From Bdellovibrio reynosensis (GTDB taxonomy: Bacteria; Bdellovibrionota; Bdellovibrionia; Bdellovibrionales; Bdellovibrionaceae), in NCBI RefSeq assembly GCF_022814725.1, contig NZ_CP093442.1:1922001-1986000 (forward strand): 64,000 bases of DNA. Direction: 5' to 3'. Both the position numbers and the translations under genes were made by a program. The notes below the pieces were generated by a model, which was given only the letters and a program-made list of their open reading frames with translations, had not been told where the DNA came from and made no database searches. Below are positions 1 through 64,000 of the stretch, piece after piece. Positions within the stretch are counted from its first letter, which is position 1, and each line of letters opens with the position of its first letter.

Positions 1-42
1 AAAAGGTCCAAATGCAAGGCGGAGGGTCTTCCCACAGCGCAG

Positions 43-104
43 ACGTGGCAGCGCCACGTTGGAGCGAGGACAAGGCCCGACAACGCAGTCAGTTGGGCCT
101 TTTT
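43..104 (+). terminator. Hairpin plus Rho-independent terminator of an upstream gene
   Basis: A perfect 7-bp stem (43-49 with 53-59) is followed by a second stem (AAGGCCC at 72-78 with GGGCCTT at 95-101, with an inner CAAC/GTTG pairing) that runs into a T tract. It fits the end of a plus-strand transcript that begins before the window. The gene it serves is not visible. Confidence 0.6.
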
Positions 105-112
105 CATCGGTC

Positions 113-367
113 TTACTTTTGTTTTACGATGCTTCCATCTACTGGGTTAAAGTAAATTTCTACTTTTTTACCTTCTTTATCCCAACCGTAGATTTCATAG
201 CAATTGCCGTCGACTTTGAATTTTTTAATTTTATAGCCTTGTGACAAAATCATCTCTTTCATTTTGGCTTCTGGCATCCATTTTTCTTTTGGTTCTTTTG
301 TGCAATCAGGACCAGCAAAAGAAACCGCAGACGCTAATAGGACAAAAGACATTAAAAGTGCTTTCAT
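113..367 (-). CDS. Small secreted PepSY-like protein
   Basis: An 84-aa protein with a clear Sec signal peptide (hydrophobic residues 3-17, likely cleavage after SFA). The rest is a short lysine-rich domain with the alternating pattern of PepSY/propeptide-type folds, a KIKKFKVDGNCYEIYG strand followed by KKVEIYFNPVDG. GGAGG lies 8 nt before the ATG. PepSY-like domains in small periplasmic proteins are usually inhibitory or binding modules. No protease or partner gene is next to it, so its role is unknown. Two cysteines remain in the mature part and could form a disulphide. Confidence 0.7.
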   Translation of the reverse strand: MKALLMSFVLLASAVSFAGPDCTKEPKEKWMPEAKMKEMILSQGYKIKKFKVDGNCYEIYGWDKEGKKVEIYFNPVDGSIVKQK

Positions 368-510
368 TTTTGAACCTCCAAGTAAGGTTGATGTGTCTAA
401 TAAAAGGAGCTGCTTGTCTAGGGTCGAGCCTGACTCATCAGCTCACTGAAAACAAGATGAAAAATGCCGTAAATATTGTTCTGATATTTAAGTAACAAAA
501 GGAACACCCT

Positions 511-1122
511 TTGACGAATAGCTTAAAGTCATTGTTTTTAAACCCGGCGCCCTTGGATCTTCATGAAAAACTGCACCGTCATGCCTGTGTCGCAGTGATT
601 CTTCGGGGTCAAAAAATGGAAGATTTAGAAGTCGCTTTTATTCAAAGAGCCTTCAATCCCGACGATCGCTGGTCAGGACACATCGCTTTTCCTGGTGGCA
701 AAAGGGAAGAATCTGATGCTTCGGATCTGGATGCAGCTTTGCGCGAAACTCAGGAAGAGGTCGGCTTGCAACTTTCACCTGATGAGCTTGTAGGTCGTCT
801 TGACGATATACAAGCCCGCAAATCAGGAACGATGCTGGATTTTTATATTCGACCTTTCGTGTTTCATATTGATCGCGAATTTGGGATCACATTGGATGCT
901 TCTGAGGTGGCCGATTTCTTTTGGACGCCTCTGAAAGAAATCCTGTCACCGCACCGACAAACATTTTATGGAGTCGTGCGCGATACCGGTGGAATTCGTT
1001 TGCCTGCAGTTCATTTAGACAGGGATCCACCATTATGGGGCTTAACTTATATGATGATTCTTAACTTATTTGATCGTTTGAAATTAAGCGCATATAAAAG
1101 TTCGACAGTGAAAAACTTGTGA
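511..1122 (+). CDS. NUDIX hydrolase, CoA pyrophosphatase-like
   Basis: A 203-aa protein starting at TTG with AAAGGA about 8 nt upstream. The NUDIX box is visible as a GGK.E segment followed by ALRETQEEVGL (about residues 72-96). It is preceded by the HIAFPGGK stretch that marks the CoA-pyrophosphatase (NudL/YeaB) branch. Family members hydrolyse CoA or acyl-CoA to 3',5'-ADP and phosphopantetheine, or clean up other nucleoside diphosphates. The protein is cytosolic with no signal peptide. It stands alone and is not clearly co-transcribed with a neighbour. The substrate is inferred from motifs only. Confidence 0.85.
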   Translation: MTNSLKSLFLNPAPLDLHEKLHRHACVAVILRGQKMEDLEVAFIQRAFNPDDRWSGHIAFPGGKREESDASDLDAALRETQEEVGLQLSPDELVGRLDDIQARKSGTMLDFYIRPFVFHIDREFGITLDASEVADFFWTPLKEILSPHRQTFYGVVRDTGGIRLPAVHLDRDPPLWGLTYMMILNLFDRLKLSAYKSSTVKNL

Positions 1123-1185
1123 GCAAAAAAAAGCCGTTTCAATTCTAGATTCGGATAAAAATCCGCAGAAAAAAATAAAAAGGCC

Positions 1186-1212
1186 TTAACTCTACAAAGG
1201 TCTAGCCGATAA
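1186..1212 (+). promoter_or_regulatory. Sigma-28 (FliA)-like promoter
   Basis: TTAACTCT (1186-1193), an 11-nt spacer and a perfect GCCGATAA (1205-1212). The -10 and the spacing match the FliA consensus exactly. The -35 matches 5 of 8 positions of TAAAGTTT. Transcription would start near 1219, leaving a leader of about 23 nt before the small gene at 1242. Confidence 0.6.
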
Positions 1213-1241
1213 GTTTACTACCTTGTACGAAAGGAGCCTTA

Positions 1242-1331
1242 ATGGCGAATTTTAAAGTAGTACGTCGCGAATATATCTATAACAGGGAGATTCGTGAATT
1301 GGCTTTACATACGGAGACGGGGCCGCCTTAA
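1242..1331 (+). CDS. 29-aa small ORF in a short independent transcript
   Basis: ATG with an excellent SD (AAAGGAG, 5-6 nt spacing) opens 29 codons: MANFKVVRREYIYNREIR at the start and a GPP end. The product is basic and charged, with no signal peptide or TM segment. It has its own sigma-28-like promoter and a strong terminator 30 nt after the stop, so the transcript would be about 180 nt. It could encode a small protein expressed in the motile phase, or the RNA itself could be the functional product. I recognise no family. Confidence 0.55.
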   Translation: MANFKVVRREYIYNREIRELALHTETGPP

Positions 1332-1359
1332 CTAAGCTAGAAAAATTAGCTACAAAACA

Positions 1360-1402
1360 AAAAACCATAATCGCACAAGGGATTATGGTTTTTGTTTTTT
1401 TT
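1360..1402. terminator. Bidirectional Rho-independent terminator
   Basis: A perfect 13-bp stem (AAAAACCATAATC, 1360-1372, with 1381-1393), an 8-nt loop and T tracts on both strands. It ends the small plus-strand transcript and the minus-strand cyclic-nucleotide-binding gene. Confidence 0.9.
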
Positions 1403-1420
1403 GGCAGTTTGCAAATCAAG

Positions 1421-1882
1421 CTACTGCTGGAATTTTAGTTCTTTCATCGCATTTAAATCAGATGTTGTTGCACGCAAACGCACACCTAATGACTTCGCCG
1501 TGGCTCTATAAAACTTCAAAGCCATTGCTGGATCTGCTTGAAATAGATTGCTTAATTTTGCAAACGGGATTTCGGCGATATGGGATGATTCGATACTTTG
1601 AACGGTCGCAGATCTTTTGCCACCATCAATGAAGGGCATTTCACCGAAATGAGAACCAGATCCTAAAGTTCTGATTTGAATCTCATCACCGCCACCCGTG
1701 CTAACAGAGATTTTTACGGAACCCATCACCACGACATAAAAAGCATCCGCCTCCTGCCCGACAGAAAAGATATCCTGACCAGGAACGAAATTTTTAAGTT
1801 CAGCAACTGAAGCGACCTTCTGCAAATCTGCATCAGAAAATTCAGAAAAAAGATAAATTGATTTGAGCATTTTTAAGTCCAT
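1421..1882 (-). CDS. Single-domain cyclic-nucleotide-binding (Crp-like) protein
   Basis: 153 aa from the ATG at 1882, which has GGAGG 4 nt upstream. The reading frame is open further upstream but has no ribosome site there. The protein is one cyclic-nucleotide-binding beta-roll with the phosphate-binding-cassette pattern FGEMPFIDGGKRSAT (about residues 78-92). After it comes only a short helix, with no DNA-binding helix-turn-helix. It therefore probably senses a nucleotide and acts through protein contact rather than as a transcription factor. Such stand-alone modules are common in Bdellovibrio relatives. The ligand (cAMP, cGMP or other) cannot be told from sequence. Confidence 0.85.
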   Translation of the reverse strand: MDLKMLKSIYLFSEFSDADLQKVASVAELKNFVPGQDIFSVGQEADAFYVVVMGSVKISVSTGGGDEIQIRTLGSGSHFGEMPFIDGGKRSATVQSIESSHIAEIPFAKLSNLFQADPAMALKFYRATAKSLGVRLRATTSDLNAMKELKFQQ

Positions 1883-1960
1883 GCGGCCTCCGAAGTAATA
1901 TTTTTCGGTGTTCTGCAAAGACCGTCAAGAGGACTCAAACGCCATAGACCTATGTCCAAC

Positions 1961-1990
1961 AAAAAAAGCCAGGAGTGTAATCCTGGCTTT
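1961..1990 (-). terminator. Rho-independent terminator
   Basis: A perfect 10-bp stem (AAAGCCAGGA, 1965-1974, with 1981-1990) with a minus-strand U tract. It ends the outer-membrane protein gene at 2021-2947. Confidence 0.85.
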
Positions 1991-2020
1991 GGTGTTTTTT
2001 AAGAATGAAATTGGACCCTA

Positions 2021-2947
2021 TTAAAGAATCGAGAAGATTGTCGAGAAACTGAACGTCGTCGACTCAGTTCTTAGATTTTCTGGGTAGTAGTTCAAGAATG
2101 GAGCAAAGTAGATGTCCTTAGTAAAGGCCATGCCCATTCCCAAGCGACCCGAAACTGTTTTGTTTAAAAGATCGAATTCGCTATCGCGAGCGCGTGGGTT
2201 CGCAAAACCAAAGGCAAAAGAGTTATACATGTTCACTTTATCAGAGAAGTTGTATTTCACTTGCGGGTAAAAGCCTACATAGTAACGGCTAGCAGTTCTA
2301 TCGCTTTTTTCATAACCGCGGTCATAGATGAAAGCACTGATCGAAGAATCTAAACCCACAGCGAATCCAGAAGTACCAATGTTGTAAACCACCGAGTTAT
2401 CGTAACCAACACCAGAAGTTTGACCTACTTTTTGGAAAGCAGGATTGGTATTTAGTGATACGTCGTAAGAGTTACGAATTTGAACTTCGCCTAGGCGTGA
2501 ACTGCGGTCGTAGCGTAAAAAAGGATTTCTAACGTCAACACGCTCAACACCGTGAAAAGGAGTCAAAGCACTTACGCCTGTTCCTGTGCTTAATGCGCTT
2601 TTGCTATCCAGACGGTAACGAGCACTTAAGCTACCACCTAAAGAAGTTTCAGAGTTTCCGATGTTTCCATCTGGGTTTGGCTGGCGTTTGTTTGAAAGGT
2701 CACCCACTGGAGGGCCGCTGAAGTTTAAAGAAACTTTTAAAGAGTAACGAGAGAATGAGCCGCCTTCAGCTTTAAGTTTTGAATCCGTGATTTCTTTATT
2801 GTCTTCGAATTTTTTATTTTGCAAAACGCTGTCTGTTTTAAGGACAGATTCTTGGGTAGCTGGTGCTGATACAGTGGTAGTTGAAGTCTGCGCATTTGCT
2901 TGAACGGTCAAAGTCATCAAAGCTGCTAAAAATAGCTGGCGATTCAT
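2021..2947 (-). CDS. Predicted outer-membrane beta-barrel protein
   Basis: 308 aa with a signal peptide (MNRQLFLAALMTLTVQANA, cleavage before Q20). Residues 20-60 form a Thr/Ser/Lys-rich linker. The remainder alternates polar and aromatic/hydrophobic residues in short strands (for example ARYRLDSKSALSTG and VKYNFSDKVNMYNSFAFG), typical of a 10-12-strand barrel. It is monocistronic, with its own terminator. Function is not recognised. It may be a surface channel or adhesin-type protein. The barrel assignment is inferred from pattern, not from a known family. Confidence 0.7.
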   Translation of the reverse strand: MNRQLFLAALMTLTVQANAQTSTTTVSAPATQESVLKTDSVLQNKKFEDNKEITDSKLKAEGGSFSRYSLKVSLNFSGPPVGDLSNKRQPNPDGNIGNSETSLGGSLSARYRLDSKSALSTGTGVSALTPFHGVERVDVRNPFLRYDRSSRLGEVQIRNSYDVSLNTNPAFQKVGQTSGVGYDNSVVYNIGTSGFAVGLDSSISAFIYDRGYEKSDRTASRYYVGFYPQVKYNFSDKVNMYNSFAFGFANPRARDSEFDLLNKTVSGRLGMGMAFTKDIYFAPFLNYYPENLRTESTTFSFSTIFSIL

Positions 2948-3036
2948 GTTTATCTCCCTGGTTTGCCGAAGGTTTTACCTGGGAGGATTCAAAAAAGAAA
3001 GTCAGAGTCGTGACAGGTTCACAAATAGTAAAATTT

Positions 3037-3882
3037 TTAAGAGTTCCGGATCCGGAATAAGACTTCAGGCAAATAATCAATAACATCACTGGCAGTCATG
3101 GATATCAGATCCTTTTTATGCGCTTTCCATAAGTTGGCCGTGGCACCATGGACGTAGGCACCTAATAAAGCGGCTTTAAGGGCGGAAAGACCCTGGGCTC
3201 TTAAGGCGGTAATGATCCCAGCAAGAACATCCCCGGTTCCTGATTTCGCCAAAGCGGAGTTGCCGGTGGCATTTGTATAAACATCTTTGCCGCTAAAAAT
3301 CAGTGTTCGATGACCTTTAAGCAACACCACCCCCCCCATCAGGGCATGCCCTTCACGAATGCTGGCTTCGCGGTCACTATTGACGTCGGAACTGTTAATA
3401 CCTAAGCAATATCCCATTTCAGCGGCGTGAGGGGTAAGAATCCACTGATCTGGAACAGGAAAAAGTTTTTCGTCAGCGCAAACTCGAAGGGCATCTGCAT
3501 CAAGCACTACATTTTCGACTTGAGCCTGCTTTAACTGCTGGATGACCGAAGCAGTAAAATCGTTTATTCCAAAACCAGGGCCTACGAGGACCGAATTAAA
3601 TTGGATCTCTTGCCAGGGTGTTTTATTCAAATCAGCCACCAGGAAATCGGGATTTTCAAGACTGGAAATAGAAACATTTTTTTGCGCGACACAAACGTAG
3701 CCACTTCCCATTCGCAATGCAGCTTTTGCTGCTAAAACGGCAGCACCGGGGAACTGCGCACTTCCTGCTAAAATTAAACTGCGCCCCCGGGAACCTTTAT
3801 GATCCTGTTCTGAAATCACCGGTAAAAGTTTCCGGGCCGCTGCTTTCTTTAAGATTAATACGGGAGCAGTGGATTTCGTCAT
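3037..3882 (-). CDS. nnrD: ADP/ATP-dependent NAD(P)H-hydrate dehydratase
   Basis: 281 aa of the YjeF C-terminal (ribokinase-like) family. The enzyme dehydrates the S form of damaged NADHX/NADPHX back to NAD(P)H, using a nucleotide as phosphate donor. Visible signatures are SLILAGSAQFPGAAVLAA near residue 35, VVLDADAL, LTPHAAEMG, and the nucleotide-binding GNSALAKSGTGDVLAGII near residue 207. The usual N-terminal epimerase domain (NnrE) is absent, so this is the dehydratase half only. It is divergent from map, with only about 25 bp between the two starts. The assignment is firm. Confidence 0.93.
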   Translation of the reverse strand: MTKSTAPVLILKKAAARKLLPVISEQDHKGSRGRSLILAGSAQFPGAAVLAAKAALRMGSGYVCVAQKNVSISSLENPDFLVADLNKTPWQEIQFNSVLVGPGFGINDFTASVIQQLKQAQVENVVLDADALRVCADEKLFPVPDQWILTPHAAEMGYCLGINSSDVNSDREASIREGHALMGGVVLLKGHRTLIFSGKDVYTNATGNSALAKSGTGDVLAGIITALRAQGLSALKAALLGAYVHGATANLWKAHKKDLISMTASDVIDYLPEVLFRIRNS

Positions 3883-3907
3883 CGCTTTAAGTGTATAACC
3901 CTAACCT

Positions 3908-4666
3908 ATGATCGTAAAGACGGAAGCAGATCTAGCAGGTCTGAAGAAAATTGGCAAAATCGTAGCAAACTGTTTGCAGCACATGGCAAAGTCCATGGAA
4001 CCGGGCATGACTACGAAAGAACTTGATGATTTAGGCGGAGCTTATTTAGAAAAGCACGGTGCCAAGTCAGGTCCTAAAGTGACTTACAACTTTCCTGGTT
4101 TTAATTGCATCAGCTTAAATCACGAAGCTGCCCACGGTGTGCCTTCCAGCAAGAAAATCAAAAAAGGCGATCTCATCAACATCGACGTATCTGCTGAATT
4201 TGGTGGTTATTTTGCCGACAATGGTGGCTCATTCATCGTTCCTCCGGGTCGTAAGGAAGATCAAAGATTGCTGGATGTTACTAAGGCCGCATTAGACGCC
4301 GCGATCGCCGCTGTTAAGGCGCAAGAAAACATCAACGTCATCGGCTACAACATTCAAAAAGTCGCCACAGAACACGGCTACACAGTCATCGAAAATTTAG
4401 GAAGTCACGGTGTCGGCAAGGGACTGCATGAAGAGCCAAAATTTATCGCGGGTTACTTTGACAAGAACGACAAACGCAAACTGCGTGAAGGTCATGTGAT
4501 CACAATTGAACCTTTCGTTTCTACGGGTGCGCGCTTTGTGGATGAAGAAGCTGACGGTTGGACTCTGGTAACAGGGCCTGAATATCGAACGGCTCAATTT
4601 GAACACACGATGGTCGTCATGAAAGACCGTGCTTTGATTGTCACAATCCCCGATTTCTATGCCTAG
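3908..4666 (+). CDS. map: Methionine aminopeptidase, type I
   Basis: 252 aa. It removes the initiator methionine from nascent proteins in the cytosol. The five metal ligands are all present: Asp93 and Asp104 (in NIDVSAEF and FADNGG), His167 (GSHGVG), Glu201 (TIEPF) and Glu232 (QFEHT). A conserved His76 is in NHEAAHGVP. There is no zinc-finger or SH3-binding extension, so it is the short type Ia form. The start is directly across from nnrD. A GTGTCTT/AAGACAC hairpin just after the stop has no T tract. Confidence 0.96.
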   Translation: MIVKTEADLAGLKKIGKIVANCLQHMAKSMEPGMTTKELDDLGGAYLEKHGAKSGPKVTYNFPGFNCISLNHEAAHGVPSSKKIKKGDLINIDVSAEFGGYFADNGGSFIVPPGRKEDQRLLDVTKAALDAAIAAVKAQENINVIGYNIQKVATEHGYTVIENLGSHGVGKGLHEEPKFIAGYFDKNDKRKLREGHVITIEPFVSTGARFVDEEADGWTLVTGPEYRTAQFEHTMVVMKDRALIVTIPDFYA

Positions 4667-4753
4667 TGTCTTGTATAAAGACACCTGTATATAGTTCATT
4701 TGCTCCGAGCGGTTTTTAGGGTTTAGCATTTAAGAACCACGCTGGGAGCCGCT

Positions 4754-4915
4754 ATGGATAAGCTTTTTACTGATCTGACACTTCCTACAGGCCTTCCTTT
4801 CGCCGTCGAAATCTCGTCAGCGGTGTTATTGCTGTGGGTGATCTATTCAGGGGTTCTTTGGACCACGGGCGCTCTTAAAGTCGACCAAAATGGCAACCGC
4901 CGGAAGTTAATGTAA
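4754..4915 (+). CDS. Small single-pass membrane protein, 53 aa
   Basis: 53 codons, ATG with GGGAG about 6 nt upstream. A hydrophobic stretch (about residues 15-38, FAVEISSAVLLLWVIYSGVL) is followed by a basic tail rich in Lys, Arg and Asn, which gives an N-out/C-in single-TM layout. It lies in the gap between map and a secreted protein and reads like a real small gene because of its ribosome site and clean TM/tail architecture. No family is recognised. It might be an accessory subunit of a membrane complex, but nothing nearby says which. Confidence 0.55.
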   Translation: MDKLFTDLTLPTGLPFAVEISSAVLLLWVIYSGVLWTTGALKVDQNGNRRKLM

Positions 4916-5008
4916 CAAGTTGCGATTCTTTTACATAGACACGCCGCCTTTAGGCTTGAGTCCTATCAAAAAAATGAAAGGCTATCAGGGTCTAAAGACG
5001 GAGGACTT

Positions 5009-5407
5009 ATGAAACTATTTTTTGTCGTAGCATCGCTACTTTTGGCTTTTTCTGCTCAAGCAAACGATCGTAAAGTTGGAAACGTAATCGCGGTAGAAAG
5101 AACTATCTCTAACGTTTATAACTCTTGCATCAGCACAATCGATGAAGCTGACACTGTTAAACCAAAAACTTTCTTTTCATGCGCGATTAAATTCACTCAA
5201 GACGGCGAGCTTCCTGTAACTAAAGGCCGCGTTTTGAATCTTAGAGACAACCGCTGCTTGGTTGAAGGCGAAAGCGTGAATGGAATGCTATTCATCACTT
5301 TCTCTGCAGCAAAAGGCCTTACTCCATTTGAAGTAGCTAAAGGATGCTTGCAAAAATCATTGGGTTCTAGAGATTCAGTAAAAGTTGTTCTTTACACTTT
5401 GGAATAA
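5009..5407 (+). CDS. Secreted protein of unknown function
   Basis: 132 aa with a textbook signal peptide (MKLFFVVASLLLAFSAQA, cleavage before N19). GGAGG lies 5 nt before the ATG. The mature part holds four cysteines (near residues 46, 57, 90 and 117) that could make two disulphides in the periplasm. A strong terminator follows, so it is transcribed alone. I do not recognise the family. Confidence 0.75.
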   Translation: MKLFFVVASLLLAFSAQANDRKVGNVIAVERTISNVYNSCISTIDEADTVKPKTFFSCAIKFTQDGELPVTKGRVLNLRDNRCLVEGESVNGMLFITFSAAKGLTPFEVAKGCLQKSLGSRDSVKVVLYTLE

Positions 5408-5433
5408 CAAACTGTTTTGACAAACAAATGTAG

Positions 5434-5466
5434 AAAGCTCTTCCATTCGGAGGGGCTTTTTTTTTA
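5434..5466 (+). terminator. Rho-independent terminator
   Basis: An 11-bp stem (AAAGCTCTTCC with GGAGGGGCTTT, including G-U pairs), an ATTC loop and a run of 8-9 T. It ends the secreted-protein gene. Confidence 0.85.
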
Positions 5467-5657
5467 AGTTCTCCTTAGTTAACAAGATTTCTTAACATCA
5501 CACCACCTAAAGTATTGAAATTCAAAACGATTTTTGGTTTCTTATCAAAGGATTTTGTCCTACAAATGTGGTGTTTTTCTTGCGCCTGTATTTGTTCCCA
5601 AATAAACTGCTTATGCAACGAAATTAAATTGCTGGCCTTATTAGGTGGAGTCGGAAC

Positions 5658-6182
5658 ATGGCTAAATTGTTTTTTACGGAAATTCCAACGTATAAAGAGA
5701 TTCAAGAGAGTGCTAAAATGCTGCATCCTGAGTTGGATCATTTAACATTCTACTCCCATATCCTTTTGCGTAAAATCAGTACTGATCTTGAAGTGAACCT
5801 TGATAAATTCTTTTCGCAATACAATCTTTCATCGGGTCGCTTTGCCTTGATGTTGTTGCTAAACAGAACTCCAGGTGGCTTGATGCCCTCAGAGATCGCG
5901 CAAAAAGTGGGCGTTACGCAAGCAACGATTTCTGGCCTTATTAACAGTCTTGAAAAAGCAGAACTTGTGAAAAGAACTACCCATGAAAAAGATGGTCGTT
6001 CGTTCGTTATCCTTTTAACTGAAAAAGGCATTCAAGCTTGCCAAGAAATCGCTCCGCTTTATCACGAGCGTATTTCTAAGTTCTGGTCTGACTTTTCTGT
6101 CGAGGAAAAGCAGTCGATTAGCAGCGGCATGGAAAAGCTGATCAAATCAGTAGGACGCCTAGGCCAAACCGAAAAGGCCTAA
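5658..6182 (+). CDS. MarR-family transcriptional regulator
   Basis: 174 aa. An N-terminal dimerisation helix region is followed by a winged helix-turn-helix (about residues 60-130). The signature segments are LMPSEIAQKVGVTQATISG (recognition helix) and the wing EKDGRSFVILLTEKG. MarR proteins bind palindromic operators as dimers and usually repress transport or stress genes, with release by small ligands or oxidation. The usual target is a neighbouring gene, but none of the flanking genes is an obvious efflux or redox target. SD GGTGGAG lies 7 nt before the ATG. Confidence 0.9.
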   Translation: MAKLFFTEIPTYKEIQESAKMLHPELDHLTFYSHILLRKISTDLEVNLDKFFSQYNLSSGRFALMLLLNRTPGGLMPSEIAQKVGVTQATISGLINSLEKAELVKRTTHEKDGRSFVILLTEKGIQACQEIAPLYHERISKFWSDFSVEEKQSISSGMEKLIKSVGRLGQTEKA

Positions 6183-6185
6183 ACG

Positions 6186-6214
6186 AAAAAAGCCCCGTTT
6201 CAGGGGCTTTTTTT
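6186..6214. terminator. Bidirectional Rho-independent terminator
   Basis: Stem AAAAAAGCCCC (6186-6196) with GGGGCTTTTTT (6203-6213), loop GTTTCA. It serves the MarR gene and the convergent secreted-protein gene. Confidence 0.9.
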
Positions 6215-7462
6215 TTAGTATTCACCATTCAATGTACAAGATAACAATTTATCCACCGTATCGCCCATCACGTTTTGGAAAGGACCGAAGTGGTTGTACG
6301 AGCGCCCCACCGACATATGCGGACTTACGCAACGTTCAGCTGGAGCTTTTAAGCTGCCACTTGAATTCACGTTATATGGATGCGTATTGTAAGCCTTTAC
6401 TGCATTCACTTGCACCGCAAACATTCCTGTTACTTTCGAAGCCGCACAGAAAGAATTGAAAGTCTGTAAAGAGCTGCCCAGAATGCGGATTAATTCAGAC
6501 TGACTTGCGCTTGTTGAAATACCGCAGCTTGGGTAAACCTGGTTCCACTCACGGATACATGCTTGGATGTTACCACTTGCTGTCGGAGTGAATTGGAACA
6601 CACCAATGTTCAATCTAGAAGCTTCGTCTTGGTATGGATCTTCATAGAAAGCCACACTTGCAGGACGACGGTAACCAGATGGAGCATACTTTTCAGCCAC
6701 TCTTTGTGTACTTGAAGAGTTCGCTGACGTTAACGACTCTAGGTAAGATAAGCACATCATATATTTTGACCAAAGTTTTGAAGCCTTCACGTAACCATCA
6801 CGGTTCCCTGCTAAAGCTTCGCGACGATAGCCGTTCATTTTATCAGCAAAAACGTTCATCTTTTTGATGGTCGCTGCGCCCGGTACATTTTTCCCGCCGT
6901 AAGTTGTATTCAGAGTTGAATTAGTTACGTTGCACAACGGATGCGAAATCAAACTGTTTGGTAAATACGTGTTTACGTCTTTATTTAAACCAAAATAAGA
7001 AGCCACATAACCTAGCTGCGCTTTTGAAGCATGCATTTTTAGTTCTACTGCGTAAGCGATGCGATCCGCGAAACGATCGTTACCATCAAGGCTTGCATCA
7101 CAGCTATCAGTACGATGACCTTTAGAAGCATCACGCACCGGAAGAAGTTCGCGGTAACCCTTGTAAGTCGTATCGACGATGCCACCTACTGGATAAGCCA
7201 CTTCTGTAAATGGGTTAAATCCTTCCGGAGTAAGATCATCAGAGATTGCTGCTGGTTCGCGCGCTGGCGGCGGCGTTGGTGTCGGAGCTGGAGTTGGAGC
7301 AGGGGTCGGCGCGGGAGCCGGTGTGGGTGCGGGAGCCGGGCTTGGAGTCGATGGCGCCTTAGATTCTTGAGGTGGTTTTTTTGCCATCGCAAAGCTAGAG
7401 CTTGCGCACACAGTTGTTAATAAAGCGGCTAAAATGATGTTTGTTCTTTTATGTGTTGTCAT
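6215..7462 (-). CDS. Proline-rich secreted protein with possible lysozyme-like (SLT-type) domain
   Basis: 415 aa. Signal peptide (about residues 1-26), then a Pro/Ala/Thr tract (about residues 35-68, PAPTPAP units) of the kind used to span peptidoglycan. A C-terminal domain holds several cysteines. Within it, YLESLTSAN (Glu242-Ser243) and, 45 residues later, NIGVFQFTP resemble the catalytic ES and the GLMQ-MP motifs of soluble lytic transglycosylases. If this is right, Glu242 would be the acid and the substrate peptidoglycan. The match is remote and may only reflect a shared fold. An AGGAGG sits just 1 nt before the ATG. Confidence 0.6.
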   Translation of the reverse strand: MTTHKRTNIILAALLTTVCASSSFAMAKKPPQESKAPSTPSPAPAPTPAPAPTPAPTPAPTPTPPPAREPAAISDDLTPEGFNPFTEVAYPVGGIVDTTYKGYRELLPVRDASKGHRTDSCDASLDGNDRFADRIAYAVELKMHASKAQLGYVASYFGLNKDVNTYLPNSLISHPLCNVTNSTLNTTYGGKNVPGAATIKKMNVFADKMNGYRREALAGNRDGYVKASKLWSKYMMCLSYLESLTSANSSSTQRVAEKYAPSGYRRPASVAFYEDPYQDEASRLNIGVFQFTPTASGNIQACIREWNQVYPSCGISTSASQSELIRILGSSLQTFNSFCAASKVTGMFAVQVNAVKAYNTHPYNVNSSGSLKAPAERCVSPHMSVGRSYNHFGPFQNVMGDTVDKLLSCTLNGEY

Positions 7463-7601
7463 GCCTCCTAGATCGGAGGAAGGTCTTAGGACTTAAGGTC
7501 ACCTAGACCTTTTTCTGAGGGTTCTTTGAAACTTATTGCCAATTAAATTGAAACTGGAAAAGTTTTAATCGTTTTTCCTAGACCTTTGACTGGAAGTTGA
7601 T

Positions 7602-7629
7602 TCAAGCTCCGACAACTCCTGACCGATAA
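7602..7629 (+). promoter_or_regulatory. Sigma-28 (FliA)-like promoter
   Basis: TCAAGCTC (7602-7609), a 12-nt spacer and ACCGATAA (7622-7629). Seven of eight -10 positions match the FliA consensus. Transcription would begin near 7636, upstream of the GGGAG site of the gene at 7662. A CTAGACC motif lies at 7578-7584. Confidence 0.5.
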
Positions 7630-7661
7630 ATTAAATGCAACAAATCAAAGGGAGTCTCAAA

Positions 7662-7964
7662 ATGAGTCAACAATATGATGTACCAAACCTCTATAATTTC
7701 TTAACTCAAACGCCAGAGGCTGGTCTCAGAAAAATGCTCGTCGATAACAAACCTTTCTCTGAAGTTCATTTCAACATGATGATGAAAATCGTCCGTGGTT
7801 CTGATGAAGCTCACTTTACTGAGCACTTCACTAAACAGGATTATCCTAAGGTTAAATTCAGTCCTGCAGAGATTAAACTGAAAGAAAAGTTCTGGGCAGA
7901 TGCTATGACTTGCTGGAATAGCAGAGGTCTATTGACTCCGGCAGTGGCAACGAGAGCAGCGTAA
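7662..7964 (+). CDS. 100-aa cytosolic protein of unknown function
   Basis: Starts at the ATG with GGGAG 8 nt upstream. An in-frame ATG 27 nt earlier has no ribosome site and would lie at the very start of the transcript. The protein has a helical N-terminal half (NLYNFLTQTPEAGLRKML) and a lysine-rich middle. There is no TM segment or signal peptide. A sigma-28-like promoter and a strong terminator make it a single-gene unit, possibly expressed with motility genes. No family is recognised. Confidence 0.65.
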   Translation: MSQQYDVPNLYNFLTQTPEAGLRKMLVDNKPFSEVHFNMMMKIVRGSDEAHFTEHFTKQDYPKVKFSPAEIKLKEKFWADAMTCWNSRGLLTPAVATRAA

Positions 7965-8013
7965 TTGGCAGACGCCGGCAAAGCTGGGGCAGTACCAATT
8001 TACACAAACAAAT

Positions 8014-8042
8014 AAAAGGGAGCCAAGGCTCCCTTTTTCCTT
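8014..8042 (+). terminator. Rho-independent terminator
   Basis: An 11-bp perfect stem (AAAAGGGAGCC with GGCTCCCTTTT), a 2-nt loop and a T-rich tract. It ends the 100-aa gene. Confidence 0.85.
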
Positions 8043-8055
8043 TATAATCTCCCCC

Positions 8056-8955
8056 ATGATCGCTTACCTCACCACCGAACAGTTTCTTCCCGAACTTCAA
8101 GAAGAAATCAAAAACATCAAATCAGTGCACGGCAATTTGATTATTGCTGATGGCCCCGTTCAGGATTCTGTTTGGGCTCAACAAATCTGGTTGAATCCAG
8201 AAGTGATCACTTTTGAATCTATCACTCAAGCGGCTAAGGCTTTAAAAGAACGCGGCAAACTGTGGGCTTGTTATAGCGTTGATAACCATCGTCGCGCGCA
8301 ACTGATTCAAGACAACCTTCCTAAGTTAAAACCCCGAATTATGGATTTTTTAAGTCCGCTGCCCAGCGATCCATTGGGTGCTTGGACTTTATTAGATAAA
8401 AATACTTTGCTGGTTTCTAGCGAAACGAACTCTGTTTTTCCTTTGGGTGAAATTCAGTTTAACGAAGATAAAAAGAATCCGCCTTCTCGCGCTTACTTAA
8501 AACTTTGGGAGCTGTTTACAGTTTATGGAGTTAAACCCGAAGCGGGTCAGAAAGTTGTCGACTTCGGCAGTTGCCCTGGTGGGTGGACCTGGGTTTTACA
8601 ACAAATGGGTTGTGAAGTGGTCAGCATTGATCGCGCACCCCTTGAACCCCATATCGCACGTTTGCCACGAATTCACTTTATGAAAACCAATGCCTTCACT
8701 GTGAAGCCCGAGGACATTGGGGCCATTGATTGGTTTTTTTCAGATATCATTTGTTATCCAGAAAAACTTTTAGAACTTGTTCAGCAGTGGCAAAATTCAG
8801 GACTTTGCCGCAACTTCGTTTGCACGATAAAATTTCAAGGTAAGACTGATTTTGCGACATTAAAGAAGTTTCAGTCCATGGAAAAAGCCAAGGTTCAACA
8901 TTTGTATCACAACAAGCACGAGGTTACTGTATGGATAAAGACATCTTCACCCTGA
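8056..8955 (+). CDS. RlmM/FtsJ-type RNA 2'-O-methyltransferase
   Basis: 299 aa. The C-terminal half is an FtsJ-type Rossmann methyltransferase with the SAM motif VVDFGSCPGGWTWVLQQMG (about residues 169-187), a WFFSDI Asp, a CTIKFQGK Lys and a late HEVTVW Glu. With the Lys of AYLKLWE these give the K-D-K-E tetrad of ribose methyltransferases. The PGGWTWVL form is closest to RlmM, which methylates C2498 of 23S rRNA. The N-terminal part would be the RNA-binding region, and it is shorter than in E. coli RlmM. The next gene starts inside its 3' end (25-bp overlap), so the two are probably translated together. Confidence 0.8.
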   Translation: MIAYLTTEQFLPELQEEIKNIKSVHGNLIIADGPVQDSVWAQQIWLNPEVITFESITQAAKALKERGKLWACYSVDNHRRAQLIQDNLPKLKPRIMDFLSPLPSDPLGAWTLLDKNTLLVSSETNSVFPLGEIQFNEDKKNPPSRAYLKLWELFTVYGVKPEAGQKVVDFGSCPGGWTWVLQQMGCEVVSIDRAPLEPHIARLPRIHFMKTNAFTVKPEDIGAIDWFFSDIICYPEKLLELVQQWQNSGLCRNFVCTIKFQGKTDFATLKKFQSMEKAKVQHLYHNKHEVTVWIKTSSP

Positions 8956-9614
8956 TTGGAAGGGAAGATGAAAAAATCAAACTTTGGCAGGACTTAGCCC
9001 AAGCCAAAGGCGAACTTCTATGTAAGGGAAAAGAAGAATCCATCTGTAAACTGCGCGTTTCATTTTATAATTCAAAAACTTTAAGCCTTGAATGCGTTGT
9101 TGAATCTTCGACCACCATGGCAAACCTTGAAGAATACCTAGGGCATTTCTTTTTGGGCGGCGAAAAATACTATTTCCAAGCCCAAGCGCAGATTCATCAG
9201 GGTAAAGTCGTCGTACCAATTCCGAAGGAACTTTATCACCTGCAACGCCGTCAGAATTATCGCGTGCGCATTCCAGAAAGCTACAACGCCTTTTACAACA
9301 TCATTCTTGTGAACGATAAACCGCAGAAAATCAGCGGAGCATTAGCGGACCTAAGCAGCCAAGGTTGTCGCGTGGTTTATCGTATGGATGCTCCGCTAAT
9401 GAAAGTTGGCGACACCGTGACAGGTCTATTAGTCATTGGCAAAAGAGCACCGATGGAAATTCAAGGGATCGTTCGCCATATTCGCGTGGATGAAGGCAAT
9501 AAAGTGATTCAAACTTTCGGAATTGAGTTCACTCCCCTATCGCCGATCATTGAAAACAAATTGTTTGCGATTACGATGGAAATACATAAGGACGTCTTTA
9601 AACGCCCTTCCTAG
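8931..9614 (+). CDS. PilZ-domain c-di-GMP receptor (YcgR-like layout)
   Basis: 227 aa. The N-terminal half (about residues 1-100) resembles the YcgR-type beta domain. The C-terminal half is a PilZ domain with LQRRQNYRVRIP (the RxxxR motif, about residues 103-114) and LADLSSQGCRVVY (the DxSxxG motif). Both c-di-GMP-binding motifs are intact. In YcgR relatives this arrangement lets c-di-GMP brake the flagellar motor. Here it could equally control gliding or gene expression. The start is the ATG with GAGG 7 nt upstream inside the methyltransferase gene. Confidence 0.88.
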   Translation: MDKDIFTLIGREDEKIKLWQDLAQAKGELLCKGKEESICKLRVSFYNSKTLSLECVVESSTTMANLEEYLGHFFLGGEKYYFQAQAQIHQGKVVVPIPKELYHLQRRQNYRVRIPESYNAFYNIILVNDKPQKISGALADLSSQGCRVVYRMDAPLMKVGDTVTGLLVIGKRAPMEIQGIVRHIRVDEGNKVIQTFGIEFTPLSPIIENKLFAITMEIHKDVFKRPS

Positions 9615-10390
9615 TTACTCGGTTCTGATTCATTCGGCGCCAAGATCTTTGGCGCTTTTTTTCTGACTGGCTCGTATTCTTGATCCAAATTGAAAGTCTG
9701 CTGCTTACGTTGTTCTTCAGCTTCTTTTTTTCGGTCTTTTTCTAGTTTCTTATTTTCTTCATAGCGTTTGGAGTAATCACGATGAAGCTGATTGAATTCA
9801 TCGTTCTTGCTGCGAGCATAATCGTCGAAGTCCTTACGCTTATCGCGCATGTTCGCTTCAAACTCATCGCGCTTTTCTTTTTGGTTGGCGTAGAAGTCTT
9901 TGCGTTTTGCTTCTAGGTCATCAAAGAAATCTTTGCGCTCTTCACTGCTCATTTTCTTTTTAGAAGCGTCTTTTCTTTGTTCACCAAGATCTTTACTGAA
10001 CTCATCACGTTCTTTTTTCTGAGCTTTGGTAAAAGTCTCGCGCGCTTTGGTCATATCTTTATTAAATAGTGTGCGCTTTTTATTTAACAGGCTTGAAAAC
10101 TTGCCCCGTACTTCACTAGGATTGCGGGACAGATCGCTCATCATCTGATCCATGAAGGCTTTTTCGTCATTTTCTTTTTTTACGTCGGCCGGAATGTCTT
10201 TACGAAGCTTTTCTAAAGCTTCGCGATCGGCTTTCAATGAATACTTCTCATCGACCAAAGTCTCTGGCGCGTTTTCGTCGGCCATTGCAGGAGTGTTCAT
10301 ACTTAGACAGCTAACAATAATTATTAAAGTCCAAAGACCAATAAGAGGACCTCGGGACCTCTTTTCAAATGGCAGTCGTGTTAGACTCAT
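9611..10390 (-). CDS. Secreted, highly charged coiled-coil protein
   Basis: 259 aa from the ATG with GGAGG 5 nt upstream. A hydrophobic N-terminal segment (LIGLWTLIIIVSCLSM, about residues 17-32) with cleavage likely after AMA gives export. Residues 75-225 are almost entirely Lys/Glu/Asp/Arg/Gln/Phe, with a recurrent K-D-F spacing (KRKDFY, KRDEF, KRKDFDDY). This predicts a long, rod-like helix in the periplasm. Its function is unknown. Its stop and the PilZ stop overlap tail to tail in a CTAG. Confidence 0.75.
   Translation of the reverse strand: MSLTRLPFEKRSRGPLIGLWTLIIIVSCLSMNTPAMADENAPETLVDEKYSLKADREALEKLRKDIPADVKKENDEKAFMDQMMSDLSRNPSEVRGKFSSLLNKKRTLFNKDMTKARETFTKAQKKERDEFSKDLGEQRKDASKKKMSSEERKDFFDDLEAKRKDFYANQKEKRDEFEANMRDKRKDFDDYARSKNDEFNQLHRDYSKRYEENKKLEKDRKKEAEEQRKQQTFNLDQEYEPVRKKAPKILAPNESEPSN
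9637..9663 (+). terminator. Terminator of the PilZ operon inside the convergent gene
   Basis: GCGCCAA (9637-9643) pairs with TTGGCGC (9649-9655), followed by eight T. The hairpin lies within the last codons of the minus-strand coiled-coil gene, so one sequence both codes for protein and ends the opposing transcript. Confidence 0.75.
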
Positions 10391-10464
10391 CAAAACCTCC
10401 AACAATGTCTTTTTTTGAGAATAATTGGACTCTTCTTAAAACACAACCGGCCGATAAGGGAGCT

Positions 10465-11124
10465 ATGTTATACGGAAGACGAGTGATCGAACCTCAACGA
10501 GTACCCGCGGGACAAGGATCTCGCCGCTATATATTGAATAAAACGTTTCAATATAAGTATTGCTGGTACATGATCACTGCGGTTGCGGGTGGCGCTTTTC
10601 TATTCTTACTTCCATCTTATTACTTCATTAGTCAGAACTTTGAACTATTCAAAGGTCTAGCTTTCGATACTCAACCCCACTTGGTAGAGCATCTTGAACG
10701 AGAGATGACGTGGCTGACGGTGTTCCTTGCTGCGAGCTTCATGTTCTTAATCGGCGTTACGTTGTTTTTGAGCGTGCGCATGACTAAGAACCTTTTGTCC
10801 CCGTTAGTAAGCATGGAAAAACACATGCATTCATTGATGTTGGGACAATGGAATATTCCTGACTTCCATTTGCAAGAAGATGACGATTTCCGTGATTTAG
10901 CGATGACCTATGATTATTTTTATCGCGCCTTGAAAGCGAATACGGAAACTGAATTAAGACTTTTAGAAAAGTTAAGTATCGATCCGCAAAATCGCGAAGC
11001 TTATGCCGCGTGGAAACACTTGTTGGCAGAAAAGCGCGCTCGTTTGGGAGTTAAGGAAGAATTTATTCTTAACGAGAACGTCGCAAGCTTGAGCGAATAT
11101 GATCAGAAACGTCGCGTTTCTTAA
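10465..11124 (+). CDS. Two-TM protein with HAMP-like cytoplasmic domain
   Basis: 219 aa from the ATG at 10465, preceded closely by AAGGGAG. The frame is open up to 10369, so a longer form is possible. TM1 is about residues 33-53, a short loop follows, and TM2 is about residues 91-112. Then comes a HAMP-like stretch (LLSPLVSMEKHMHSL, DDDFRDLAMTYDYFYRAL) and a helical tail. There is no kinase, cyclase or methyl-accepting domain, so it may pass a membrane signal to a separate partner. The 3' end overlaps smpB on the other strand by 56 bp. Confidence 0.7.
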   Translation: MLYGRRVIEPQRVPAGQGSRRYILNKTFQYKYCWYMITAVAGGAFLFLLPSYYFISQNFELFKGLAFDTQPHLVEHLEREMTWLTVFLAASFMFLIGVTLFLSVRMTKNLLSPLVSMEKHMHSLMLGQWNIPDFHLQEDDDFRDLAMTYDYFYRALKANTETELRLLEKLSIDPQNREAYAAWKHLLAEKRARLGVKEEFILNENVASLSEYDQKRRVS

Positions 11125-11521
11125 TCGCCTCACGCTTATCGTGGGTCTTTTTACCCTTCACTAAAGCAATTTCTAATTTCGCTCTGCCATCTTTGAAATA
11201 GATTTTTAATGGCACGCAGGAATAGCCTTTTTCGCGAAGAGCTCCGAAGATTTCGTCAAGTTCCTTGCGATTTAATAAAAGCTTTCTAAGACGTTCAGGG
11301 GCGTGATTGTTGTAACTAGAAGCCTTGTATTCAGCGATATGGGCGTTCTGAAGGAAAGCTTCATCACCTTTAAAAGAAATGTAGGAATCCTTCAGCTGAA
11401 CGTCTTTATTGCGCAAAGACTTCACTTCGCTTCCCATAAGCATAAGACCCGCTTCGTAGGTTTCTACGATCGTATAATCAAAGCGGGCTTTTTTGTTTTC
11501 TTGAATGATCAAGATGCTCAT
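11069..11521 (-). CDS. smpB: SsrA (tmRNA)-binding protein
   Basis: 150 aa. SmpB binds tmRNA and brings it to stalled ribosomes for trans-translation. The OB-fold core is plain (DYTIVETYEAGLMLMGSEVK, SYISFKGDEAFLQNAHIAEY), followed by KIYFKDGRAKLEIALVKGKK and a basic C-terminal tail (THDKREAIKKRD), which enters the decoding site. The start overlaps the rsmA stop in ATGA, so the two are translationally coupled. No tmRNA gene was seen in the window. Confidence 0.97.
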   Translation of the reverse strand: MSILIIQENKKARFDYTIVETYEAGLMLMGSEVKSLRNKDVQLKDSYISFKGDEAFLQNAHIAEYKASSYNNHAPERLRKLLLNRKELDEIFGALREKGYSCVPLKIYFKDGRAKLEIALVKGKKTHDKREAIKKRDVSDHIRSSLRRSR

Positions 11522-12345
11522 GTATCAAATCCAAGTTTTTTAAACACTGTCACAAACTGTTGAGGGCTTAGTTCTTCGGCCCTTGCGGTTTCTTTAAAAC
11601 CCAGTTCGGCAAGCAGACTTACTAATTGCTCTTCAGTTAGCTGCTTTTGTTTTAAAAGACCAGATAAATTTGATTTAAGAAGCTTACGTCTTTGCGCAAA
11701 TGCGGTTTTAACAAAGGTTAAGAAGGCTTTGCGGTTTGAGATTTCCGTTGGCAAGCGGCTGAATGAAAGGACGCGGCTTGCCACCCTTGGAGGTGGATCA
11801 AAATCCCGTGGCCCCGCCTCAGTCACCATGGCTGTTTTCCAGAAGACTTGGGCGATGACGCTTAAAAGACCGTAATGCTCATTCTTTGCTGGTGCGCGGA
11901 TTCTTTGGGCTACTTCTTTTTGAAACATCAGCACCATGTGTTCCACACCGTTTGCTTCAAGGGATCTTTCAATCACGATGCTAGAAGAAATTTGGTAAGG
12001 AAGGTTGCTGACGAAGACGATTTTTTTACCGGTAAAGAACCGTGACCAATCAAGTTGCAAGGCATCTTCTTCAAGAACTTCTAAGCCCTGTTCTTTCCAG
12101 TAAGCTGCGATTTTTGAATCTAGTTCAATCAGTTGCAGTGGCACATTCATTTGTCTTAGAAAATAAGTCAAAGCACCGGGACCGGGTCCCACTTCGATTA
12201 ATTCCTCTGGTGCAAATTCTTTAACCTGATTGATGATTCGTTCAATAACTAAATCACTGACCAAAAAGTTTTGGCCCAAGGATCTTTTGGCTAAGATCCC
12301 TAGCTCTTGCAGGGTTTGCATTAAACGTTCTCTGGATTGACTCAT
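11518..12345 (-). CDS. rsmA: 16S rRNA A1518/A1519 dimethyltransferase
   Basis: 275 aa, the KsgA family. It dimethylates two adjacent adenines near the 3' end of 16S rRNA late in 30S assembly. Motifs are LGQNFLVSD (N-terminal), LIEVGPGPGALTYFL (SAM motif I) and the catalytic VSNLPYQISS (NLPY). FFxQRRKxL is represented by AFAQRRKLLKSNL. It overlaps tsaD upstream and smpB downstream by 4 bp each. Confidence 0.97.
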   Translation of the reverse strand: MSQSRERLMQTLQELGILAKRSLGQNFLVSDLVIERIINQVKEFAPEELIEVGPGPGALTYFLRQMNVPLQLIELDSKIAAYWKEQGLEVLEEDALQLDWSRFFTGKKIVFVSNLPYQISSSIVIERSLEANGVEHMVLMFQKEVAQRIRAPAKNEHYGLLSVIAQVFWKTAMVTEAGPRDFDPPPRVASRVLSFSRLPTEISNRKAFLTFVKTAFAQRRKLLKSNLSGLLKQKQLTEEQLVSLLAELGFKETARAEELSPQQFVTVFKKLGFDT

Positions 12346-13379
12346 TTAAAATCCGTTGCCAGTGCTTGGGGTGAAGGTCCCAGGTCTAATTCTGAAAACT
12401 CGCCGCGGGCCATGCGTAAAGCACCTACATAGCCAATCATGGCAGCGTTATCGGTGCAGTAACGTAAAGGTGGGATCACCAGTCTTAAACCTTTTTGTGC
12501 AGCCCACTCTTCAGCGCGTGCACGTAAGCGCGAATTTGCACTCACCCCGCCCGTTAAGATCACTCGTTTACTTCTGAAGACTTTAGCGGCTCTTTCAAGT
12601 TTAGCGATAAGTACATCGACGATCGCTTCTTGGAAGGAAGCACAAAGATCTGGAAGATGTTCTTGAACCAGTTCAGGGCCTAATTGTTCAAGCATGCGTT
12701 GGCCAGAGGATTTTAACCCAGAGAAACTCATATCGAAAGTTTCATCGTGAATCATGCTGCGAGGAAATTCGTAGGCTTTGGGATTTCCCGTTTTCGCCAT
12801 TTGATCAATGCGCTGACCGCCTGGGAAACCAAGGCCTGCCATTTTTGCGAATTTATCAAAACACTCCCCAGCGGCATCATCCTTAGTCGCACCCAAAACG
12901 CGGTATTCGCCAAGTTCTGTGATGTGGTAAAGACTGGTGTGTCCACCGCTGATTGCTAAACCCACATAAGGGTAATCGAAGTCTTCTGGTGGAGCGTACT
13001 GTGCATCTTTTAAGAATGGCGCAAGCAAATGGCCTTCAAGATGATTCACGCCAAGAAAAGGAATTTTCTTTGCTTGAGATAATGACTTCGCAGTCACTAA
13101 TCCCACGATCAAGGCGCCAATAAGACCTGGTCTATTGGTCACGGCAATGCCGTCAACATCAGACCACGTCATACCAGCTTTTTTAAAAGCTTCTTCAATT
13201 AAAGGGATAAGCGCGATGGAATGATTGCGGGCGGCGATCTCTGGAACGATTCCGCCGTACATTTCATGCTCTAAATCTTGGGAAGCTGCAACCACAGAAT
13301 GCACCCAACCGCTGCGATTCACGATCGCAACGGAAGTGTCATCACAACTGGTTTCTATGGCCAAGACTTTTTCGATCAC
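12342..13379 (-). CDS. tsaD: tRNA threonylcarbamoyl-adenosine synthase subunit TsaD
   Basis: 345 aa with a GTG start overlapping the upstream stop by one base. TsaD transfers the threonylcarbamoyl group to A37 of ANN-decoding tRNAs. The ASKHA-fold signatures are VLAIETSCDDTSVA at the N-terminus, NHLEGHL (metal-binding His pair), YVGLAISGGHTSLY and VILTGGVSANSRLR. The partners TsaB, TsaC and TsaE are not in this window. Confidence 0.97.
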   Translation of the reverse strand: MIEKVLAIETSCDDTSVAIVNRSGWVHSVVAASQDLEHEMYGGIVPEIAARNHSIALIPLIEEAFKKAGMTWSDVDGIAVTNRPGLIGALIVGLVTAKSLSQAKKIPFLGVNHLEGHLLAPFLKDAQYAPPEDFDYPYVGLAISGGHTSLYHITELGEYRVLGATKDDAAGECFDKFAKMAGLGFPGGQRIDQMAKTGNPKAYEFPRSMIHDETFDMSFSGLKSSGQRMLEQLGPELVQEHLPDLCASFQEAIVDVLIAKLERAAKVFRSKRVILTGGVSANSRLRARAEEWAAQKGLRLVIPPLRYCTDNAAMIGYVGALRMARGEFSELDLGPSPQALATDFK

Positions 13380-14050
13380 TATTTTTTCATGCCTTTAAGA
13401 CGGATTTTAGCTTTGCGGGCTTCATCCGATTTAGGAAACTTGTTTACGACTTCGTCGTAGAAAGTTTTAGCTTCTTCGCGCATTGCAAGTTCTTGGAAGG
13501 AAACTCCGATTTTATATGTGGCTTCAGCGAACTTGCCGCCCTTTGGATTTTCATCACGGTATTTCTGGAAATTAAGAATTGCTTGCTTCCAATCCTTTTT
13601 TTCAAAGAACTCTTCACCCACTTCGAAAACATTTTTCTTAGCTTGTCTTGAAGTTCTTTCCGCTTGGGCAGAGGCACGGTCCGCTTTCACTGCCTGAAGT
13701 TCGGCATTGAGCGCGATCATGTCGCGTTCCATTTTTGTCAGGGCTTCCTGCAGGATCATGACTTTTTGATTTAATTCCTGATTTTGCGCTTGAGATGATT
13801 TAAGGGCGCTATCAAAACCAGAATCACTGCGACCGACTTTGTTTTCGACAACATCCACGCGGCCGTTCAGGTTTCTCATTTCTTCTTCAAGTTCGGCAAA
13901 GCGGTTTGAAACGTCGGCGTTACTTCTTTGTAGTGTAGTCACCTGTTGTTGCATAACTTGACGTTGTTCAACGTCTTTCACTTCGTTACGGGTTTTCAAG
14001 CAACCCGTTAGAAATAGGGACGCAGATACAAGAATAAAAACTAACTTCAT
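13379..14050 (-). CDS. CpoB/YbgF-like lipoprotein of the Tol-Pal region
   Basis: 223 aa. Lipobox LTGC (Cys17) after a short hydrophobic signal, then a long coiled coil (about residues 25-130, rich in Gln/Glu/Arg). A C-terminal TPR-like part follows (GEEFFEKKDWKQAILNFQKY, FYDEVVNKFPKSDEARKAK). This is the CpoB/YbgF plan, a periplasmic protein that links Tol-Pal to peptidoglycan synthesis at division. Unlike E. coli CpoB it is predicted to be a lipoprotein. It sits two genes after pal, as expected. Confidence 0.82.
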   Translation of the reverse strand: MKLVFILVSASLFLTGCLKTRNEVKDVEQRQVMQQQVTTLQRSNADVSNRFAELEEEMRNLNGRVDVVENKVGRSDSGFDSALKSSQAQNQELNQKVMILQEALTKMERDMIALNAELQAVKADRASAQAERTSRQAKKNVFEVGEEFFEKKDWKQAILNFQKYRDENPKGGKFAEATYKIGVSFQELAMREEAKTFYDEVVNKFPKSDEARKAKIRLKGMKK

Positions 14051-14355
14051 AGAACATCTCCAGTTCTTTGACGAATCAGACGGGCTGAATTTTCAGCTTT
14101 TTCAGCAGCAACACGGGCACGAACGAATTGTTCTTTGGCTTTTGAAAAATCGCGGTCTTCAAAATAAATGCGCCCTTTGCGATAGGCCTCCTCGGCCTGA
14201 TGCCAGTAACCGGGAGAATGGCGGGCGGCTTGAACGGAACGAGCCGCATCTAAAGCGGCTCGTGCTAAGGAATAATCCTCGACGGGCGCAGGAACTGTCT
14301 GACAACTGACGATCACTGTTACAAGTACTACGATGATCAGTTTTAGCAAATTCAC
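14047..14355 (-). CDS. DUF4398-type small lipoprotein
   Basis: 102 aa from a GTG with AAGGGAG 4 nt upstream. An ATG 15 nt earlier is possible but lacks a ribosome site. Signal with lipobox VSC, then a helical repeat (ARAALDAARSVQAARHSP, AEEAYRKGRIYFEDRDF) like the DUF4398 family. It is overlapped by cpoB by 4 bp and follows pal by 45 bp. The position suggests an outer-membrane/peptidoglycan role in the same system. Confidence 0.75.
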   Translation of the reverse strand: MNLLKLIIVVLVTVIVSCQTVPAPVEDYSLARAALDAARSVQAARHSPGYWHQAEEAYRKGRIYFEDRDFSKAKEQFVRARVAAEKAENSARLIRQRTGDVL

Positions 14356-14373
14356 TGCGCTCCCTTTCATTAC

Positions 14374-14398
14374 CTACTTCGGCGAAGCCGGAGTGTAG
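14374..14398. repeat. Dispersed hairpin repeat, copy 1
   Basis: An imperfect palindrome around CTTCGGCGAAGCCGGAG between pal and the DUF4398 gene. A near-identical, perfect copy lies at 31532-31559. There is no T tract, so it is not a plain terminator. It may be a REP-like element or an mRNA-processing hairpin. Confidence 0.6.
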
Positions 14399-14400
14399 AC

Positions 14401-14904
14401 CTATTGAGCAGGTACGAAGTTCGCGCGGCGGTTTTTCGCCCAAGCTGCTTCTGTTTCACCCATCTCAAGTGGTTTTTCTTTACCGTAGCTGATAACACTT
14501 AAACGGTCTGAAGCAATACCAAGGCTTGCCATGTAAGCTTTCACCGCGTTAGCACGACGCTCACCCAACGCTACGTTGTACTCGATAGTACCACGAGAAT
14601 CAGTGTGTCCTTCAACTTGAACTTTCACGTTTGGATGAGATTTCATCCACTGTACGTTTGTCGCGATGTCTTTCTTCGCTTGAGCATCCAAGTTTGATTT
14701 ATCGTAACCGAAGAATACGCTTACCAAACCATCGATTTTTCCAGAATCAGAACCCATAGCATCGTATGCCAAAGGAGCCGTGTCGATTTGTGTTGATCCG
14801 CCCGTAGGCAAAGTTTCAATTGCTTGGTCAGATTGAGTTTGTTTTCCTTTACAACCTGCAACTAGGGCGCAAGCAACAAGACCAAGAGCTAATTTACGAA
14901 GCAT
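14401..14904 (-). CDS. pal: Peptidoglycan-associated lipoprotein Pal
   Basis: 167 aa from the ATG with GGAGG 5-6 nt upstream. The frame extends further but those residues do not look like a signal peptide. Lipobox VAGC (Cys18) is followed by an OmpA-type peptidoglycan-binding domain with VFFGYDKSNLD, VQVEGHTDSRGTIEYN, LGERRANAVKAYM and a final NRRANF. Pal anchors the outer membrane to the cell wall and works with TolA/TolB in division. tolB and tolA are not next to it here. The divergent gene at 15014 shares its upstream region. Confidence 0.93.
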   Translation of the reverse strand: MLRKLALGLVACALVAGCKGKQTQSDQAIETLPTGGSTQIDTAPLAYDAMGSDSGKIDGLVSVFFGYDKSNLDAQAKKDIATNVQWMKSHPNVKVQVEGHTDSRGTIEYNVALGERRANAVKAYMASLGIASDRLSVISYGKEKPLEMGETEAAWAKNRRANFVPAQ

Positions 14905-15013
14905 GATGTCCTCCAATGAAGTTCCTATAGTTATCATTAACAAAGAAAACTTTAATTTATAGCGGCTCATTGTCAATAATTGATATGGCGTTGCTGTACA
15001 GCTAAGAAAAACT

Positions 15014-17950
15014 ATGAACAAACACCTTGTCTTGATCAGCATCGCTTTCACAGGTTTTTTAATTTTCATTCAATCTGCCTTCGCACTTGAAGTTCCTCCG
15101 AGTATTTCGTGGAAAACCCTTAAGACAGAGCATTTTGAAGTCATTTTTAATGCCAAGCAGCAGGACCTAGGTCATCTGTATGCGCAGAAATTAGAAAAAG
15201 CCTATCACGCACTTTTGCCATTTTTTCGTTCACTTCCAAAGAAGACCGTCGTTGTTATCAATGACAAAACGGATGTCACCAATGGCTACGCTACTCGAAT
15301 TCCTTACCCACACATCATGGCATACCCTGTACTTCCGGGACCTGAAGAAAGCTTGGCAGACTCTGGAGACTGGGCTTTTGAACTTTTAGCCCACGAATAC
15401 ACACACATTCTTACATTTGAGCCCGCCGGCGGAGTGATGAAACCCTTGCGTATGATCTTTGGTAACATCATTGCGCCCAATATTTTGCTGCCGAATTGGT
15501 GGAAAGAAGGTTTGGCGGTTGAGATGGAAACCCGGTTGGGTCACCAGGGGCGCTTACGCTCGTACTATCAAGAAGCCACAATCCGCGCCATGGTTGAAGA
15601 CAACAGTTTTTACACCTATGACATCGCCGAAGCGAATGAATATATTCCGACTTGGCCTGAAGGTATGCGCCCGTATCTGTTTGGTTCTTTAATGTGGAGT
15701 CAAATGCTGGCTGACCGCGGGGAATCCGTCATTGCTGCTTTGAATGAACGTCACGGTGAAAGGGTTCCGTACTTTATTGAAGTTCCTGCCCGTGAAGCTT
15801 TAGGCAAAAGCTATGAGCAGGAATACGAGCGCATGATGAGTGATACCATCACCCGCGCGCAGAATCAGCTTAAGACCTTGCGTGAAAGTCCCATCACCCC
15901 GGTGGTCATTCCTAAAAATAATTTCACTTCGGTGACGGCTCCGGCGATTTCCCCTGACGGGAAGCATTTGGCGGTGATCACGGAAGACGATAGTAATTCG
16001 CGTTCGGTGAAAATCATCACCCGCGAAAAGGATGATCAAAGTTTCCTAGATGCGCCCGCTGCTGATACAGTTGAAAAGTTTAACCAGGAATTGGAACCGA
16101 ATGTTCCGCAAGATGGGCCACCGACAGGAAGTATTCAACGGGTCAGCTGGTTTCCGAATTCGCAAAAGATCGTTTATGACAAAATTGACTATGTGAATCG
16201 CATTGAACGTTATTCAGATCTTTATACTTACGATTTGCAATCTAAGAAAACTGAAAGCCTAACGAAAGGACTTCGTGGGCGTGAGCCTTCGGTTTCTGCC
16301 GATGGTGGTGCAATCACTTTTGTGAAACTAGAGGGCGGCCGGACCCATTTGGCGGTTTTAAAGTTTGCAAATAACAAATGGACTGAGGAAATTCTATTCT
16401 CGCCTTCCCTGCAAGAGCGCATTTCTTATCCACTTTTTTACGACGACGGGATTTTATTTTCGTTACGTAAGGAAAATGGTGTCGAACAGCTTTATAAGTT
16501 TTCGCTTTCAGCGAAAACTTCTGAAGTTGTGCTTGGTGATTTTAAAAATATCCGTTTTGCGCGAAAGACTACTGAAGGTTTGATGTTCACTTCGGCCGCC
16601 AACGGCGTTTTGAATTTGTACATGGCTGACAATAAATTGAGGTCGGCTCGCCCTATTACAAACACCCTTACTGCATTTATGACGGCGGATCTTGATCCGA
16701 TTCGTAAAGAAATCTTTGCAACTCACATGACGGCCCAAGGCCCACGTGTTTCTGCCATCTTAGAAAAAGATTGGAAAGAAAATCGCGAAGAAATTCCTCA
16801 GGTCAGCGCCTTAATGGCAGATCGTTATCCTGATCGCGCTGCGAAGAACGTTGAAAGTGAAGCGTTTGGTGCGAAGGCTGTGCAAGAAGGAAAGTTAGAA
16901 GACTATTCCCCTTACGGATATCTGTGGCCTCGTTATTGGTTGCCTTTCATTTGGGGATCGACAAGTGATTCTGGAATTATTTTTAGAGCGTTAACCTCTG
17001 GCTTTGATCCTTTAAAAAAACATTCTTATTCGTTAGGCGTTTCTTACGACACGGGACTTAATCGCGGAAGTTTTGAGGGGTCTTATCTAAATCAAGTGAC
17101 TGAACTTCCATTTGCGGTTTTAGCTTACAAACGCAGTTCTTACTTAGGCACTATTCATAACCCGATTGATTATTACGGAACTACGCTTGCTGTTTTGCCG
17201 GATACCTTTGGTGTTTCGAAATACAGCTCTTTGCAGTTGGGTGTTCAGTATTTAGAAAGAACTGATGTTGCTCTTTCGATCAAACGGGTGGGTCCGTTCG
17301 CGGTAGCTAGTTATTCAAATTATGGTCAATCAGGTGCGCAGATCTCGCCTGAATCTGGCGGTGGTGCTTATCTTGGCGCTTACAACTACGTTAAGTACGA
17401 AGACTATGTTTATCATTCGCAAGTCATTGCTGGTGGAGAGATTTATCTTTCGAAGTGGTTACCTCGCCATCACGCCATCATGTTAAAAGCCAATGGCGTT
17501 TATACTCCTGATAAAGAATCCCACATCTATGGGGTTTCAACCGAACCGTTAGTGTTTGTTTCTGACAATCCACTGCCAGAGTATATTCTGCGCGGGTATC
17601 GTCGTGGGCAAATCAGTGGAAAAAATCTTTTAAGTGTGAATGCTGAATATCGTTTCCCAATTGCTTCAATTTATAATGGCTCTGGAACGGATCCTATTTT
17701 TATGCGCCGACTGTCTGGGGCGGTGATCGTTGATGGGGTTGCGGCTGATGGGATGATGTTTGATGAGTTGTTTTCTGAAAGAATCTCGATGAAGCGTTCG
17801 TTTTGGTCGGCGGGGGCCGAGGTGAAGTTAGAAACTACTGTTGGCTATGTGATTCCGATAAATTTTGTTATTGGGTATTATGCTGCCTTCAATACGGCTC
17901 GTGGAGTTGAGGGAGTGTTGGGATCTACTTTGCAGATCACGGGGTTTTAA
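15014..17950 (+). CDS. Zinc metallopeptidase-like / beta-propeller / outer-membrane barrel protein
   Basis: 978 aa with a signal peptide (cleavage near AFA, residue 24). Residues 30-280 carry HEYTH (127-131) and, 33 residues on, WWKEGLA with Glu165. This is the HExxH...E pattern of MA-clan gluzincins. The middle (about 300-630) has repeated SPDGKHLAVI-, FPNSQKIVYD- and SADGGAITFV-like strands of TolB/PD40 propeller blades. The last ~350 residues look like a surface-antigen/BamA-type barrel (NAEYRFPIASIY near the end, terminal Phe). It would place a periplasmic or surface peptidase in the outer membrane. Peptidase activity is inferred from motifs. Confidence 0.82.
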   Translation: MNKHLVLISIAFTGFLIFIQSAFALEVPPSISWKTLKTEHFEVIFNAKQQDLGHLYAQKLEKAYHALLPFFRSLPKKTVVVINDKTDVTNGYATRIPYPHIMAYPVLPGPEESLADSGDWAFELLAHEYTHILTFEPAGGVMKPLRMIFGNIIAPNILLPNWWKEGLAVEMETRLGHQGRLRSYYQEATIRAMVEDNSFYTYDIAEANEYIPTWPEGMRPYLFGSLMWSQMLADRGESVIAALNERHGERVPYFIEVPAREALGKSYEQEYERMMSDTITRAQNQLKTLRESPITPVVIPKNNFTSVTAPAISPDGKHLAVITEDDSNSRSVKIITREKDDQSFLDAPAADTVEKFNQELEPNVPQDGPPTGSIQRVSWFPNSQKIVYDKIDYVNRIERYSDLYTYDLQSKKTESLTKGLRGREPSVSADGGAITFVKLEGGRTHLAVLKFANNKWTEEILFSPSLQERISYPLFYDDGILFSLRKENGVEQLYKFSLSAKTSEVVLGDFKNIRFARKTTEGLMFTSAANGVLNLYMADNKLRSARPITNTLTAFMTADLDPIRKEIFATHMTAQGPRVSAILEKDWKENREEIPQVSALMADRYPDRAAKNVESEAFGAKAVQEGKLEDYSPYGYLWPRYWLPFIWGSTSDSGIIFRALTSGFDPLKKHSYSLGVSYDTGLNRGSFEGSYLNQVTELPFAVLAYKRSSYLGTIHNPIDYYGTTLAVLPDTFGVSKYSSLQLGVQYLERTDVALSIKRVGPFAVASYSNYGQSGAQISPESGGGAYLGAYNYVKYEDYVYHSQVIAGGEIYLSKWLPRHHAIMLKANGVYTPDKESHIYGVSTEPLVFVSDNPLPEYILRGYRRGQISGKNLLSVNAEYRFPIASIYNGSGTDPIFMRRLSGAVIVDGVAADGMMFDELFSERISMKRSFWSAGAEVKLETTVGYVIPINFVIGYYAAFNTARGVEGVLGSTLQITGF

Positions 17951-18007
17951 CGGAGTTTTCTTCGGGGGAACTCTTGGTTTGCGGTCCTCCTTCGCCTGCG
18001 GCTTCCT

Positions 18008-18033
18008 CCTTCGCTAAAGCTACGGCGGACGAG
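18008..18033. repeat. Dispersed intergenic repeat, copy 1
   Basis: Contains CCTTCGCTAAAGCTACGG followed by CGGACGAG. Related copies occur at 18691-18735 and 34504-34527. The base composition is GC-richer than the surrounding non-coding DNA. Confidence 0.6.
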
Positions 18034-18159
18034 ACGGCGGGACGAGGGCCAATCTTCTTCGATTGATTATGTCACGGTGTGCCTAACTGTGTGGTCTTGA
18101 CAAAGTTGCAGGCCCTCGAAATCATTAACAATAACGACAACTCGCGTCTTGGAGGACTG

Positions 18160-18672
18160 ATGGAAAAAATCAGCTGGATTAAAGAACTTGTGAAGGCTGA
18201 ACAACAGATGGAAGAGTCTGGGCTTGTGGATATGAGCTTTGGCTTTGACGCTGATAAGATTCTTATCAACGAGACCATTCAGTTTTTGTTGGAACTTAAA
18301 ACTGAGTTTGTCGATGCTTCTACTTCATTCAATGAATTGAAGCCTTCTGCCTTAGGCCGCATTAAAATTTATGGCATCGCAAAAACCCATGCGGATTTCA
18401 TGTTATTCCGTAATGGCTTTAAGATGATTTTCTCTTTGAAAGCTCCGGGACAAATCAGCATTCGTTTTAACTTTATCGGTACGAACTACATTCCTACTCC
18501 GGGTTCTACAGAAGCTCAGCAAGTTGCAACCAACGTTATGGATGAACATATCGTTGAAGCTAAGTGGGGTGCTTTCGGTGAGCTTGCTTGGACTTACCAA
18601 GGTTTGCCGGTGAAACTGGAATACATGGTTCGCCACTATCTGACTTTGTTCATTAAAGAGAGTTCCAAATAG
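18160..18672 (+). CDS. Cytosolic protein of unknown function, 170 aa
   Basis: Starts at the ATG with GGAGG 4-5 nt upstream. Earlier in-frame starts have no ribosome site. The protein has an N-terminal helical part (ISWIKELVKAEQQMEESG) and a mixed alpha/beta part with RIKIYGIAKTHADFMLF and KGAPG-like turns. There are no TM segments or known motif. It is flanked on both sides by copies of a dispersed repeat and followed by a terminator. I do not recognise a family. Confidence 0.7.
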   Translation: MEKISWIKELVKAEQQMEESGLVDMSFGFDADKILINETIQFLLELKTEFVDASTSFNELKPSALGRIKIYGIAKTHADFMLFRNGFKMIFSLKAPGQISIRFNFIGTNYIPTPGSTEAQQVATNVMDEHIVEAKWGAFGELAWTYQGLPVKLEYMVRHYLTLFIKESSK

Positions 18673-18690
18673 AAAACTCAAAAGCCTCCG

Positions 18691-18735
18691 CCTTCGCTAA
18701 AGCTTCCGCCTCCGCTAAAGCTACGGCGTGACGAG
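18691..18735. repeat. Dispersed intergenic repeat, copy 2 (two units)
   Basis: Two partial units back to back: CCTTCGCTAAAGCTTCCGCC, then TCCGCTAAAGCTACGGCG followed by TGACGAG. Same family as 18008-18033. Confidence 0.6.
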
Positions 18736-18739
18736 TCCG

Positions 18740-18769
18740 AAAAAAAGCTCCGGGAACGGGGCTTTTTTA
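18740..18769. terminator. Bidirectional Rho-independent terminator
   Basis: AAAAAAGCTCCG pairs with CGGGGCTTTTTT around a GGAA loop. It serves the 170-aa gene and the convergent minus-strand gene, whose stop codon (18767) it touches. Confidence 0.85.
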
Positions 18770-19003
18770 TATTACTCGTTCGAATTTTCTAGAATTAAAG
18801 ATTTCAAACTGCAGAGGATTCACACTTATCACTTGCAAGGTGATCGGATCACCGACTTGCAAAGATTTTCCTGTTTGATTGGCGATCAGTAAAAGTTCGC
18901 CCTGGAAGTTGCAAAGGGCCGAAGTGGGTGAAGTGACCTCTTCCACTTTGGCCTTTAAGATTTGGCCTTTTTGTAATGACTTTAAAAAGGCGGTGGAAGC
19001 CAA
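18767..19003 (-). CDS. Small protein of unknown function, partner of DUF2802 gene
   Basis: 78 aa with a TTG start just 3 nt after the stop of the upstream gene, so probably translated by coupling. The sequence is beta-rich (GQILKAKVEEV, LIANQTGKSLQVGDPITLQVISV), suggesting a small OB- or SH3-like barrel. There is no signal peptide. It is paired with the DUF2802 membrane protein. The role is unknown. Confidence 0.6.
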   Translation of the reverse strand: MASTAFLKSLQKGQILKAKVEEVTSPTSALCNFQGELLLIANQTGKSLQVGDPITLQVISVNPLQFEIFNSRKFERVI

Positions 19004-19006
19004 GGA

Positions 19007-19915
19007 TTAACCTAAATCCTTGGTCATGTCGATACGGCGGAATTCTACAGGACGAACCACTCCATCTTTTTTACCTTTAGTAGCTGCGATCGGGGTTGCC
19101 GTCGGAGCTGTAGGAGTTGGTTTTTCACTTAAGAAAGTTTGCGCCATATTTTGAGTTACGTTGAATAACGCAGAAACATTGTTCGCCGTTTGTTGAGACG
19201 CTTCTTCTTGCTCTTTAACTTCTGCGCAAGCCGCTTTAAATGCATCACCTAATTTTTTCAATGCTTCTTGGTCCGTCTTTGGAACTTCGAATACTGTGCT
19301 CAAATCTGGAACCGATTCACGGTGCAGCGGAGTCATAAAGCTGATGTTATCAACATCACTTAAATCCGACTGCATTTGTGAAGCTGCAGTGTCTGCATCG
19401 TCTTGAATCCACTCTGGCAGACTGTCTTCACAGAACATCAATTGATCTTTATTAACTTTAGCGATGAATTCGATTTCACCGCGAGAAAGATCCACTTGAT
19501 CTGCGATTTCATCAACGCTTAAACCTTGATGGGCAAGGCGCGCTGCTTTTACATATTTAATAGTGTTTTTGCGTTCCACGATTTCAGTGTGGGGAATACG
19601 ATCTTGAAAGATCTTTGCCACTTCCAAACTTTTTTGCATCGATTGTTCAATCTTAGCTAATTGTTTATCAGCAGATTGAATTTTGATTTGAATGTCTTTT
19701 ACTTTTTGTTCAAGCAAAGCCGTTAATTGATTTACTTGGGTTTCGGTGCGATCAGAAAGGTCCTCTAATACAGCAATTTTACTTTGCAAAAGCTGCAGAC
19801 CTTTACTTAGTCTTGGGTCATCTTTAGGGGGTCTTTGCAGTCGAATCCACAATCCCACAACGCCTGCCAAAAGAATCAAATTTACAAGCACTTGAAGTAA
19901 GAACCAAAAGCTCAC
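19007..19915 (-). CDS. DUF2802-like membrane-anchored coiled-coil protein
   Basis: 302 aa with a GTG start and GGGGAGG 4 nt upstream. One N-terminal TM (residues 3-25), a long cytoplasmic coiled coil (about 35-105), then KYVKAARLAHQGLSVDEIAD plus LSRGEIEFIAKV. That stretch is the helix-turn-helix-like DUF2802 signature. An acidic tail and a Thr/Ala-rich linker follow. DUF2802 genes often occur near flagellar or chemotaxis genes, but none is adjacent here. It may act as a scaffold at the inner membrane. Confidence 0.75.
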   Translation of the reverse strand: MSFWFLLQVLVNLILLAGVVGLWIRLQRPPKDDPRLSKGLQLLQSKIAVLEDLSDRTETQVNQLTALLEQKVKDIQIKIQSADKQLAKIEQSMQKSLEVAKIFQDRIPHTEIVERKNTIKYVKAARLAHQGLSVDEIADQVDLSRGEIEFIAKVNKDQLMFCEDSLPEWIQDDADTAASQMQSDLSDVDNISFMTPLHRESVPDLSTVFEVPKTDQEALKKLGDAFKAACAEVKEQEEASQQTANNVSALFNVTQNMAQTFLSEKPTPTAPTATPIAATKGKKDGVVRPVEFRRIDMTKDLG

Positions 19916-20074
19916 CCGGCCTCCCCGCCACTATTAATATAAATTCTAAACTCGACGTGAGGATTCTCACAATGAGACGATGGTCCATATTGTTTCAAAC
20001 CAAGACCTAGACCCTAACCCGCTTTGGTACACGTTTTACCGTGTGCTAATATGCAACAAAGGGGAGCGTTGTAT

Positions 20075-21292
20075 ATGCTTCAAAATTTATCAAAAGGGGT
20101 TCTATCAACCTCTTTAATTGGTTTTCTGTTTCTAACATCTTGCGGCCCCGTTCAGTTTACTTCTCCCGCAGTTAAAGACGCTCCGAACGTGACTGAAGAG
20201 AACACGCCGACACCAACAGATCCGAAGGCAACTTTGCGTGATATTGAAACGAATACAATGATTGAAGCTACTGATAACAAGCTTGATATCATTCTTGTGG
20301 TCGATGACTCGAACTCAATGCTTCCAGATAATCAAAAGCTTGCTGCCAAGTTAAATGGTTTCGTAACCCAACTTCAAAATTCAAATATTGACTGGCAAAT
20401 GTGTGCGACAGTAACCCGTGCGTTGCCTGTTTCTTCTACGCAAAATGCCTGGGGTGCTTCGATTTACTGGCAGAACTCCACGACCGCTTCTAATAGCTTA
20501 GGAATGGTTCTTAAAAAAGGGACTGCGAACCTTTCAAATATATTCACGAACACTATCAACTATATCAACGCAGGTTGGGCGAATTCTGATGACGAGCGCG
20601 GTATTAAAGCGGCCTGGCATCACGTTTACAACGGTGATCTTCGTTATCAACCGAACAGTGGTTGCTACCGTGAAGATTCAGCGATCGCCTACATTATCAT
20701 TTCTGATGAAGATGAAAGAAGTATCGCGGGTGATGCCTCCCAACAGGTTTATTCTGGTGAAAATAAACCGCTAGAAGAAGAAGATAAGCCTGCAGTTCTT
20801 GTATCTTATATTAAAGAAGTCTTCGGTAGCGCTCGCCGTTTTACAGTGAATTCAATCATCGTAAAACCAGGGGACACAGCCTGCAAATCTTCGCAAGATG
20901 CTGGTGGAGCTAAGAGTCACTATGGCTTCAAATATGCTGAACTTTCTAATTTAACTGGTGGTGGCGTTGGAAGTATCTGTGCTGAAGACTACGCTACAAA
21001 CTTGAATTTGTTCCTAGAGCGTATTCAAGATTCATTAAGCTCGGTTCCTTTAGAATGCAGCCCTTACAATGGCAATATCACGGTAACAATCACTCCAACG
21101 ATTGGACCTGTGCAATCCCGTATCGAAGGTCAGAACCTAGTGTTTGATACTCCAGTGCCTGCGGGTCACAGCATTGCGCTTAAATATCAATGTAGTGACC
21201 GCGCACCAAGTTCTGTGGCGAAAGCGGTTCCTTTAGCGCAAGAGCTAGGTTTCTTCGCTAAGATCGTTAACTTCTTTAAGAGCTTGTTCTAA
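20075..21292 (+). CDS. VWA-domain lipoprotein
   Basis: 405 aa from the ATG at 20075 (GGGGAG about 10 nt upstream). Lipobox TSC follows a hydrophobic signal. A Pro/Thr linker leads to a von Willebrand factor A domain beginning IILVVDDSNSMLPDNQKLAA, with the DxSxS metal site (MIDAS) intact, and AYIIISDEDERS as a later strand. The C-terminal part has paired cysteines and beta strands. VWA lipoproteins bind proteins or surfaces through the metal site. The partner is unknown. A CTAGACC motif lies about 65 bp upstream. Confidence 0.8.
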   Translation: MLQNLSKGVLSTSLIGFLFLTSCGPVQFTSPAVKDAPNVTEENTPTPTDPKATLRDIETNTMIEATDNKLDIILVVDDSNSMLPDNQKLAAKLNGFVTQLQNSNIDWQMCATVTRALPVSSTQNAWGASIYWQNSTTASNSLGMVLKKGTANLSNIFTNTINYINAGWANSDDERGIKAAWHHVYNGDLRYQPNSGCYREDSAIAYIIISDEDERSIAGDASQQVYSGENKPLEEEDKPAVLVSYIKEVFGSARRFTVNSIIVKPGDTACKSSQDAGGAKSHYGFKYAELSNLTGGGVGSICAEDYATNLNLFLERIQDSLSSVPLECSPYNGNITVTITPTIGPVQSRIEGQNLVFDTPVPAGHSIALKYQCSDRAPSSVAKAVPLAQELGFFAKIVNFFKSLF

Positions 21293-21316
21293 CATCTGGT
21301 TTGAAAATTTAGAAAT

Positions 21317-21348
21317 AAAAATGGAGAGCCTAAGCTCTCCTTTTTTTT
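21317..21348. terminator. Bidirectional Rho-independent terminator
   Basis: GGAGAGC (21322-21328) with GCTCTCC (21333-21339), with T on one side and A on the other. It separates the VWA gene and the aminotransferase gene. Confidence 0.88.
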
Positions 21349-21374
21349 GGGATAAAGTCGGTACCGAGAGTCGC

Positions 21375-22577
21375 TTAGGCTAGCTCCCCTACAAATTCTT
21401 TCATTCGTTTGATGGCTCTGCTCATCGTTTCTTCCGAAACTGCAAAGCTTAAACGCATAAAACCTTCGGTTCCACATTCAGCGCCAGGTACTGTTGCGAC
21501 GAAGTATTGGTCTAATAAAATGTCACAGAAGTCTTTTGAAGTTCTTACCAGTTTGTCTTTATAGGTTTTTCCCAAACAAGATCTGATATCAACCCAGAAA
21601 TAAAACGCGCCTTGAGGCTCAGCGACTTTGAATTGCTCAATAGAAGACAATTCTTTTAAGCCCGAAAACTTTCTTTTAATAAGCTTTGCAACCACTTCTG
21701 CGATATCGCCTTCACTTACCTTAAGGCCCGCAAGCAACGCATGTTGTGAAATACTTGAAGGTGAACCCGTTGACTGACTTTGGTAATCAGCCATGGCCGT
21801 GATTAAACGTTCAGGGCCCGCGGCCCAACCGATTCTCCAGCCCGTCATTGAATAAGCTTTTGAGCCGCCGTTCACCAGCACCGTACGATCACGAAGATCC
21901 GGTGCCACTTGCAAGATGTGGGGCGCTACTTTTGTGCCATCGAAAACCAAGCGGTTATAGATGTCATCAGAAATGATCGCTACGTGCGGATGTTTTCTTA
22001 AAACTTCCGCCAATGCCTTTAGTTCTTCAGCAGAATACTGCAATCCAGTTGGGTTGCTTGGCGAGCAGAACAAGAACGCTCTCGTTTTGGCGTTGATGGC
22101 TTTTTCTAAAAGCTCCGGAGTGATTTTGAAGTTTTCAACCTCACCGCATTCAACGATGTGGGGAACCCCGTCGGCAAGTTCGATCATCGTTGGATAGCTG
22201 ACCCAATATGGTGTCGCCACGATCACTTCATCGCCAGGGCTGCATAACATCTGCAAAGCTGCAAAGATGATGTACTTGGCACCTGAAGCTACGGTGATTT
22301 CTTTAGGAGTGTATTCAAAGCCAAGCTCCGTTTTAATTTTCTCAGAGATAGCTTTACGCAACTCTAAAGTTCCACTTGCAGGAGTGTATTTTGTGATTCC
22401 TTTTTGAATCGCCTCTATCCCCGCCTCTGACGGCGCTTTGAACGTTGGCCAGTCAGGCTCACCTACTGTCAACGAGATGACATCGTGACCTTGCGAAGCT
22501 AGTTCGCGGGCTTTTGCCACTAGGAAAAGAGTGGGAGAGGTCTTTAAGTTTTGGGCTCTTTTAGAAAGTTGTATCAA
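21375..22577 (-). CDS. Class I aminotransferase, aspartate-type (Ib)
   Basis: 400 aa, a fold-type I PLP enzyme. The PLP lysine is in NGGSKAYSMTGWRIGW. Other conserved parts are ISLTVGEPDWPTF, FLFCSPSNPTG and the late MRLSFAVSEE substrate-binding Arg. The arrangement matches subgroup Ib aspartate (or aspartate/prephenate) aminotransferases, which interconvert aspartate and oxaloacetate with 2-oxoglutarate/glutamate. Substrate specificity cannot be fixed by eye. It is the last gene of the long minus-strand array, 3 bp after coaD. Confidence 0.9.
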   Translation of the reverse strand: MIQLSKRAQNLKTSPTLFLVAKARELASQGHDVISLTVGEPDWPTFKAPSEAGIEAIQKGITKYTPASGTLELRKAISEKIKTELGFEYTPKEITVASGAKYIIFAALQMLCSPGDEVIVATPYWVSYPTMIELADGVPHIVECGEVENFKITPELLEKAINAKTRAFLFCSPSNPTGLQYSAEELKALAEVLRKHPHVAIISDDIYNRLVFDGTKVAPHILQVAPDLRDRTVLVNGGSKAYSMTGWRIGWAAGPERLITAMADYQSQSTGSPSSISQHALLAGLKVSEGDIAEVVAKLIKRKFSGLKELSSIEQFKVAEPQGAFYFWVDIRSCLGKTYKDKLVRTSKDFCDILLDQYFVATVPGAECGTEGFMRLSFAVSEETMSRAIKRMKEFVGELA

Positions 22578-22580
22578 GAC

Positions 22581-23069
22581 TTACTCCTTTTTTTTATATT
22601 TTTTTTCCAAAGCTGAGATAACGATTTCCGGAACAAGATCTTTAAGTGCTCCGCCATTCACGGCAATTTCTTTTACGCCACGGGAAGAGATGTAATAATA
22701 CTCAGGGCTTGCGAACACCAAAAGAGTTTCAATTTCCGGCGCTAATTTTTTATTCATATTCGCCATGGTCATTTCATATTCAAAGTCCACCACAGCACGC
22801 AGTCCACGCACAATCACTTGGGCATTGGCTTTTTTCATATAATCGACGGTCAGGCCACCGAAGATATCAACCTTTACGTTTTTTGTGTGCGGCAATGACT
22901 GTTCGATCAAAGCCTTTCTTTCTTCAGCCGTGAACAAAGATTGTTTTTGCGAAGATTGAGCAACCAGTACGATCACTTGGTCATAAAAAGGTGCGATACG
23001 ATTGATGATATCAACGTGACCCATTGTGATCGGATCAAAACTTCCAGGATATACCGCAATTTTAGTCAT
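22581..23069 (-). CDS. coaD: Phosphopantetheine adenylyltransferase
   Basis: 162 aa from the ATG preceded by GGTGAG 7 nt upstream. An in-frame ATG 24 nt earlier is less likely. CoaD makes dephospho-CoA from 4'-phosphopantetheine and ATP. Signatures are YPGSFDPITMGHVDII (the T/HxGH nucleotidyl motif), VRGLRAVVDFEYEM and YYYISSRGVKEIA. The start lies inside the 3' end of rsmD, so rsmD and coaD are co-translated, a pairing seen in many bacteria. Confidence 0.96.
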   Translation of the reverse strand: MTKIAVYPGSFDPITMGHVDIINRIAPFYDQVIVLVAQSSQKQSLFTAEERKALIEQSLPHTKNVKVDIFGGLTVDYMKKANAQVIVRGLRAVVDFEYEMTMANMNKKLAPEIETLLVFASPEYYYISSRGVKEIAVNGGALKDLVPEIVISALEKKYKKKE

Positions 23070-23640
23070 TCGTTTGCTCACCTTCCAGGGCACTTTCGTG
23101 GCAGAACATGCTTAGGATCTTATCGCCAAATTCTTTTTTACTGAAGCGGACAAGTGAACCATAGCGATCTTCCATGCGTTCTTTACGCTCTGATTCAATT
23201 GCTAACACTGTGTGCGCTCCAAATCCAGCACTGACACTGGCCGCTTCCATTACGAAATGGGCCATCTTTTCAGTAAAAGGTGGGTCGGCAAAAATAATAT
23301 CAAAAGGTTCGCCTTCATAGGACTTTAAAAAGGCCAAGACATCCATGTTAATAATTTTTAACTGGTCAGCAGGTACCTTTAGCTTTTCAAGGTTCTGTCT
23401 GGTGATGGTTAAGGACTTTGGATTTTTTTCGACAAATGTACAAAAGCTCGCACCACGGGAAAGTGCTTCGATTCCCAGATTCCCTGTTCCACAAAAAAGG
23501 TCAGCAACCTTGGAATCTTCCATTTGGAATTGCAATTTATTGAAAAGAGTTTCTTTCACGCGATCTGTGGTCGGGCGAATGTGATCAGCCTTAAATGCAA
23601 CTAATTGGTGACCTTTGTACTTACCGGCAATAATTCTCAT
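23062..23640 (-). CDS. rsmD: 16S rRNA G966 N2-methyltransferase
   Basis: 192 aa. N-terminal MRIIAGKYKG, SAM motif VADLFCGTGNLGIEALSRG and catalytic IIFADPPF (the DPPF form of an N-methyltransferase). It modifies G966 in assembled 30S subunits. It overlaps the response-regulator gene by 4 bp upstream and coaD downstream. Confidence 0.95.
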   Translation of the reverse strand: MRIIAGKYKGHQLVAFKADHIRPTTDRVKETLFNKLQFQMEDSKVADLFCGTGNLGIEALSRGASFCTFVEKNPKSLTITRQNLEKLKVPADQLKIINMDVLAFLKSYEGEPFDIIFADPPFTEKMAHFVMEAASVSAGFGAHTVLAIESERKERMEDRYGSLVRFSKKEFGDKILSMFCHESALEGEQTND

Positions 23641-23990
23641 GCTAACAAATCCTCAGCCATCTTCACGACTGCAAAAATATCTTCAAACGGTTTAGGTACA
23701 AAAAGATTCGCACCCATCTGCTGAGCCGTCTGCATATTATGCTCACCGGAAAATGCCGACATCAAGATAACTTTTGCTTTTGAGTCTGAACCGATTTCTT
23801 TTAAAACTTCAGGGCCCGTCATTCCGGGCATTAAGACATCTAAGAAAACCAAATCAGGATTAATACTTTTCCAAAATTGAAGACCTTCGGTTCCGTTTAC
23901 AGCTTCAGTAACTTCATAACCTTTGTTTTTTAAGGCGCGACTTAAAGAGCGACGGACTAAAACTTCATCATCTACGATCAGAATTTTCAT
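23637..23990 (-). CDS. Single-domain response regulator (receiver only)
   Basis: 117 aa, CheY-like: ILIVDDEVLVRR (acidic pair), phosphoacceptor Asp in LVFLDVLMPGMTG, Ser/Thr in ILMSAFSG and Lys in FVPKPFED. There is no output domain. It is directly downstream of a histidine kinase (24 bp), so the two are a likely pair, and the receiver would pass the signal on through protein contact. It is co-transcribed with rsmD and coaD, which is unusual for a signalling gene. Confidence 0.93.
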   Translation of the reverse strand: MKILIVDDEVLVRRSLSRALKNKGYEVTEAVNGTEGLQFWKSINPDLVFLDVLMPGMTGPEVLKEIGSDSKAKVILMSAFSGEHNMQTAQQMGANLFVPKPFEDIFAVVKMAEDLLA

Positions 23991-24014
23991 AAGCCGGCCC
24001 CGGTGAACCCGGAG

Positions 24015-26054
24015 TTAGGCAGACTCCGGACTTTTATGAGGGAGCACGATAGTGAAACAGGTTCCATGAGGTTCCACATTGCGAAATTGGATGGTGCCCC
24101 CAAATTTTTCAATTATGGACTTTGACATACTTAACCCAAGACCGGTGCCGTGTCCCTCTTTTTTTGTGGTAAAAAAAGGTTCAAAGATGCGTCGTTGAAT
24201 ATCTGCTGGTATGCCTGGACCGGTATCCTCAATGTCTACTAAAACCTTACCGCCATCCAAGCGAGTTGTGACTCGCAGACGACCTGGGTCTTTCATGGCC
24301 TGACAGGCATTGTTAATCAGATTAAACACCACCTGTTGAAGCAAGTGAGAGTCCACGGACACAGTAATATTCAGCGTCTGCAAATCCACTTCAAGGCGAT
24401 GGGTGCGCAGTGCCGATTTCAACATCGGTAAAGTACGCTCAATCACCTCATCCACACTGATAAACTCAGAAGGTTGGTCTTCGCCCTTAGAAAAATCCAA
24501 CAAATTCTTAATAATTCTTTGTGATCTTGCAGTTGCCTTTTCAATCTCGATCAAATCAGAATGAAGGTTTCCGTCTTGAGGGGCTTCTTGTAACAGAACC
24601 TGAGCTAATGCTCTAAGCCCGGTTAATGGATTATTAAGCTCATGGGCAATATTCCCCGCAAGCATACCGATGGCGCCCATCTTTTCACTTTGCAACATGC
24701 GCAAGTAAAGTTCACGGCTTTGGGTGATATCCACATATTGATTCACCACATTTGTAGGACGAACACCTTCATCCAAAAGTAACGGATACGACTGCACCTG
24801 GTACACGCGCCCGTCGACTTGAATTTGTCCTGCGGCAGGTTTTCCTTCTTTCAATGCTTGGGGCACGGGGCAACCTTCGCATTGAGCTTTTTTATGGGCA
24901 AAACTTTGATAGCACTTTTCGTGAATGAACTTATCGTTAAACTTACGGTTGGCTCTAACCACATTGTATTCAAGGTCAACGATCGCAATGGGGTCGCGCA
25001 TATTATCGAAGGTTTTTTCCCAGCGATAAGAAAAGCTTGAAAGCTGATTTTCCAATAGTACACGGTCCAAAGCCATGCTTAACGGGCGCATGCGATCTGA
25101 AATGAAATCAACGAACGGGCCCATTTCTTTATCAGTCAGTGAGTTTTCAATACACAAGATGGCTTCAGCTTGGCCACCCACGAAGTGACTGGTTAAGCGA
25201 AGTTCTAGTGGTAAAACGTAAGCTTTAATAAACGGTCTTCCGAAATGATTTGCAAAATGTCTGATCAACTCAGAATTGGGAATTTGTGCTGCTTTAGGAA
25301 ATTCGAAATGAGTCAGGGATTCACTTTGGGTAAAGTGGCCTAGCTGAAAACTAATGAAAAAAGTTTTATCCCCGGCAAGACGATAAACTAAGACCGGATC
25401 CCCCATTTTGTGGAATTTGCGAAGTTCTTTTCTTAATATTCCCAGGATGTCTTCAAACGATGTTTGGGTTGCTAGATCTTTGATGAAACGAAGAAGCTGG
25501 CGTTCACGGTTCAGCTTTTCACTTTCTTCATTATGGGACAATTCAATATATTTCGTGCGCTCTTCAACCAAACCTTCTAGGGAATGGGTTAACGCCTCCA
25601 ATTCCTTATTCTGGTGGGAAGACTCTTTTAACAGCAAAGAACGTGACAAAAACATCGAGTGGCGCTGCAAGGCGCTTTCCAATTGCTCCCAGATTTCTTT
25701 TTCAGATAAGGGCCAGCGCATGAAGCGATAGATTTGAGCGCGATTGATGCCCTCGCGCACTTCTTGTTCTAACAGATTTTCGGCAATGAGCAGTCTCGGC
25801 GCCATAGGCTGATACATTCTCGCTTCGACGAGGAACTCTAAGGCATCTTCCGTGTTCTGGACTAAGATCGAGGAAAACTTTTGGATTTTTAAAAGAGGCA
25901 AGGCCTCTTCAACCGAGGCCCTGAAAATAATCTGCACTTCTTTTTTCTGAAACGGAAAAAAATGCGGAAGTCTAATTGGCGATACGTTTCCCACCCATAG
26001 AATTGGATCTAGTTTGGTTGGTATCGATAGAATTAGGTCCGGTGTATTCCCCAT
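24015..26054 (-). CDS. Histidine kinase with pseudo-receiver, GAF-like and Cys-cluster PAS
   Basis: 679 aa, no TM. About residues 15-135: a receiver-like fold in which the expected phosphoacceptor strand reads FSSILVQNTED and lacks the usual Asp. Then a coiled coil and a GAF-like part (about 190-350). A PAS domain (about 360-460) has CYQSFAHKKAQCEGCPVP, with three or four closely spaced cysteines of the kind that can bind a metal or Fe-S cluster. Last come HisKA (GNIAHELNNPLTGL, the phospho-His) and HATPase (NLINNACQAM, DTGPGIP, GTGLGLSM). The start overlaps the upstream gene by 83 bp and has GGAG 10 nt upstream. Likely partner: the receiver gene that follows. Confidence 0.85.
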   Translation of the reverse strand: MGNTPDLILSIPTKLDPILWVGNVSPIRLPHFFPFQKKEVQIIFRASVEEALPLLKIQKFSSILVQNTEDALEFLVEARMYQPMAPRLLIAENLLEQEVREGINRAQIYRFMRWPLSEKEIWEQLESALQRHSMFLSRSLLLKESSHQNKELEALTHSLEGLVEERTKYIELSHNEESEKLNRERQLLRFIKDLATQTSFEDILGILRKELRKFHKMGDPVLVYRLAGDKTFFISFQLGHFTQSESLTHFEFPKAAQIPNSELIRHFANHFGRPFIKAYVLPLELRLTSHFVGGQAEAILCIENSLTDKEMGPFVDFISDRMRPLSMALDRVLLENQLSSFSYRWEKTFDNMRDPIAIVDLEYNVVRANRKFNDKFIHEKCYQSFAHKKAQCEGCPVPQALKEGKPAAGQIQVDGRVYQVQSYPLLLDEGVRPTNVVNQYVDITQSRELYLRMLQSEKMGAIGMLAGNIAHELNNPLTGLRALAQVLLQEAPQDGNLHSDLIEIEKATARSQRIIKNLLDFSKGEDQPSEFISVDEVIERTLPMLKSALRTHRLEVDLQTLNITVSVDSHLLQQVVFNLINNACQAMKDPGRLRVTTRLDGGKVLVDIEDTGPGIPADIQRRIFEPFFTTKKEGHGTGLGLSMSKSIIEKFGGTIQFRNVEPHGTCFTIVLPHKSPESA

Positions 26055-26658
26055 TAAGTGACTTCTCCAACATCCGCAAATGATCTAACCACATCTGCAG
26101 AACATTGTTCAAATCATACTCTAGGACGTCGGCTAAAAGAACAAAATCCTTATTTTCTAAAGCTTGAAGTGCCTCAGTCACAGTTCTTTTGCTTTCTTCT
26201 TCGGCTTTAAACCAATCAACTGGACTAGTGACCAAGAATTGGTCCCCCATTGTGCTCTTAATCATCACTGTACTGTCAATCAGATACTCACAATTGGATA
26301 CCAGTTCGTGAATTGATTTTAAAAGACCCGTGAACCCTTGGGTGCGCATTCTCTGCGCCAGGTTTTCGGTGTTTTGAATCAATTCTGGCAATGCTTCGAT
26401 CCATCCTTTAAGGACAATCGAAGTAAGGTCACGGCTGTTTTCCGTAAGATATTCCAACGTTTCAATTTGCTCTAAGGTTACTGTCGCAAATTTCGCTTCT
26501 TCGGCTTCAGCGATCTCAAGACCGTTGACGATATAACGGCATACGACTTGGTTTGTAGATCTTAAGTCAGACTCGATGTCGCTAAAGACCTTTCCAAGCT
26601 CGATATTGCCTTGATAGAAATTTCTTAAATCATCACCTGATACTTTAAAGCGTTCCAT
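25972..26658 (-). CDS. Helical protein of unknown function in the fliD/GT9 array
   Basis: 228 aa, almost wholly alpha-helical by composition, acidic, with no TM or signal peptide. It overlaps the upstream GT9 gene by 14 bp and the downstream kinase gene by 83 bp, so it is part of one translational chain. Segments such as VCRYIVNGLEIAEAEEAKFA have no family I can name. From its position it could be a helper for the glycosyltransferases or for flagellar assembly. This is inference only. Confidence 0.65.
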   Translation of the reverse strand: MERFKVSGDDLRNFYQGNIELGKVFSDIESDLRSTNQVVCRYIVNGLEIAEAEEAKFATVTLEQIETLEYLTENSRDLTSIVLKGWIEALPELIQNTENLAQRMRTQGFTGLLKSIHELVSNCEYLIDSTVMIKSTMGDQFLVTSPVDWFKAEEESKRTVTEALQALENKDFVLLADVLEYDLNNVLQMWLDHLRMLEKSLNGEYTGPNSIDTNQTRSNSMGGKRIAN

Positions 26659-28099
26659 TGTCTACCTCTTCATCAATGGCCTCTTGAGGAATGTAGACAT
26701 GAATATGGCGAGCCATCTTCTCATGAACACTCAAAGCTGCGGTACAAATCTCCTCTAGGGTGCCAGGACCGATACGGATTTTTTCCGCTTGGTACCAGCT
26801 AATTAGAGGACCCAGCTCAGGGACCGATTGGCTAATAGTTTGTATAACTTCTTCTGCGCGATCTAATAAGGGACCTACGAACTCTAAACCTTTGGTTGGA
26901 ATTAACCGGATCTGTTCCATGGCGAAGCTATTGATATCATTCAATTGCATAGCGCCTTTGATGATTTCTATACGTTCTGCCACTGGGTAACTTCCACCAA
27001 GATATAAAGCTTCGGTTAACTGCCAGCGGAATTTTTCTGCCGGCGTTTCTGGTTTGTCGTAACTGACCATGCCACTTGTGCGAGTGATAAGTTCAGGGGC
27101 AACGTTACCTTCTAATAGCAAGGCAAGGACTTCACCCAAGCGTTCTGGCACCAGGGTTCCTTCGTTATCACTACGATAGATAAATCCCAAAGTCGCTTTG
27201 GGACCTGTTTCCCAAAAGTTCACTTCACCGATACTGACGTTCAAAGTCGGCGTATCTGTTAAGGAAGCCATGTGAATCGGGGCGCTGTCGCAGCCAATAA
27301 GCAAATCTGCTTTTTGAATGATGGAAAATAAATCGGAGATCTTAGTTTTACCCGCAAGATTCAAGAAAGTCAGATTTGGAACGGACCTTTGAATTTCGTC
27401 AGCTAAATTCCATTCGGAAGCGGCACCTATTAAAACGATCGGCAATGACGAATATCTCTTAGCGAAATAATTTAAAGTCTGCGCCCAGGTTGCCGGAGAT
27501 AGTGATTTTTGTTTTTCACTCGCGCCTACATGCAAAACTAGGTATTGCTCTGGCAAATTTAAAGATGTCGCCATGGCTTCTGGTGGTGCCCAGTCAGATT
27601 CAACAAACTGCACGTCAATCATGGATGCAAGTACGTCTGCAACATGCACGCGGTTTGCTTTACCAATTCCTACCTGCGCATAAAAATAAGCACTGATTTC
27701 ATCAGGCAAACACAATGTTCCATCTTTATAGCGGGAATAACCGCTCACTTTAGTAAATAAAGAACTTAATGAATGAGTTAAGTAACTTGAAGCCGGAGAG
27801 AACGTGAAATTGATGATCCAATCAAAGTTTTGCGCTTTAACTTCATCAATAAAGTTCCCAAGAAGTTGAAGGGATTCAGTGACGTTAGCTTCTTCTTGAA
27901 CAAGGGGAGCTAAGATATTGCTAGTAGGTAAAGTCCAATGGCGATCAATCGCCGACAGACCTTCCACGGCGCCTTCAAAACGAGGACGGGAAAGAAAATG
28001 AATCTCTGCCGCGGGATAGCTACGGCGTAACGCCCGCAAAGCAGGCCAAGTCATATAAATATCCCCAAGCCTAGCGAGCTGGATGACTAGAATTTTCAT
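26645..28099 (-). CDS. Glycosyltransferase family 9 (heptosyltransferase-like) protein, B
   Basis: 484 aa. The N-terminal MKILVIQLARLGDIYMTWPA and GALRRSYPAAEIHFL-type start, then LHVGASEKQKSLSP (donor site) and LLIGCDSAPIHMASL-like segment, are the GT9 signature. That family includes ADP-heptose:LPS heptosyltransferases. The C-terminal ~130 residues are an extra helical domain. GT9 members in flagellar loci often glycosylate flagellin or surface polysaccharide. The location, in the fliD-fliS array, favours a flagellar role over LPS core synthesis but does not prove it. Confidence 0.85.
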   Translation of the reverse strand: MKILVIQLARLGDIYMTWPALRALRRSYPAAEIHFLSRPRFEGAVEGLSAIDRHWTLPTSNILAPLVQEEANVTESLQLLGNFIDEVKAQNFDWIINFTFSPASSYLTHSLSSLFTKVSGYSRYKDGTLCLPDEISAYFYAQVGIGKANRVHVADVLASMIDVQFVESDWAPPEAMATSLNLPEQYLVLHVGASEKQKSLSPATWAQTLNYFAKRYSSLPIVLIGAASEWNLADEIQRSVPNLTFLNLAGKTKISDLFSIIQKADLLIGCDSAPIHMASLTDTPTLNVSIGEVNFWETGPKATLGFIYRSDNEGTLVPERLGEVLALLLEGNVAPELITRTSGMVSYDKPETPAEKFRWQLTEALYLGGSYPVAERIEIIKGAMQLNDINSFAMEQIRLIPTKGLEFVGPLLDRAEEVIQTISQSVPELGPLISWYQAEKIRIGPGTLEEICTAALSVHEKMARHIHVYIPQEAIDEEVDNGTL

Positions 28100-28155
28100 T
28101 CTTAACCTGTTCCTTTACGAGTTCCTTTAACAGTTGAATTCGTTCGGCTTCCTGG

Positions 28156-29733
28156 TTATAGGCTTGCGTCTTTCGGATTTCTTCGTAGGCTTTCTCGAGC
28201 CTCTTCAAAGCCATGCTGAGGTAATTGTCCAATTCCTTTTGCATAAAAATTTCCTTCCGTAGAAAGTGAACACAACTGTTGAGTCAATGATTCACGTATA
28301 TTTAAAAGCTCTGCAGTTTCTAGTAAGGCACCGTTAACACGGTCATAAATTTGAACGGGATGGGTGAAGCGAGTCAGCAAGGCTTCAATGAAACCTTGGA
28401 AGTAACCTGCTCCGTCTTTTTTAGATTTTAAAATATCCTGTGCGATCATGATCAGTTCAGACACGTCGCTAGATTGAAAATTCTTTTTAGTTGCCAACAC
28501 TTCCCTAGCTGGCAAAACTTGTTTAGCCTTTTTATACCAAGTATTTAGCAATTCAGTATCAGCGTTCCAGCTTGGCAAAGATTCCTGGAAAGTCACCATG
28601 GCTGGGTTCAGATATAACGAAGCTATAGCTGCGGAATAGTCAGGCTTTTGTTCTGGGGATTTTCTATTTAAGTGTAATTCCCACACAGAACGATCTAGAT
28701 ACTTTCTAAGATTTTTCTGCTGCATTTTTTCGCCACTCAACTGATCCCACGCCGCAGCAAACACATCTTCCACAGAGATATCCTCTGCACAGAACTGACG
28801 TGGCTGATGACAAGCTTGTGAATGGTTGCAAGGCGCACAAGGAACTTTAGTTTCGATAACTACTGAGTTCTCAGAATAAGCTGCGGTTTTTGAAGAATCA
28901 CTGGAACCTAATGCCAATTCTACAATCGGAGTTCCGTACTGCGCAGCCAAGTGTTTAATACTGGTGTCGCCAGTCACTAAAAGTGCGGCTTCCTTTAAAT
29001 GACTTTTTACTTCGGAAAGATCACAGATCAAAAGTTCACTTTCTGCGAAGACTTTAGATAACGTGTCTCTTTCAAACGAAGCGCCCAAGATCTTTACTTG
29101 GTAGTCGTTTAAGGCAAGCTCGATAGTCCTTTTTAACTGACGGAAATTTTCCAATCCCCAGTTCTTTTTTTGGTCACTGGTAAGACATTGAAAAAGAACT
29201 GTTTTCTTTTTTCTGTCTTTAGCAGGAACCGGTGACTTATCTAATGGTAAGTCAAAAGCATTTCCTAAAAGCTCCACATAATGGAACAAGGATTTCTGAG
29301 TTCCAGAAAAGCGTTCGTTAAAATAACGAAGCCAAGGATTATTTAATCCTTGGAAGCGTCCTTCATCTTGGTAAAGACCACGACGATCTGGGATTTGCAG
29401 AGTTCCCAATAGAAAGGCTGAAAGTTTGTTGTGGGTGAAATTAAGTGCGAGGTCGTAGTTTTCGCTGTTTAATTCCTTCACAAGATTTTCAACCTGGGTA
29501 TAGGACCATAAGATATTGTAATTAGCTTCACCCAACCCTTTTTGGATGTGCTCGCGATCAAAATAAATAAATTTATTTACGACCCCGTCTAAAACCTTTT
29601 CTACATTTGCAAACTGATGGTTTAAAAGAAGATGGATCTGCGCTTCTGGATATTTGGCGCGCAAAGCCCTTAACAAAGGGCCTTGCTGAATGATGTCACC
29701 TAATCTAAGAAGCGAAAGAACCAAAATCTTCAT
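28156..29733 (-). CDS. Glycosyltransferase family 9 (heptosyltransferase-like) protein, A
   Basis: 525 aa, paralogous to the following gene: MKILVLSLLRLGDIIQQGPL at the N-terminus, LLVTGDTSIKHLAAQYGTP near residue 250, and a cysteine cluster VPCAPCNHSQACHQPRQFC (about 295-313) of the type seen in many GT9 proteins. A helical C-terminal domain follows. The stop of the MAF-like gene and this start overlap by one base. A donor sugar cannot be named. Confidence 0.85.
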   Translation of the reverse strand: MKILVLSLLRLGDIIQQGPLLRALRAKYPEAQIHLLLNHQFANVEKVLDGVVNKFIYFDREHIQKGLGEANYNILWSYTQVENLVKELNSENYDLALNFTHNKLSAFLLGTLQIPDRRGLYQDEGRFQGLNNPWLRYFNERFSGTQKSLFHYVELLGNAFDLPLDKSPVPAKDRKKKTVLFQCLTSDQKKNWGLENFRQLKRTIELALNDYQVKILGASFERDTLSKVFAESELLICDLSEVKSHLKEAALLVTGDTSIKHLAAQYGTPIVELALGSSDSSKTAAYSENSVVIETKVPCAPCNHSQACHQPRQFCAEDISVEDVFAAAWDQLSGEKMQQKNLRKYLDRSVWELHLNRKSPEQKPDYSAAIASLYLNPAMVTFQESLPSWNADTELLNTWYKKAKQVLPAREVLATKKNFQSSDVSELIMIAQDILKSKKDGAGYFQGFIEALLTRFTHPVQIYDRVNGALLETAELLNIRESLTQQLCSLSTEGNFYAKGIGQLPQHGFEEARESLRRNPKDASL

Positions 29734-30344
29734 TATTTCACCAATTCACCTAAAACACGGAAGATCTTCTTTTTGTTGTCATCCATGTTTGAAGACTCCA
29801 CCACTGGCAAAACATCTTTAATTGATAAAAGATGATCTGGTTGCAGGTAAAGAGCCTTCATATTGATACCAAATTCTTGGAAGTGATATTTCACAGCTTC
29901 CAAAGTGCGACCCGTCAGGTGCGCAAACATTTGCGAGAAAAATTCTGTGCGTGGGCCCCAGCATTCTCTGAAAGAAAGAACATAAGCGCGGTGATCAACC
30001 ACTTCCTGATAGAAATCCGTTTTAAAGATGTCTTCAGTGTTTTGAGCAACCACGATATTTACGCGGTCTTTTAGATCTGGGAACTGTGATCTAAAAACAG
30101 TGATCAGGGATTCTCTTGATTCCACCACTGTGATTTGAACTTCAGCATCGATGTCAGCAAGAGCTGCCACGTGAAAACCAGAACCCAACCCAACGATAAC
30201 AACGTGATTAGCGGGCATTGGTCCTAAAGAATAAGCCCATTTAAGACCTTCTGCGCGCGGATCACGAAGGCAAGCTAAAGGTTGTCCATCGTCGTAAGCG
30301 ATAAAAGAGGATTCATGATTTTCTGAAAAAGTAATTGATGACAT
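29733..30344 (-). CDS. MAF-like Rossmann protein
   Basis: 203 aa from the ATG 3 nt after the TPR stop. The N-terminal QPLACLRDPRAEGLKWAYSL and HVVIVGLGSGFHVAAL resemble the DP-EA and nucleotide-binding GlGsG segments of motility accessory factor (Maf/DUF115) proteins, which add nonulosonic acids to flagellin. SAM-dependent methyltransferases share the same loop. Only the N-terminal half of a typical Maf is present (full Mafs exceed 500 aa), so it may be a stand-alone or accessory version. Confidence 0.55.
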   Translation of the reverse strand: MSSITFSENHESSFIAYDDGQPLACLRDPRAEGLKWAYSLGPMPANHVVIVGLGSGFHVAALADIDAEVQITVVESRESLITVFRSQFPDLKDRVNIVVAQNTEDIFKTDFYQEVVDHRAYVLSFRECWGPRTEFFSQMFAHLTGRTLEAVKYHFQEFGINMKALYLQPDHLLSIKDVLPVVESSNMDDNKKKIFRVLGELVK

Positions 30345-30346
30345 AA

Positions 30347-31396
30347 TTATGCAACCTTCTGAGATGAAAGCAGTTGTTTCTTTAAATTGCGTACTTCTTG
30401 GTGATCTGGATTCCACAAAAGGACTCTTTCCATTTCTAAAAGAGCTTTGTCGATTTGCCCTACTGTGCAGAAAAGATTGATAAGCACCAAAGACATGTCT
30501 TCATCTTCCTCTACGGTCGCTAGGTAAGCCTGCAGGCCTTCGATGGCTCTGTGAACTTTGGAATCTCTTAAGCCCCAGTTCGCAGCCAAGTGAACAGCCG
30601 TGCGGTTTTGCGGATTGATATCCATCGCCGCTTCAATATTGGCCCAAGCAAGATCACTGTCGCCCAATTGGTTATGAACCATGGCAAGCCCCACCCATGC
30701 TTTGTCATTTTGTGGATTGATCTCTACAGCTTTGCGGAAACAATAAAGAGCTTTATCAGAATCATTTCTTTGCACTTCAAGAGTACCGAAGTTCACCAGC
30801 AAAACATCTGATTGAGGATTTAAAGTGTACGCTTTATTGTAATATTCTTCTGCGCCGTCGAAATCACCCTGGCGCACAAAAATATTTCCCATGTTTTTAT
30901 ATAAATCAAAAAGATGACTGTTTTCTTCAGTTAATACAGCCAAGGCTTCATAGTATTTATTCAAAGCTTCTTGATCTTGGCCTAATTTATAATATGTTGT
31001 TGCCAATTTATAAAGACTGTCAAAGCCATAATCGACACCCGTTAAAGCTTTACGGGCGATCAATGCCTCGCTGAAGCGGCCTGAATTTTCCAAGCACATA
31101 CCAAGCATGTCCAAGGTAATTGGATTTTTAGAATCAAAATTGCTAGCTTGGCGTAATAGATTCATCGCCAAAGAAAATTCTTTGTGTTTCATCAGCGTTT
31201 GCGCGTGACGAATGTAAGAAGAAACTCTTGGATCTAGTTGTGTGATTTCTCTTTGAGTCTGTAAATCTGCTTCGAAATCGGCGATGGCTTCTTGTGGATC
31301 TAAATAGATTTTTCCAGCGCCTTCGTTTAACGGATCAGCGGGTGCCTGTTGACTTGAAACTTCACTGGACTTTTGAACGAACTGATTTTCCAACAT
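30347..31396 (-). CDS. TPR-repeat protein
   Basis: 349 aa from the ATG with GAGGAG about 10 nt upstream. An in-frame TTG 21 nt earlier is possible. After a disordered N-terminus (about residues 1-50), at least six TPR units run to the end. Examples are LYKNMGNIFVRQGDFDGAEE and AWVGLAMVHNQLGDSDLAWA. TPRs of this kind occur fused to or beside O-GlcNAc-type glycosyltransferases and as scaffolds in flagellar glycosylation. Here it precedes the MAF-like and GT9 genes in one transcript. Confidence 0.85.
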   Translation of the reverse strand: MLENQFVQKSSEVSSQQAPADPLNEGAGKIYLDPQEAIADFEADLQTQREITQLDPRVSSYIRHAQTLMKHKEFSLAMNLLRQASNFDSKNPITLDMLGMCLENSGRFSEALIARKALTGVDYGFDSLYKLATTYYKLGQDQEALNKYYEALAVLTEENSHLFDLYKNMGNIFVRQGDFDGAEEYYNKAYTLNPQSDVLLVNFGTLEVQRNDSDKALYCFRKAVEINPQNDKAWVGLAMVHNQLGDSDLAWANIEAAMDINPQNRTAVHLAANWGLRDSKVHRAIEGLQAYLATVEEDEDMSLVLINLFCTVGQIDKALLEMERVLLWNPDHQEVRNLKKQLLSSQKVA

Positions 31397-31531
31397 CTGA
31401 ACTTGTCTCCTCACCAAAATCGAGGAGCAACACAGATGCCATCTTTAAGAACTGATTTAATTTGATCTGGGAAGCCTTCCGCCTAAAGTTTTGACTCTTT
31501 CGCTGAAAGCTCCGTCAGGTTTTTGTCATCG

Positions 31532-31559
31532 CTACTCCGGCGAAGCCGGAGTGAATGAG
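31532..31559. repeat. Dispersed hairpin repeat, copy 2
   Basis: A perfect 8-bp stem ACTCCGGC / GCCGGAGT with a GAA loop, in the 173-bp gap between the FliT-like and TPR genes. It matches the element at 14374-14398. It has no U tract, so it should not stop the operon fully. Confidence 0.65.
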
Positions 31560-31569
31560 AATAAATTGC

Positions 31570-31995
31570 CTAGACCTCTTCGTCTAAACGATTTGTGAAT
31601 GTCTTAGTCTTGTATCCACTCACACCTTTTTTGGTGCGGCGAACTTCTTGAAGTTCCTTGATGATCGAATTTTTCGCCATTTCGATGCATGCAAGTACTT
31701 GAATATCTTGTTCGATGATACGGGCTACATACTCATCTTTGATTGCCAATGCTTCTTTAACTTCGTTGCGTTGGGATTCTGTGATGCCGCCCATTTGTTG
31801 GACACCGTCATGGGCCTTATCAATTTGCGCATCAACGTATTTGATTACGTCTAGAATTCTTTCGCGGGTTTGATAAAAATATTCGATATTGTCGAATTGA
31901 CCTTGCGCAAAGTTTGCCAATTCTACTTCATTCAAGGCGTAGAATTTTTCAAGGTAATGATTCTTTTCGTTCAGCAACGTGATAATCCTATTCAC
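31570..31995 (-). CDS. FliT/FlgN-like flagellar chaperone candidate
   Basis: 141 aa, all-helical, starting 18 bp after fliS. Segments LLNEKNHYLEKFYALNEVEL and KYVDAQIDKAHDG look like the long helical hairpin of FlgN/FliT-type export chaperones. fliD-fliS-fliT is a common gene order, and FliT binds the FliD cap protein. Sequence similarity alone is weak, so the call leans on position. The final stop lies in a CTAGACC motif. Confidence 0.55.
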   Translation of the reverse strand: MNRIITLLNEKNHYLEKFYALNEVELANFAQGQFDNIEYFYQTRERILDVIKYVDAQIDKAHDGVQQMGGITESQRNEVKEALAIKDEYVARIIEQDIQVLACIEMAKNSIIKELQEVRRTKKGVSGYKTKTFTNRLDEEV

Positions 31996-32013
31996 AGTTC
32001 CCCTCCGTGGTAA

Positions 32014-32406
32014 TTAGCCCGCTTTTTCAGTTTCTTTTTTAATTTTTTCAACAGCTTGAACCCAACCATCATAAAGCGTGTTCAATAGCTTTAAATTGGC
32101 CTTTAATGGTTCTGCATCGCCGGTGATGTTTGCTTTCGTATATTGTTCCATCATGAACATATACAACTGTTCAAGTTGAACAGCGACATCTCCGCCGACT
32201 TTGTGGTCAAGGGTGTTATTAAGTTCCATGATAATGTCAAAGGCACGGCCGATGTTCATACCGCGATCTGCAATCTTCTTTTCTTCGGCTGCTTTAATCG
32301 CAAGCTTCGTGAATTTGATTGCGCCTTCATAAAGCATCAAAAGGATTTTTTCCTTGGATGCACTTTGCACTGCCGTCGTCTTATATTTTTGATATGCGTT
32401 TGACAT
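32014..32406 (-). CDS. fliS: Flagellar export chaperone FliS
   Basis: 130 aa, a four-helix protein: NAYQKYKTTAVQSASKEKIL and LLMLYEGAIKFTKLA at the N-terminus and DHKVGGDVAVQLEQLYMFM in the middle are plain FliS features. It binds the C-terminal tail of flagellin in the cytosol and keeps it unpolymerised until export. It lies 57 bp after fliD in the same transcript. Confidence 0.93.
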   Translation of the reverse strand: MSNAYQKYKTTAVQSASKEKILLMLYEGAIKFTKLAIKAAEEKKIADRGMNIGRAFDIIMELNNTLDHKVGGDVAVQLEQLYMFMMEQYTKANITGDAEPLKANLKLLNTLYDGWVQAVEKIKKETEKAG

Positions 32407-32463
32407 ATACCCCTCTCACCTACACTCGTCCCAAATTACTTAAACTTATAAAATCCAAATAAA

Positions 32464-33837
32464 TTATCCGCCACCGCCACCTTGGGCCATTGCTGCGAAT
32501 TTGGCTTGTTGCGCCTGCATCGCTGACATCTTGCCTTCAAGGTCAGCGAACTTCTTGCGCAAGCTTTCTTCTTTTCGTTCCAACTGTCTTTCTTTTGTCT
32601 CAATCCGGCTGTTCACCTGATCGATACGGGATTGCAAACCCTTCTTACGGTTTGAAATCGCACCGAATTGGCCATTCATTAAATTGCCAATTTCTCTTTT
32701 TACAGTCGCAACGAAACCGGTATTGAATCCATCACCTCTAAAGAAGTTAGCTACTGCACCTGGATCCGCGTTCAATGTTTTATTGAACTTTTCCTGGTTG
32801 AAATTCAAAGTACCGTTTCTATTAAACTCAATTCCCAACTCACCCACTCGGCGGATCGGTGTATCCACACCCATTTGTGGATTTAAAATCACCCGGCGCA
32901 GACTGTTCTCAATCGAACGCATCATACCGTCGCCACCCAGAGGTCCCAGGGCTGGCTTTCCACCTGCATTGGCCTGCAACTTACTTTGCTTCTGGATAAA
33001 ATCCAGGGCCGCATTGTAGGCATCAACGAAAGACTTAATTTTACCGCTGATGACTTCTAAATTTTCTTTTACGCCCAAGCGGATTTCCCGACCTGGAGCT
33101 GCGGATTTTAAATCCAGTGTCACACCCGGAATAAGATCCGATGATTTATTATCAGGGATCTCAATTTCAAAACCGTCGATTTTCACCTTCGCGTTTTGAG
33201 CTTTGCGTGACTCTTCAAAAAACATATCTTGGTCACCATCCAGAAGATAAATCTTCGGGAAGTTCACTTGATTGTCTTTACCAGTTCCCAATCCAGAGAT
33301 CAGAATCTTGAAAGGATTTTCTTGGTCCTTTCGGTCTTCGATCACTTGAGCTTTTAATCCAACACCGGCGTTCGTGATTTGTGTTGCCACTCCACTTAGC
33401 GTTGAATTATCACCGTTAATATAAACTTCTTTTTCACCATCAGGAGTTTCGAATTTGATATATCCGACACCAATCTGAGTTTGGTCTTTATCAGGAAAAC
33501 CGTTTGAAATTGCCGCTGGCTTTTGCGCCAACTGAATCACTTCAATCGCATAGTCCCCTGGTACCGACTTACCGGGATCCACGGTCCCATCAACAACGTT
33601 TGTATCGCCGCTGATAAATTTCTTATCTACGAAACCACTTGTGGCTGTAAGTTCAGTGAGGTTTTTTGTGACATCACCAACTTTGGTTTCAAGCTCATTC
33701 ACCAGCTTGAGTTTGTCCTCTTGCTTGGTTTTTTGAACTTCCATTTGTTTCACGGGAATTCGTTCAGCTTCCATCAGCTGCTCAACGATATTTGGTGGTA
33801 GCCCAGAGGCCATGCCTGAAAAACGAATCCCTGCCAT
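32464..33837 (-). CDS. fliD: Flagellar filament cap protein FliD (HAP2)
   Basis: 457 aa. FliD_N start (GMASGLPPNIVEQLMEAERI), middle domains, and FliD_C near residues 290-410, ending in a coiled coil (EKFNKTLNADPGAVANFF, SRIDQVNSRIETKERQLERK) and a Gly-rich tail. It forms the pentamer/hexamer cap under which flagellin monomers insert at the filament tip. It is the first gene of the array. The 228-bp gap upstream contains an ATTTCAT/ATGAAAT hairpin but no promoter that I can call with confidence. Confidence 0.95.
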   Translation of the reverse strand: MAGIRFSGMASGLPPNIVEQLMEAERIPVKQMEVQKTKQEDKLKLVNELETKVGDVTKNLTELTATSGFVDKKFISGDTNVVDGTVDPGKSVPGDYAIEVIQLAQKPAAISNGFPDKDQTQIGVGYIKFETPDGEKEVYINGDNSTLSGVATQITNAGVGLKAQVIEDRKDQENPFKILISGLGTGKDNQVNFPKIYLLDGDQDMFFEESRKAQNAKVKIDGFEIEIPDNKSSDLIPGVTLDLKSAAPGREIRLGVKENLEVISGKIKSFVDAYNAALDFIQKQSKLQANAGGKPALGPLGGDGMMRSIENSLRRVILNPQMGVDTPIRRVGELGIEFNRNGTLNFNQEKFNKTLNADPGAVANFFRGDGFNTGFVATVKREIGNLMNGQFGAISNRKKGLQSRIDQVNSRIETKERQLERKEESLRKKFADLEGKMSAMQAQQAKFAAMAQGGGGG

Positions 33838-34065
33838 GAATTCATTGTGTCAAAGTGAGGCAACTTGCGTGAGTCAATTAAATGTCTCGCAAAAGGGCCA
33901 GCAGAGCGGGTTTTAGAGCTGTAATCGAATTTATCCTGCAATGGTTTTGACGTGAGCTGAAATCTCTAGACGTCGATCTAGGAAGCAAATGCTATTTCAT
34001 GAAAAGAAAAATGAAATATCGCCGTTCTGAAAACTTATTGTCCGGATTTATTTCTTAAAAGTTTT

Positions 34066-34446
34066 CTAAGCAGAACGCTTAAGCAATTGCCCGCGCGGTG
34101 ATTGCGCATCACTTGGTAAAGTCCATAGTTCCAATTCAGGAATTCTGCGAATCACGTTACCAAGATTATCTCGCACGATCACGAATCTGCCGTCGGCAGC
34201 AAGATCATCGAGTTCAATTGTCCACTTGTGTTCTTTTGTAGCAGGAAGATTTCTTAGATGCTCCATGGCTTTTTCGAGTTGTTCTTCAGTCATCGGATCG
34301 CGATGTTCCTGATTTCCGCTATAGGTTTCCTGCCCGTTAGCGTCTCGATCATGGGTCATGTCGGATTGAATAGCTTTCCCTGTGCGGTCTACTCCGCGCA
34401 CATCATTATTGGGAAGAATATTTGAAATCAATCCTTTGATGTTCAT
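34066..34446 (-). CDS. FlaG-like flagellar protein
   Basis: 126 aa. A polar, likely disordered N-terminus (about residues 1-70) precedes a short C-terminal domain WTIELDDLAADGRFVIVRDN, with NVIRRIPELEL after it. The pattern VIVRDxxGNVIRRIP is the FlaG signature. FlaG proteins influence filament length, and the genes usually sit beside fliD and flagellin, as here. The start lies only about 3 nt after the predicted sigma-28 transcription start, so the mRNA may be nearly leaderless. A basic tail after LWTLP is unlike typical FlaG. Confidence 0.7.
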   Translation of the reverse strand: MNIKGLISNILPNNDVRGVDRTGKAIQSDMTHDRDANGQETYSGNQEHRDPMTEEQLEKAMEHLRNLPATKEHKWTIELDDLAADGRFVIVRDNLGNVIRRIPELELWTLPSDAQSPRGQLLKRSA

Positions 34447-34455
34447 ATGAGGAAC

Positions 34456-34483
34456 TTATCGGATTGATACGTCGGAAACTTAA
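34456..34483 (-). promoter_or_regulatory. Sigma-28 (FliA)-like promoter for the FlaG-like gene
   Basis: On the minus strand: TTAAGTTT (34483-34476), a 12-nt spacer, then TCCGATAA (34463-34456). Both boxes match the FliA consensus (TAAAGTTT, GCCGATAA) at most positions. The position fits a late flagellar gene. Confidence 0.6.
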
Positions 34484-34503
34484 ATTAGAGTACTAAAGTC
34501 CAG

Positions 34504-34527
34504 CCTTCGCTAAAGCTTCAGCTTGGC
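34504..34527. repeat. Dispersed intergenic repeat, copy 3
   Basis: CCTTCGCTAAAGCTTCAGC shares its first 15 bases with the copy at 18691 and runs into a GCTTGG/CCAAGC hairpin. Confidence 0.55.
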
Positions 34528-34546
34528 AAGCCAAGCTTACTAACGC

Positions 34547-34573
34547 AAAAAATTCCCTGGTGGGGATTTTTTC
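34547..34573. terminator. Bidirectional Rho-independent terminator
   Basis: AAAAAATTCCC (34547-34557) and GGGGATTTTTT (34562-34572) pair around a short loop, with one G-U pair. It would stop read-through from flagellin 1 into the FlaG-like gene. Confidence 0.75.
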
Positions 34574-34913
34574 TTTTGTTCGTTAGCTGAGATCTTTTTT
34601 TGAAACATTCCCTCTTTGATACCTTGTTCATTTTGGAATGCTTCCTGTCTTCGCGAATTCTGCTGCTTACGGAGACGGCCTGCAACGGTAATTCAGAAAA
34701 CTGGAAACTTGGTACCTAAGAAACCAGCAAGCATTTTGAATCGTGATGTATATCTCTAGTTGTAAATTTTCGATTCAATCTGTTGAGCAAAAACAACAAG
34801 CATTCCAAATTGAACAAAGTACCCCCAGAAAGCGACAACCTTCTGGGGTAGGTTGGTACCAAGAGGGGCGGAGGACCCCTCTCTGGCAAAAACTTTTTAA
34901 TATTTGTTCAAAA

Positions 34914-35747
34914 TTAAGCGATCAATTTCATCGCTTGGTTTGGCATCGTGTTCGCTTGCGCCAATACTGAAGTATTTGAAGCAAGAAGAACTTGGTTACG
35001 AGCCGCTTCAGATGAAGCTTGAGCGATATCAGTATCACGGATACGAGAGTTCGCGGCACTGATGTTTTCATGTTGCACACCCAAGTTATCAACTGTGGAT
35101 TGCAATCTGTTTTGCAAGGCACCCAGAGCTGCGCGGTAACCGTTCACTTGAGATTGAGCGGAGTCGATCGCAGAAAGAGCCTCTTGCGCACCCGTCTTAG
35201 AAGTGAAGTCGAAACCATCAATTCCAAGAGTTGCTGCTGTAGCGTCAGTTTCACCAGCGTTGTATGAAATTCTGTCAGCATCTTCAGAGTTGTTGATACC
35301 AACTTGGAAGTCATACATGTCGCCAGAACCATCTAACAGTTTAGTAGTACCGAAGCGAGTAGTTTGAGTGATACGTTGTGCTTCAGCTTTAAGTAATTGA
35401 ACCTCTTTATCTAGGAAACCACGTTCAGTGTCACCGATAGTGTCAGACGAAGCCTGGATACCCAATTCTCTCATACGAGTAAGAATGTTAGAGATTTCAC
35501 CCAAACCACCTTCAGCTGTTTGAACCATCGAGATACCGTCATTCGCATTTCGTCCCGCTTGGCTTAAAGATCTGATTTGTGATTTTAAATTTTCAGAAAT
35601 TGCTAATCCCGCAGCATCATCAGCAGCTTTGTTGATACGAGAACCAGATGCAAGTTGTTGCATTGATTTTCCGATTTCACGCTGTGAAGTCATCATTGTT
35701 CTTTGCGCGTTGATTGCAGATACGTTTGTTGAAATTCTCATTCCCAT
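34914..35747 (-). CDS. fliC: Flagellin 1
   Basis: 277 aa from the ATG with AAGGAG 8 nt upstream. The upstream in-frame extension is not flagellin-like. The N-terminal D0/D1 (RISTNVSAINAQRTMMTSQR, LASGSRINKAADDAAGLAIS) and C-terminal D1/D0 (STVDNLGVQHENISAANSRI, ending MPNQAMKLIA) domains are complete. The variable D2/D3 region is almost absent, giving a short flagellin. The monomer is secreted unfolded through the flagellar export system with FliS help. It is one of two flagellins here. They share the terminal domains but differ clearly in the centre. Confidence 0.96.
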   Translation of the reverse strand: MGMRISTNVSAINAQRTMMTSQREIGKSMQQLASGSRINKAADDAAGLAISENLKSQIRSLSQAGRNANDGISMVQTAEGGLGEISNILTRMRELGIQASSDTIGDTERGFLDKEVQLLKAEAQRITQTTRFGTTKLLDGSGDMYDFQVGINNSEDADRISYNAGETDATAATLGIDGFDFTSKTGAQEALSAIDSAQSQVNGYRAALGALQNRLQSTVDNLGVQHENISAANSRIRDTDIAQASSEAARNQVLLASNTSVLAQANTMPNQAMKLIA

Positions 35748-36076
35748 GTGGGATCTCCTTAAATATTGGCTCGTCTTATACCTACTTAGACTTCGCCGGT
35801 TAACACGTTGGTGACTCCACTTTGGTCTTGGCTCCCTCAAGCGATTCTTATCAGGCAGTCACTCCTTTTAAGTTTCTCGAGAGCTTCAGACTTTCGTTTC
35901 GTCGTTGCTTCTGACATACCTTTCGGCGAGGTCTGTGAAGCCTTTAGTCGCGTCCTGCATTTCTGAACCAAGGTCCAGGAAAACCTAGACCAAGGTTTTG
36001 AAAAACAGACCAAGATCCCACAAAAACCAAAACCAAAGTCCAGCCCCGACCAACAACCACCCAGCCCAAAACCCAA
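35748..36076. other. Long upstream region of flagellin 1
   Basis: About 330 bp without a credible gene. An open frame of 79 codons on the minus strand is low-complexity and is probably chance. The outer part (35960-36075) is almost free of T on the plus strand. It carries spaced direct repeats and C runs that could make a G-quadruplex on the minus strand. No clean sigma-28 box was found near the flagellin start. Confidence 0.5.
35967..36041 (+). repeat. Four direct repeats ACCAAGRTCC about 21 nt apart
   Basis: ACCAAGGTCC (35967), ACCAAGGTTT (35989), ACCAAGATCC (36009) and ACCAAAGTCC (36032). Spacings are 22, 20 and 23 nt, about two helical turns, as in operator arrays. They lie 220-300 bp upstream of the flagellin 1 start. 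Confidence 0.45.
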
Positions 36077-36111
36077 AGGTGCCTGCTTCTTTTTTGGGTC
36101 TACACTGCATC
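36077..36111 (+). repeat. 35-bp REP-like element, copy A (inverted)
   Basis: Begins AGGTGCCTGCTTC and ends CACTGCATC. It is the exact reverse complement of 36315-36349. It marks one outer edge of the tandem-repeat/transposase island. Confidence 0.8.
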
Positions 36112-36160
36112 AAAAGTATCCCCCGGAGATGCACCGTCCTCTCGAATAGCTGTTTACACT

Positions 36161-36258
36161 ATGAGTGATGAGTGATGAGTGATGAGTGATGAGTGATGAG
36201 TGATGAGTGATGAGTGATGAGTGATGAGTGATGAGTGATGAGTGATGAGTGATGAGTG
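36161..36258. repeat. Perfect tandem repeat, 14 copies of ATGAGTG
   Basis: 98 bp, 14 uninterrupted identical 7-mers with no mismatches. It lies between the two inverted 35-bp elements. The lack of decay points to recent expansion or gene conversion. It is not a CRISPR array because it has no spacers. Confidence 0.95.
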
Positions 36259-36314
36259 AAAATACCTTCGATGTGATCGAAGTAAATCGTTTAGTTAAGA
36301 AGTTGCTTTTCGAT

Positions 36315-36349
36315 GATGCAGTGTAGACCCAAAAAAGAAGCAGGCACCT
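36315..36349 (-). repeat. 35-bp REP-like element, copy B
   Basis: Exact reverse complement of copy A, and 34 of 35 identical to copy C at 37078. Its outer end touches the transposase stop codon (TGA at 36351-36349), so the gene terminates in the repeat. Confidence 0.85.
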
Positions 36350-37023
36350 CAAAGAGGGAAGTCTTCTAATGAAGAAGGCTGTTTGTTCACTGGGCTCAGT
36401 TGAAAAGTCGACTTTTTCAACCCTTTACGAACTTCATCCCACTGCTCTATAGATGGAGCTGTATTTAGCCATTTTAGATTTTCTTCCCGCGTTCGTAAGC
36501 TTCCCCAATTTTCATCTTCTGAGATTGGAATATCCAACCAACTTTCCCCAATCAAACCTTGAATTGACGAGAACGGATAATCTTCAACTTTTTCGCATAG
36601 CCCAGCGGTAACCGGATTTCGGTATAAGTATTTATATGCATGAAGATAGTAAAGTGGAGATCCAATCAATGAGCGATGAAATCTTGAACCATATGTTTGA
36701 TTCAAACGACCACTGAGGAATGTAATCTCCCGACTTGTCTCCCTCATAAAATACCTCATGGCCTCACTAAGGTTAGCATCAGGAGTGCGAACTATTAGAT
36801 GAAAATGATTACTCATTAAAACGAACGCGTGAATTTTTACATTGAAGGCAAAATGCAGGAAATAAAGCTGGCGGGACATGACATCCCAAATGACGTGAAG
36901 ATCGGTTGAGAACCAATCTTTATTAATACATCTAGCAGTGATGTGATATGGAAGTTCAGTATGATTTTCAAAAACCTGGCGACCCATTCTAGGTCTTACA
37001 TGCAAGATCCTTATGATCTTCAA
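36349..37023 (-). CDS. REP-associated tyrosine transposase (RAYT, Y1/HUH)
   Basis: 224 aa with a TTG start. The ATG at 36987, 36 nt further in, is also plausible and begins at a typical RAYT N-terminus, MGRQVFENHTELPYHITARC. The HUH motif is NHFHLIV (His73, His75). The likely catalytic tyrosine is Tyr132 in KYLYRNPVTAGL. RAYTs are single-copy, non-autonomous relatives of IS200/IS605 TnpA that nick REP hairpins and probably spread them. The C-terminal ~60 residues have no known domain. The gene lies between two flagellin genes and is bracketed by 35-bp copies B and C. It appears intact. Confidence 0.9.
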   Translation of the reverse strand: MKIIRILHVRPRMGRQVFENHTELPYHITARCINKDWFSTDLHVIWDVMSRQLYFLHFAFNVKIHAFVLMSNHFHLIVRTPDANLSEAMRYFMRETSREITFLSGRLNQTYGSRFHRSLIGSPLYYLHAYKYLYRNPVTAGLCEKVEDYPFSSIQGLIGESWLDIPISEDENWGSLRTREENLKWLNTAPSIEQWDEVRKGLKKSTFQLSPVNKQPSSLEDFPL

Positions 37024-37077
37024 GTCTCTTTAAATTTGGGATTATCTGCCATTATATCCGGTCTTCATCTCTTCTTT

Positions 37078-37112
37078 GATGCGGTGTAGACCCAAAAAAG
37101 AAGCAGGCACCT
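37078..37112 (-). repeat. 35-bp REP-like element, copy C
   Basis: Same orientation as copy B with a single A/G difference at the sixth base. It lies 55 bp upstream of the transposase start, so B and C flank the gene as direct repeats and A faces them. Confidence 0.85.
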
Positions 37113-37115
37113 AAA

Positions 37116-37142
37116 AAATCCCCGGGAGCGGGTGCCCCCGGG
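37116..37142 (-). terminator. Terminator downstream of flagellin 2
   Basis: CCCCGGG/CCCGGGG stem with a minus-strand ATTTTTT tract, about 120 bp after the flagellin 2 stop. It insulates the transposase gene from the strong flagellin transcript. Confidence 0.8.
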
Positions 37143-37259
37143 GTGGGCTTAAGACGAAGGGTATATGTGGGCGACCCCTCATTCTCGAGAGAAGCTGTAT
37201 CCCATAACAGCCCCCCCGACATTCTGTAAGAATGATAAAGTCTTAGTTTTTTATATTAA

Positions 37260-38084
37260 TTAGATCAGTTTCAAAGCCACGTTCGGGATTTGGTTTGCTT
37301 GCGCAAGAACCGATACCGCCGTGTTCTGAAGGATAGATGCAGAAGCCATCTCTGCTGTTTCTTTTGCGATATCTGTATCACGGATACGAGAGTTCGCAGC
37401 AGATAAGTTTTCATAAGAGATGTCTAAGTTACTAACTGTTGATTCCATTCGTGATTGCATCGCACCGAAACTTGCGCGCAGAGCACTCACTTTAGAGATC
37501 GCATCGTCTACTGACTGCAGGGTCGAACGAGCACCTGATTTATCAGAGACCGAGATCCCATCAATTCCCAACGTACCCGTCGTCGCATCGGCATCGAAGT
37601 CGACCGCAATTACGTTGTCCTCTCCACCGTACGCGCCGACATGGAATTCCATTTTTCCGCCCGTACCATCAAGAAGTTTTGTATTACCGAAAGTTGTAGT
37701 TCTAGCAATACGATCTGCCTCTTCGATTAACATCTGAGCCTCTTGATCGAGGAATCCTCGCTCAACGTCACTCACTGTATCAGAAGCAGCCTGTACACCC
37801 AGTTCTCTAATACGAACCAAGATGTTGGACATTTCATTAAGACCACCCTCACCTACTTGCGAGAATGAAATCGCGTTGTTCGCATTGTTACGAGCAGCAG
37901 AGATACCTCTTAATTGTCCTTTAAAGCTTTCAGAGATTGCCAAGCCGGCAGCGTCGTCGGCGGCATTTACGATACGAGAACCAGACGCCAAAGCTTGTGA
38001 CGCATGTTCTTGTCTTTTTTGTTGTTTACCTAGCACACGTTGTGCTGCGATAGATGCAGTGTTTGTCGCGATTCTTAAGCCCAT
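37260..38084 (-). CDS. fliC: Flagellin 2
   Basis: 274 aa, ATG with GGAGG 5 nt upstream. Terminal domains are complete (RIATNTASIAAQRVLGKQQK, QALASGSRIVNAADDAAGLA, MESTVSNLDISYENLSAANS, end IPNVALKLI). Like flagellin 1 it lacks D2/D3. The N-terminal heptad differs (KRQEHASQAL versus REIGKSMQQL) and so does the centre, so the pair is an old duplication rather than a recent one. A separate transcript is likely, given the terminator and the 1.5 kb between the genes. Confidence 0.96.
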   Translation of the reverse strand: MGLRIATNTASIAAQRVLGKQQKRQEHASQALASGSRIVNAADDAAGLAISESFKGQLRGISAARNNANNAISFSQVGEGGLNEMSNILVRIRELGVQAASDTVSDVERGFLDQEAQMLIEEADRIARTTTFGNTKLLDGTGGKMEFHVGAYGGEDNVIAVDFDADATTGTLGIDGISVSDKSGARSTLQSVDDAISKVSALRASFGAMQSRMESTVSNLDISYENLSAANSRIRDTDIAKETAEMASASILQNTAVSVLAQANQIPNVALKLI

Positions 38085-38257
38085 TAGAACCTCCTAAGGG
38101 ATTTGTGACCTTCTTTGCTGATTTTTGCGGAACCGAGATATGAACCAGGCAGCACCACTTACCTTAGAACACACCCTGAACCATCAACATCGACGATCGT
38201 TTGTTTTTGTTTTCGTTAACTCACTAACTTAAAAATAAAATTAAAATTGCGGGAAAC

Positions 38258-38301
38258 GGTTCCTCTAAGATTGGGGTGACTGTCCCTATCTAGGAGGAAC
38301 C
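38258..38301. other. 44-nt stem-loop
   Basis: Arms of 18 nt (GGTTCCTC... and ...GAGGAACC) pair at 16 positions, including one G-U, around the 8-nt loop GTGACTGT. Such long complementarity is unlikely by chance in this A/T-rich gap. No U tract follows on either strand. It may be an operator, an RNA structure or a mobile-element remnant. Confidence 0.55.
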
Positions 38302-38517
38302 AAGACCGCGGAGAGTTTTTTCCTTGAGGTAGCTTTTCAGCACTTTGGAGGAGATCCATCTTCGCAACTTTTGATTCCCAACGTGTTACATGAATCTTTT
38401 CGGACCATGGTCTAGAAACTTTAGGGCTAAGGTCTAGATTTTTTTAAAAATGTGTGCGCGGTGATTTAAAAGTTATTGAAATTATTGAATTTTGATTTCA
38501 AAAAAAAATTCGCCAAA

Positions 38518-38531
38518 GGTCTAGCTAGACC
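38518..38531. promoter_or_regulatory. Perfect palindrome GGTCTAGCTAGACC
   Basis: A 14-bp perfect inverted repeat made of two facing copies of the GGTCTAG motif that recurs in intergenic DNA of this window. It is a plausible dimer binding site, but nothing shows the regulator. Confidence 0.45.
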
Positions 38532-38613
38532 CCGACTTTGGGTTGGAATGTGAGTATTTTTGAAGGGTTATGTTACGCAAATTCACGCAACAAATACGAA
38601 CTTAGGCAACAAA

Positions 38614-39336
38614 TTAGCGATGGGGACGAGTTAAATACCCTTCTTCAAGAGCAGAAGCCTTCAAACCAGGGTAATTTCTCTTCGTGCGCACCGCTTGCGA
38701 CTCCGCTTCAGTGGCCATTCGATACTCAAAACGATTTTTCGGATCACCAAACCCTAAGCGAGCCAACGTGTTTTGTCGAGAGCGATGGTCAAAGAATCCC
38801 GTGAAGAAATCAAAACGATGCTGACCTAAAACTCCACCACCAGAGTCCCGTACGATCATGAAACCGTCATGGACTTCTCTGTTCGGAAGAACAGCTCCTT
38901 CCAAACGAGGAATAAAAATCACATCCCCAGGTTTATAGTATTTCAAATCTGCAGCGACAGAAAAATACGGATCCAGACAACTGCTACGTACGCCATACCC
39001 AAACGGGCACACCTTAAGATCGACGGGAATAAATCGAGGCACGCTATCTTTGATCGAATGATAGTTGTAAGAAATAACTTCCTTACCGTTATCAACAAAG
39101 CAGGACCCTTGAAGCAAACAAAGATCAAAATCTTTTTGGCACAAGGTCACCAAGGACTCCCCCTCCGGAGAAAGCAAATCACGCAAATCATCAGCTGTGC
39201 ATTGGGAGCTTTTTTGATTGATAGTGGGCTTATAGTAAATCGTCGGAACCATCTCTTTGCCATCAGAGTGTTTGGCTGCACACGAAGGTAAAACACAAAC
39301 CAATACAGTGGCTAACAAAAGTTTGTAAAAATTCAT
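38614..39336 (-). CDS. 3D-domain (MltA C-terminal-like) lipoprotein
   Basis: 240 aa. Lipobox LPSC (Cys19) predicts an outer-membrane lipoprotein. The C-terminal half is a double-psi barrel with GDVIFIPRL and DGFMIVRDSGGGVLGQHRFD, whose three Asp (157, 164, 176) give the 3D name. This is the catalytic fold of MltA and resuscitation-factor-type peptidoglycan lytic transglycosylases. The rest of MltA is absent, so it is a small stand-alone version. Six cysteines in the N-terminal half may form disulphides. It probably cuts peptidoglycan glycan strands in the periplasm. Confidence 0.82.
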   Translation of the reverse strand: MNFYKLLLATVLVCVLPSCAAKHSDGKEMVPTIYYKPTINQKSSQCTADDLRDLLSPEGESLVTLCQKDFDLCLLQGSCFVDNGKEVISYNYHSIKDSVPRFIPVDLKVCPFGYGVRSSCLDPYFSVAADLKYYKPGDVIFIPRLEGAVLPNREVHDGFMIVRDSGGGVLGQHRFDFFTGFFDHRSRQNTLARLGFGDPKNRFEYRMATEAESQAVRTKRNYPGLKASALEEGYLTRPHR

Positions 39337-39585
39337 AGTTTACCTCGGCACCTTATACCTTGAAGGTATAGCAAGTTTGCTGCGAAATATCTGGGGGTGA
39401 TGGAAAATTACATGTATCTGTTGCAAAGGCTTCACGACTGTCAAAATTTTTTTCGTTCCGTCGAGTTAATATGCCGTAACTGTAATTGTTCCGCGAATGA
39501 ACATAACTGCTAAAGACCTAATTTGAATTTTGTTTCAAGTACTCGTTGAAGGTTGCAACTCAATAAGTTATCACTGGTCTTAAAC

Positions 39586-42324
39586 ATGACTCTACGGTTA
39601 CGGATTTTCCTATTCAATTTGATCTCTGTTTTTCTTGCGACCTTCGTAGTTGCCCTCATTGGCCTCAAGATCGTGGAATCTACCGTTATTGATAGCACCT
39701 ATGAACGCTTGACCCAGATTCGTATCAGCAAGACGACGGCGATTGAAAACTACTTCCGCGATTTACAAACCGCGATCAATCTAATTTCTTCCCACGAACT
39801 AACCGACGACCTACTAACGCAAACCCGCGTGGACACCAATCCTGACTTCCGCCGCTTGCTTGATAACTACGTTTTAGACTTCAACATCTATGACATGGCT
39901 TTGGTGAATACCAAAGGAACCATCCTTTACACCACCCGTAAAGACATCGAAGATGGGACCTCAATTTTAGAGGGCCCGAATGCAGGGAACAAACTCAAGG
40001 ACCTTTATGTTTGGGGTATGAGAGCGCAAGAAGGGTCTACGCTGTTCCTTGATTTTGATAAGGACCCTATTAATCCAAACTCTGCCACCGGGTTCGTAGC
40101 TGCACCGATTTATCGTAAGGGCGTCGTGGTCGGAGTGCTAACTCTCAAGATTTCCATTTCTGAAATCGATCGCATCACAAGCGACAACTTTGCTTGGGCG
40201 ACCCATGGCATGGGACAAACCGGAGAGACTCTCATTTATGGTGAGGACTGGAGTTTGCGTAATACTGGCCGTTTCCGTGTCGAGGGCAGTCAAATTGGTA
40301 ACACCACTGATGAGGCCGAGATCCTTTCCCCCAACCGCGGTGACGAAGATATCAAGAAAATCGAAAACCTAAGCGAGGTGCGAGAACTTGGTATCGACTA
40401 TCGAGGGCAGAAAGTCATCCGTTCCATCGGTAAAATTTATCTGCCTAACGGAGAGCTTTGGTACATTCAAACTAAAATCGATGAAAGCGAAGCCTTCGCC
40501 GTTCTTGATCGTATCGCCATCGCATCCAGTGCCGCAGCCGTCTTGATCTTCATCTTGTTCTTCTTTGCCACGTTCGCAGCAACAGGAAAAGTCGTAGAGC
40601 CAATCCAGCTCCTCACCGACCGTTTAGAAAAACTGGGTACCAGCAACCTGACTCAAAAAATCAATTACAACTCGAAGGACGAAATCGGTCTTCTTGTAAG
40701 CAAGTACAATCAACTTGCCGACCGTTTGGAAACCACCACCGTATCCAAAGAGTTCCTTGATAGCGTTATCCAATCGATCAAAGCATTCTTGTTCATTGTG
40801 AAAGTTTCCCACCACGATGACTGGCGCCAATGTTCTTATCAGATTTCTCAAGCCAACGAAGCCGCTTTAAAACTTCTGGGTCTGACTTCACAGCAAGTTG
40901 CGAATGTCGACTTAAAAACCCTGATCAACGCGCAACCGGATTTTAATAACTACACTTGGCTTTTACAAACCAGACACAGTATCGAAGCCGATATCCTAAA
41001 CAGCGAAGGTCGCAGAGTTCCAATTCTTCTGAACTGGGCCGCCCTTCCCAACCGCACTAGCAAAGATCTGACGTTCGTGTTCGTTTGTACTGACATCACC
41101 GATCGTATCACCGCAGAGTCAGCCCTGATCGAAGCCCGTGAACAAGCCGTAAAAGCATCTGCCGCGAAATCAGAATTCCTAGCTCGTATGAGTCACGAGA
41201 TCAGAACTCCACTGAATGCGATTATCGGTATCACCGATATCCTGGCTGAAAGTGATCTGAAGGCTGAACAAGCGCAGCTTGTAAAAGTTTGCGCCAATGC
41301 CGGTGAAAACCTTTTGGCTCTTATCAATGACATTCTAGATATCTCTAAAATCGAAGCTCGCGAAGTGAAGCTTGAAAGAATCGCTTACGATCTTGTCGCC
41401 ACGACGAAAAATATTTGCGACATCTTGAAACAAAAAGCCCAAGAAAAAAATCTGCATTTTTATTTGAATGTGAACTTGGATAAAGACGCTTCGCCAGTGG
41501 TAGTGGGTGACCCTACCCGTCTTCGTCAGATTCTATTTAACCTGATTGGTAATGCGATTAAGTTTACACCTAAGGGTGAAATCGCTGTTTCAGTCAGTTT
41601 TGATGAAGGCGACAAGCGCTTTGTGCGTTTTGCGATCCACGATACTGGGACAGGCATCCCGTTGGACAAGCAGCACTTGCTATTCCAAAACTTCGTGCAA
41701 GCAGACAGCTCTATCACACGTAAATTCGGCGGTAGCGGTTTAGGTCTAACGATTTCTAAAAACCTTGTAGAACTTATGGGCGGGCGCATCTGGTTTGAAA
41801 GTAAAGAAGGCCAAGGCAGTACGTTCTACTTTACGTTGCCATATCTTGCTGCCGAAGCATTGCATGAGCCAGTGAAGCTTATTGAAGTTGAAGAACAGCA
41901 ACCAAAACTGCAAGAACAAGACGCAATGATCGCTCGCAATGCGCGTATCTTGATCGTCGATGATACTGAAGACAACCGCTTCTTACTTTTAACTTATCTT
42001 AAAAAACTTCCTTATGATGTGGTTCAAGCTGAAAACGGCCTTGAAGCTGTCGAAAAGGTCTTCCACGAATCGTTTGACCTGATCCTGATGGACATTCAAA
42101 TGCCAGTGATGGATGGATACGCCGCGACTAAGAAAATTCGTGAATGGGAACGCAATACGGGACGTGCGCCAATGCCGATCATTGCCGTGAGTGCCAACGC
42201 CATGGCCGAAGATATTCAAAAGTCTTTAGATGTGGGTTGCACAGAGCACGTGACGAAACCAATTAAAAAGTCAGCGTTGTTAGACATGGTACAACGCTAC
42301 ACTTTGACCGCTCCGAAAGCTTAG
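39586..42324 (+). CDS. Membrane hybrid histidine kinase (dCache-HAMP-PAS-HisKA-HATPase-REC)
   Basis: 912 aa from the ATG at 39586. A TTG 33 nt earlier is an alternative, and no clear ribosome site exists for either. TM1 is about residues 5-26. A periplasmic Cache-like sensor (about 27-300) contains FVAAPIYRKGVVVGVLTLKI. TM2 is about 308-330, then HAMP (EPIQLLTDRLEKLG) and PAS (about 395-510). HisKA is MSHEIRTPLNAIIGI, HATPase has NLIGNAIKFTPKGE, HDTGTGIP and GSGLGLTISK, and the C-terminal receiver has LILMDIQMPVMDGYAA. It is a complete, orphan hybrid kinase, probably for a small extracellular ligand. Its stop overlaps thiQ tail to tail. Confidence 0.92.
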   Translation: MTLRLRIFLFNLISVFLATFVVALIGLKIVESTVIDSTYERLTQIRISKTTAIENYFRDLQTAINLISSHELTDDLLTQTRVDTNPDFRRLLDNYVLDFNIYDMALVNTKGTILYTTRKDIEDGTSILEGPNAGNKLKDLYVWGMRAQEGSTLFLDFDKDPINPNSATGFVAAPIYRKGVVVGVLTLKISISEIDRITSDNFAWATHGMGQTGETLIYGEDWSLRNTGRFRVEGSQIGNTTDEAEILSPNRGDEDIKKIENLSEVRELGIDYRGQKVIRSIGKIYLPNGELWYIQTKIDESEAFAVLDRIAIASSAAAVLIFILFFFATFAATGKVVEPIQLLTDRLEKLGTSNLTQKINYNSKDEIGLLVSKYNQLADRLETTTVSKEFLDSVIQSIKAFLFIVKVSHHDDWRQCSYQISQANEAALKLLGLTSQQVANVDLKTLINAQPDFNNYTWLLQTRHSIEADILNSEGRRVPILLNWAALPNRTSKDLTFVFVCTDITDRITAESALIEAREQAVKASAAKSEFLARMSHEIRTPLNAIIGITDILAESDLKAEQAQLVKVCANAGENLLALINDILDISKIEAREVKLERIAYDLVATTKNICDILKQKAQEKNLHFYLNVNLDKDASPVVVGDPTRLRQILFNLIGNAIKFTPKGEIAVSVSFDEGDKRFVRFAIHDTGTGIPLDKQHLLFQNFVQADSSITRKFGGSGLGLTISKNLVELMGGRIWFESKEGQGSTFYFTLPYLAAEALHEPVKLIEVEEQQPKLQEQDAMIARNARILIVDDTEDNRFLLLTYLKKLPYDVVQAENGLEAVEKVFHESFDLILMDIQMPVMDGYAATKKIREWERNTGRAPMPIIAVSANAMAEDIQKSLDVGCTEHVTKPIKKSALLDMVQRYTLTAPKA

Positions 42325-42956
42325 ACTTCAATTTGACCGTTACGAATGTTACTGACCTTATTAGCCATCACTTCCACATCACGATGGTCATGGGTCACCA
42401 CTAAGGCCGGTATCTTTTCATCAGCAATAACGGCCTTTACCAAACGTCGGCTTTCTTCACGCAGTTCTTGATCAAGGGCTGAAAATGGCTCGTCTAATAA
42501 TAGCAATCGGGGTTCACCAATCAACGCGCGGGCAATAGCAACCCGTTGCTTTTCACCACCAGATAATACTGAAGCCTTTCGGTCCAAGAAAGAATCCATC
42601 TGCATTTTTGCAGTAAGCTCTTTCATACGGCGAGCCACTTTGCTTTCATCCACCTTGCGGGCGCGGGCAGCAAAAAGAACATTTTCTTTAGCAGACAAGT
42701 GAGGAAATAAATCCAGAGTTTGAAAAACAACGCCCAACCGTCTTTCTGGCGTTTTTAATTTAGCCAGATCCACACCTTGAAATTCCCATTTCATCCCTGG
42801 GCAAGTTTCTAAGCCTAATAGAATTCTAAAGATAGAAGTCTTACCCGAACCGGAAGGTCCCCATAAAACGGTGACTCCTTGATCAAGGATTTCCCAATGA
42901 GGAATATCTAATTTGAAGTCACCATAATCACGGCGCAAGTTTTCGACGTAGGACAC
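42321..42956 (-). CDS. thiQ: Thiamine ABC transporter ATPase
   Basis: 211 aa from a GTG with a GGGGGGAAG stretch just before it. Walker A GPSGSGKTS, Q-loop FQTLDLFPHLSA, signature LSGGEKQRVAIARAL, Walker B LLLLDEPFSALD and switch VTHDH are complete. Its length matches ThiQ, and it lacks the C-terminal OB extension of FbpC/PotA-type ATPases. Context (thiB, thiP) gives the substrate. It overlaps thiP by 29 bp. Confidence 0.85.
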   Translation of the reverse strand: MSYVENLRRDYGDFKLDIPHWEILDQGVTVLWGPSGSGKTSIFRILLGLETCPGMKWEFQGVDLAKLKTPERRLGVVFQTLDLFPHLSAKENVLFAARARKVDESKVARRMKELTAKMQMDSFLDRKASVLSGGEKQRVAIARALIGEPRLLLLDEPFSALDQELREESRRLVKAVIADEKIPALVVTHDHRDVEVMANKVSNIRNGQIEV

Positions 42957-44382
42957 GGCTTCCCCCCGCACATATTGCAAAACAAAGTACACCCGAAACG
43001 ATAATTAAACTGCTAAGAACGATGGCCTGATTTAAGCGGTATCCCGACATCAAGGTTTCCGTCATAAGCGCGATACTTAAATCTTGATGGGCTAAAATGC
43101 GACTGACGGCAAAGTCGCCACATGCCCAGATCGAAGCGATTCCCGCTAACAATCCGGCGCGATTTGCTAATTGGGGAAATAAAATTTCCCAGAAAGTTTG
43201 GTGGCGACTCGCACCCATTGAATATGCCACAGTCATCTGCGATTCCAAGGCGTGCAGCTCACTGTCCCAACCCATTCGAAATAAACTATTTAAACTTAAA
43301 AGGGTTAGCACCAACGGAATCTTGATGTAAGGATAAATTCCTTCATTGGGACCAAGAATTAAAAAGCTAAAACAAGCAAGCGCGGTTGAAGGCGCCACAT
43401 AACCATTTAAGAACTTTTCAAACCACAGCTTCGGCCAACAATATGCAATCAGCATCAATCCTAAGAATGTTAATACTCCAACCGTTAAACCAAGAAAGAC
43501 GCTGCCAAGAAAGTTCCAAACGATCGCTGACTGCACATCATAAAACGTAGAAAGCATCGAAAGACCCGAGGTAAATCCCTGCAGATAACCGAACAAATAC
43601 ATGAACGACATCACAGATAGAACCACCAACCCAGAATAACTCCGAACTAAGCTTAAATTAGACTCGCGAGCGGTCGAAGCACCCTTTCCACGGCTGGCAA
43701 TAAACGACAATGCAAAAATAAAACAAGATTGAATAAAGGCGATTACGGTGGCTGCACCCCATTCACCAGAAAGTCTGATCTTTTCATAAATCAAAACTTC
43801 CATGGTTGTTCCGCGTCCTCCACCAACGATCAACGGAACGGCAAAGCTACCGAAACAAATCACAAATACAAATAGACCCAATAACAGAAGATCTTTTTTC
43901 AATAACGGAAATAAACCGCGCACAAAAAAGCTAAAACGCGAAGCCCCTTCCACATAGGCAAGTTCCGCCATGCCGCCGATTTTGCTTTCTATGATTCCAG
44001 CAAGTAAAACAGCGACAAGACCGAAATTAATCAACGTATGAATAATGACGATTCCTGGAATGCCCATTGGAAACGGATCAATCACGGTCAACGCTGATAG
44101 TAAAATAAAGATGGACGGCAAAAAATTCGGCAGAAGACACAAGACTTCAAAAAAACCACGCAGCCGATGACTGGTCACACTTAATAAGCCTCGCGCCACC
44201 CAAAAACCTAAAAGCAATGAAAAGACCGCTGAAAAAAGACTTTGCGTAAAGCTGTTTTTAAAAGCCCACCAAAGTTCTGCCATATCTGGAACTTCAGCGA
44301 TGCGAAATTCAAAGAATAAAAACAGAAACGGGAAAAGAAGAAACAGTACTAAACTGGTGCGAAGGATATTCCGCAAGCTCAA
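42928..44382 (-). CDS. thiP: Thiamine ABC transporter permease
   Basis: 484 aa from a TTG that overlaps the thiB stop in TTGA, with AGGGGC upstream. A longer in-frame TTG start is also possible. About twelve TM segments form two ABC permease halves, each with an EAA loop (EGASRFSFFVRGLFPLL and YSMGASRHQTFWEILFPQL). The fused two-half design is that of ThiP/FbpB-type permeases. It carries thiamine or its phosphates across the inner membrane, powered by ThiQ. Confidence 0.85.
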   Translation of the reverse strand: MSLRNILRTSLVLFLLFPFLFLFFEFRIAEVPDMAELWWAFKNSFTQSLFSAVFSLLLGFWVARGLLSVTSHRLRGFFEVLCLLPNFLPSIFILLSALTVIDPFPMGIPGIVIIHTLINFGLVAVLLAGIIESKIGGMAELAYVEGASRFSFFVRGLFPLLKKDLLLLGLFVFVICFGSFAVPLIVGGGRGTTMEVLIYEKIRLSGEWGAATVIAFIQSCFIFALSFIASRGKGASTARESNLSLVRSYSGLVVLSVMSFMYLFGYLQGFTSGLSMLSTFYDVQSAIVWNFLGSVFLGLTVGVLTFLGLMLIAYCWPKLWFEKFLNGYVAPSTALACFSFLILGPNEGIYPYIKIPLVLTLLSLNSLFRMGWDSELHALESQMTVAYSMGASRHQTFWEILFPQLANRAGLLAGIASIWACGDFAVSRILAHQDLSIALMTETLMSGYRLNQAIVLSSLIIVSGVLCFAICAGGSRVLRRKLAP

Positions 44383-45422
44383 TTGAGTGCGCCCCTGCGG
44401 ATCTCTGTCCAACGTTTCAGGATGCGCTCAACTTCTGTCACCGACGGCACTTCAAATTGATCCATGGTTTTCACATGCACCAAAGCATTGGCAAAAGGTG
44501 TTCCTTCCATAATTCCCTTCATCACCGGGAACATATAATTCTTTTCCATGATGGTTTTTTGCCCCTCATTAGAAAGCATTAAATTGATAAACTTTTCCGC
44601 CAGCTCGCAATGACGACAAAATTCAGGAATACCAACAAATTCAAATTGTACCGGAAGAGGTTCGGCGAACGGCAGCGCCGTATAGTCTTGGCGTTTTTCC
44701 TCTAGCTCATGATAAAGCGGCGACGTCACATAAGAGTAAGCCAGTTTTGCTTGCTTGCTAGTGAACAGTCCATAGGCCGTAGACCAAGTCGGCGAAAAGC
44801 TGTGGGCTTGTGCCATGATTTTATCTAGAAATTTAAAGCCTTCTTCTTCACCTTTTGATTTCAATACCCAATACAAGAACTGCATTCCTGGGGAACTGGT
44901 ACGGGGATCTTCTAACGCGATTTTTTTATTAAGCTCTGGAGCTAACAATTCATCTAGGGTGTCTGGATAGTTTGTTAATTCGTTCTTCCGGGCTACAAAT
45001 GTCAAAGCGCCCCAGTCATAGGGGATGAAAGAACCATTAGAAAGAGCCGGCTTCACTGAATCATAAACATTCAATTCACCCAAGCTAAGTTTACGCCATG
45101 TTTGTTCAGCCATGGCCTTAGACAGATCGAATTGATCAAGGCCAATCACCAAGTCTGCCCCCAGGCTTTCACCTTCGATTTTCAATCTTTGCAACAAAAT
45201 ACCTGAATCGCTGCCTTCAATGAATTCCACTTTGCATTTGCAGGTTTTTTCAAATTGCTCTTTTAGTAAAGGACCTGGTCCCCAGCGACCTGTAAATGAA
45301 GCGTAACCGAATACTCGTAAAGTCGGTACTGTACTTGTGATAGTGCTTTGTTCGTTTTTATTTAAAACCGCAAGAAAAAGTCCTAGAAAAATAACGGCAA
45401 TAAAAAAAATAAAATGCTTCAC
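44379..45422 (-). CDS. thiB: Thiamine-binding periplasmic protein
   Basis: 347 aa. The N-terminal hydrophobic segment (residues 3-20) may be a signal or an uncleaved anchor; no lipobox is seen. The mature start FGYASFTGRWGPGPLLKEQF, CKCKVEFIEGSDSGILLQRL, DLVIGLDQ, SFIPYDWGALTFV and ALEDPRTSSPGMQFLYWVL are ThiB/TbpA hallmarks. The WGPGP and EDPRTS..PG stretches in particular point to thiamine rather than iron. No TPP riboswitch was found upstream of the operon. Confidence 0.88.
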   Translation of the reverse strand: MKHFIFFIAVIFLGLFLAVLNKNEQSTITSTVPTLRVFGYASFTGRWGPGPLLKEQFEKTCKCKVEFIEGSDSGILLQRLKIEGESLGADLVIGLDQFDLSKAMAEQTWRKLSLGELNVYDSVKPALSNGSFIPYDWGALTFVARKNELTNYPDTLDELLAPELNKKIALEDPRTSSPGMQFLYWVLKSKGEEEGFKFLDKIMAQAHSFSPTWSTAYGLFTSKQAKLAYSYVTSPLYHELEEKRQDYTALPFAEPLPVQFEFVGIPEFCRHCELAEKFINLMLSNEGQKTIMEKNYMFPVMKGIMEGTPFANALVHVKTMDQFEVPSVTEVERILKRWTEIRRGALN

Positions 45423-45425
45423 GCC

Positions 45426-45908
45426 CTACCACCAAATACCGCGACGACGCTTAAAGAAGTAATAATCAAAGCCAAGACAACGACCGGCACCGACCCAAGC
45501 AAGAATCAAATGGATTGCCAAAAAAGTCTTATTTAAATCTTCTGTTGCTGGGCCTGAGATAAATAACATCGTTATACAAAGAAGAACACCCAGTAAAGCC
45601 ACCGGGCGCACGACGTAACCAATGATATAAGAAATAGCGACGGCAAATTCGATTCCTAAAATAATGAAAGCCACCGTTTGCCAGTTTGGAATCATCTGGC
45701 TGTTCGCAAAAATTTTAAACCAGTTTGGTGCGTGACTGGAAGGAAGCCATTCGGCCATTTGATCAGCAATGCGGGGTCTGCTTAAGAAGTCACCTTGAAA
45801 CTTTACCATCGCAGCTTCTAAATAATAATAACCTAAGAATATTCTTAGAAAAGAAATGGGTAATAGGTGGCCTACGTATTTAACGCTCTCAAAGAATGCA
45901 AGCAACAT
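45426..45908 (-). CDS. DoxX-family membrane protein
   Basis: 160 aa, four TM segments, with the DoxX/TQO-small-subunit feel: FLRIFLGYYYLEAAMVKFQG near the N-terminus and LLGVLLCITMLFISGP later. The C-terminus is basic (YYFFKRRRGIWW). DoxX proteins take part in redox or thiol stress at the membrane in some bacteria. It starts 14 bp after nth and ends 3 bp before thiB, so it is in the operon, but its link to thiamine is unclear. Confidence 0.78.
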   Translation of the reverse strand: MLLAFFESVKYVGHLLPISFLRIFLGYYYLEAAMVKFQGDFLSRPRIADQMAEWLPSSHAPNWFKIFANSQMIPNWQTVAFIILGIEFAVAISYIIGYVVRPVALLGVLLCITMLFISGPATEDLNKTFLAIHLILAWVGAGRCLGFDYYFFKRRRGIWW

Positions 45909-45922
45909 GAAGACATTGTGAA

Positions 45923-46648
45923 CTAGACACCCCTTTTAGGGCAAGTCTCCTCTAGGAAGCAGTGAGCGCAGTCAGGTTTTCTCGCCTTACAGATAGCTCG
46001 ACCATGGGAAATCAAATAGTGCGACAAGATCACCCAATCTTCTTGCGGTACTTCTTTGCAAAGTTCTTCTTCGATCACGACAGGCTTGTCGGTATCAACC
46101 CACCCCAAACGATAAGAAAGGCGCGCTACATGGGTATCAACAACAATCCCGCTTGGAATCCCGAACGCATTTCCTAACACCACGTTGGCGGTCTTTCTGC
46201 CAACTCCCGCAAGCTCGACCAAAGACTCGATATTCTGTGGCACTTCGCTGTTATGCTTTTCTACTAAATCAATTGCAGCTGACTTTAAATTTTTAGCTTT
46301 GTTTTTATAGAAATTCGTAGAGCGAATAAGGCTTTCGATGTCTTCCACTTTGGCTTTCGCCATCCGCTGTGGTGAACCGTATTGATTAAATAATGCAGGT
46401 GTCACCATGTTGACTCTTTCATCCGTGGTTTGGGCAGAAAGGGCTGTGGCGACTAATAATTCGTAAGGATTTGTGAAATTTAAGGCACAGTGAGCGTCAG
46501 GATAGTATCTTCTTAAAAGATCGATTGTCTCAAGGATCGGAGCGGCTTCTTTAAAAGGAGGCTTTTTCAACCCCACTTTTTTGGTTGAAGGTTTTAAAAC
46601 CTTCTTAGCCGCTTTCTTTTTTACAGCCTTTTTCTTACTGGTCACCAT
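45923..46648 (-). CDS. nth: Endonuclease III
   Basis: 241 aa. A Lys-rich N-terminal extension of about 30 residues precedes the core. The DNA glycosylase/AP-lyase for oxidised pyrimidines has the helix-hairpin-helix LVELAGVGRKTANVVLG (with catalytic Lys), the catalytic Asp in GIVVDTHVARLSYRLG and a C-terminal 4Fe-4S cluster (C-x6-C-x2-C-x5-C, CKARKPDCAHCFLEETC). The start overlaps the ferredoxin gene, which is a natural partner for a cluster enzyme. Confidence 0.95.
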   Translation of the reverse strand: MVTSKKKAVKKKAAKKVLKPSTKKVGLKKPPFKEAAPILETIDLLRRYYPDAHCALNFTNPYELLVATALSAQTTDERVNMVTPALFNQYGSPQRMAKAKVEDIESLIRSTNFYKNKAKNLKSAAIDLVEKHNSEVPQNIESLVELAGVGRKTANVVLGNAFGIPSGIVVDTHVARLSYRLGWVDTDKPVVIEEELCKEVPQEDWVILSHYLISHGRAICKARKPDCAHCFLEETCPKRGV

Positions 46649-46871
46649 CGTTACCAATGGCTTCAACTGGACAACCTTCCATAGCTTCTTTTACCAAAGC
46701 TTCTTCTTCTGGAGTGTCAGGTTGTTTAGTAACGAAAGCGTGGCCGTCTTCTTCGTGCATGGTAAAGTTCTTTGGTGCCGTCAAAACGCAAGCATCACAA
46801 GCAATACAAGACTGGTCTACGAACACTTTGCCTGGTTTATTTTCTTTCCAACTTTGACTCTTATCAGCCAT
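46635..46871 (-). CDS. 4Fe-4S ferredoxin
   Basis: 78 aa. SCIACDACVLTAP gives C-x2-C-x2-C and the final GCPVEAI supplies the fourth Cys, the pattern of a single 4Fe-4S cluster ferredoxin. It is acidic and soluble. It is the first gene of the nth-doxX-thi operon. Its electron partner is unknown. Confidence 0.88.
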   Translation of the reverse strand: MADKSQSWKENKPGKVFVDQSCIACDACVLTAPKNFTMHEEDGHAFVTKQPDTPEEEALVKEAMEGCPVEAIGNDGDQ

Positions 46872-47041
46872 CGAACTCTCCTAACAGGGACCATTTACAG
46901 ACCCGCTAATATAAATCTTTTGCCCTTGATGTCAAACCCCCTTCCGGACTTGGGTCGCATTTTTCATGGCAAACTTTGTTGAATACTAGGGCCCAGGACC
47001 AATTTAAAGATATCCTAGGATAAGTATCAAAAGGAGGGTTC

Positions 47042-48133
47042 ATGGAAGGACCTCGTTCGCCCCGTGAGACAGAGCTGCCTCAGGTTTTAGATTTTCTAAA
47101 CAAAAAACTTCGCAATGAGGCCTCTTGGTCAATCGCGGCAGAGTATCCCACCGCTTTTTCATCTAACAACTTGCACAATATGCGCATTATTGCTGATGAA
47201 GGCCACGTGTTATCCCACGCGGTTTTAAAACCCCTGATAATTAAATCCCCCCATGTCATTTATAAGGTGGGCGCCATCGGTTCCGTGGTCACCGAAGACC
47301 AGCATCGAGGTCAGGGTCTAAGCACCCAAGTCATGACGGATTGTCTTAAGTCAGCTTCAGAACAGTCGTGTGATATCGCGATTCTTTGGACTGATCTTTT
47401 TGATTTTTACCGTCGTATGGGCTTTGAATTAGCCGGCAGCGAAATCAGCTTTGTGATTGAAGATAATTTCGATGTGCCGCCTGTAAATTTACGTTTTTCT
47501 ACAGACTCTAAAGTGGCTCCGGATGCCATTTACCGTTTGTATTCAACCCATTCAGTCAATTCAGTTCGCACGATCGAAGAAACTAGAAAATTTTTAGCTA
47601 TTCCGCAAACCAAAGTTTACACCGCTTGGGAGCCAAATGGCCAGCTTGCGGCCTATGCCATCGAAGGTAAAGGTGTTGATTTAGGTGGTTATATCCACGA
47701 ATGGGGTGGATCGGTTTCAAAACTGATGGCGCTGTTTAGTTTTATTCGCGCACAAAAAAATCAACCTTACACGATCATCTGTCCTCGCCACGCGAAAAAT
47801 CTAATTAACGAATTGCGCAGAAAACCTGTGACCGTGAATGAAGGTTATTTAGGCATGATCAAGTTAGTTAACTTTGATCAGTTAGCAGCCAAAATTAAAA
47901 GAGCCTTCAGAGCAGAAGGTATTGCTGACATCGTTTTAGAAAAACATCCAAACCATTTCGTGTTCGGTATTGGTCAGGATCTATTCACGATCAACAACGA
48001 AACCGACATGGTGCGCTTGTTGTTTGGGCCTGTGGACTATCGCGCCATGGATTTGTTTAAAGAAGAAACCATTCAAAAACTTGAAAAAATACTGCCTCTT
48101 GCTATGTGGATCTGGGGTTGGGATTCAATATGA
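47042..48133 (+). CDS. GNAT-family N-acetyltransferase with C-terminal extension
   Basis: 363 aa, ATG with AAAAGGAGG a few nt upstream. The N-terminal GNAT core has VGAIGSVVTEDQHRGQGLST, whose Q/RxxGxG/A acetyl-CoA loop reads QHRGQG. About 180 residues after it form a second domain with no clear family, as in Eis-type enzymes. It transfers an acyl group to an amine; the substrate is unknown. The stop overlaps the next start in ATGA. Confidence 0.82.
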   Translation: MEGPRSPRETELPQVLDFLNKKLRNEASWSIAAEYPTAFSSNNLHNMRIIADEGHVLSHAVLKPLIIKSPHVIYKVGAIGSVVTEDQHRGQGLSTQVMTDCLKSASEQSCDIAILWTDLFDFYRRMGFELAGSEISFVIEDNFDVPPVNLRFSTDSKVAPDAIYRLYSTHSVNSVRTIEETRKFLAIPQTKVYTAWEPNGQLAAYAIEGKGVDLGGYIHEWGGSVSKLMALFSFIRAQKNQPYTIICPRHAKNLINELRRKPVTVNEGYLGMIKLVNFDQLAAKIKRAFRAEGIADIVLEKHPNHFVFGIGQDLFTINNETDMVRLLFGPVDYRAMDLFKEETIQKLEKILPLAMWIWGWDSI

Positions 48134-49005
48134 TGAAATTAAAAAATCTGCTTCTTACGATGGCTGCTTGTAGCAGTCTTGTGGCTTGTATTAAAGAACC
48201 CATGGACGAAGAACAAAATCCCGCCACCGTAGAGCAAGTGCAAACTGCTTTATCTAAAGCCTGGGGAAATGCGGATCCTTTAACCATGGCGCCAAATGAC
48301 TTTCTTTTTCAAGAAACTGAACAAAAAATAGATAGTAACGGATCTGCTTTTTTTGTTTTGCAAGAAGGCATTACTGTTTCTAAGCGTGAAGAAACGGCGA
48401 CAGATTATCTATACACCTACCTTTATCAAAACAAAGTCATTAAGCAGGGCACAGAGGGCGCAGAGTCTACCCGCGAAGATCACCGCACGGTCAGCAAAGG
48501 CACCGCGGCCGCAACGTCATTACAAGTTCAAAGCCACGATTTTCAATCCCATGTTTTAAAACCAATGGCTGACGACTATCAGATGACTTTAGGTTTTGAA
48601 AGATTCTATGGCCTTGCTTACGCTTGCGTAAAATCAGATGCCTTGGATACCTATTGTAAAGATACTTTGAAGGTTGATAGCTGCGAGATCAAGTGTTCGA
48701 ACCTTAAAGAAGAAACCGTTGTTGAAACGGCACCGGAACTTATGAAAGCGCAGGATAATTGCGCAGGCCTTCCTGATTGCAAATTAAATATCAAAAAAGT
48801 CGCCTTTGACTGGGTGATCGAGTTAAAAACCGGCCAAAACGTCGAACGACAAAGAGTGAACTACTGGGTGAAATTAAGCCCTGATCTTCCCTTCATGTCG
48901 CGCATGACCGAATATTGCTATCGCCAGCTATATCCCGTGCAAAACCAAAAGGTGCTTGTTACGACTTGCACAAAACTAAAAAACTTCAAAAAAGGGACTC
49001 CGTAG
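48130..49005 (+). CDS. Lipoprotein of unknown function
   Basis: 291 aa, starting in the ATGA overlap with the GNAT gene. The lipobox is LVAC (Cys19) after a short hydrophobic signal. The mature part has eight or so cysteines, including KDTLKVDSCEIKCS and QDNCAGLPDCKL. Several disulphides are therefore likely in the periplasm or at the outer membrane. It is co-transcribed with the acetyltransferase. No family is recognised. Confidence 0.75.
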   Translation: MMKLKNLLLTMAACSSLVACIKEPMDEEQNPATVEQVQTALSKAWGNADPLTMAPNDFLFQETEQKIDSNGSAFFVLQEGITVSKREETATDYLYTYLYQNKVIKQGTEGAESTREDHRTVSKGTAAATSLQVQSHDFQSHVLKPMADDYQMTLGFERFYGLAYACVKSDALDTYCKDTLKVDSCEIKCSNLKEETVVETAPELMKAQDNCAGLPDCKLNIKKVAFDWVIELKTGQNVERQRVNYWVKLSPDLPFMSRMTEYCYRQLYPVQNQKVLVTTCTKLKNFKKGTP

Positions 49006-49046
49006 AGTAGTCTAGGACCTTCCAAGAGCGAATCAGCGGAGGGTCC

Positions 49047-49700
49047 ATGAAGAAAATTGCAGTAGTTTTTTCCGGTTGCGGTCACCTTGACGGAAGCGAA
49101 ATCACAGAATCCGTGAGCCTTCTTATAGCCCTTCACCAAGCTGGAGCCGACGTTCATTGTTTTGCGCCAGATCTTGAAGTCCCAGCGATGAATCACGTCG
49201 CAAAACAACCTTCTAATGAAAAAAGAAATATCCTGACAGAATCTGCGCGCATTGCCCGTGGACAGATCACGGCTTTAGATAAACTTGTGACTAAGGAATT
49301 TGATGCTGTGGTTTTCCCCGGCGGTTATGGTGCTGCTAAAAATCTTAGTAACTGGGCTGAAAAAGGTGCCAAGTGCGAAGTTCATCCTGAAGTACAAAGA
49401 GTGATTAAAGAATTCCACGCTGAAAGCAAACCGATCGGTGCTTTATGTATCGCGCCTGTTTTATTAGCTCGCGTTTTGGGTGATAAAAAAATCACTGTAA
49501 CTGTGGGTGAAAACGGTGAAACTTCTGCAGAGATTCAAAAAACCGGAGCCATTCACGAAGAATGCCCTGTTGACGATTACATCACAGACCGTGAAAGTAA
49601 AATCGTGACGACTCCTGCTTACATGTATGGTGATGCAAAACCTAATGAAGTCTTCCAAGGAATTTTCGGCCTTGCCCACGAAATCGTCGAATGGGCGTAA
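49047..49700 (+). CDS. elbB: ElbB/ES1-type DJ-1/PfpI glyoxalase
   Basis: 217 aa. AVVFSGCGHLDGSEITESV at the N-terminus and AVVFPGGYGAAKNLSNWA are the ES1/ElbB pattern, with the nucleophile-elbow Cys in GALCIAPVLLA. ElbB is linked to isoprenoid metabolism and shows glyoxalase activity in E. coli. There is a GGAGG-type site before the ATG, and the gene stands alone. Confidence 0.92.
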   Translation: MKKIAVVFSGCGHLDGSEITESVSLLIALHQAGADVHCFAPDLEVPAMNHVAKQPSNEKRNILTESARIARGQITALDKLVTKEFDAVVFPGGYGAAKNLSNWAEKGAKCEVHPEVQRVIKEFHAESKPIGALCIAPVLLARVLGDKKITVTVGENGETSAEIQKTGAIHEECPVDDYITDRESKIVTTPAYMYGDAKPNEVFQGIFGLAHEIVEWA

Positions 49701-49725
49701 TATTTAGAACATGGATGATATAAAT

Positions 49726-50820
49726 ATGAATAAAAAAACTGTCGCTCTTATTTTTGGTGGTAAATCAGCAGAACACGAAGTGTCTTTACGTTCAGCGCGC
49801 AACATCGCTGATGCTTTAGATAAAGATAAATTCACACCAATGTTGGTTGGTATCAGCAAAGAAGGCAGCTGGTATCGCTTTCCTGACACTAAGATTTTCA
49901 CTGAAAATACTAAAATCGTAGATAGCGAGTTGCCAGCAAACGCTGAACCAGTGGCCCTGGTTTCTTTAAAAGGAAAACCAGTCCTTTATTCATTAAAAAG
50001 CCACTCTGAAACAAATATCGATATCGCCTTCCCGATTATGCACGGAACAATGGGTGAAGACGGAACCATCCAAGGACTTTTTAAAATGGTGCAAGTGCCA
50101 TTTGTAGGTTGTGGAGTATGGGGTTCTGCTGCCGGCATGGATAAAGAAGTCATGAAGCGACTTTTGCAAGAAGCGCAAATTCCAAATGCAAAATATCTTT
50201 TGCTTACTCCGTTTAAGAATATCACTTATGACGAAGTGGCTTCTAAGCTTGGTTCGCCATTTTTCATTAAACCTGCGAACGCGGGGTCTTCTGTTGGTGT
50301 TCATAAAATTAAAAGCGAAGCTGACTTTGCCGTTAAACTGAAAGACGCATTTCAATTCGACACAAAAGTTCTAGCTGAAGAATTTATCCAAGGTCGCGAA
50401 GTTGAAATTTCTGTGATGGGACATAACCACTCCCCTGAAGCTTCTTTGCCAGGTGAGATCATTCCGCAACATGAATTCTACTCTTATGAAGCCAAATATT
50501 TAGATGATAACGGCGCACTGTTGAAGATCCCTGCCGAAATCACCGGGGAGTCTTTGCAAAAAATGCAAAGTCTAGCTAAGAAGACTTACCAAGTGATGGG
50601 CTGTGACGGCCTAACCCGGGTGGACTTTTTCTTACGTCCTAATGGCGAGTTTTATATCAACGAAATCAACACAATCCCTGGTTTTACCAAGATTTCGATG
50701 TATCCAAAAATGTGGGAAGCGACTGGATTAAGTTATAAAGATCTGATCACTAGACTGATAATACTTGGCTTTGAAAAATATGAAGCCGAACAAAAACTGA
50801 AAACTAGTTACTTAGACTGA
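49726..50820 (+). CDS. ddl: D-alanine--D-alanine ligase
   Basis: 364 aa from the ATG at 49726. Another ATG 15 nt earlier is possible, and neither has a strong ribosome site. Ddl makes the D-Ala-D-Ala end of peptidoglycan precursors. Features are [32 protein letters not shown], the ATP-grasp segments [20 protein letters not shown] and EVEISVMGH, and [20 protein letters not shown] (metal-binding Glu/Asn). It is not in a division-cell-wall cluster here. Confidence 0.95.
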
Positions 50821-50869
50821 TAAGACTAGATTTTTCTTCAGATTTGGTGTCTTTTGTTCGATAACTATC

Positions 50870-52858
50870 ATGGTGAAAATTAGACGACTCTGGACCCATT
50901 TATCAGTTTCAAAAAAACTGTTCATTGTTATCGGCGTGATGGCTTTGCTTATCGCCCTAGAGCTATTGACGTTGCTGTTTGCCATGAACACGTTGTCAGC
51001 CGTTCGTACTTTCGTATCAGGTGAAAGTGCGTGGTCCAAGGCACAAAAAGATGCCGTTATTTCTTTACACAAATATGCTTTCACTAGAAACGCAAAAGAC
51101 TATGAAGCCTTTGAACAAGCTTTACTTGTTCCCCGCGGTGATACCAAAGCTCGTCATGCTTTAGAAGAAACTCCGATCAATTTAGAAAAAGCACGCCAAG
51201 GGTTTTTACAGGGAATGGTTCATCCTGATGATATTCCAGGGGTCATTCTGCTTATCACGCGCTTTAAGAACTTCAGTCACGTTGAAAAAGCGATTATCAT
51301 TTGGCGACAAGGTGATGACCTTACAAATGAAATCAGCGCCTATGGTTCTGATTTGCATGATCTGATCCAGAGAAACTCTACATCCCAAGAATTGATGCCC
51401 ACATTAGAAAAGATCAACGACCTGAATGACAGATTATCTGCTTTAGAAGTTGAATTCTCTCGCACCTTGGGTGAGGCTTCTCGTTTTATTGAAAACGTTT
51501 TAATGCTCGCCCTTCTTATCGTTGTGATGGTTGTTGAAACCACGGGCTTGGTTCTTACTTTCACTTTCAGTCGCAATCTGTCTAAAGGCCTTAAAGAACT
51601 CAACGAAGCGGCCCATGCCGTTGGCCAAGGAAAGTTTGACGTGCAAGTTCCTGTGCGCTCTGGTGATGAACTAGGCCAGCTTGCAGAAGGCCTTAACAAA
51701 ATGGCGGCAGACCTTGAAGACAGTATCGGTGTGCGACGTCAGGCTGAACAAGCTAACAAACTAAAAAGCTTATTCTTAGCGAATATGTCCCACGAGATCA
51801 GAACACCATTAAACGCCATCATTGGATTTTCTGAAATCTTAATGGATCCACGAGTGTCAGAAGAAGATCGCCAAAGTTATGTGAATATCATCCATCGTAC
51901 CGGCGAAAATCTGACTCGCATCATTAATGACATCCTTGACCTATCTAAGGTGGAAGCAGGTCACTTAGAAATTCAAAAAAGTTCATTTGATTTACCTGTA
52001 TTCTTAGAAGAGATCCGCAACGTCATCACCGCAAAAAGCGTTGAAAAGAAGTTACAGGTTGAATTCAGACAGCTCAACGATGTGCCACAGACCTTGTACA
52101 CAGATCAACTTCGATTGCGCCAGATTCTGACGAACATTCTTGGCAATGCCGTTAAGTTTACTGATTCTGGATCTGTTATCATGAGCTATGAAGTTTTATA
52201 CGGCAGTCTTATTTTCACTATCCGCGATACCGGAGTGGGAATTCCACATGAAAAGATTCCGGTATTGTTTCAGCCCTTTACACAAATTGATAACTCATTA
52301 TCAAGAAAATATGAAGGCACTGGCTTGGGACTAGTTCTTTCTAGAAAGCTTGCCCAAATGCTTGGCGGGAACGTCAGCCTTGAAAATTCTAGATTGCACG
52401 AAGGCAGTACTTTTGTTGTTAGTATCCAGTTAGAAGAAACTCCTTCAAGCCTTGCCTCGGCCCCGCTACAGAAAAACAAAGAAAATTTGATGCTTGAAGG
52501 TGCCAAGGTTCTTTTAGTTGATGACGTTGAAGACAATCGAATCTTGGTGCAAAGGCTTTTGAGTAAAAGAGGAGCCAGTGTCACCTGCGCTTCTGACGGA
52601 CAAGAAGGTTTGTCTAAAGCTTTAAGTGAAGACTTCGATGTCATCTTAATGGATATTCAAATGCCTGTGATGGATGGTTATGAGGCAACTCGTAAACTGC
52701 GTGAATCAGGTTATAAAAAACCTATTATCGCATTAACAGCGCACGCGATGAAAGACGACCGCGAGCGCTGTATTGAAGCGGGATGTTCTGATTATTTAAC
52801 TAAACCCGTGCAGGTTGATGAACTTGTGCGCACGATCTTAGGATACTTAAAAGCTTAA
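50870..52858 (+). CDS. Membrane hybrid histidine kinase (HAMP-HisKA-HATPase-REC)
   Basis: 662 aa. TM1 is about residues 17-41, a helical periplasmic sensor about 42-205, and TM2 about 208-232. HAMP follows (LKELNEAAHAVGQGKFDVQV). HisKA is FLANMSHEIRTPLNAIIGF, HATPase has NILGNAVKFTDSG, RDTGVGIP and GTGLGLVLS, and the receiver has VILMDIQMPVMDGYEA with LTKPV. It resembles the other hybrid kinase in its catalytic part but has a different, four-helix-type sensor. There is no adjacent response regulator with an output domain. Confidence 0.92.
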   Translation: MVKIRRLWTHLSVSKKLFIVIGVMALLIALELLTLLFAMNTLSAVRTFVSGESAWSKAQKDAVISLHKYAFTRNAKDYEAFEQALLVPRGDTKARHALEETPINLEKARQGFLQGMVHPDDIPGVILLITRFKNFSHVEKAIIIWRQGDDLTNEISAYGSDLHDLIQRNSTSQELMPTLEKINDLNDRLSALEVEFSRTLGEASRFIENVLMLALLIVVMVVETTGLVLTFTFSRNLSKGLKELNEAAHAVGQGKFDVQVPVRSGDELGQLAEGLNKMAADLEDSIGVRRQAEQANKLKSLFLANMSHEIRTPLNAIIGFSEILMDPRVSEEDRQSYVNIIHRTGENLTRIINDILDLSKVEAGHLEIQKSSFDLPVFLEEIRNVITAKSVEKKLQVEFRQLNDVPQTLYTDQLRLRQILTNILGNAVKFTDSGSVIMSYEVLYGSLIFTIRDTGVGIPHEKIPVLFQPFTQIDNSLSRKYEGTGLGLVLSRKLAQMLGGNVSLENSRLHEGSTFVVSIQLEETPSSLASAPLQKNKENLMLEGAKVLLVDDVEDNRILVQRLLSKRGASVTCASDGQEGLSKALSEDFDVILMDIQMPVMDGYEATRKLRESGYKKPIIALTAHAMKDDRERCIEAGCSDYLTKPVQVDELVRTILGYLKA

Positions 52859-53778
52859 TGGCATTCTGCGCCTTCGGGCGTGACTATGCAGTACTCTTGA
52901 ACGATTCCATTTTTCCCGCTTAAGCCGTTGTCACCTTTGGGCCCTACAGCTCCGGGTTTTTTATAGACGGCGATTTCACATTTTCGTTTTGATTTCGCGG
53001 GATCGCCGCCAGCACCACCCTGTCCGCCCTGTCCACCAACGCCTCCCCTTCCGGCGTTTTTCTGGATATTTAATTTCACGTCTGTGTTGTCTTCGATTTC
53101 AAGTAGAAGAGTTCCAGAATTACCACCATCAGTACCATTAGTTCCTGAATGTCCTTTTTTTCCTGGACCAGGCGCAGCCGACTCTCGCGAAGGATTATTA
53201 CTACCTTTACAGTAAACTTCAGCGACACTCCCAGGTATTCCCTTCATTGTAGCGTCAGGCGGATTTCCGGCTAAACCATCGGCACCATTTTCACCCTGAA
53301 GATAGATCTTCGTAGGACCTTGCGCCTTTTCGATCTTGATCACAAGATGTCCACCATTCTTTCCTGTGATTCCAACATGCGCTCGTGCAGAGGACGGAAA
53401 CGTCGCTATGGTGCCATCATCTGAAAGTAACTTTTTTATTTTTAATTCCACATCGTGACCTTGAGTATACAACGCGCCTCTATGTGTGATTTTTACGGTG
53501 TCAAAGGTAAAAGCGTATTTTCCAGGTTGATAAGGACGGCTTTTAATCAAGTCCATCTCTGTTTGATTAATCCAGCGACCATCGATTAAGTAGTAAGGTT
53601 CATCTACAACCCATGCTGAAGAATCAATAGAATCGTCTGATGTGTCTTCTTCTATTGTCGCCGGCGGAACAACCTTCTTTTTTGAATCGGTCTCATTGTT
53701 ATCGCGAACTTCCACACATCCCAAAAGGAAGGCGCCGAAATGTAAAAGGATAATTAAAAAAATCATTTTTCTTTTCAT
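52855..53778 (-). CDS. Glycine-rich, collagen-like lipoprotein
   Basis: 307 aa, ATG with AAGGAG 6 nt upstream. The lipobox is LLGC (Cys21). The C-terminal half contains Gly-rich runs such as GENGADGLAGNPP, GPGKKGHSGTNGTDGGNSG and GGVGGQGGQGGAGGDP, with GXY-like spacing. Separate beta-type segments lie between them. It is similar in look to surface Gly-rich repeat proteins. Binding or adhesive roles are possible, but there is no family call. Its stop overlaps the kinase stop on the other strand. Confidence 0.72.
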   Translation of the reverse strand: MKRKMIFLIILLHFGAFLLGCVEVRDNNETDSKKKVVPPATIEEDTSDDSIDSSAWVVDEPYYLIDGRWINQTEMDLIKSRPYQPGKYAFTFDTVKITHRGALYTQGHDVELKIKKLLSDDGTIATFPSSARAHVGITGKNGGHLVIKIEKAQGPTKIYLQGENGADGLAGNPPDATMKGIPGSVAEVYCKGSNNPSRESAAPGPGKKGHSGTNGTDGGNSGTLLLEIEDNTDVKLNIQKNAGRGGVGGQGGQGGAGGDPAKSKRKCEIAVYKKPGAVGPKGDNGLSGKNGIVQEYCIVTPEGAECH

Positions 53779-53959
53779 GAATACTCCTTATTCACAAGCG
53801 GTCTTATTCAAATCGCAAGCTCGCGGAAAAGGTATTTTAAGCAGGGCGGACAGCCGCGCCCCGGACTTAGGCCTGTGAACGGCTTTTGCAGTAAAGCACT
53901 ATGGTTCAAGGATGAAGTCTTCCCCATTGTTGGGGAAAGTAGTGAAGGATTACACAGCA

Positions 53960-54166
53960 ATGGAATACAACAAGATCAATTACTTTGAAAAAATCGACTC
54001 GACGAAACACCGCGAGTTTATAATTTCCCAAAACAATTGCATACTTTGCGGCAGTGTCCTTGAACTAAAACACATTTCTGACAAAATGATTTCTGAAATT
54101 ACTGAAGAAGCTTTTTGCCCCCATTGCGAAGTCAAAACTCGGGCACGTACGCATATTCTCAACTAA
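53960..54166 (+). CDS. Small zinc-ribbon protein
   Basis: 68 aa from the ATG at 53960 with GAAGGA about 11 nt upstream. An in-frame ATG 48 nt earlier is weaker. The metal site is NCILCGS...FCPHCEVK, two CxxC pairs 30 residues apart, typical of a zinc ribbon. It is otherwise basic and without a TM segment. It may bind nucleic acid or protein. The gene is a single unit with a terminator that overlaps the convergent gene. Confidence 0.65.
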   Translation: MEYNKINYFEKIDSTKHREFIISQNNCILCGSVLELKHISDKMISEITEEAFCPHCEVKTRARTHILN

Positions 54167-54199
54167 ATTTTGTCAGAATAACGTCAGCCTTCGTCAGAG

Positions 54200-54232
54200 A
54201 ATTGACATTATTAGAGGGCTGTCAATTTTTTT
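54200..54232 (+). terminator. Terminator inside the convergent aldehyde-dehydrogenase gene
   Basis: AATTGACA (54200-54207) pairs with TGTCAATT (54220-54227), followed by T residues. The right arm and T tract code for the last residues of the minus-strand gene (stop at 54211). Confidence 0.7.
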
Positions 54233-55617
54233 ACATCCGAATAAAATGAACCTGCCCAGGACATATCAGGATTTCCGAAACTAGATTGTTTATGACCGAA
54301 AATAGTCAGCGGTTCAGCGTCAAGCCAACCATTTAAAAACACATGAGCACACTCTAAAGACGCCGCCGGTTTCATTAATTTTTCTTCTGGACCCCAGACG
54401 ACAGCAGAGTGTCCAAGATACGCGGTGTTCGCCCATTTTAACATTTCGTGCTGATACTTTACCGGAGTTATTAAAAGTAACGGTCCTGCCAGTTCATCTT
54501 GTTGAAGGACGCTGCAATTTGAAAGATCTAACATCACCGTGGGACGATAGAAATTGCCGGATGAAGTTTCTTTTTGTGCTCCGACTAAGATTTTGCCGTG
54601 TTCTTGTCGCCCGCTTTGAATTTTCTCGTCGATAGATTCACTAGCAGCAGAAGAAATCAATGGTGTCCACATTTCCTGCCCGCGAGGGTCTTTAAGCGGC
54701 TGCAAAGTTTCAAAATAATTTTTTACAAGGGCAGTAAAATCTTTGGCCTGATTTTCAAGAACGAAAACGCGCGAGATGTTCCAACACAATTGGGATTGAC
54801 CCATTAAAAATGGATACAAAATTTGGGGAAGAAGGTTTTTATAATCTGTATCACCAAGAATTAGGCAAGCATTCTTAGCACTGCCGCTTAGTTGTAGTTT
54901 TTTTAATTGGGATACACTGGCTTTAGCAATGGCTTCCATCGTGCTTGTTTTACCGGCTGCACTGATCGCACGAATGCCGGGATGGCTAGCAAGAATATGC
55001 CCCACATCGCTAGTTCCATTAAGAATATTCACAATCCCGGGCGGAAGATTCGCCGCATTGATGGCATCTGCAAGCACCTTTGCAGTAATCGGCGAATGTT
55101 CAGAAACTTTTATTATAACGGTATTCCCTGCAGCTAAAGCGGGTGCCAGTCTTTCGGTTACAAGGCGTAAAGACAAACACCAGGAAGTGATAATGCCCAC
55201 CACACCCACAGGTGATGGCAAAACATTTTTAGGCAAGGGATCCAAAACTTCAGCGGCAACTAATCTTAAGTTTTTTACAGCAACATCCACGTTGTTTGAG
55301 CGTGAAAATGATTGCGCCAACCCCTGATGAAGTGCTTCTTGGTAAGCGATCTCGCTAGCCTTTTGTTCTAGGTGTTCGGCGATTTTTAATAAGTAATTCG
55401 CACGCTCTGGGGCTGCTAATTCTTTCCAAGCGATTTGCGCTTTTTTAGCAGCCTGGATAGCTTTAATAACATCCATCGCGTCAGAGTTTGAAACTTGCGC
55501 CAGAAGACTTCCATCAAAAGGTGAAAGCTTAGTAAAACTTGTCGCATTCAGCGCTGGAGCAAATTCAGAATGAATGTAATTTAAAATTTCCAAATCGCAG
55601 TCCTTTGGTGGTTGCAC
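54211..55617 (-). CDS. Aldehyde dehydrogenase homologue lacking key catalytic residues
   Basis: 468 aa with the ALDH fold throughout. Active ALDHs have Asn in PWNFP, Glu in LELGGK and the nucleophile Cys. Here the first is SWCLSL (Cys147), the second LQLSGSAK (Gln242), while the nucleophile Cys278 (QLCWNISRVFV) is kept. The NAD-loop FTGS-x-x-G reads ISAAGKTSTME. Loss of the general-base Glu and the oxyanion Asn should block normal dehydrogenase turnover. It could be a pseudoenzyme or have an acyl-transfer or other activity. The frame is intact and unbroken. Confidence 0.8.
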   Translation of the reverse strand: MQPPKDCDLEILNYIHSEFAPALNATSFTKLSPFDGSLLAQVSNSDAMDVIKAIQAAKKAQIAWKELAAPERANYLLKIAEHLEQKASEIAYQEALHQGLAQSFSRSNNVDVAVKNLRLVAAEVLDPLPKNVLPSPVGVVGIITSWCLSLRLVTERLAPALAAGNTVIIKVSEHSPITAKVLADAINAANLPPGIVNILNGTSDVGHILASHPGIRAISAAGKTSTMEAIAKASVSQLKKLQLSGSAKNACLILGDTDYKNLLPQILYPFLMGQSQLCWNISRVFVLENQAKDFTALVKNYFETLQPLKDPRGQEMWTPLISSAASESIDEKIQSGRQEHGKILVGAQKETSSGNFYRPTVMLDLSNCSVLQQDELAGPLLLITPVKYQHEMLKWANTAYLGHSAVVWGPEEKLMKPAASLECAHVFLNGWLDAEPLTIFGHKQSSFGNPDMSWAGSFYSDVKKLTAL

Positions 55618-55651
55618 TAACTTAGTACAACATCAAAGGATACTCAATGAT

Positions 55652-56119
55652 CTAGCCGCAGGTTTTGATACCACCGCACTGATGAATGACGCTAAAAGTG
55701 GCTGTATTAAATTTAATAGTACGGGCCGTGCCGCCGCCCACATCTTTATCAACAATAGGGATGCCTAAGCTTTTTAACAGGTCTTCTGCGATCTGGATAT
55801 TTTTCTTACCTATGAGGGGGCCAAGAGCGGCTACTCCGGTAACATTGGCACCGCCATAGATCTTTGCTTGCAACATTTGACGATTGGCCCCTAAGCGCAC
55901 GCATTCTTGTACTAACATCGGAATAGCATAGATCCCATAACGAGGGCTGTTGCCATCTTTCTCGGGTCCGCTTTCGCTTAATAAGTAATGGTTTAGGCCG
56001 CCAATACCGGTCGAAGGATCGTGCAATGCCACAGCCACACAGGAACCCAGAAGGGTCGAAACAATCGTTTCTTTTTTAAATGCAGCAAGTTTGCCCGGCA
56101 AAAGGTAGAAGCTATCCAT
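55652..56119 (-). CDS. cheD: Chemoreceptor glutamine deamidase CheD
   Basis: 155 aa. Catalytic Cys27 (LLGSCVAV) and His44 (GGLNHYLL) are at the same positions as the catalytic pair known from Thermotoga CheD. YGGANV and the GGGTARTIKFN ending are also family-typical. CheD deamidates glutamines on chemoreceptors and binds CheC. No che operon is near, so it may serve receptors elsewhere. Confidence 0.92.
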   Translation of the reverse strand: MDSFYLLPGKLAAFKKETIVSTLLGSCVAVALHDPSTGIGGLNHYLLSESGPEKDGNSPRYGIYAIPMLVQECVRLGANRQMLQAKIYGGANVTGVAALGPLIGKKNIQIAEDLLKSLGIPIVDKDVGGGTARTIKFNTATFSVIHQCGGIKTCG

Positions 56120-56181
56120 GAGGGATCTATCGGAATATTTTGATAGTTTGGTAAGCTAAAAATCAAGGGTCTTGAAAAAGG

Positions 56182-56211
56182 AAAGAGCGGCACTAGGCCG
56201 CTCTTTTTTTA
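56182..56211. terminator. Bidirectional Rho-independent terminator
   Basis: AAAGAGCGGC pairs with GCCGCTCTTT around ACTAG, with T on the plus side and pyrimidines on the minus side. It probably ends the imelysin operon (minus strand). The rest of the 295-bp gap holds a CGGTCT/AGACCG hairpin (56244-56258) and a TGGTTA/TAACCA pair, with no gene seen. Confidence 0.8.
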
Positions 56212-56414
56212 TAGATTCTTTCGAATCCCCGGCGAAAGCAGTACGGTCTAAGAGACCGCCACCTCCGCCTTGGTTATACGACTATACTTAACCATAGACA
56301 CCACCCCCTTCCCAGCCCCAATAGAGGCTTTAGTTGATAGTACCTGAAGTGCGGGGATTTTCGCCATACTGATCCAGTCTAGATTTTACTTGATAGATCA
56401 ATATGAAACGAAAA

Positions 56415-57923
56415 TTAGAGAGATCGAATAAATTGAATCAAAGCAGTGCGATCTGCTTTAGGAAGATTTACGAACTTTCCTTTAGAATGTTCTGCTTCCC
56501 CACCATGCCACAGAATAGCTTCTTCAATCGTGCGGGCGCGACCGTCGTGCAGGAAACCGGCACGTGGATTCACAGTTTGTGTATGGCCAATTCCCCACAA
56601 GGGACGTGTTTTCCATTGTCTTCCGTTTGCATCGAAATCTTGGCGACCGTCAGCCAACCCATCACCCATGTCATGTAATAGCATGTCGGTGTATGGATAA
56701 ATCTTTTGGTTGCTGAAGGCTTTGATTTCGTGGGGGCCAGTTACGAAACTAGGTTGGTGACAAGTCGTGCAATTCACTTGCGCAAACAAACCTGCACCAC
56801 GAATGACTTCGGCTTCAGTCACATTTCTGCGCGAAGGAATCGCCAAGGTTTGAGAATAGAACACTAAACCATCGCCGACCTCATCCGCAGTTTCTAGCTT
56901 ACCTGGATAGTTGGTGTTCTTTTTGAATTGTTCAAATAGCGGAGTACCTGCAATGCTTTCTTGCGGGAAAGCGTAGTTTGTAACACCGATGTCACCACGA
57001 AGTGCACCCAGGGATTGATGGAATACAGAGGGAGTATTGTTCTTCAAACCGAAGCGCCCCATTGAAACGGGATAGGGATCGTTAGACATAAGTTTCTTGA
57101 TATCTAAAACCCAATTTACTTTGCCGTATACGCCCTCATCTGATAGATCGCGAGCCGCTAAAGCAAGAATGTCTGATTCTTTAATCGCCTCAAGCAAACC
57201 AAGGCCGATCATCAAAGTGCCCATGCGCGGACTTGTTTTGACGTCTTTTTCATAAAGACGACTGCGCATTTGCCCAGTCACAGAATCAAAATATTCATCA
57301 TAGGCGCCAGTAATTTTAAACACCGGCTTACGCAGTTGCACGACTTCACCATCAGGATAAGTGAAAGCGCTTTTTTCATTCTTCATCCACACTTGCGCTT
57401 GGCCCGCACCTGGAAAATCCGTGCGAGCTCCCATTGAGCCTAAGTGAAAAAGTTGATCAGAAAAACCAGGCACCGGAATAGGAGCGCCCCAGTTGGTAGC
57501 TGCGTTCTTTGGATGGTTTAGACCATCTTCAATACTGATCCTTAAGAAGATTGATTCATTTTGTTTTAATTGAACCCACTCTTTACCAAACGGAACAACT
57601 GGTAATTGTCCACGACCGTCTTTTGCGTGGCAGGCTGCACAGTTGGTGTTGTTGTAAACAGGTCCCAAGCCGTATTCAGATCTGCTCGTATCGTCAGAAA
57701 AATTGGATTCAAATAAAGCATCACCCTTCAGGTGAAGCTCAATTTCTTCTTCAGTTAAATTCGCTGCTGGATTGCGGAAGGCTTGCGCGGATTCACCTTT
57801 AAAAAACACCGTGGTGTCACCACCCGTTTTTACCGCGTGAACGTAATCCATATTCACTGGAGCTGCGTGAGCAGCTCCGCTTAGTACCAGATTTACCGCA
57901 AGAATAAAGAAACAAGCCTTCAT
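56415..57923 (-). CDS. Di-haem thiol-oxidoreductase/peroxidase-like protein
   Basis: 502 aa with a signal peptide (about residues 1-20). Two c-type haem sites: CAACH (95-99) and CTTCH (385-389). The plan is that of di-haem oxidoreductases (DUF1111, also called thiol oxidoreductase), which sit with imelysin genes in iron-uptake loci. Conserved FLHDGRARTIEEAILWHGGE lies near the C-terminus. It works in the periplasm. The exact redox substrate is not known for the family. Confidence 0.85.
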   Translation of the reverse strand: MKACFFILAVNLVLSGAAHAAPVNMDYVHAVKTGGDTTVFFKGESAQAFRNPAANLTEEEIELHLKGDALFESNFSDDTSRSEYGLGPVYNNTNCAACHAKDGRGQLPVVPFGKEWVQLKQNESIFLRISIEDGLNHPKNAATNWGAPIPVPGFSDQLFHLGSMGARTDFPGAGQAQVWMKNEKSAFTYPDGEVVQLRKPVFKITGAYDEYFDSVTGQMRSRLYEKDVKTSPRMGTLMIGLGLLEAIKESDILALAARDLSDEGVYGKVNWVLDIKKLMSNDPYPVSMGRFGLKNNTPSVFHQSLGALRGDIGVTNYAFPQESIAGTPLFEQFKKNTNYPGKLETADEVGDGLVFYSQTLAIPSRRNVTEAEVIRGAGLFAQVNCTTCHQPSFVTGPHEIKAFSNQKIYPYTDMLLHDMGDGLADGRQDFDANGRQWKTRPLWGIGHTQTVNPRAGFLHDGRARTIEEAILWHGGEAEHSKGKFVNLPKADRTALIQFIRSL

Positions 57924-57937
57924 ACGATCCTCGAAAA

Positions 57938-59023
57938 TTACATGTCTAATGTTGGAAGAACTTCAGACTCTAAAGTCTCGCGAAGTGCATTCAATGCATC
58001 GATGGCTTTTTGTGTGCGCGCACGGCCGTCGTGAGTGAAGATCGCTTGACCGAAGTCACCACCCTTAGCTGGGCGGATAGCTTGGATTAGCTGAATGCAA
58101 TTTAAGATATCTGCTTCAACACGACTTGCTAGTTCAGCATCCACTTTTTCAACCAAAGCTTTTACGCCAGGTCCTTTAGCATCACGGTAGTTCCCAGTAT
58201 AGATGCTGTAGATAGAACGAACGTTGAAAGAAAAGTCGTTTAATGAATTCCAAGCAAATGGAGATTCCACCAATGCCATATTTGCAGACGCAATATCGCC
58301 ACCCATTGGGTCAGACATTTTACCGTTAGCAACTTCATCAGCAATGCCGATCATGCCTTGGATGAATTCTTCCATAACTGCTCTTTCAGAAGAGTAGATT
58401 TGGTTATTAACACCTGGTTGGCTGATGATCTTAACATAACCTGGCGTTGTCGGATCTTCTGGGTCATGATTTTTTGACCAAGCATTTGCAAGGTTCGCTG
58501 TGTATTCAGCAAGCAAAGCTGCCGTCGCTTTAGCGTATTCAAGCTGTTTTGCTGTCAATGAAGAAACCGGTTTGTTGTTTGAAGTTTTACCTTCGCCGAA
58601 CAATAAATATTCAATTGTGTGGAAACCTTGAAGAGTCACTGGCAAATTTCTTACGAAATCAGTAGAGATTGCGCGGTTGCCAGAAAGAACTGCATCAAGA
58701 TCCAATTTGTTTAATGGCCAAGTATCAAGCATTGGATCGATACCCAAAGAATCAACTGGTCCAAAAAGGAATGCTTCAGAACTTTCCCAAGGAATACGAG
58801 TCACGCGCCATTGATTTTGCGCTGCTGTTAATGTTTCAGTCGTTGGATTTGCAGCTAACGCAGATACAGCAGTGCTTAGGTTAGCAGCTTCTGTGGCTAA
58901 ATCATTATAGGTTGCAAGAATAACTTTATAAGAAATATGGTTGATAATTTCTTTGTTCGTGGCAGCTTGAGCAGTTAAGCCCATGAAAGCAATTGCCATC
59001 GCCATCATTTTTAGTGTTTTCAT
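57938..59023 (-). CDS. Imelysin-family periplasmic protein
   Basis: 361 aa with a signal peptide (about residues 1-21, AQA/A). The imelysin GxHxxE motif is GFHTIE (133-138). The protein is helical throughout. Imelysins (EfeO/IrpA/ICMP type) bind metal and assist iron uptake. The upstream porin-like gene and the downstream di-haem gene complete a classical iron-related set. The gaps are 11 and 14 bp. Confidence 0.9.
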   Translation of the reverse strand: MKTLKMMAMAIAFMGLTAQAATNKEIINHISYKVILATYNDLATEAANLSTAVSALAANPTTETLTAAQNQWRVTRIPWESSEAFLFGPVDSLGIDPMLDTWPLNKLDLDAVLSGNRAISTDFVRNLPVTLQGFHTIEYLLFGEGKTSNNKPVSSLTAKQLEYAKATAALLAEYTANLANAWSKNHDPEDPTTPGYVKIISQPGVNNQIYSSERAVMEEFIQGMIGIADEVANGKMSDPMGGDIASANMALVESPFAWNSLNDFSFNVRSIYSIYTGNYRDAKGPGVKALVEKVDAELASRVEADILNCIQLIQAIRPAKGGDFGQAIFTHDGRARTQKAIDALNALRETLESEVLPTLDM

Positions 59024-59034
59024 CTTTTCTCCTT

Positions 59035-60375
59035 TTAATTAAAACGATCTAAATCAAATCCGAATGCAAAGTTGGCTTGCGATGTTTCAGGCAAACCTAA
59101 AAGTTCGGTGTTCTCTCTTAAGAACTGAAACTTTAAGAATGCCGCTGTGTCGAAGAACCACACAAAACCCGCCGAACGTTTGCTAACGTCATAGCGTTGG
59201 TTTTTATTGATTGTTCCCTGGACGTCTGCAAACGTGTCCACGTGCTCTGCTTTCACATAAACAGTGAAGTCTTCAAAGGCATCATAAGAAAGCTGCACAC
59301 TTTCAAGAACAGCTTTATGTCCTAAAGGCGCAAAACCTTTTGGTTTGGCTAGTCCGCCCAAAGTGGCATTTCTTTGCGACACGATATCGGAATTGCTCAA
59401 ATCACCGTAAATAAGTTCACCGGCAAAACCCACTCTTTCATATTTATAAGTCGCCATCGCTGAATCTAAAGTAACAACGGCATCTTCAGTCATCTTGTCG
59501 ACTTTGTAGCGGTTGCCGGTGGTATTACCTTGGTATCGGCCAATCGCGATACCTGAACCTTTCACCACATCACCCCATTCAAGGCTGATTAAAGTTGCGA
59601 TGTCATCTGCATTGGAAGTTTCAAAGTGACGTTGATATCCACCACCGACCCAAGAATAAGTTCTGAAAAATTCAGAGTTTAAACCACTGATCGCGGCACC
59701 TCTTAAAGTGAAGGCATTGTATTTTTGCTCTAACTGCACGCCCATCTCAGTCCAACCCACAGGGATCATGCGTCCTTCGACATCAGAAGCGATAATGCTT
59801 GCTGTACGAGATGGTTTTGTAAGAACTGAACCTAAAGCGATGAAAACAGGAAACTTACCGACCTTCAGAGCGGTGTGGGTCTTTGTGAAGGTTTTTTTGT
59901 AATAGAATTCAGGAAGTACGACCTCCCCGCCCTTTTCAATTTCAGATTCAAATTCACCGAATTCTTCGAAGGGATCAAACTCAATGGTTGTTCCTACACC
60001 ACCATGTTCGATTTCCACTTCGAATTCGATTTTAGAATTTTCGTTTAACAGATACTCACCTTCGAAGGCGATTTCTGCTAAATCCATTTCACGGCGAATG
60101 ATGGGTTTTAAGTTTTGAACTGTTTTGAAAGTCTCTCGTTGGCCGAAAACCATATAGCCATAGGATTTAAATTCGAGCTTTGGAAACTCAGAAGAACTTT
60201 TAGCAGTCGTTACGAGTTTCAATTCAGTTTGTTCTTTTTGATCTTCATCCTTTTGATCTTCAACAGGGGCATTCAGTTTCGTTGAAGTTTCAGAATTTAC
60301 AGGAACAGCAGGAGTTTGCGCATAGGCTAAATGTTGAAAATTTAAAAGAGCGAAAACGAGTATAAGTTTTTTCAT
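59035..60375 (-). CDS. Predicted outer-membrane porin-like protein of the imelysin operon
   Basis: 446 aa from the ATG with GGAG about 12 nt upstream. Earlier in-frame codons are not signal-like. Signal peptide LILVFALLNFQHLAYA, an acidic Glu/Lys-rich linker, then about 16 amphipathic strands with frequent Tyr/Phe (YGYMVFGQRETFKTVQNLK, VYVKAEHVDTF). The end FAFGFDLDRFN is barrel-like. It is probably the outer-membrane pore feeding the periplasmic imelysin. Acidic patches near FDPFEEFGEFESEIE suggest cation handling. Confidence 0.75.
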   Translation of the reverse strand: MKKLILVFALLNFQHLAYAQTPAVPVNSETSTKLNAPVEDQKDEDQKEQTELKLVTTAKSSSEFPKLEFKSYGYMVFGQRETFKTVQNLKPIIRREMDLAEIAFEGEYLLNENSKIEFEVEIEHGGVGTTIEFDPFEEFGEFESEIEKGGEVVLPEFYYKKTFTKTHTALKVGKFPVFIALGSVLTKPSRTASIIASDVEGRMIPVGWTEMGVQLEQKYNAFTLRGAAISGLNSEFFRTYSWVGGGYQRHFETSNADDIATLISLEWGDVVKGSGIAIGRYQGNTTGNRYKVDKMTEDAVVTLDSAMATYKYERVGFAGELIYGDLSNSDIVSQRNATLGGLAKPKGFAPLGHKAVLESVQLSYDAFEDFTVYVKAEHVDTFADVQGTINKNQRYDVSKRSAGFVWFFDTAAFLKFQFLRENTELLGLPETSQANFAFGFDLDRFN

Positions 60376-60440
60376 AAGTGTCAGCTTCTCCGGTCGGATG
60401 GCCGTTTTAGAGAAGCAAGACATGAAGGTCAAAGATGCGC

Positions 60441-60477
60441 GGAAAAAAGGCATTCAACTGAGAATAAGCTGAATGCC
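60441..60477 (-). terminator. Rho-independent terminator
   Basis: GGCATTCAACT (60449-60459) pairs with AGCTGAATGCC (60467-60477), 10 of 11 bp, followed on the minus strand by TTTTTTCC. It ends the HIT/DUF1653 unit just before the porin operon. Confidence 0.8.
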
Positions 60478-60505
60478 AAATGATAGCTTAATGAAAACGT
60501 GAAAT

Positions 60506-60739
60506 TTATTTATAGAGAAACTTGAAACGTGGAACCTTAGTTCCGTCAACTTCCACGAGTTCTGCCCACATTTTCACAGGACGACACCACAGTCTTCCGA
60601 GGGGATTATCGTACAGAGCTTCGTAAAGTACCACGTCTTCCAAAGATTCACTGTGCTTGCCGACGCCAATGACTCGGTAAGGCTTACCCTTGTAGTGTTG
60701 ATAAATAGCGCCAGGAACAATTTCAGATTCTGCCGACAT
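60506..60739 (-). CDS. DUF1653 small protein
   Basis: 77 aa. The VPGAIYQHYKGKPYRVIGVG start and later RLWCRPVKMWAELVEV are the DUF1653 pattern, a compact beta-rich domain with unknown biochemical role found alone in many bacteria. It starts 9 bp after the HIT gene stop, so the two are co-transcribed. Confidence 0.85.
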   Translation of the reverse strand: MSAESEIVPGAIYQHYKGKPYRVIGVGKHSESLEDVVLYEALYDNPLGRLWCRPVKMWAELVEVDGTKVPRFKFLYK

Positions 60740-60748
60740 GACATCCTC

Positions 60749-61144
60749 CTAGATATTTAAGTGCTTAATAATTTCCGCTTGGATTTGTTTCATTTCAGCT
60801 TCAGATCTTTTTTGCGCACGTTTAAAATCAAGATCAGGAATCGACCACGCTGGAATCAAGTGAAGATGATAATGAGGCACTTCAAATCCAGCAACTATTT
60901 GTCCCACGCGCGGAGAGCCCGACGCTTTCAAAATCGCTTTACCAATTTTTTGAGAAACTTTGTGAAGTTCTGCATAGGTATCAGGTGGCACTTCAGTCCA
61001 ATGATTGATCTCTTCTTTGCAGATCACCAAAGTGTGTCCCAAATTCACTTGATCCAAAGCTAGAAATGAAAGGATTTTTTCATCTTCATAAATTTTATAG
61101 CAAGGAAGTTCACCATTAATAATTTTAGTAAATACAGAAGCCAT
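60749..61144 (-). CDS. HIT-family nucleotide hydrolase
   Basis: 131 aa from the ATG with AAAGGA 6 nt upstream. SVFTKIINGELPCYKIYEDE at the N-terminus and the histidine triad PHYHLHLIPAW near residue 98 are present. It is an HinT/Fhit-type purine nucleoside phosphoramidase or dinucleotide hydrolase. Cytosolic. The triad is intact. Confidence 0.92.
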   Translation of the reverse strand: MASVFTKIINGELPCYKIYEDEKILSFLALDQVNLGHTLVICKEEINHWTEVPPDTYAELHKVSQKIGKAILKASGSPRVGQIVAGFEVPHYHLHLIPAWSIPDLDFKRAQKRSEAEMKQIQAEIIKHLNI

Positions 61145-61260
61145 GTTTGTTCCTTTAAAACGATTCGTAATGAGACATTGGCCTAGATTCCATAATTCTT
61201 CAATACTTGCCAGCAACAATTATAAATGGATTACTAATCTTGACGTGGTAGGTTATTTCT

Positions 61261-61941
61261 ATGAGTTACATTTTTCTACTTGAAGACGATCCCATGGTCG
61301 GAAAAGCCATTCAACTGCAATTAGAGCTTGAAGGTTATAAGGTAGAATGGGCTCCGTCTTTATCGGAAGCTCGCAAATTTCTTGGTCAAAAGACAGCTCT
61401 TCCAGATCTATTTTTATTGGATGTGAATTTACCAGACGGCAGTGGTTTTGATTTTTGCCAGTGGATGCGTGAAGAAGAAATCATGACTCCAGTGATCTTT
61501 CTTACAGCGAGAACTGATGAAGAAAGTGTGGTTAAAGGTTTTGAGCTGGGTGCAAATGATTATGTTAGAAAACCTTTCAGTCCTCGAGAGCTTATTGCAC
61601 GCATTAAAAACCAACTGTCAGATAAAAAGCCAAGCTTGGACCTGATCCGTTACGCAGGTCTTACCTTGATTAAAAACCAGCAGGTCTTAAAAAGCGGAGA
61701 GTCTTTAATCAGCTTGAACCGTCGTGAGTTTGAAATTTTAACGACTTTCTTTGAACAACCTGAAACTATTGTTACACGTGAACAACTTATTGGCCGTCTT
61801 GCCTCCGGTGATGAAATCTTTGATCGCACTGTTGATTCCCATATAAGCCATATTCGCGCAAAGCTGCAAAAAAATGGAATCAAGGAAGTAAAGATTAATT
61901 CTGTCTATGGCCAAGGCTATCGCCTTGAAAAAAGCCTATGA
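61261..61941 (+). CDS. OmpR-family response regulator
   Basis: 226 aa. The receiver has IFLLEDDPMVG, phosphoacceptor Asp in LFLLDVNLPDGSG, FLTAR and YVRKPFSP. A winged helix follows (LNRREFEILTTFFEQPETIV, TVDSHISHIRAKL, NSVYGQGYRLEK). It regulates transcription as a dimer on direct-repeat sites. It overlaps its kinase gene in ATGA. Confidence 0.95.
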   Translation: MSYIFLLEDDPMVGKAIQLQLELEGYKVEWAPSLSEARKFLGQKTALPDLFLLDVNLPDGSGFDFCQWMREEEIMTPVIFLTARTDEESVVKGFELGANDYVRKPFSPRELIARIKNQLSDKKPSLDLIRYAGLTLIKNQQVLKSGESLISLNRREFEILTTFFEQPETIVTREQLIGRLASGDEIFDRTVDSHISHIRAKLQKNGIKEVKINSVYGQGYRLEKSL

Positions 61942-63329
61942 TTATAAAACCCCTTATTAGACGAAACTTTTTTATTTTTGCTTCCAGCGCCTTGGTGTTC
62001 ATCATGATCGCCGTCTTTACCACGTGGATCATGACAAGCTTTGAGCGCGACCGTATGTTTACCCGGCCGGCAAAGATGAATCGCACACTTTTAAGTTCAT
62101 TTGATGAAGATCCCTTTGTCGCACTTTCGAGGCTTAAAGAATTTTCGCAAAAAACCAGCGGTGATCAGCATGATTTGATCGATGCTGAAGGCGTAAGCCT
62201 GGTGGAATTAAAGCAAGTCCTTGAGCCTTTAGATTCTGAGCAGCTACAGAAACTTCAAAGCGATCAATCTGTGCAGCTGAAAAAATCGATCGGACCTGGC
62301 CAGCCGCCGATGATCGTTTCCACCACTAACAAGCCCGGAGTATTCCTATTAAGCCGCCTAGGGCCTCCGCCAGGTAAACCGCCAGTGGGTCCGTTTGTAT
62401 TACTTGGTTCTCTCATCTTATGTGTTTTAATCTCAATTGGTTTAGCTTTGATTTATCAATTTTCTAAATACCGCGCTCGTGCGGAGGAAGCCTTCTCTGT
62501 GCTTTCTTCTTTAAGAGACGGAAAACTTTCGGCGCGCATGCCAGAACGAAAATACGATGAGTTGTCTCCGTTAATCACAGCATTCAACCAAATGGCGGGA
62601 GATATCGAGGGAGTGGTTGATCAATTGCGTAGGGCCGACCATTCCCGACGGGAACTTTTGCAGGACTTGGCCCATGACTTAAGGACTCCTTTAACTTCTT
62701 TAAAAACTTTTTTGGATACATTGAAATATTCCAGCGAAAAATTAACAGAAAATAAACGTCAGGAAATTTTAGATCTGTGTTCTTCGGAAGTAGAATATTT
62801 TGGAAAGCTAGTGGAGGATTTATTATTCTTAGCGCAGATCACAGAGCCAAAATACTCTTTAGGCACAGAACATCTGGATCTGCGCGAAAGAGTGGCTGAT
62901 CAAATGACCGTATTTCGCCAACGTTATCCTAATATTGATTTCAAAATTGAAACCGCTGGGGATGATTTTCAGATCACCGGTTCTACCAAATTGATGGATC
63001 GCTTATTGCGGAATGCATTTGAAAATTCATGCTCTTTTGCCCGTCACAAGATCTTAGTGAAAATTGAAAGTCATTTCAAAGAATTAAGATTTTCTTTAAT
63101 CGATGATGGGCCTGGCTTTTCAGAAAAAACCCTGGCTGAATTTGGAACAAAAAAAGCCAGCCGCCAGTTAGTTAGTGATTCTGAGCATAAGCGAATTTCT
63201 GTCGGCATTGGCTCTGTGATCATGAAAGAAATTGCGACACTTCATTTAGGTCACATCAGTGCAGAAAATATCTTAGAGCATGATAAGGTCATTGGGGCGA
63301 AAGTCTCTTTTTGGTTCACTAAACTGTAG
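61938..63329 (+). CDS. Sensor histidine kinase, partner of the OmpR-type regulator
   Basis: 463 aa. TM1 is about residues 10-35. The periplasmic domain (36-145) ends in a proline stretch, GPPPGKPPVGP. TM2 is about 154-175, then HAMP, HisKA (LLQDLAHDLRTPLTSLKTF, the phospho-His) and HATPase (RNAFENSCSFA, IDDGPGFS). The G2 glycine loop near the end is less typical (RISVGIGSVIMKE). The TM layout and the ATGA overlap mark a classical two-component pair. Confidence 0.93.
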   Translation: MIIKPLIRRNFFIFASSALVFIMIAVFTTWIMTSFERDRMFTRPAKMNRTLLSSFDEDPFVALSRLKEFSQKTSGDQHDLIDAEGVSLVELKQVLEPLDSEQLQKLQSDQSVQLKKSIGPGQPPMIVSTTNKPGVFLLSRLGPPPGKPPVGPFVLLGSLILCVLISIGLALIYQFSKYRARAEEAFSVLSSLRDGKLSARMPERKYDELSPLITAFNQMAGDIEGVVDQLRRADHSRRELLQDLAHDLRTPLTSLKTFLDTLKYSSEKLTENKRQEILDLCSSEVEYFGKLVEDLLFLAQITEPKYSLGTEHLDLRERVADQMTVFRQRYPNIDFKIETAGDDFQITGSTKLMDRLLRNAFENSCSFARHKILVKIESHFKELRFSLIDDGPGFSEKTLAEFGTKKASRQLVSDSEHKRISVGIGSVIMKEIATLHLGHISAENILEHDKVIGAKVSFWFTKL

Positions 63330-63386
63330 TTCCATATTGCCTCCATAGTTTCTGAATATTCTAAAGCCATCTAACAAGGTGGCTTT

Positions 63387-64000
63387 ATGCTTTTAAGAAT
63401 GGCGATTATACTATTAACTTTTCTTCCTATAACGGCTTTTGCTCAGTCTATGTGGGGCACTGGTATGTGGGGTGGAATGCAAAGCTGTCCTTACCCTACC
63501 CGCGCAGCTGCCGGTGCTACGAGCATTGATGATGGGACTAAGGAAATTCAAGAAGCCATTAAAGAAGCTCAGCAAGAAATCCGTGATAAGAAGTCTGACA
63601 AGAAGAAAGCGGACCGTGCTGCTGAAAAATCTAGGACGGAAATCAGTAAATCTTTGAATGATCCTTATGCTGAGTCAGTTTTAGCTCACATCGAAAATTT
63701 CCGTCGCTGCAATGAGTACGCAAGCCAGCAACCTTCTGCTGATCCGACTGTAACTAGTCAGGAAGGTGAACACATGATCGCTAATGCGAACATCCTGCCG
63801 TTGCAGGGATTCACTTCTAGTGAATGGAATCAAGTTTGTGATCGCTCGAAAAGTGGTTCAGTTAACGCCAGCATCTGCGCTTCACCTAAATATTCTGCGG
63901 GTAAAAGTAACGATTCAAACTGTCGTAAGGCTTTAAGCGAATTCCGCAAGCAATACGGCGAGTCGCAAAAACTGCAAAAAGATATTGAAGGACTTGAGGA
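63387..64000 (+). CDS. Secreted coiled-coil protein, truncated by window end
   Basis: ATG with AAGGTGG upstream. Signal peptide MLLRMAIILLTFLPITAFA, then SMWGTGMWGGMQSCPYP, then a Lys/Glu/Asp helix (KEIQEAIKEAQQEIRDKKSD) predicted as coiled coil. At least 204 codons are visible without a stop. Cysteines occur near SCPYP, RRCNE, QVCDRS and SICAS. The remainder lies outside the window. No family is recognised. Confidence 0.7.
   Translation, partial: MLLRMAIILLTFLPITAFAQSMWGTGMWGGMQSCPYPTRAAAGATSIDDGTKEIQEAIKEAQQEIRDKKSDKKKADRAAEKSRTEISKSLNDPYAESVLAHIENFRRCNEYASQQPSADPTVTSQEGEHMIANANILPLQGFTSSEWNQVCDRSKSGSVNASICASPKYSAGKSNDSNCRKALSEFRKQYGESQKLQKDIEGLE

Follow-up and report, generated by a model that had tools for sequence, protein, structure and literature searches.

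What does a lone transposase gene do between two flagellin genes, and what ties it to the short repeats that bracket it? The question is raised by a locus in the window, by which we mean the whole stretch of 64,000 nucleotides analysed here; the host is probably a predatory bacterium (Bdellovibrio). The first-pass annotation placed three 35-bp elements, A, B, and C, around the transposase between the two flagellin genes, and their coordinates and strands were confirmed. The features of the locus, in which the repeats are called REPs and the transposase gene RAYT, are:

34914..35747, minus strand: flagellin gene downstream of the cassette
35921..35946, minus strand: sigma-28-like promoter of the downstream flagellin, TAAA-N15-GCCGAAA, found in 18/18 spacers examined
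36077..36112, plus strand: REP copy A, inverted terminal repeat on the 3' side of the cassette
36161..36259, no strand assigned: perfect tandem array (ATGAGTG)14, between A and B
36314..36349, minus strand: REP copy B, an extra, direct copy that has one base in common with the RAYT stop (TGA/GGTGCC)
36352..36987, minus strand: RAYT coding sequence, 212 aa, ATG at 36987, stop TGA at 36349-36351
37077..37112, minus strand: REP copy C, terminal repeat 5' of the RAYT start
37113..37143, minus strand: likely intrinsic terminator of the upstream flagellin, a GC hairpin followed by a T run, adjoining C (read by eye)
37260..38084, minus strand: flagellin gene upstream of the cassette

A and B are 100% complementary over 36 nt, and A and C (37075-37112) are 97% complementary over 38 nt with a single mismatch, in keeping with the earlier description of the copies as identical or one base apart. 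It also held that B touches the transposase stop and that C lies just upstream of the start, the end of C being 89 nt from the likely ATG at 36987. This ATG is the likely start because orthologues begin M[G/P/A]R there; the TTG at 37023 called by the ORF finder is an unlikely one. The first-pass annotation made no mention of the 14-copy array between A and B. Elsewhere in the spacer, ∼22-nt periodic repeats (GACCAAGGTCCAG-like) occupy window positions 35967-36043, on the upstream side of the downstream flagellin's sigma-28-like promoter, and similar text is found in other genomes of the genus, some of them without a cassette. The window also holds two short tandem repeats with an 18-nt period (7296-7340 and 18681-18722).

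The protein is the sole Y1_Tnp match in the 3.58-Mb genome. It scores above the cut-off of the Pfam Y1_Tnp model and matches NCBIfam REP_Tyr_transpos with 67.3 bits (E 1.3e-18), below the curated cut-off of 80. The HUH histidines H61 and H63 and the catalytic Y120 are invariant in 29 sequences, with Y120 aligned to the tyrosine of DYIYINP in 4ER8, a TnpA_REP-hairpin complex and the only solved relative by sequence. An AlphaFold model (pLDDT 90.9) gave 4er8_A as the first-ranked Foldseek match (E 1.5e-8, TMt 0.73), followed by IS608 and ISDra2. Motifs, fold, and flanking REPs agree with the annotation of the gene as a RAYT, and by its sequence and predicted structure the window transposase is an HUH/Tyr RAYT. 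Close orthologue pairs have dN/dS of 0.05-0.07, which marks purifying selection on the gene. When GTDB contigs were scanned once with the protein, a single relative (41%) came back. PADLOC matched the unit to no anti-phage defence family, Rfam matched no element, PLSDB held no plasmid-borne relative of the region, and a literature search on RAYTs and Bdellovibrio, its scope being papers outside subscription, found nothing relevant.

The repeat itself reads GGTGCCTGCTTC-TTTTTT-NGGTCTACANNGCGTYA. Its first 22 nt, with ≤3 mismatches allowed, have 43 matches in the genome and none for a reversed control, so its recurrence is not due to chance. A 35-position sequence model, built from this genome's own copies, gave 48 matches; the 35-mer is therefore abundant, and the outcome in which it is found nowhere else in the genome did not occur. 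The copies are mainly intergenic, with 6 of 30 lying in an ORF of at least 120 aa, whereas 87% of random points in the window do so. The tetranucleotide GTAG, or CTAC on the opposite strand, stands at one fixed expected place in 16/32 copies, and TGTAG is kept in many related cassettes.

Single 35-mers have folding energies of -1.3 to 0 kcal/mol, and no covariation was found for their best internal stem. A hairpin inside the 35-mer was rejected on these grounds, as the first-pass annotation had suspected. Facing pairs, on the other hand, form ∼70-nt hairpins of -28 to -46 kcal/mol. Genome-wide, the REPIN form consists of such facing pairs with 0-9 nt in between, and most copies in the window genome are singlets. 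A hand count of neighbours ≤150 nt apart in ten genomes gave 26 convergent, 0 divergent, and 12 tandem pairs; close inverted copies always face each other. The 35-mer is best read, from sequence and calculated folding, as half of a REPIN and the singlets as solo halves, since single copies are unfolded, facing pairs fold, and close inverted pairs are always convergent. The suggestion that the A-B inverted pair is itself the substrate stands in part: inverted pairs matter, but A-B is not special, REPINs throughout the genome being facing pairs 0-9 nt apart and A and C being the cassette ends. With the palindrome of classical REPs absent, what is kept of the original claim is a RAYT with REPIN-type repeats, not classical REPs.

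A RAYT relative is present in 48 of 66 genomes of the family, and in 15 other genomes of the genus a related RAYT occupies the same flagellin spacer; in one of these, G019, the contig ends and the site is seen from one side, with the downstream flagellin alone visible. In most cassettes one REP precedes the start by ∼110-125 nt and a second, inverted REP is found at or close to the stop; the heads at the two ends are usually the same. The tail of the inverted 3' REP includes the final codons and the stop of most orthologues. The window cassette has A as its inverted 3' repeat, 236 nt past the stop. Judged by this geometry, which is common to the orthologues, A and C are the cassette terminal repeats, and B and the (ATGAGTG)14 array are extras. 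The RAYT gene of G009 is truncated at its N-terminus; that of G008 was rejected as a pseudogene because its premature stop precedes the conserved ATG. In G017 and G024, RAYTs with 64% mutual identity lie ∼250 nt upstream of another flagellin pair (L053/L082 and L061/L085).

The number of REPs follows the presence of the gene. With a model that favours the repeat type of the window genome, and counts from related genomes that are not phylogenetically independent, all 16 genomes with a flagellin-site RAYT have 2-48 matches, and eight genus genomes without one have 0 (six genomes), 1 (one), and 6 (one). Far from being equally common in relatives that lack the RAYT, the 35-mer is nearly absent from 7/8 of them. 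The type of REP also tends to follow the cassette. Heads are mostly GTGAY in G003 and mostly GTTGT in G009 (p 1.5e-4), and mostly CTTCT in G005 and G008 and mostly GGGAC in G011 (p 1e-8); G019-G020 go in the expected direction with few counts (p 0.35, not significant). The p-values serve as a guide only, because the related genomes are few and their REPs are shared by descent and not independent. By sequence counts, two of the three informative comparisons have genome-wide REPs whose head agrees with that of the resident cassette. G009 (L106) also contains REPs with the head GGTTCCCGGTTC, and G006 (L041) was the only genome seen to have a RAYT with that head on its flanks; these REPs are possibly an orphan population.

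We consider it highly probable that the locus is a RAYT-REP system (a REPtron of terminal-inverted-repeat form) with a REPIN as substrate, copying of REPs in trans, replacement of the cassette in situ, and the flagellin spacer as docking site. A selfish IS200-like element of the ordinary sort, lacking a durable tie to the scattered REPs, would share the Y1 fold and the inverted repeats that bound the cassette, and in Foldseek the IS200/IS605 members IS608 and ISDra2 rank after 4ER8. Such an element is, however, hard to reconcile with one copy per genome here, strong purifying selection (dN/dS ∼0.05), terminal 35-mers that lack a stable hairpin, and a REP abundance and head type that follow the RAYT, and we regard this explanation as scarcely credible.

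The RAYT-REP reading includes replacement of the cassette, for which three comparisons of relatives are informative. Between G003 and G009 the non-coding flanks are 98% (left) and 95% (right) identical, the RAYTs 56% identical, and the heads different. Flanks are 88/93% identical in G005-G011 and 88/92% in G008-G011, with RAYTs 59-61% identical and in opposite orientation. G019-G020 share 93% of the left flank, the sole side available as G019 lacks the right one and both assemblies are fragmented, and their RAYTs are 62% identical and again oppositely oriented. Flagellin dS is 0.25 (G003-G009), 0.26-0.28 (G005/G008-G011), and 0.08 (G019-G020), and RAYT dS in the three comparisons is 1.8 or saturated. 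The RAYT alignment rejected the groupings of the flank tree, with p-AU of 0.0002 for G003+G009, 0.0004 for G005+G008+G011, and 0.0002 for G019+G020; the groups were chosen from flank identities and tested after the RAYT tree had been seen. Because flanks and flagellins are near, RAYTs and repeats are divergent, and the trees conflict, these sequence comparisons show that on more than one occasion a divergent cassette took the place of the resident one at this site, despite purifying selection on the gene. Simple inversion was rejected as the source of the orientation differences in the examined pairs, as the genes themselves differ; the RAYT tree has 2-3 orientation changes, little better than shuffles and weak evidence alone. 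G005-G008 were not counted as a further swap, since their grouping survives the AU test (p-AU 0.29), albeit with a flagellin dS of 0.07 and a saturated RAYT dS.

Several routes could have led to the replacements. Divergence does not extend beyond the cassette and its edge. Homologous recombination of the ordinary kind, acting in flanks and flagellins, could have swapped old allelic variants of the cassette, with the RAYT and REP ends uninvolved, and the conserved flagellin genes on each side offer homology for it. In G019-G020 the flank identity declines gradually toward the cassette over 120 nt (63, 73, 80, 90, and 100% per 30 nt), which speaks for such exchange, and G005-G008 show somewhat the same. 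Identity stays at 93-100% up to ∼30 nt from the cassette, however, in G003-G009 and to the right of the cassette in G005-G011. Nor was a donor tract seen next to the cassette in G003-G009, G019-G020, and G005-G008, because the adjoining 100 nt still have the sister species as nearest relative; in G011, the nearest relatives of the proximal and distal flank differ. We take homologous recombination to be a strong contender that falls a little short of being probable. Another route starts from an ancestral tandem of two or more cassettes, of which lineages retained different ones. REP-REP recombination could precisely delete one cassette, and a further RAYT of this family lies elsewhere in some genomes (G006), but two cassettes were found in 0/16 occupied spacers examined, and recent loss of different copies would be needed in several sister pairs, which makes a tandem origin unlikely. 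Replacement directed by the REP ends, exchanging whole cassettes at the flagellin docking site and each time re-programming which REP population grows, is a possibility that we put forward tentatively.

The spacer itself appears permissive. The cassette adjoins the likely terminator of the upstream flagellin, and this hairpin was found in both occupied and RAYT-free spacers; toward the downstream flagellin the cassette keeps a distance of over 100 nt from the sigma-28-like promoter, on its upstream side. In G012, G015, G017, and G022 (L093-L096) the same spacer is home to a Y1 transposase of another family, which has GGGTATCGGTCAT inverted repeats; transposases of this type are multicopy in G015 and G017 (9-10 matches). 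The spacer of G016 holds a gene for an 834-aa radical SAM protein (L092 338-2842), and that genome has six REP-like matches with no RAYT found. Spacers of ∼600-640 nt in G004, G013, and G024 have neither a RAYT nor such another gene. A clean empty site was sought in these three, but the sequence that fills them bears no relation to the cassette junctions and so gave no readable target site. In strain HD100 one locus tag lies between fliC1 and fliC2 (Bd0604, Bd0606; PMC2791853), to which the flagellin pair of the window may correspond.

That the location could alter flagellin copy or expression had been raised in the first-pass annotation. An effect of this kind, with the unit regulating or reshaping its neighbours, would fit the conserved location between flagellins and the RAYTs beside another flagellin pair in G017 and G024. 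It is unsupported, since the unit sits outside the flagellin transcription signals, past the likely terminator and upstream of the conserved promoter, and the spacer tolerates both orientations, other genes, or no cassette at all; we hold it to be very unlikely.

If the RAYT-REP reading is right, the RAYT would be a single-strand-DNA HUH/Tyr nuclease that recognises 35-nt REPs, in which a variable outer head of 12-13 nt is followed by a T5-6 tract and then by an inner tail, often with GTAG. Its working substrate would most likely be the REPIN, two facing 35-mers in a ∼70-nt hairpin. Copying or moving REPs in trans at a low rate could have given rise to the ∼48 copies here, and the flagellin spacer would be a tolerated docking site between a terminator and a promoter. 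Replacement may proceed by exchange directed by the REP ends, or through recombination with endpoints close to the edges of the cassette. RAYT activity, and its specificity for REPs with its own head, we infer from the sequence patterns.

Several known systems resemble this one. TnpA_REP and REPs have been shown to co-evolve, and single-stranded REPs to be recognised (Corneloup et al.). The RAYT/TnpA_REP systems of E. coli and Pseudomonas (PMC2817692, PMC3116915, PMC8266576) likewise have a single-copy, REP-flanked HUH/Tyr gene, and their REPINs are hairpin-forming REP doublets, mainly intergenic and with an abundance tied to RAYT presence. In contrast to theirs, the single REP here has no palindrome, GTAG is internal and not fixed, copies number tens and not hundreds, and the cassette is replaced in situ. 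Di Nocera et al. 2013 (PMC3733652) described RAYT-like genes with terminal inverted repeats at their borders (TIRtron/TIRYT), and the accessible part of their paper reports long repeats of this kind in moderately abundant families of singles and dimers. The window cassette agrees in that its terminal inverted repeats bound a RAYT gene and form a repeat family; Bdellovibrio is absent from the main text of that paper, and its accessible part describes no cassette replacement. Judged against the accessible literature, the system matches RAYT-REPIN systems in protein, arrangement, and abundance, and differs in the lack of a REP palindrome and in the cassette replacement, which is new.

These two differences bear on how RAYTs and their repeats evolve. 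Where a REP lacks a palindrome of its own, the hairpin that is recognised may need an inverted partner to supply it. Bertels and co-workers (PMC8049555) describe RAYTs as transposases that are present in single copy, pass down vertically, and show no significant horizontal transfer; vertical inheritance, which does not strictly define them, is not what was found at the flagellin site. Nunvar et al. 2013 (PMC3686654) reported changes of REP class at syntenic RAYTs, with older classes left behind, by a mechanism that was unknown. Their 'orthoswitch' was inferred to be mutation of the flanking REPs, whereas in the present case a different RAYT gene takes over, sometimes in reversed orientation, and cassette replacement is a candidate mechanism for it. 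Same-spot cassette swaps in sister species are natural experiments that ask whether the REP population of a genome is set by its own RAYT. If replacement directed by the REP ends is true, RAYT-REP pairs would be interchangeable alleles and not vertically inherited domesticated genes.
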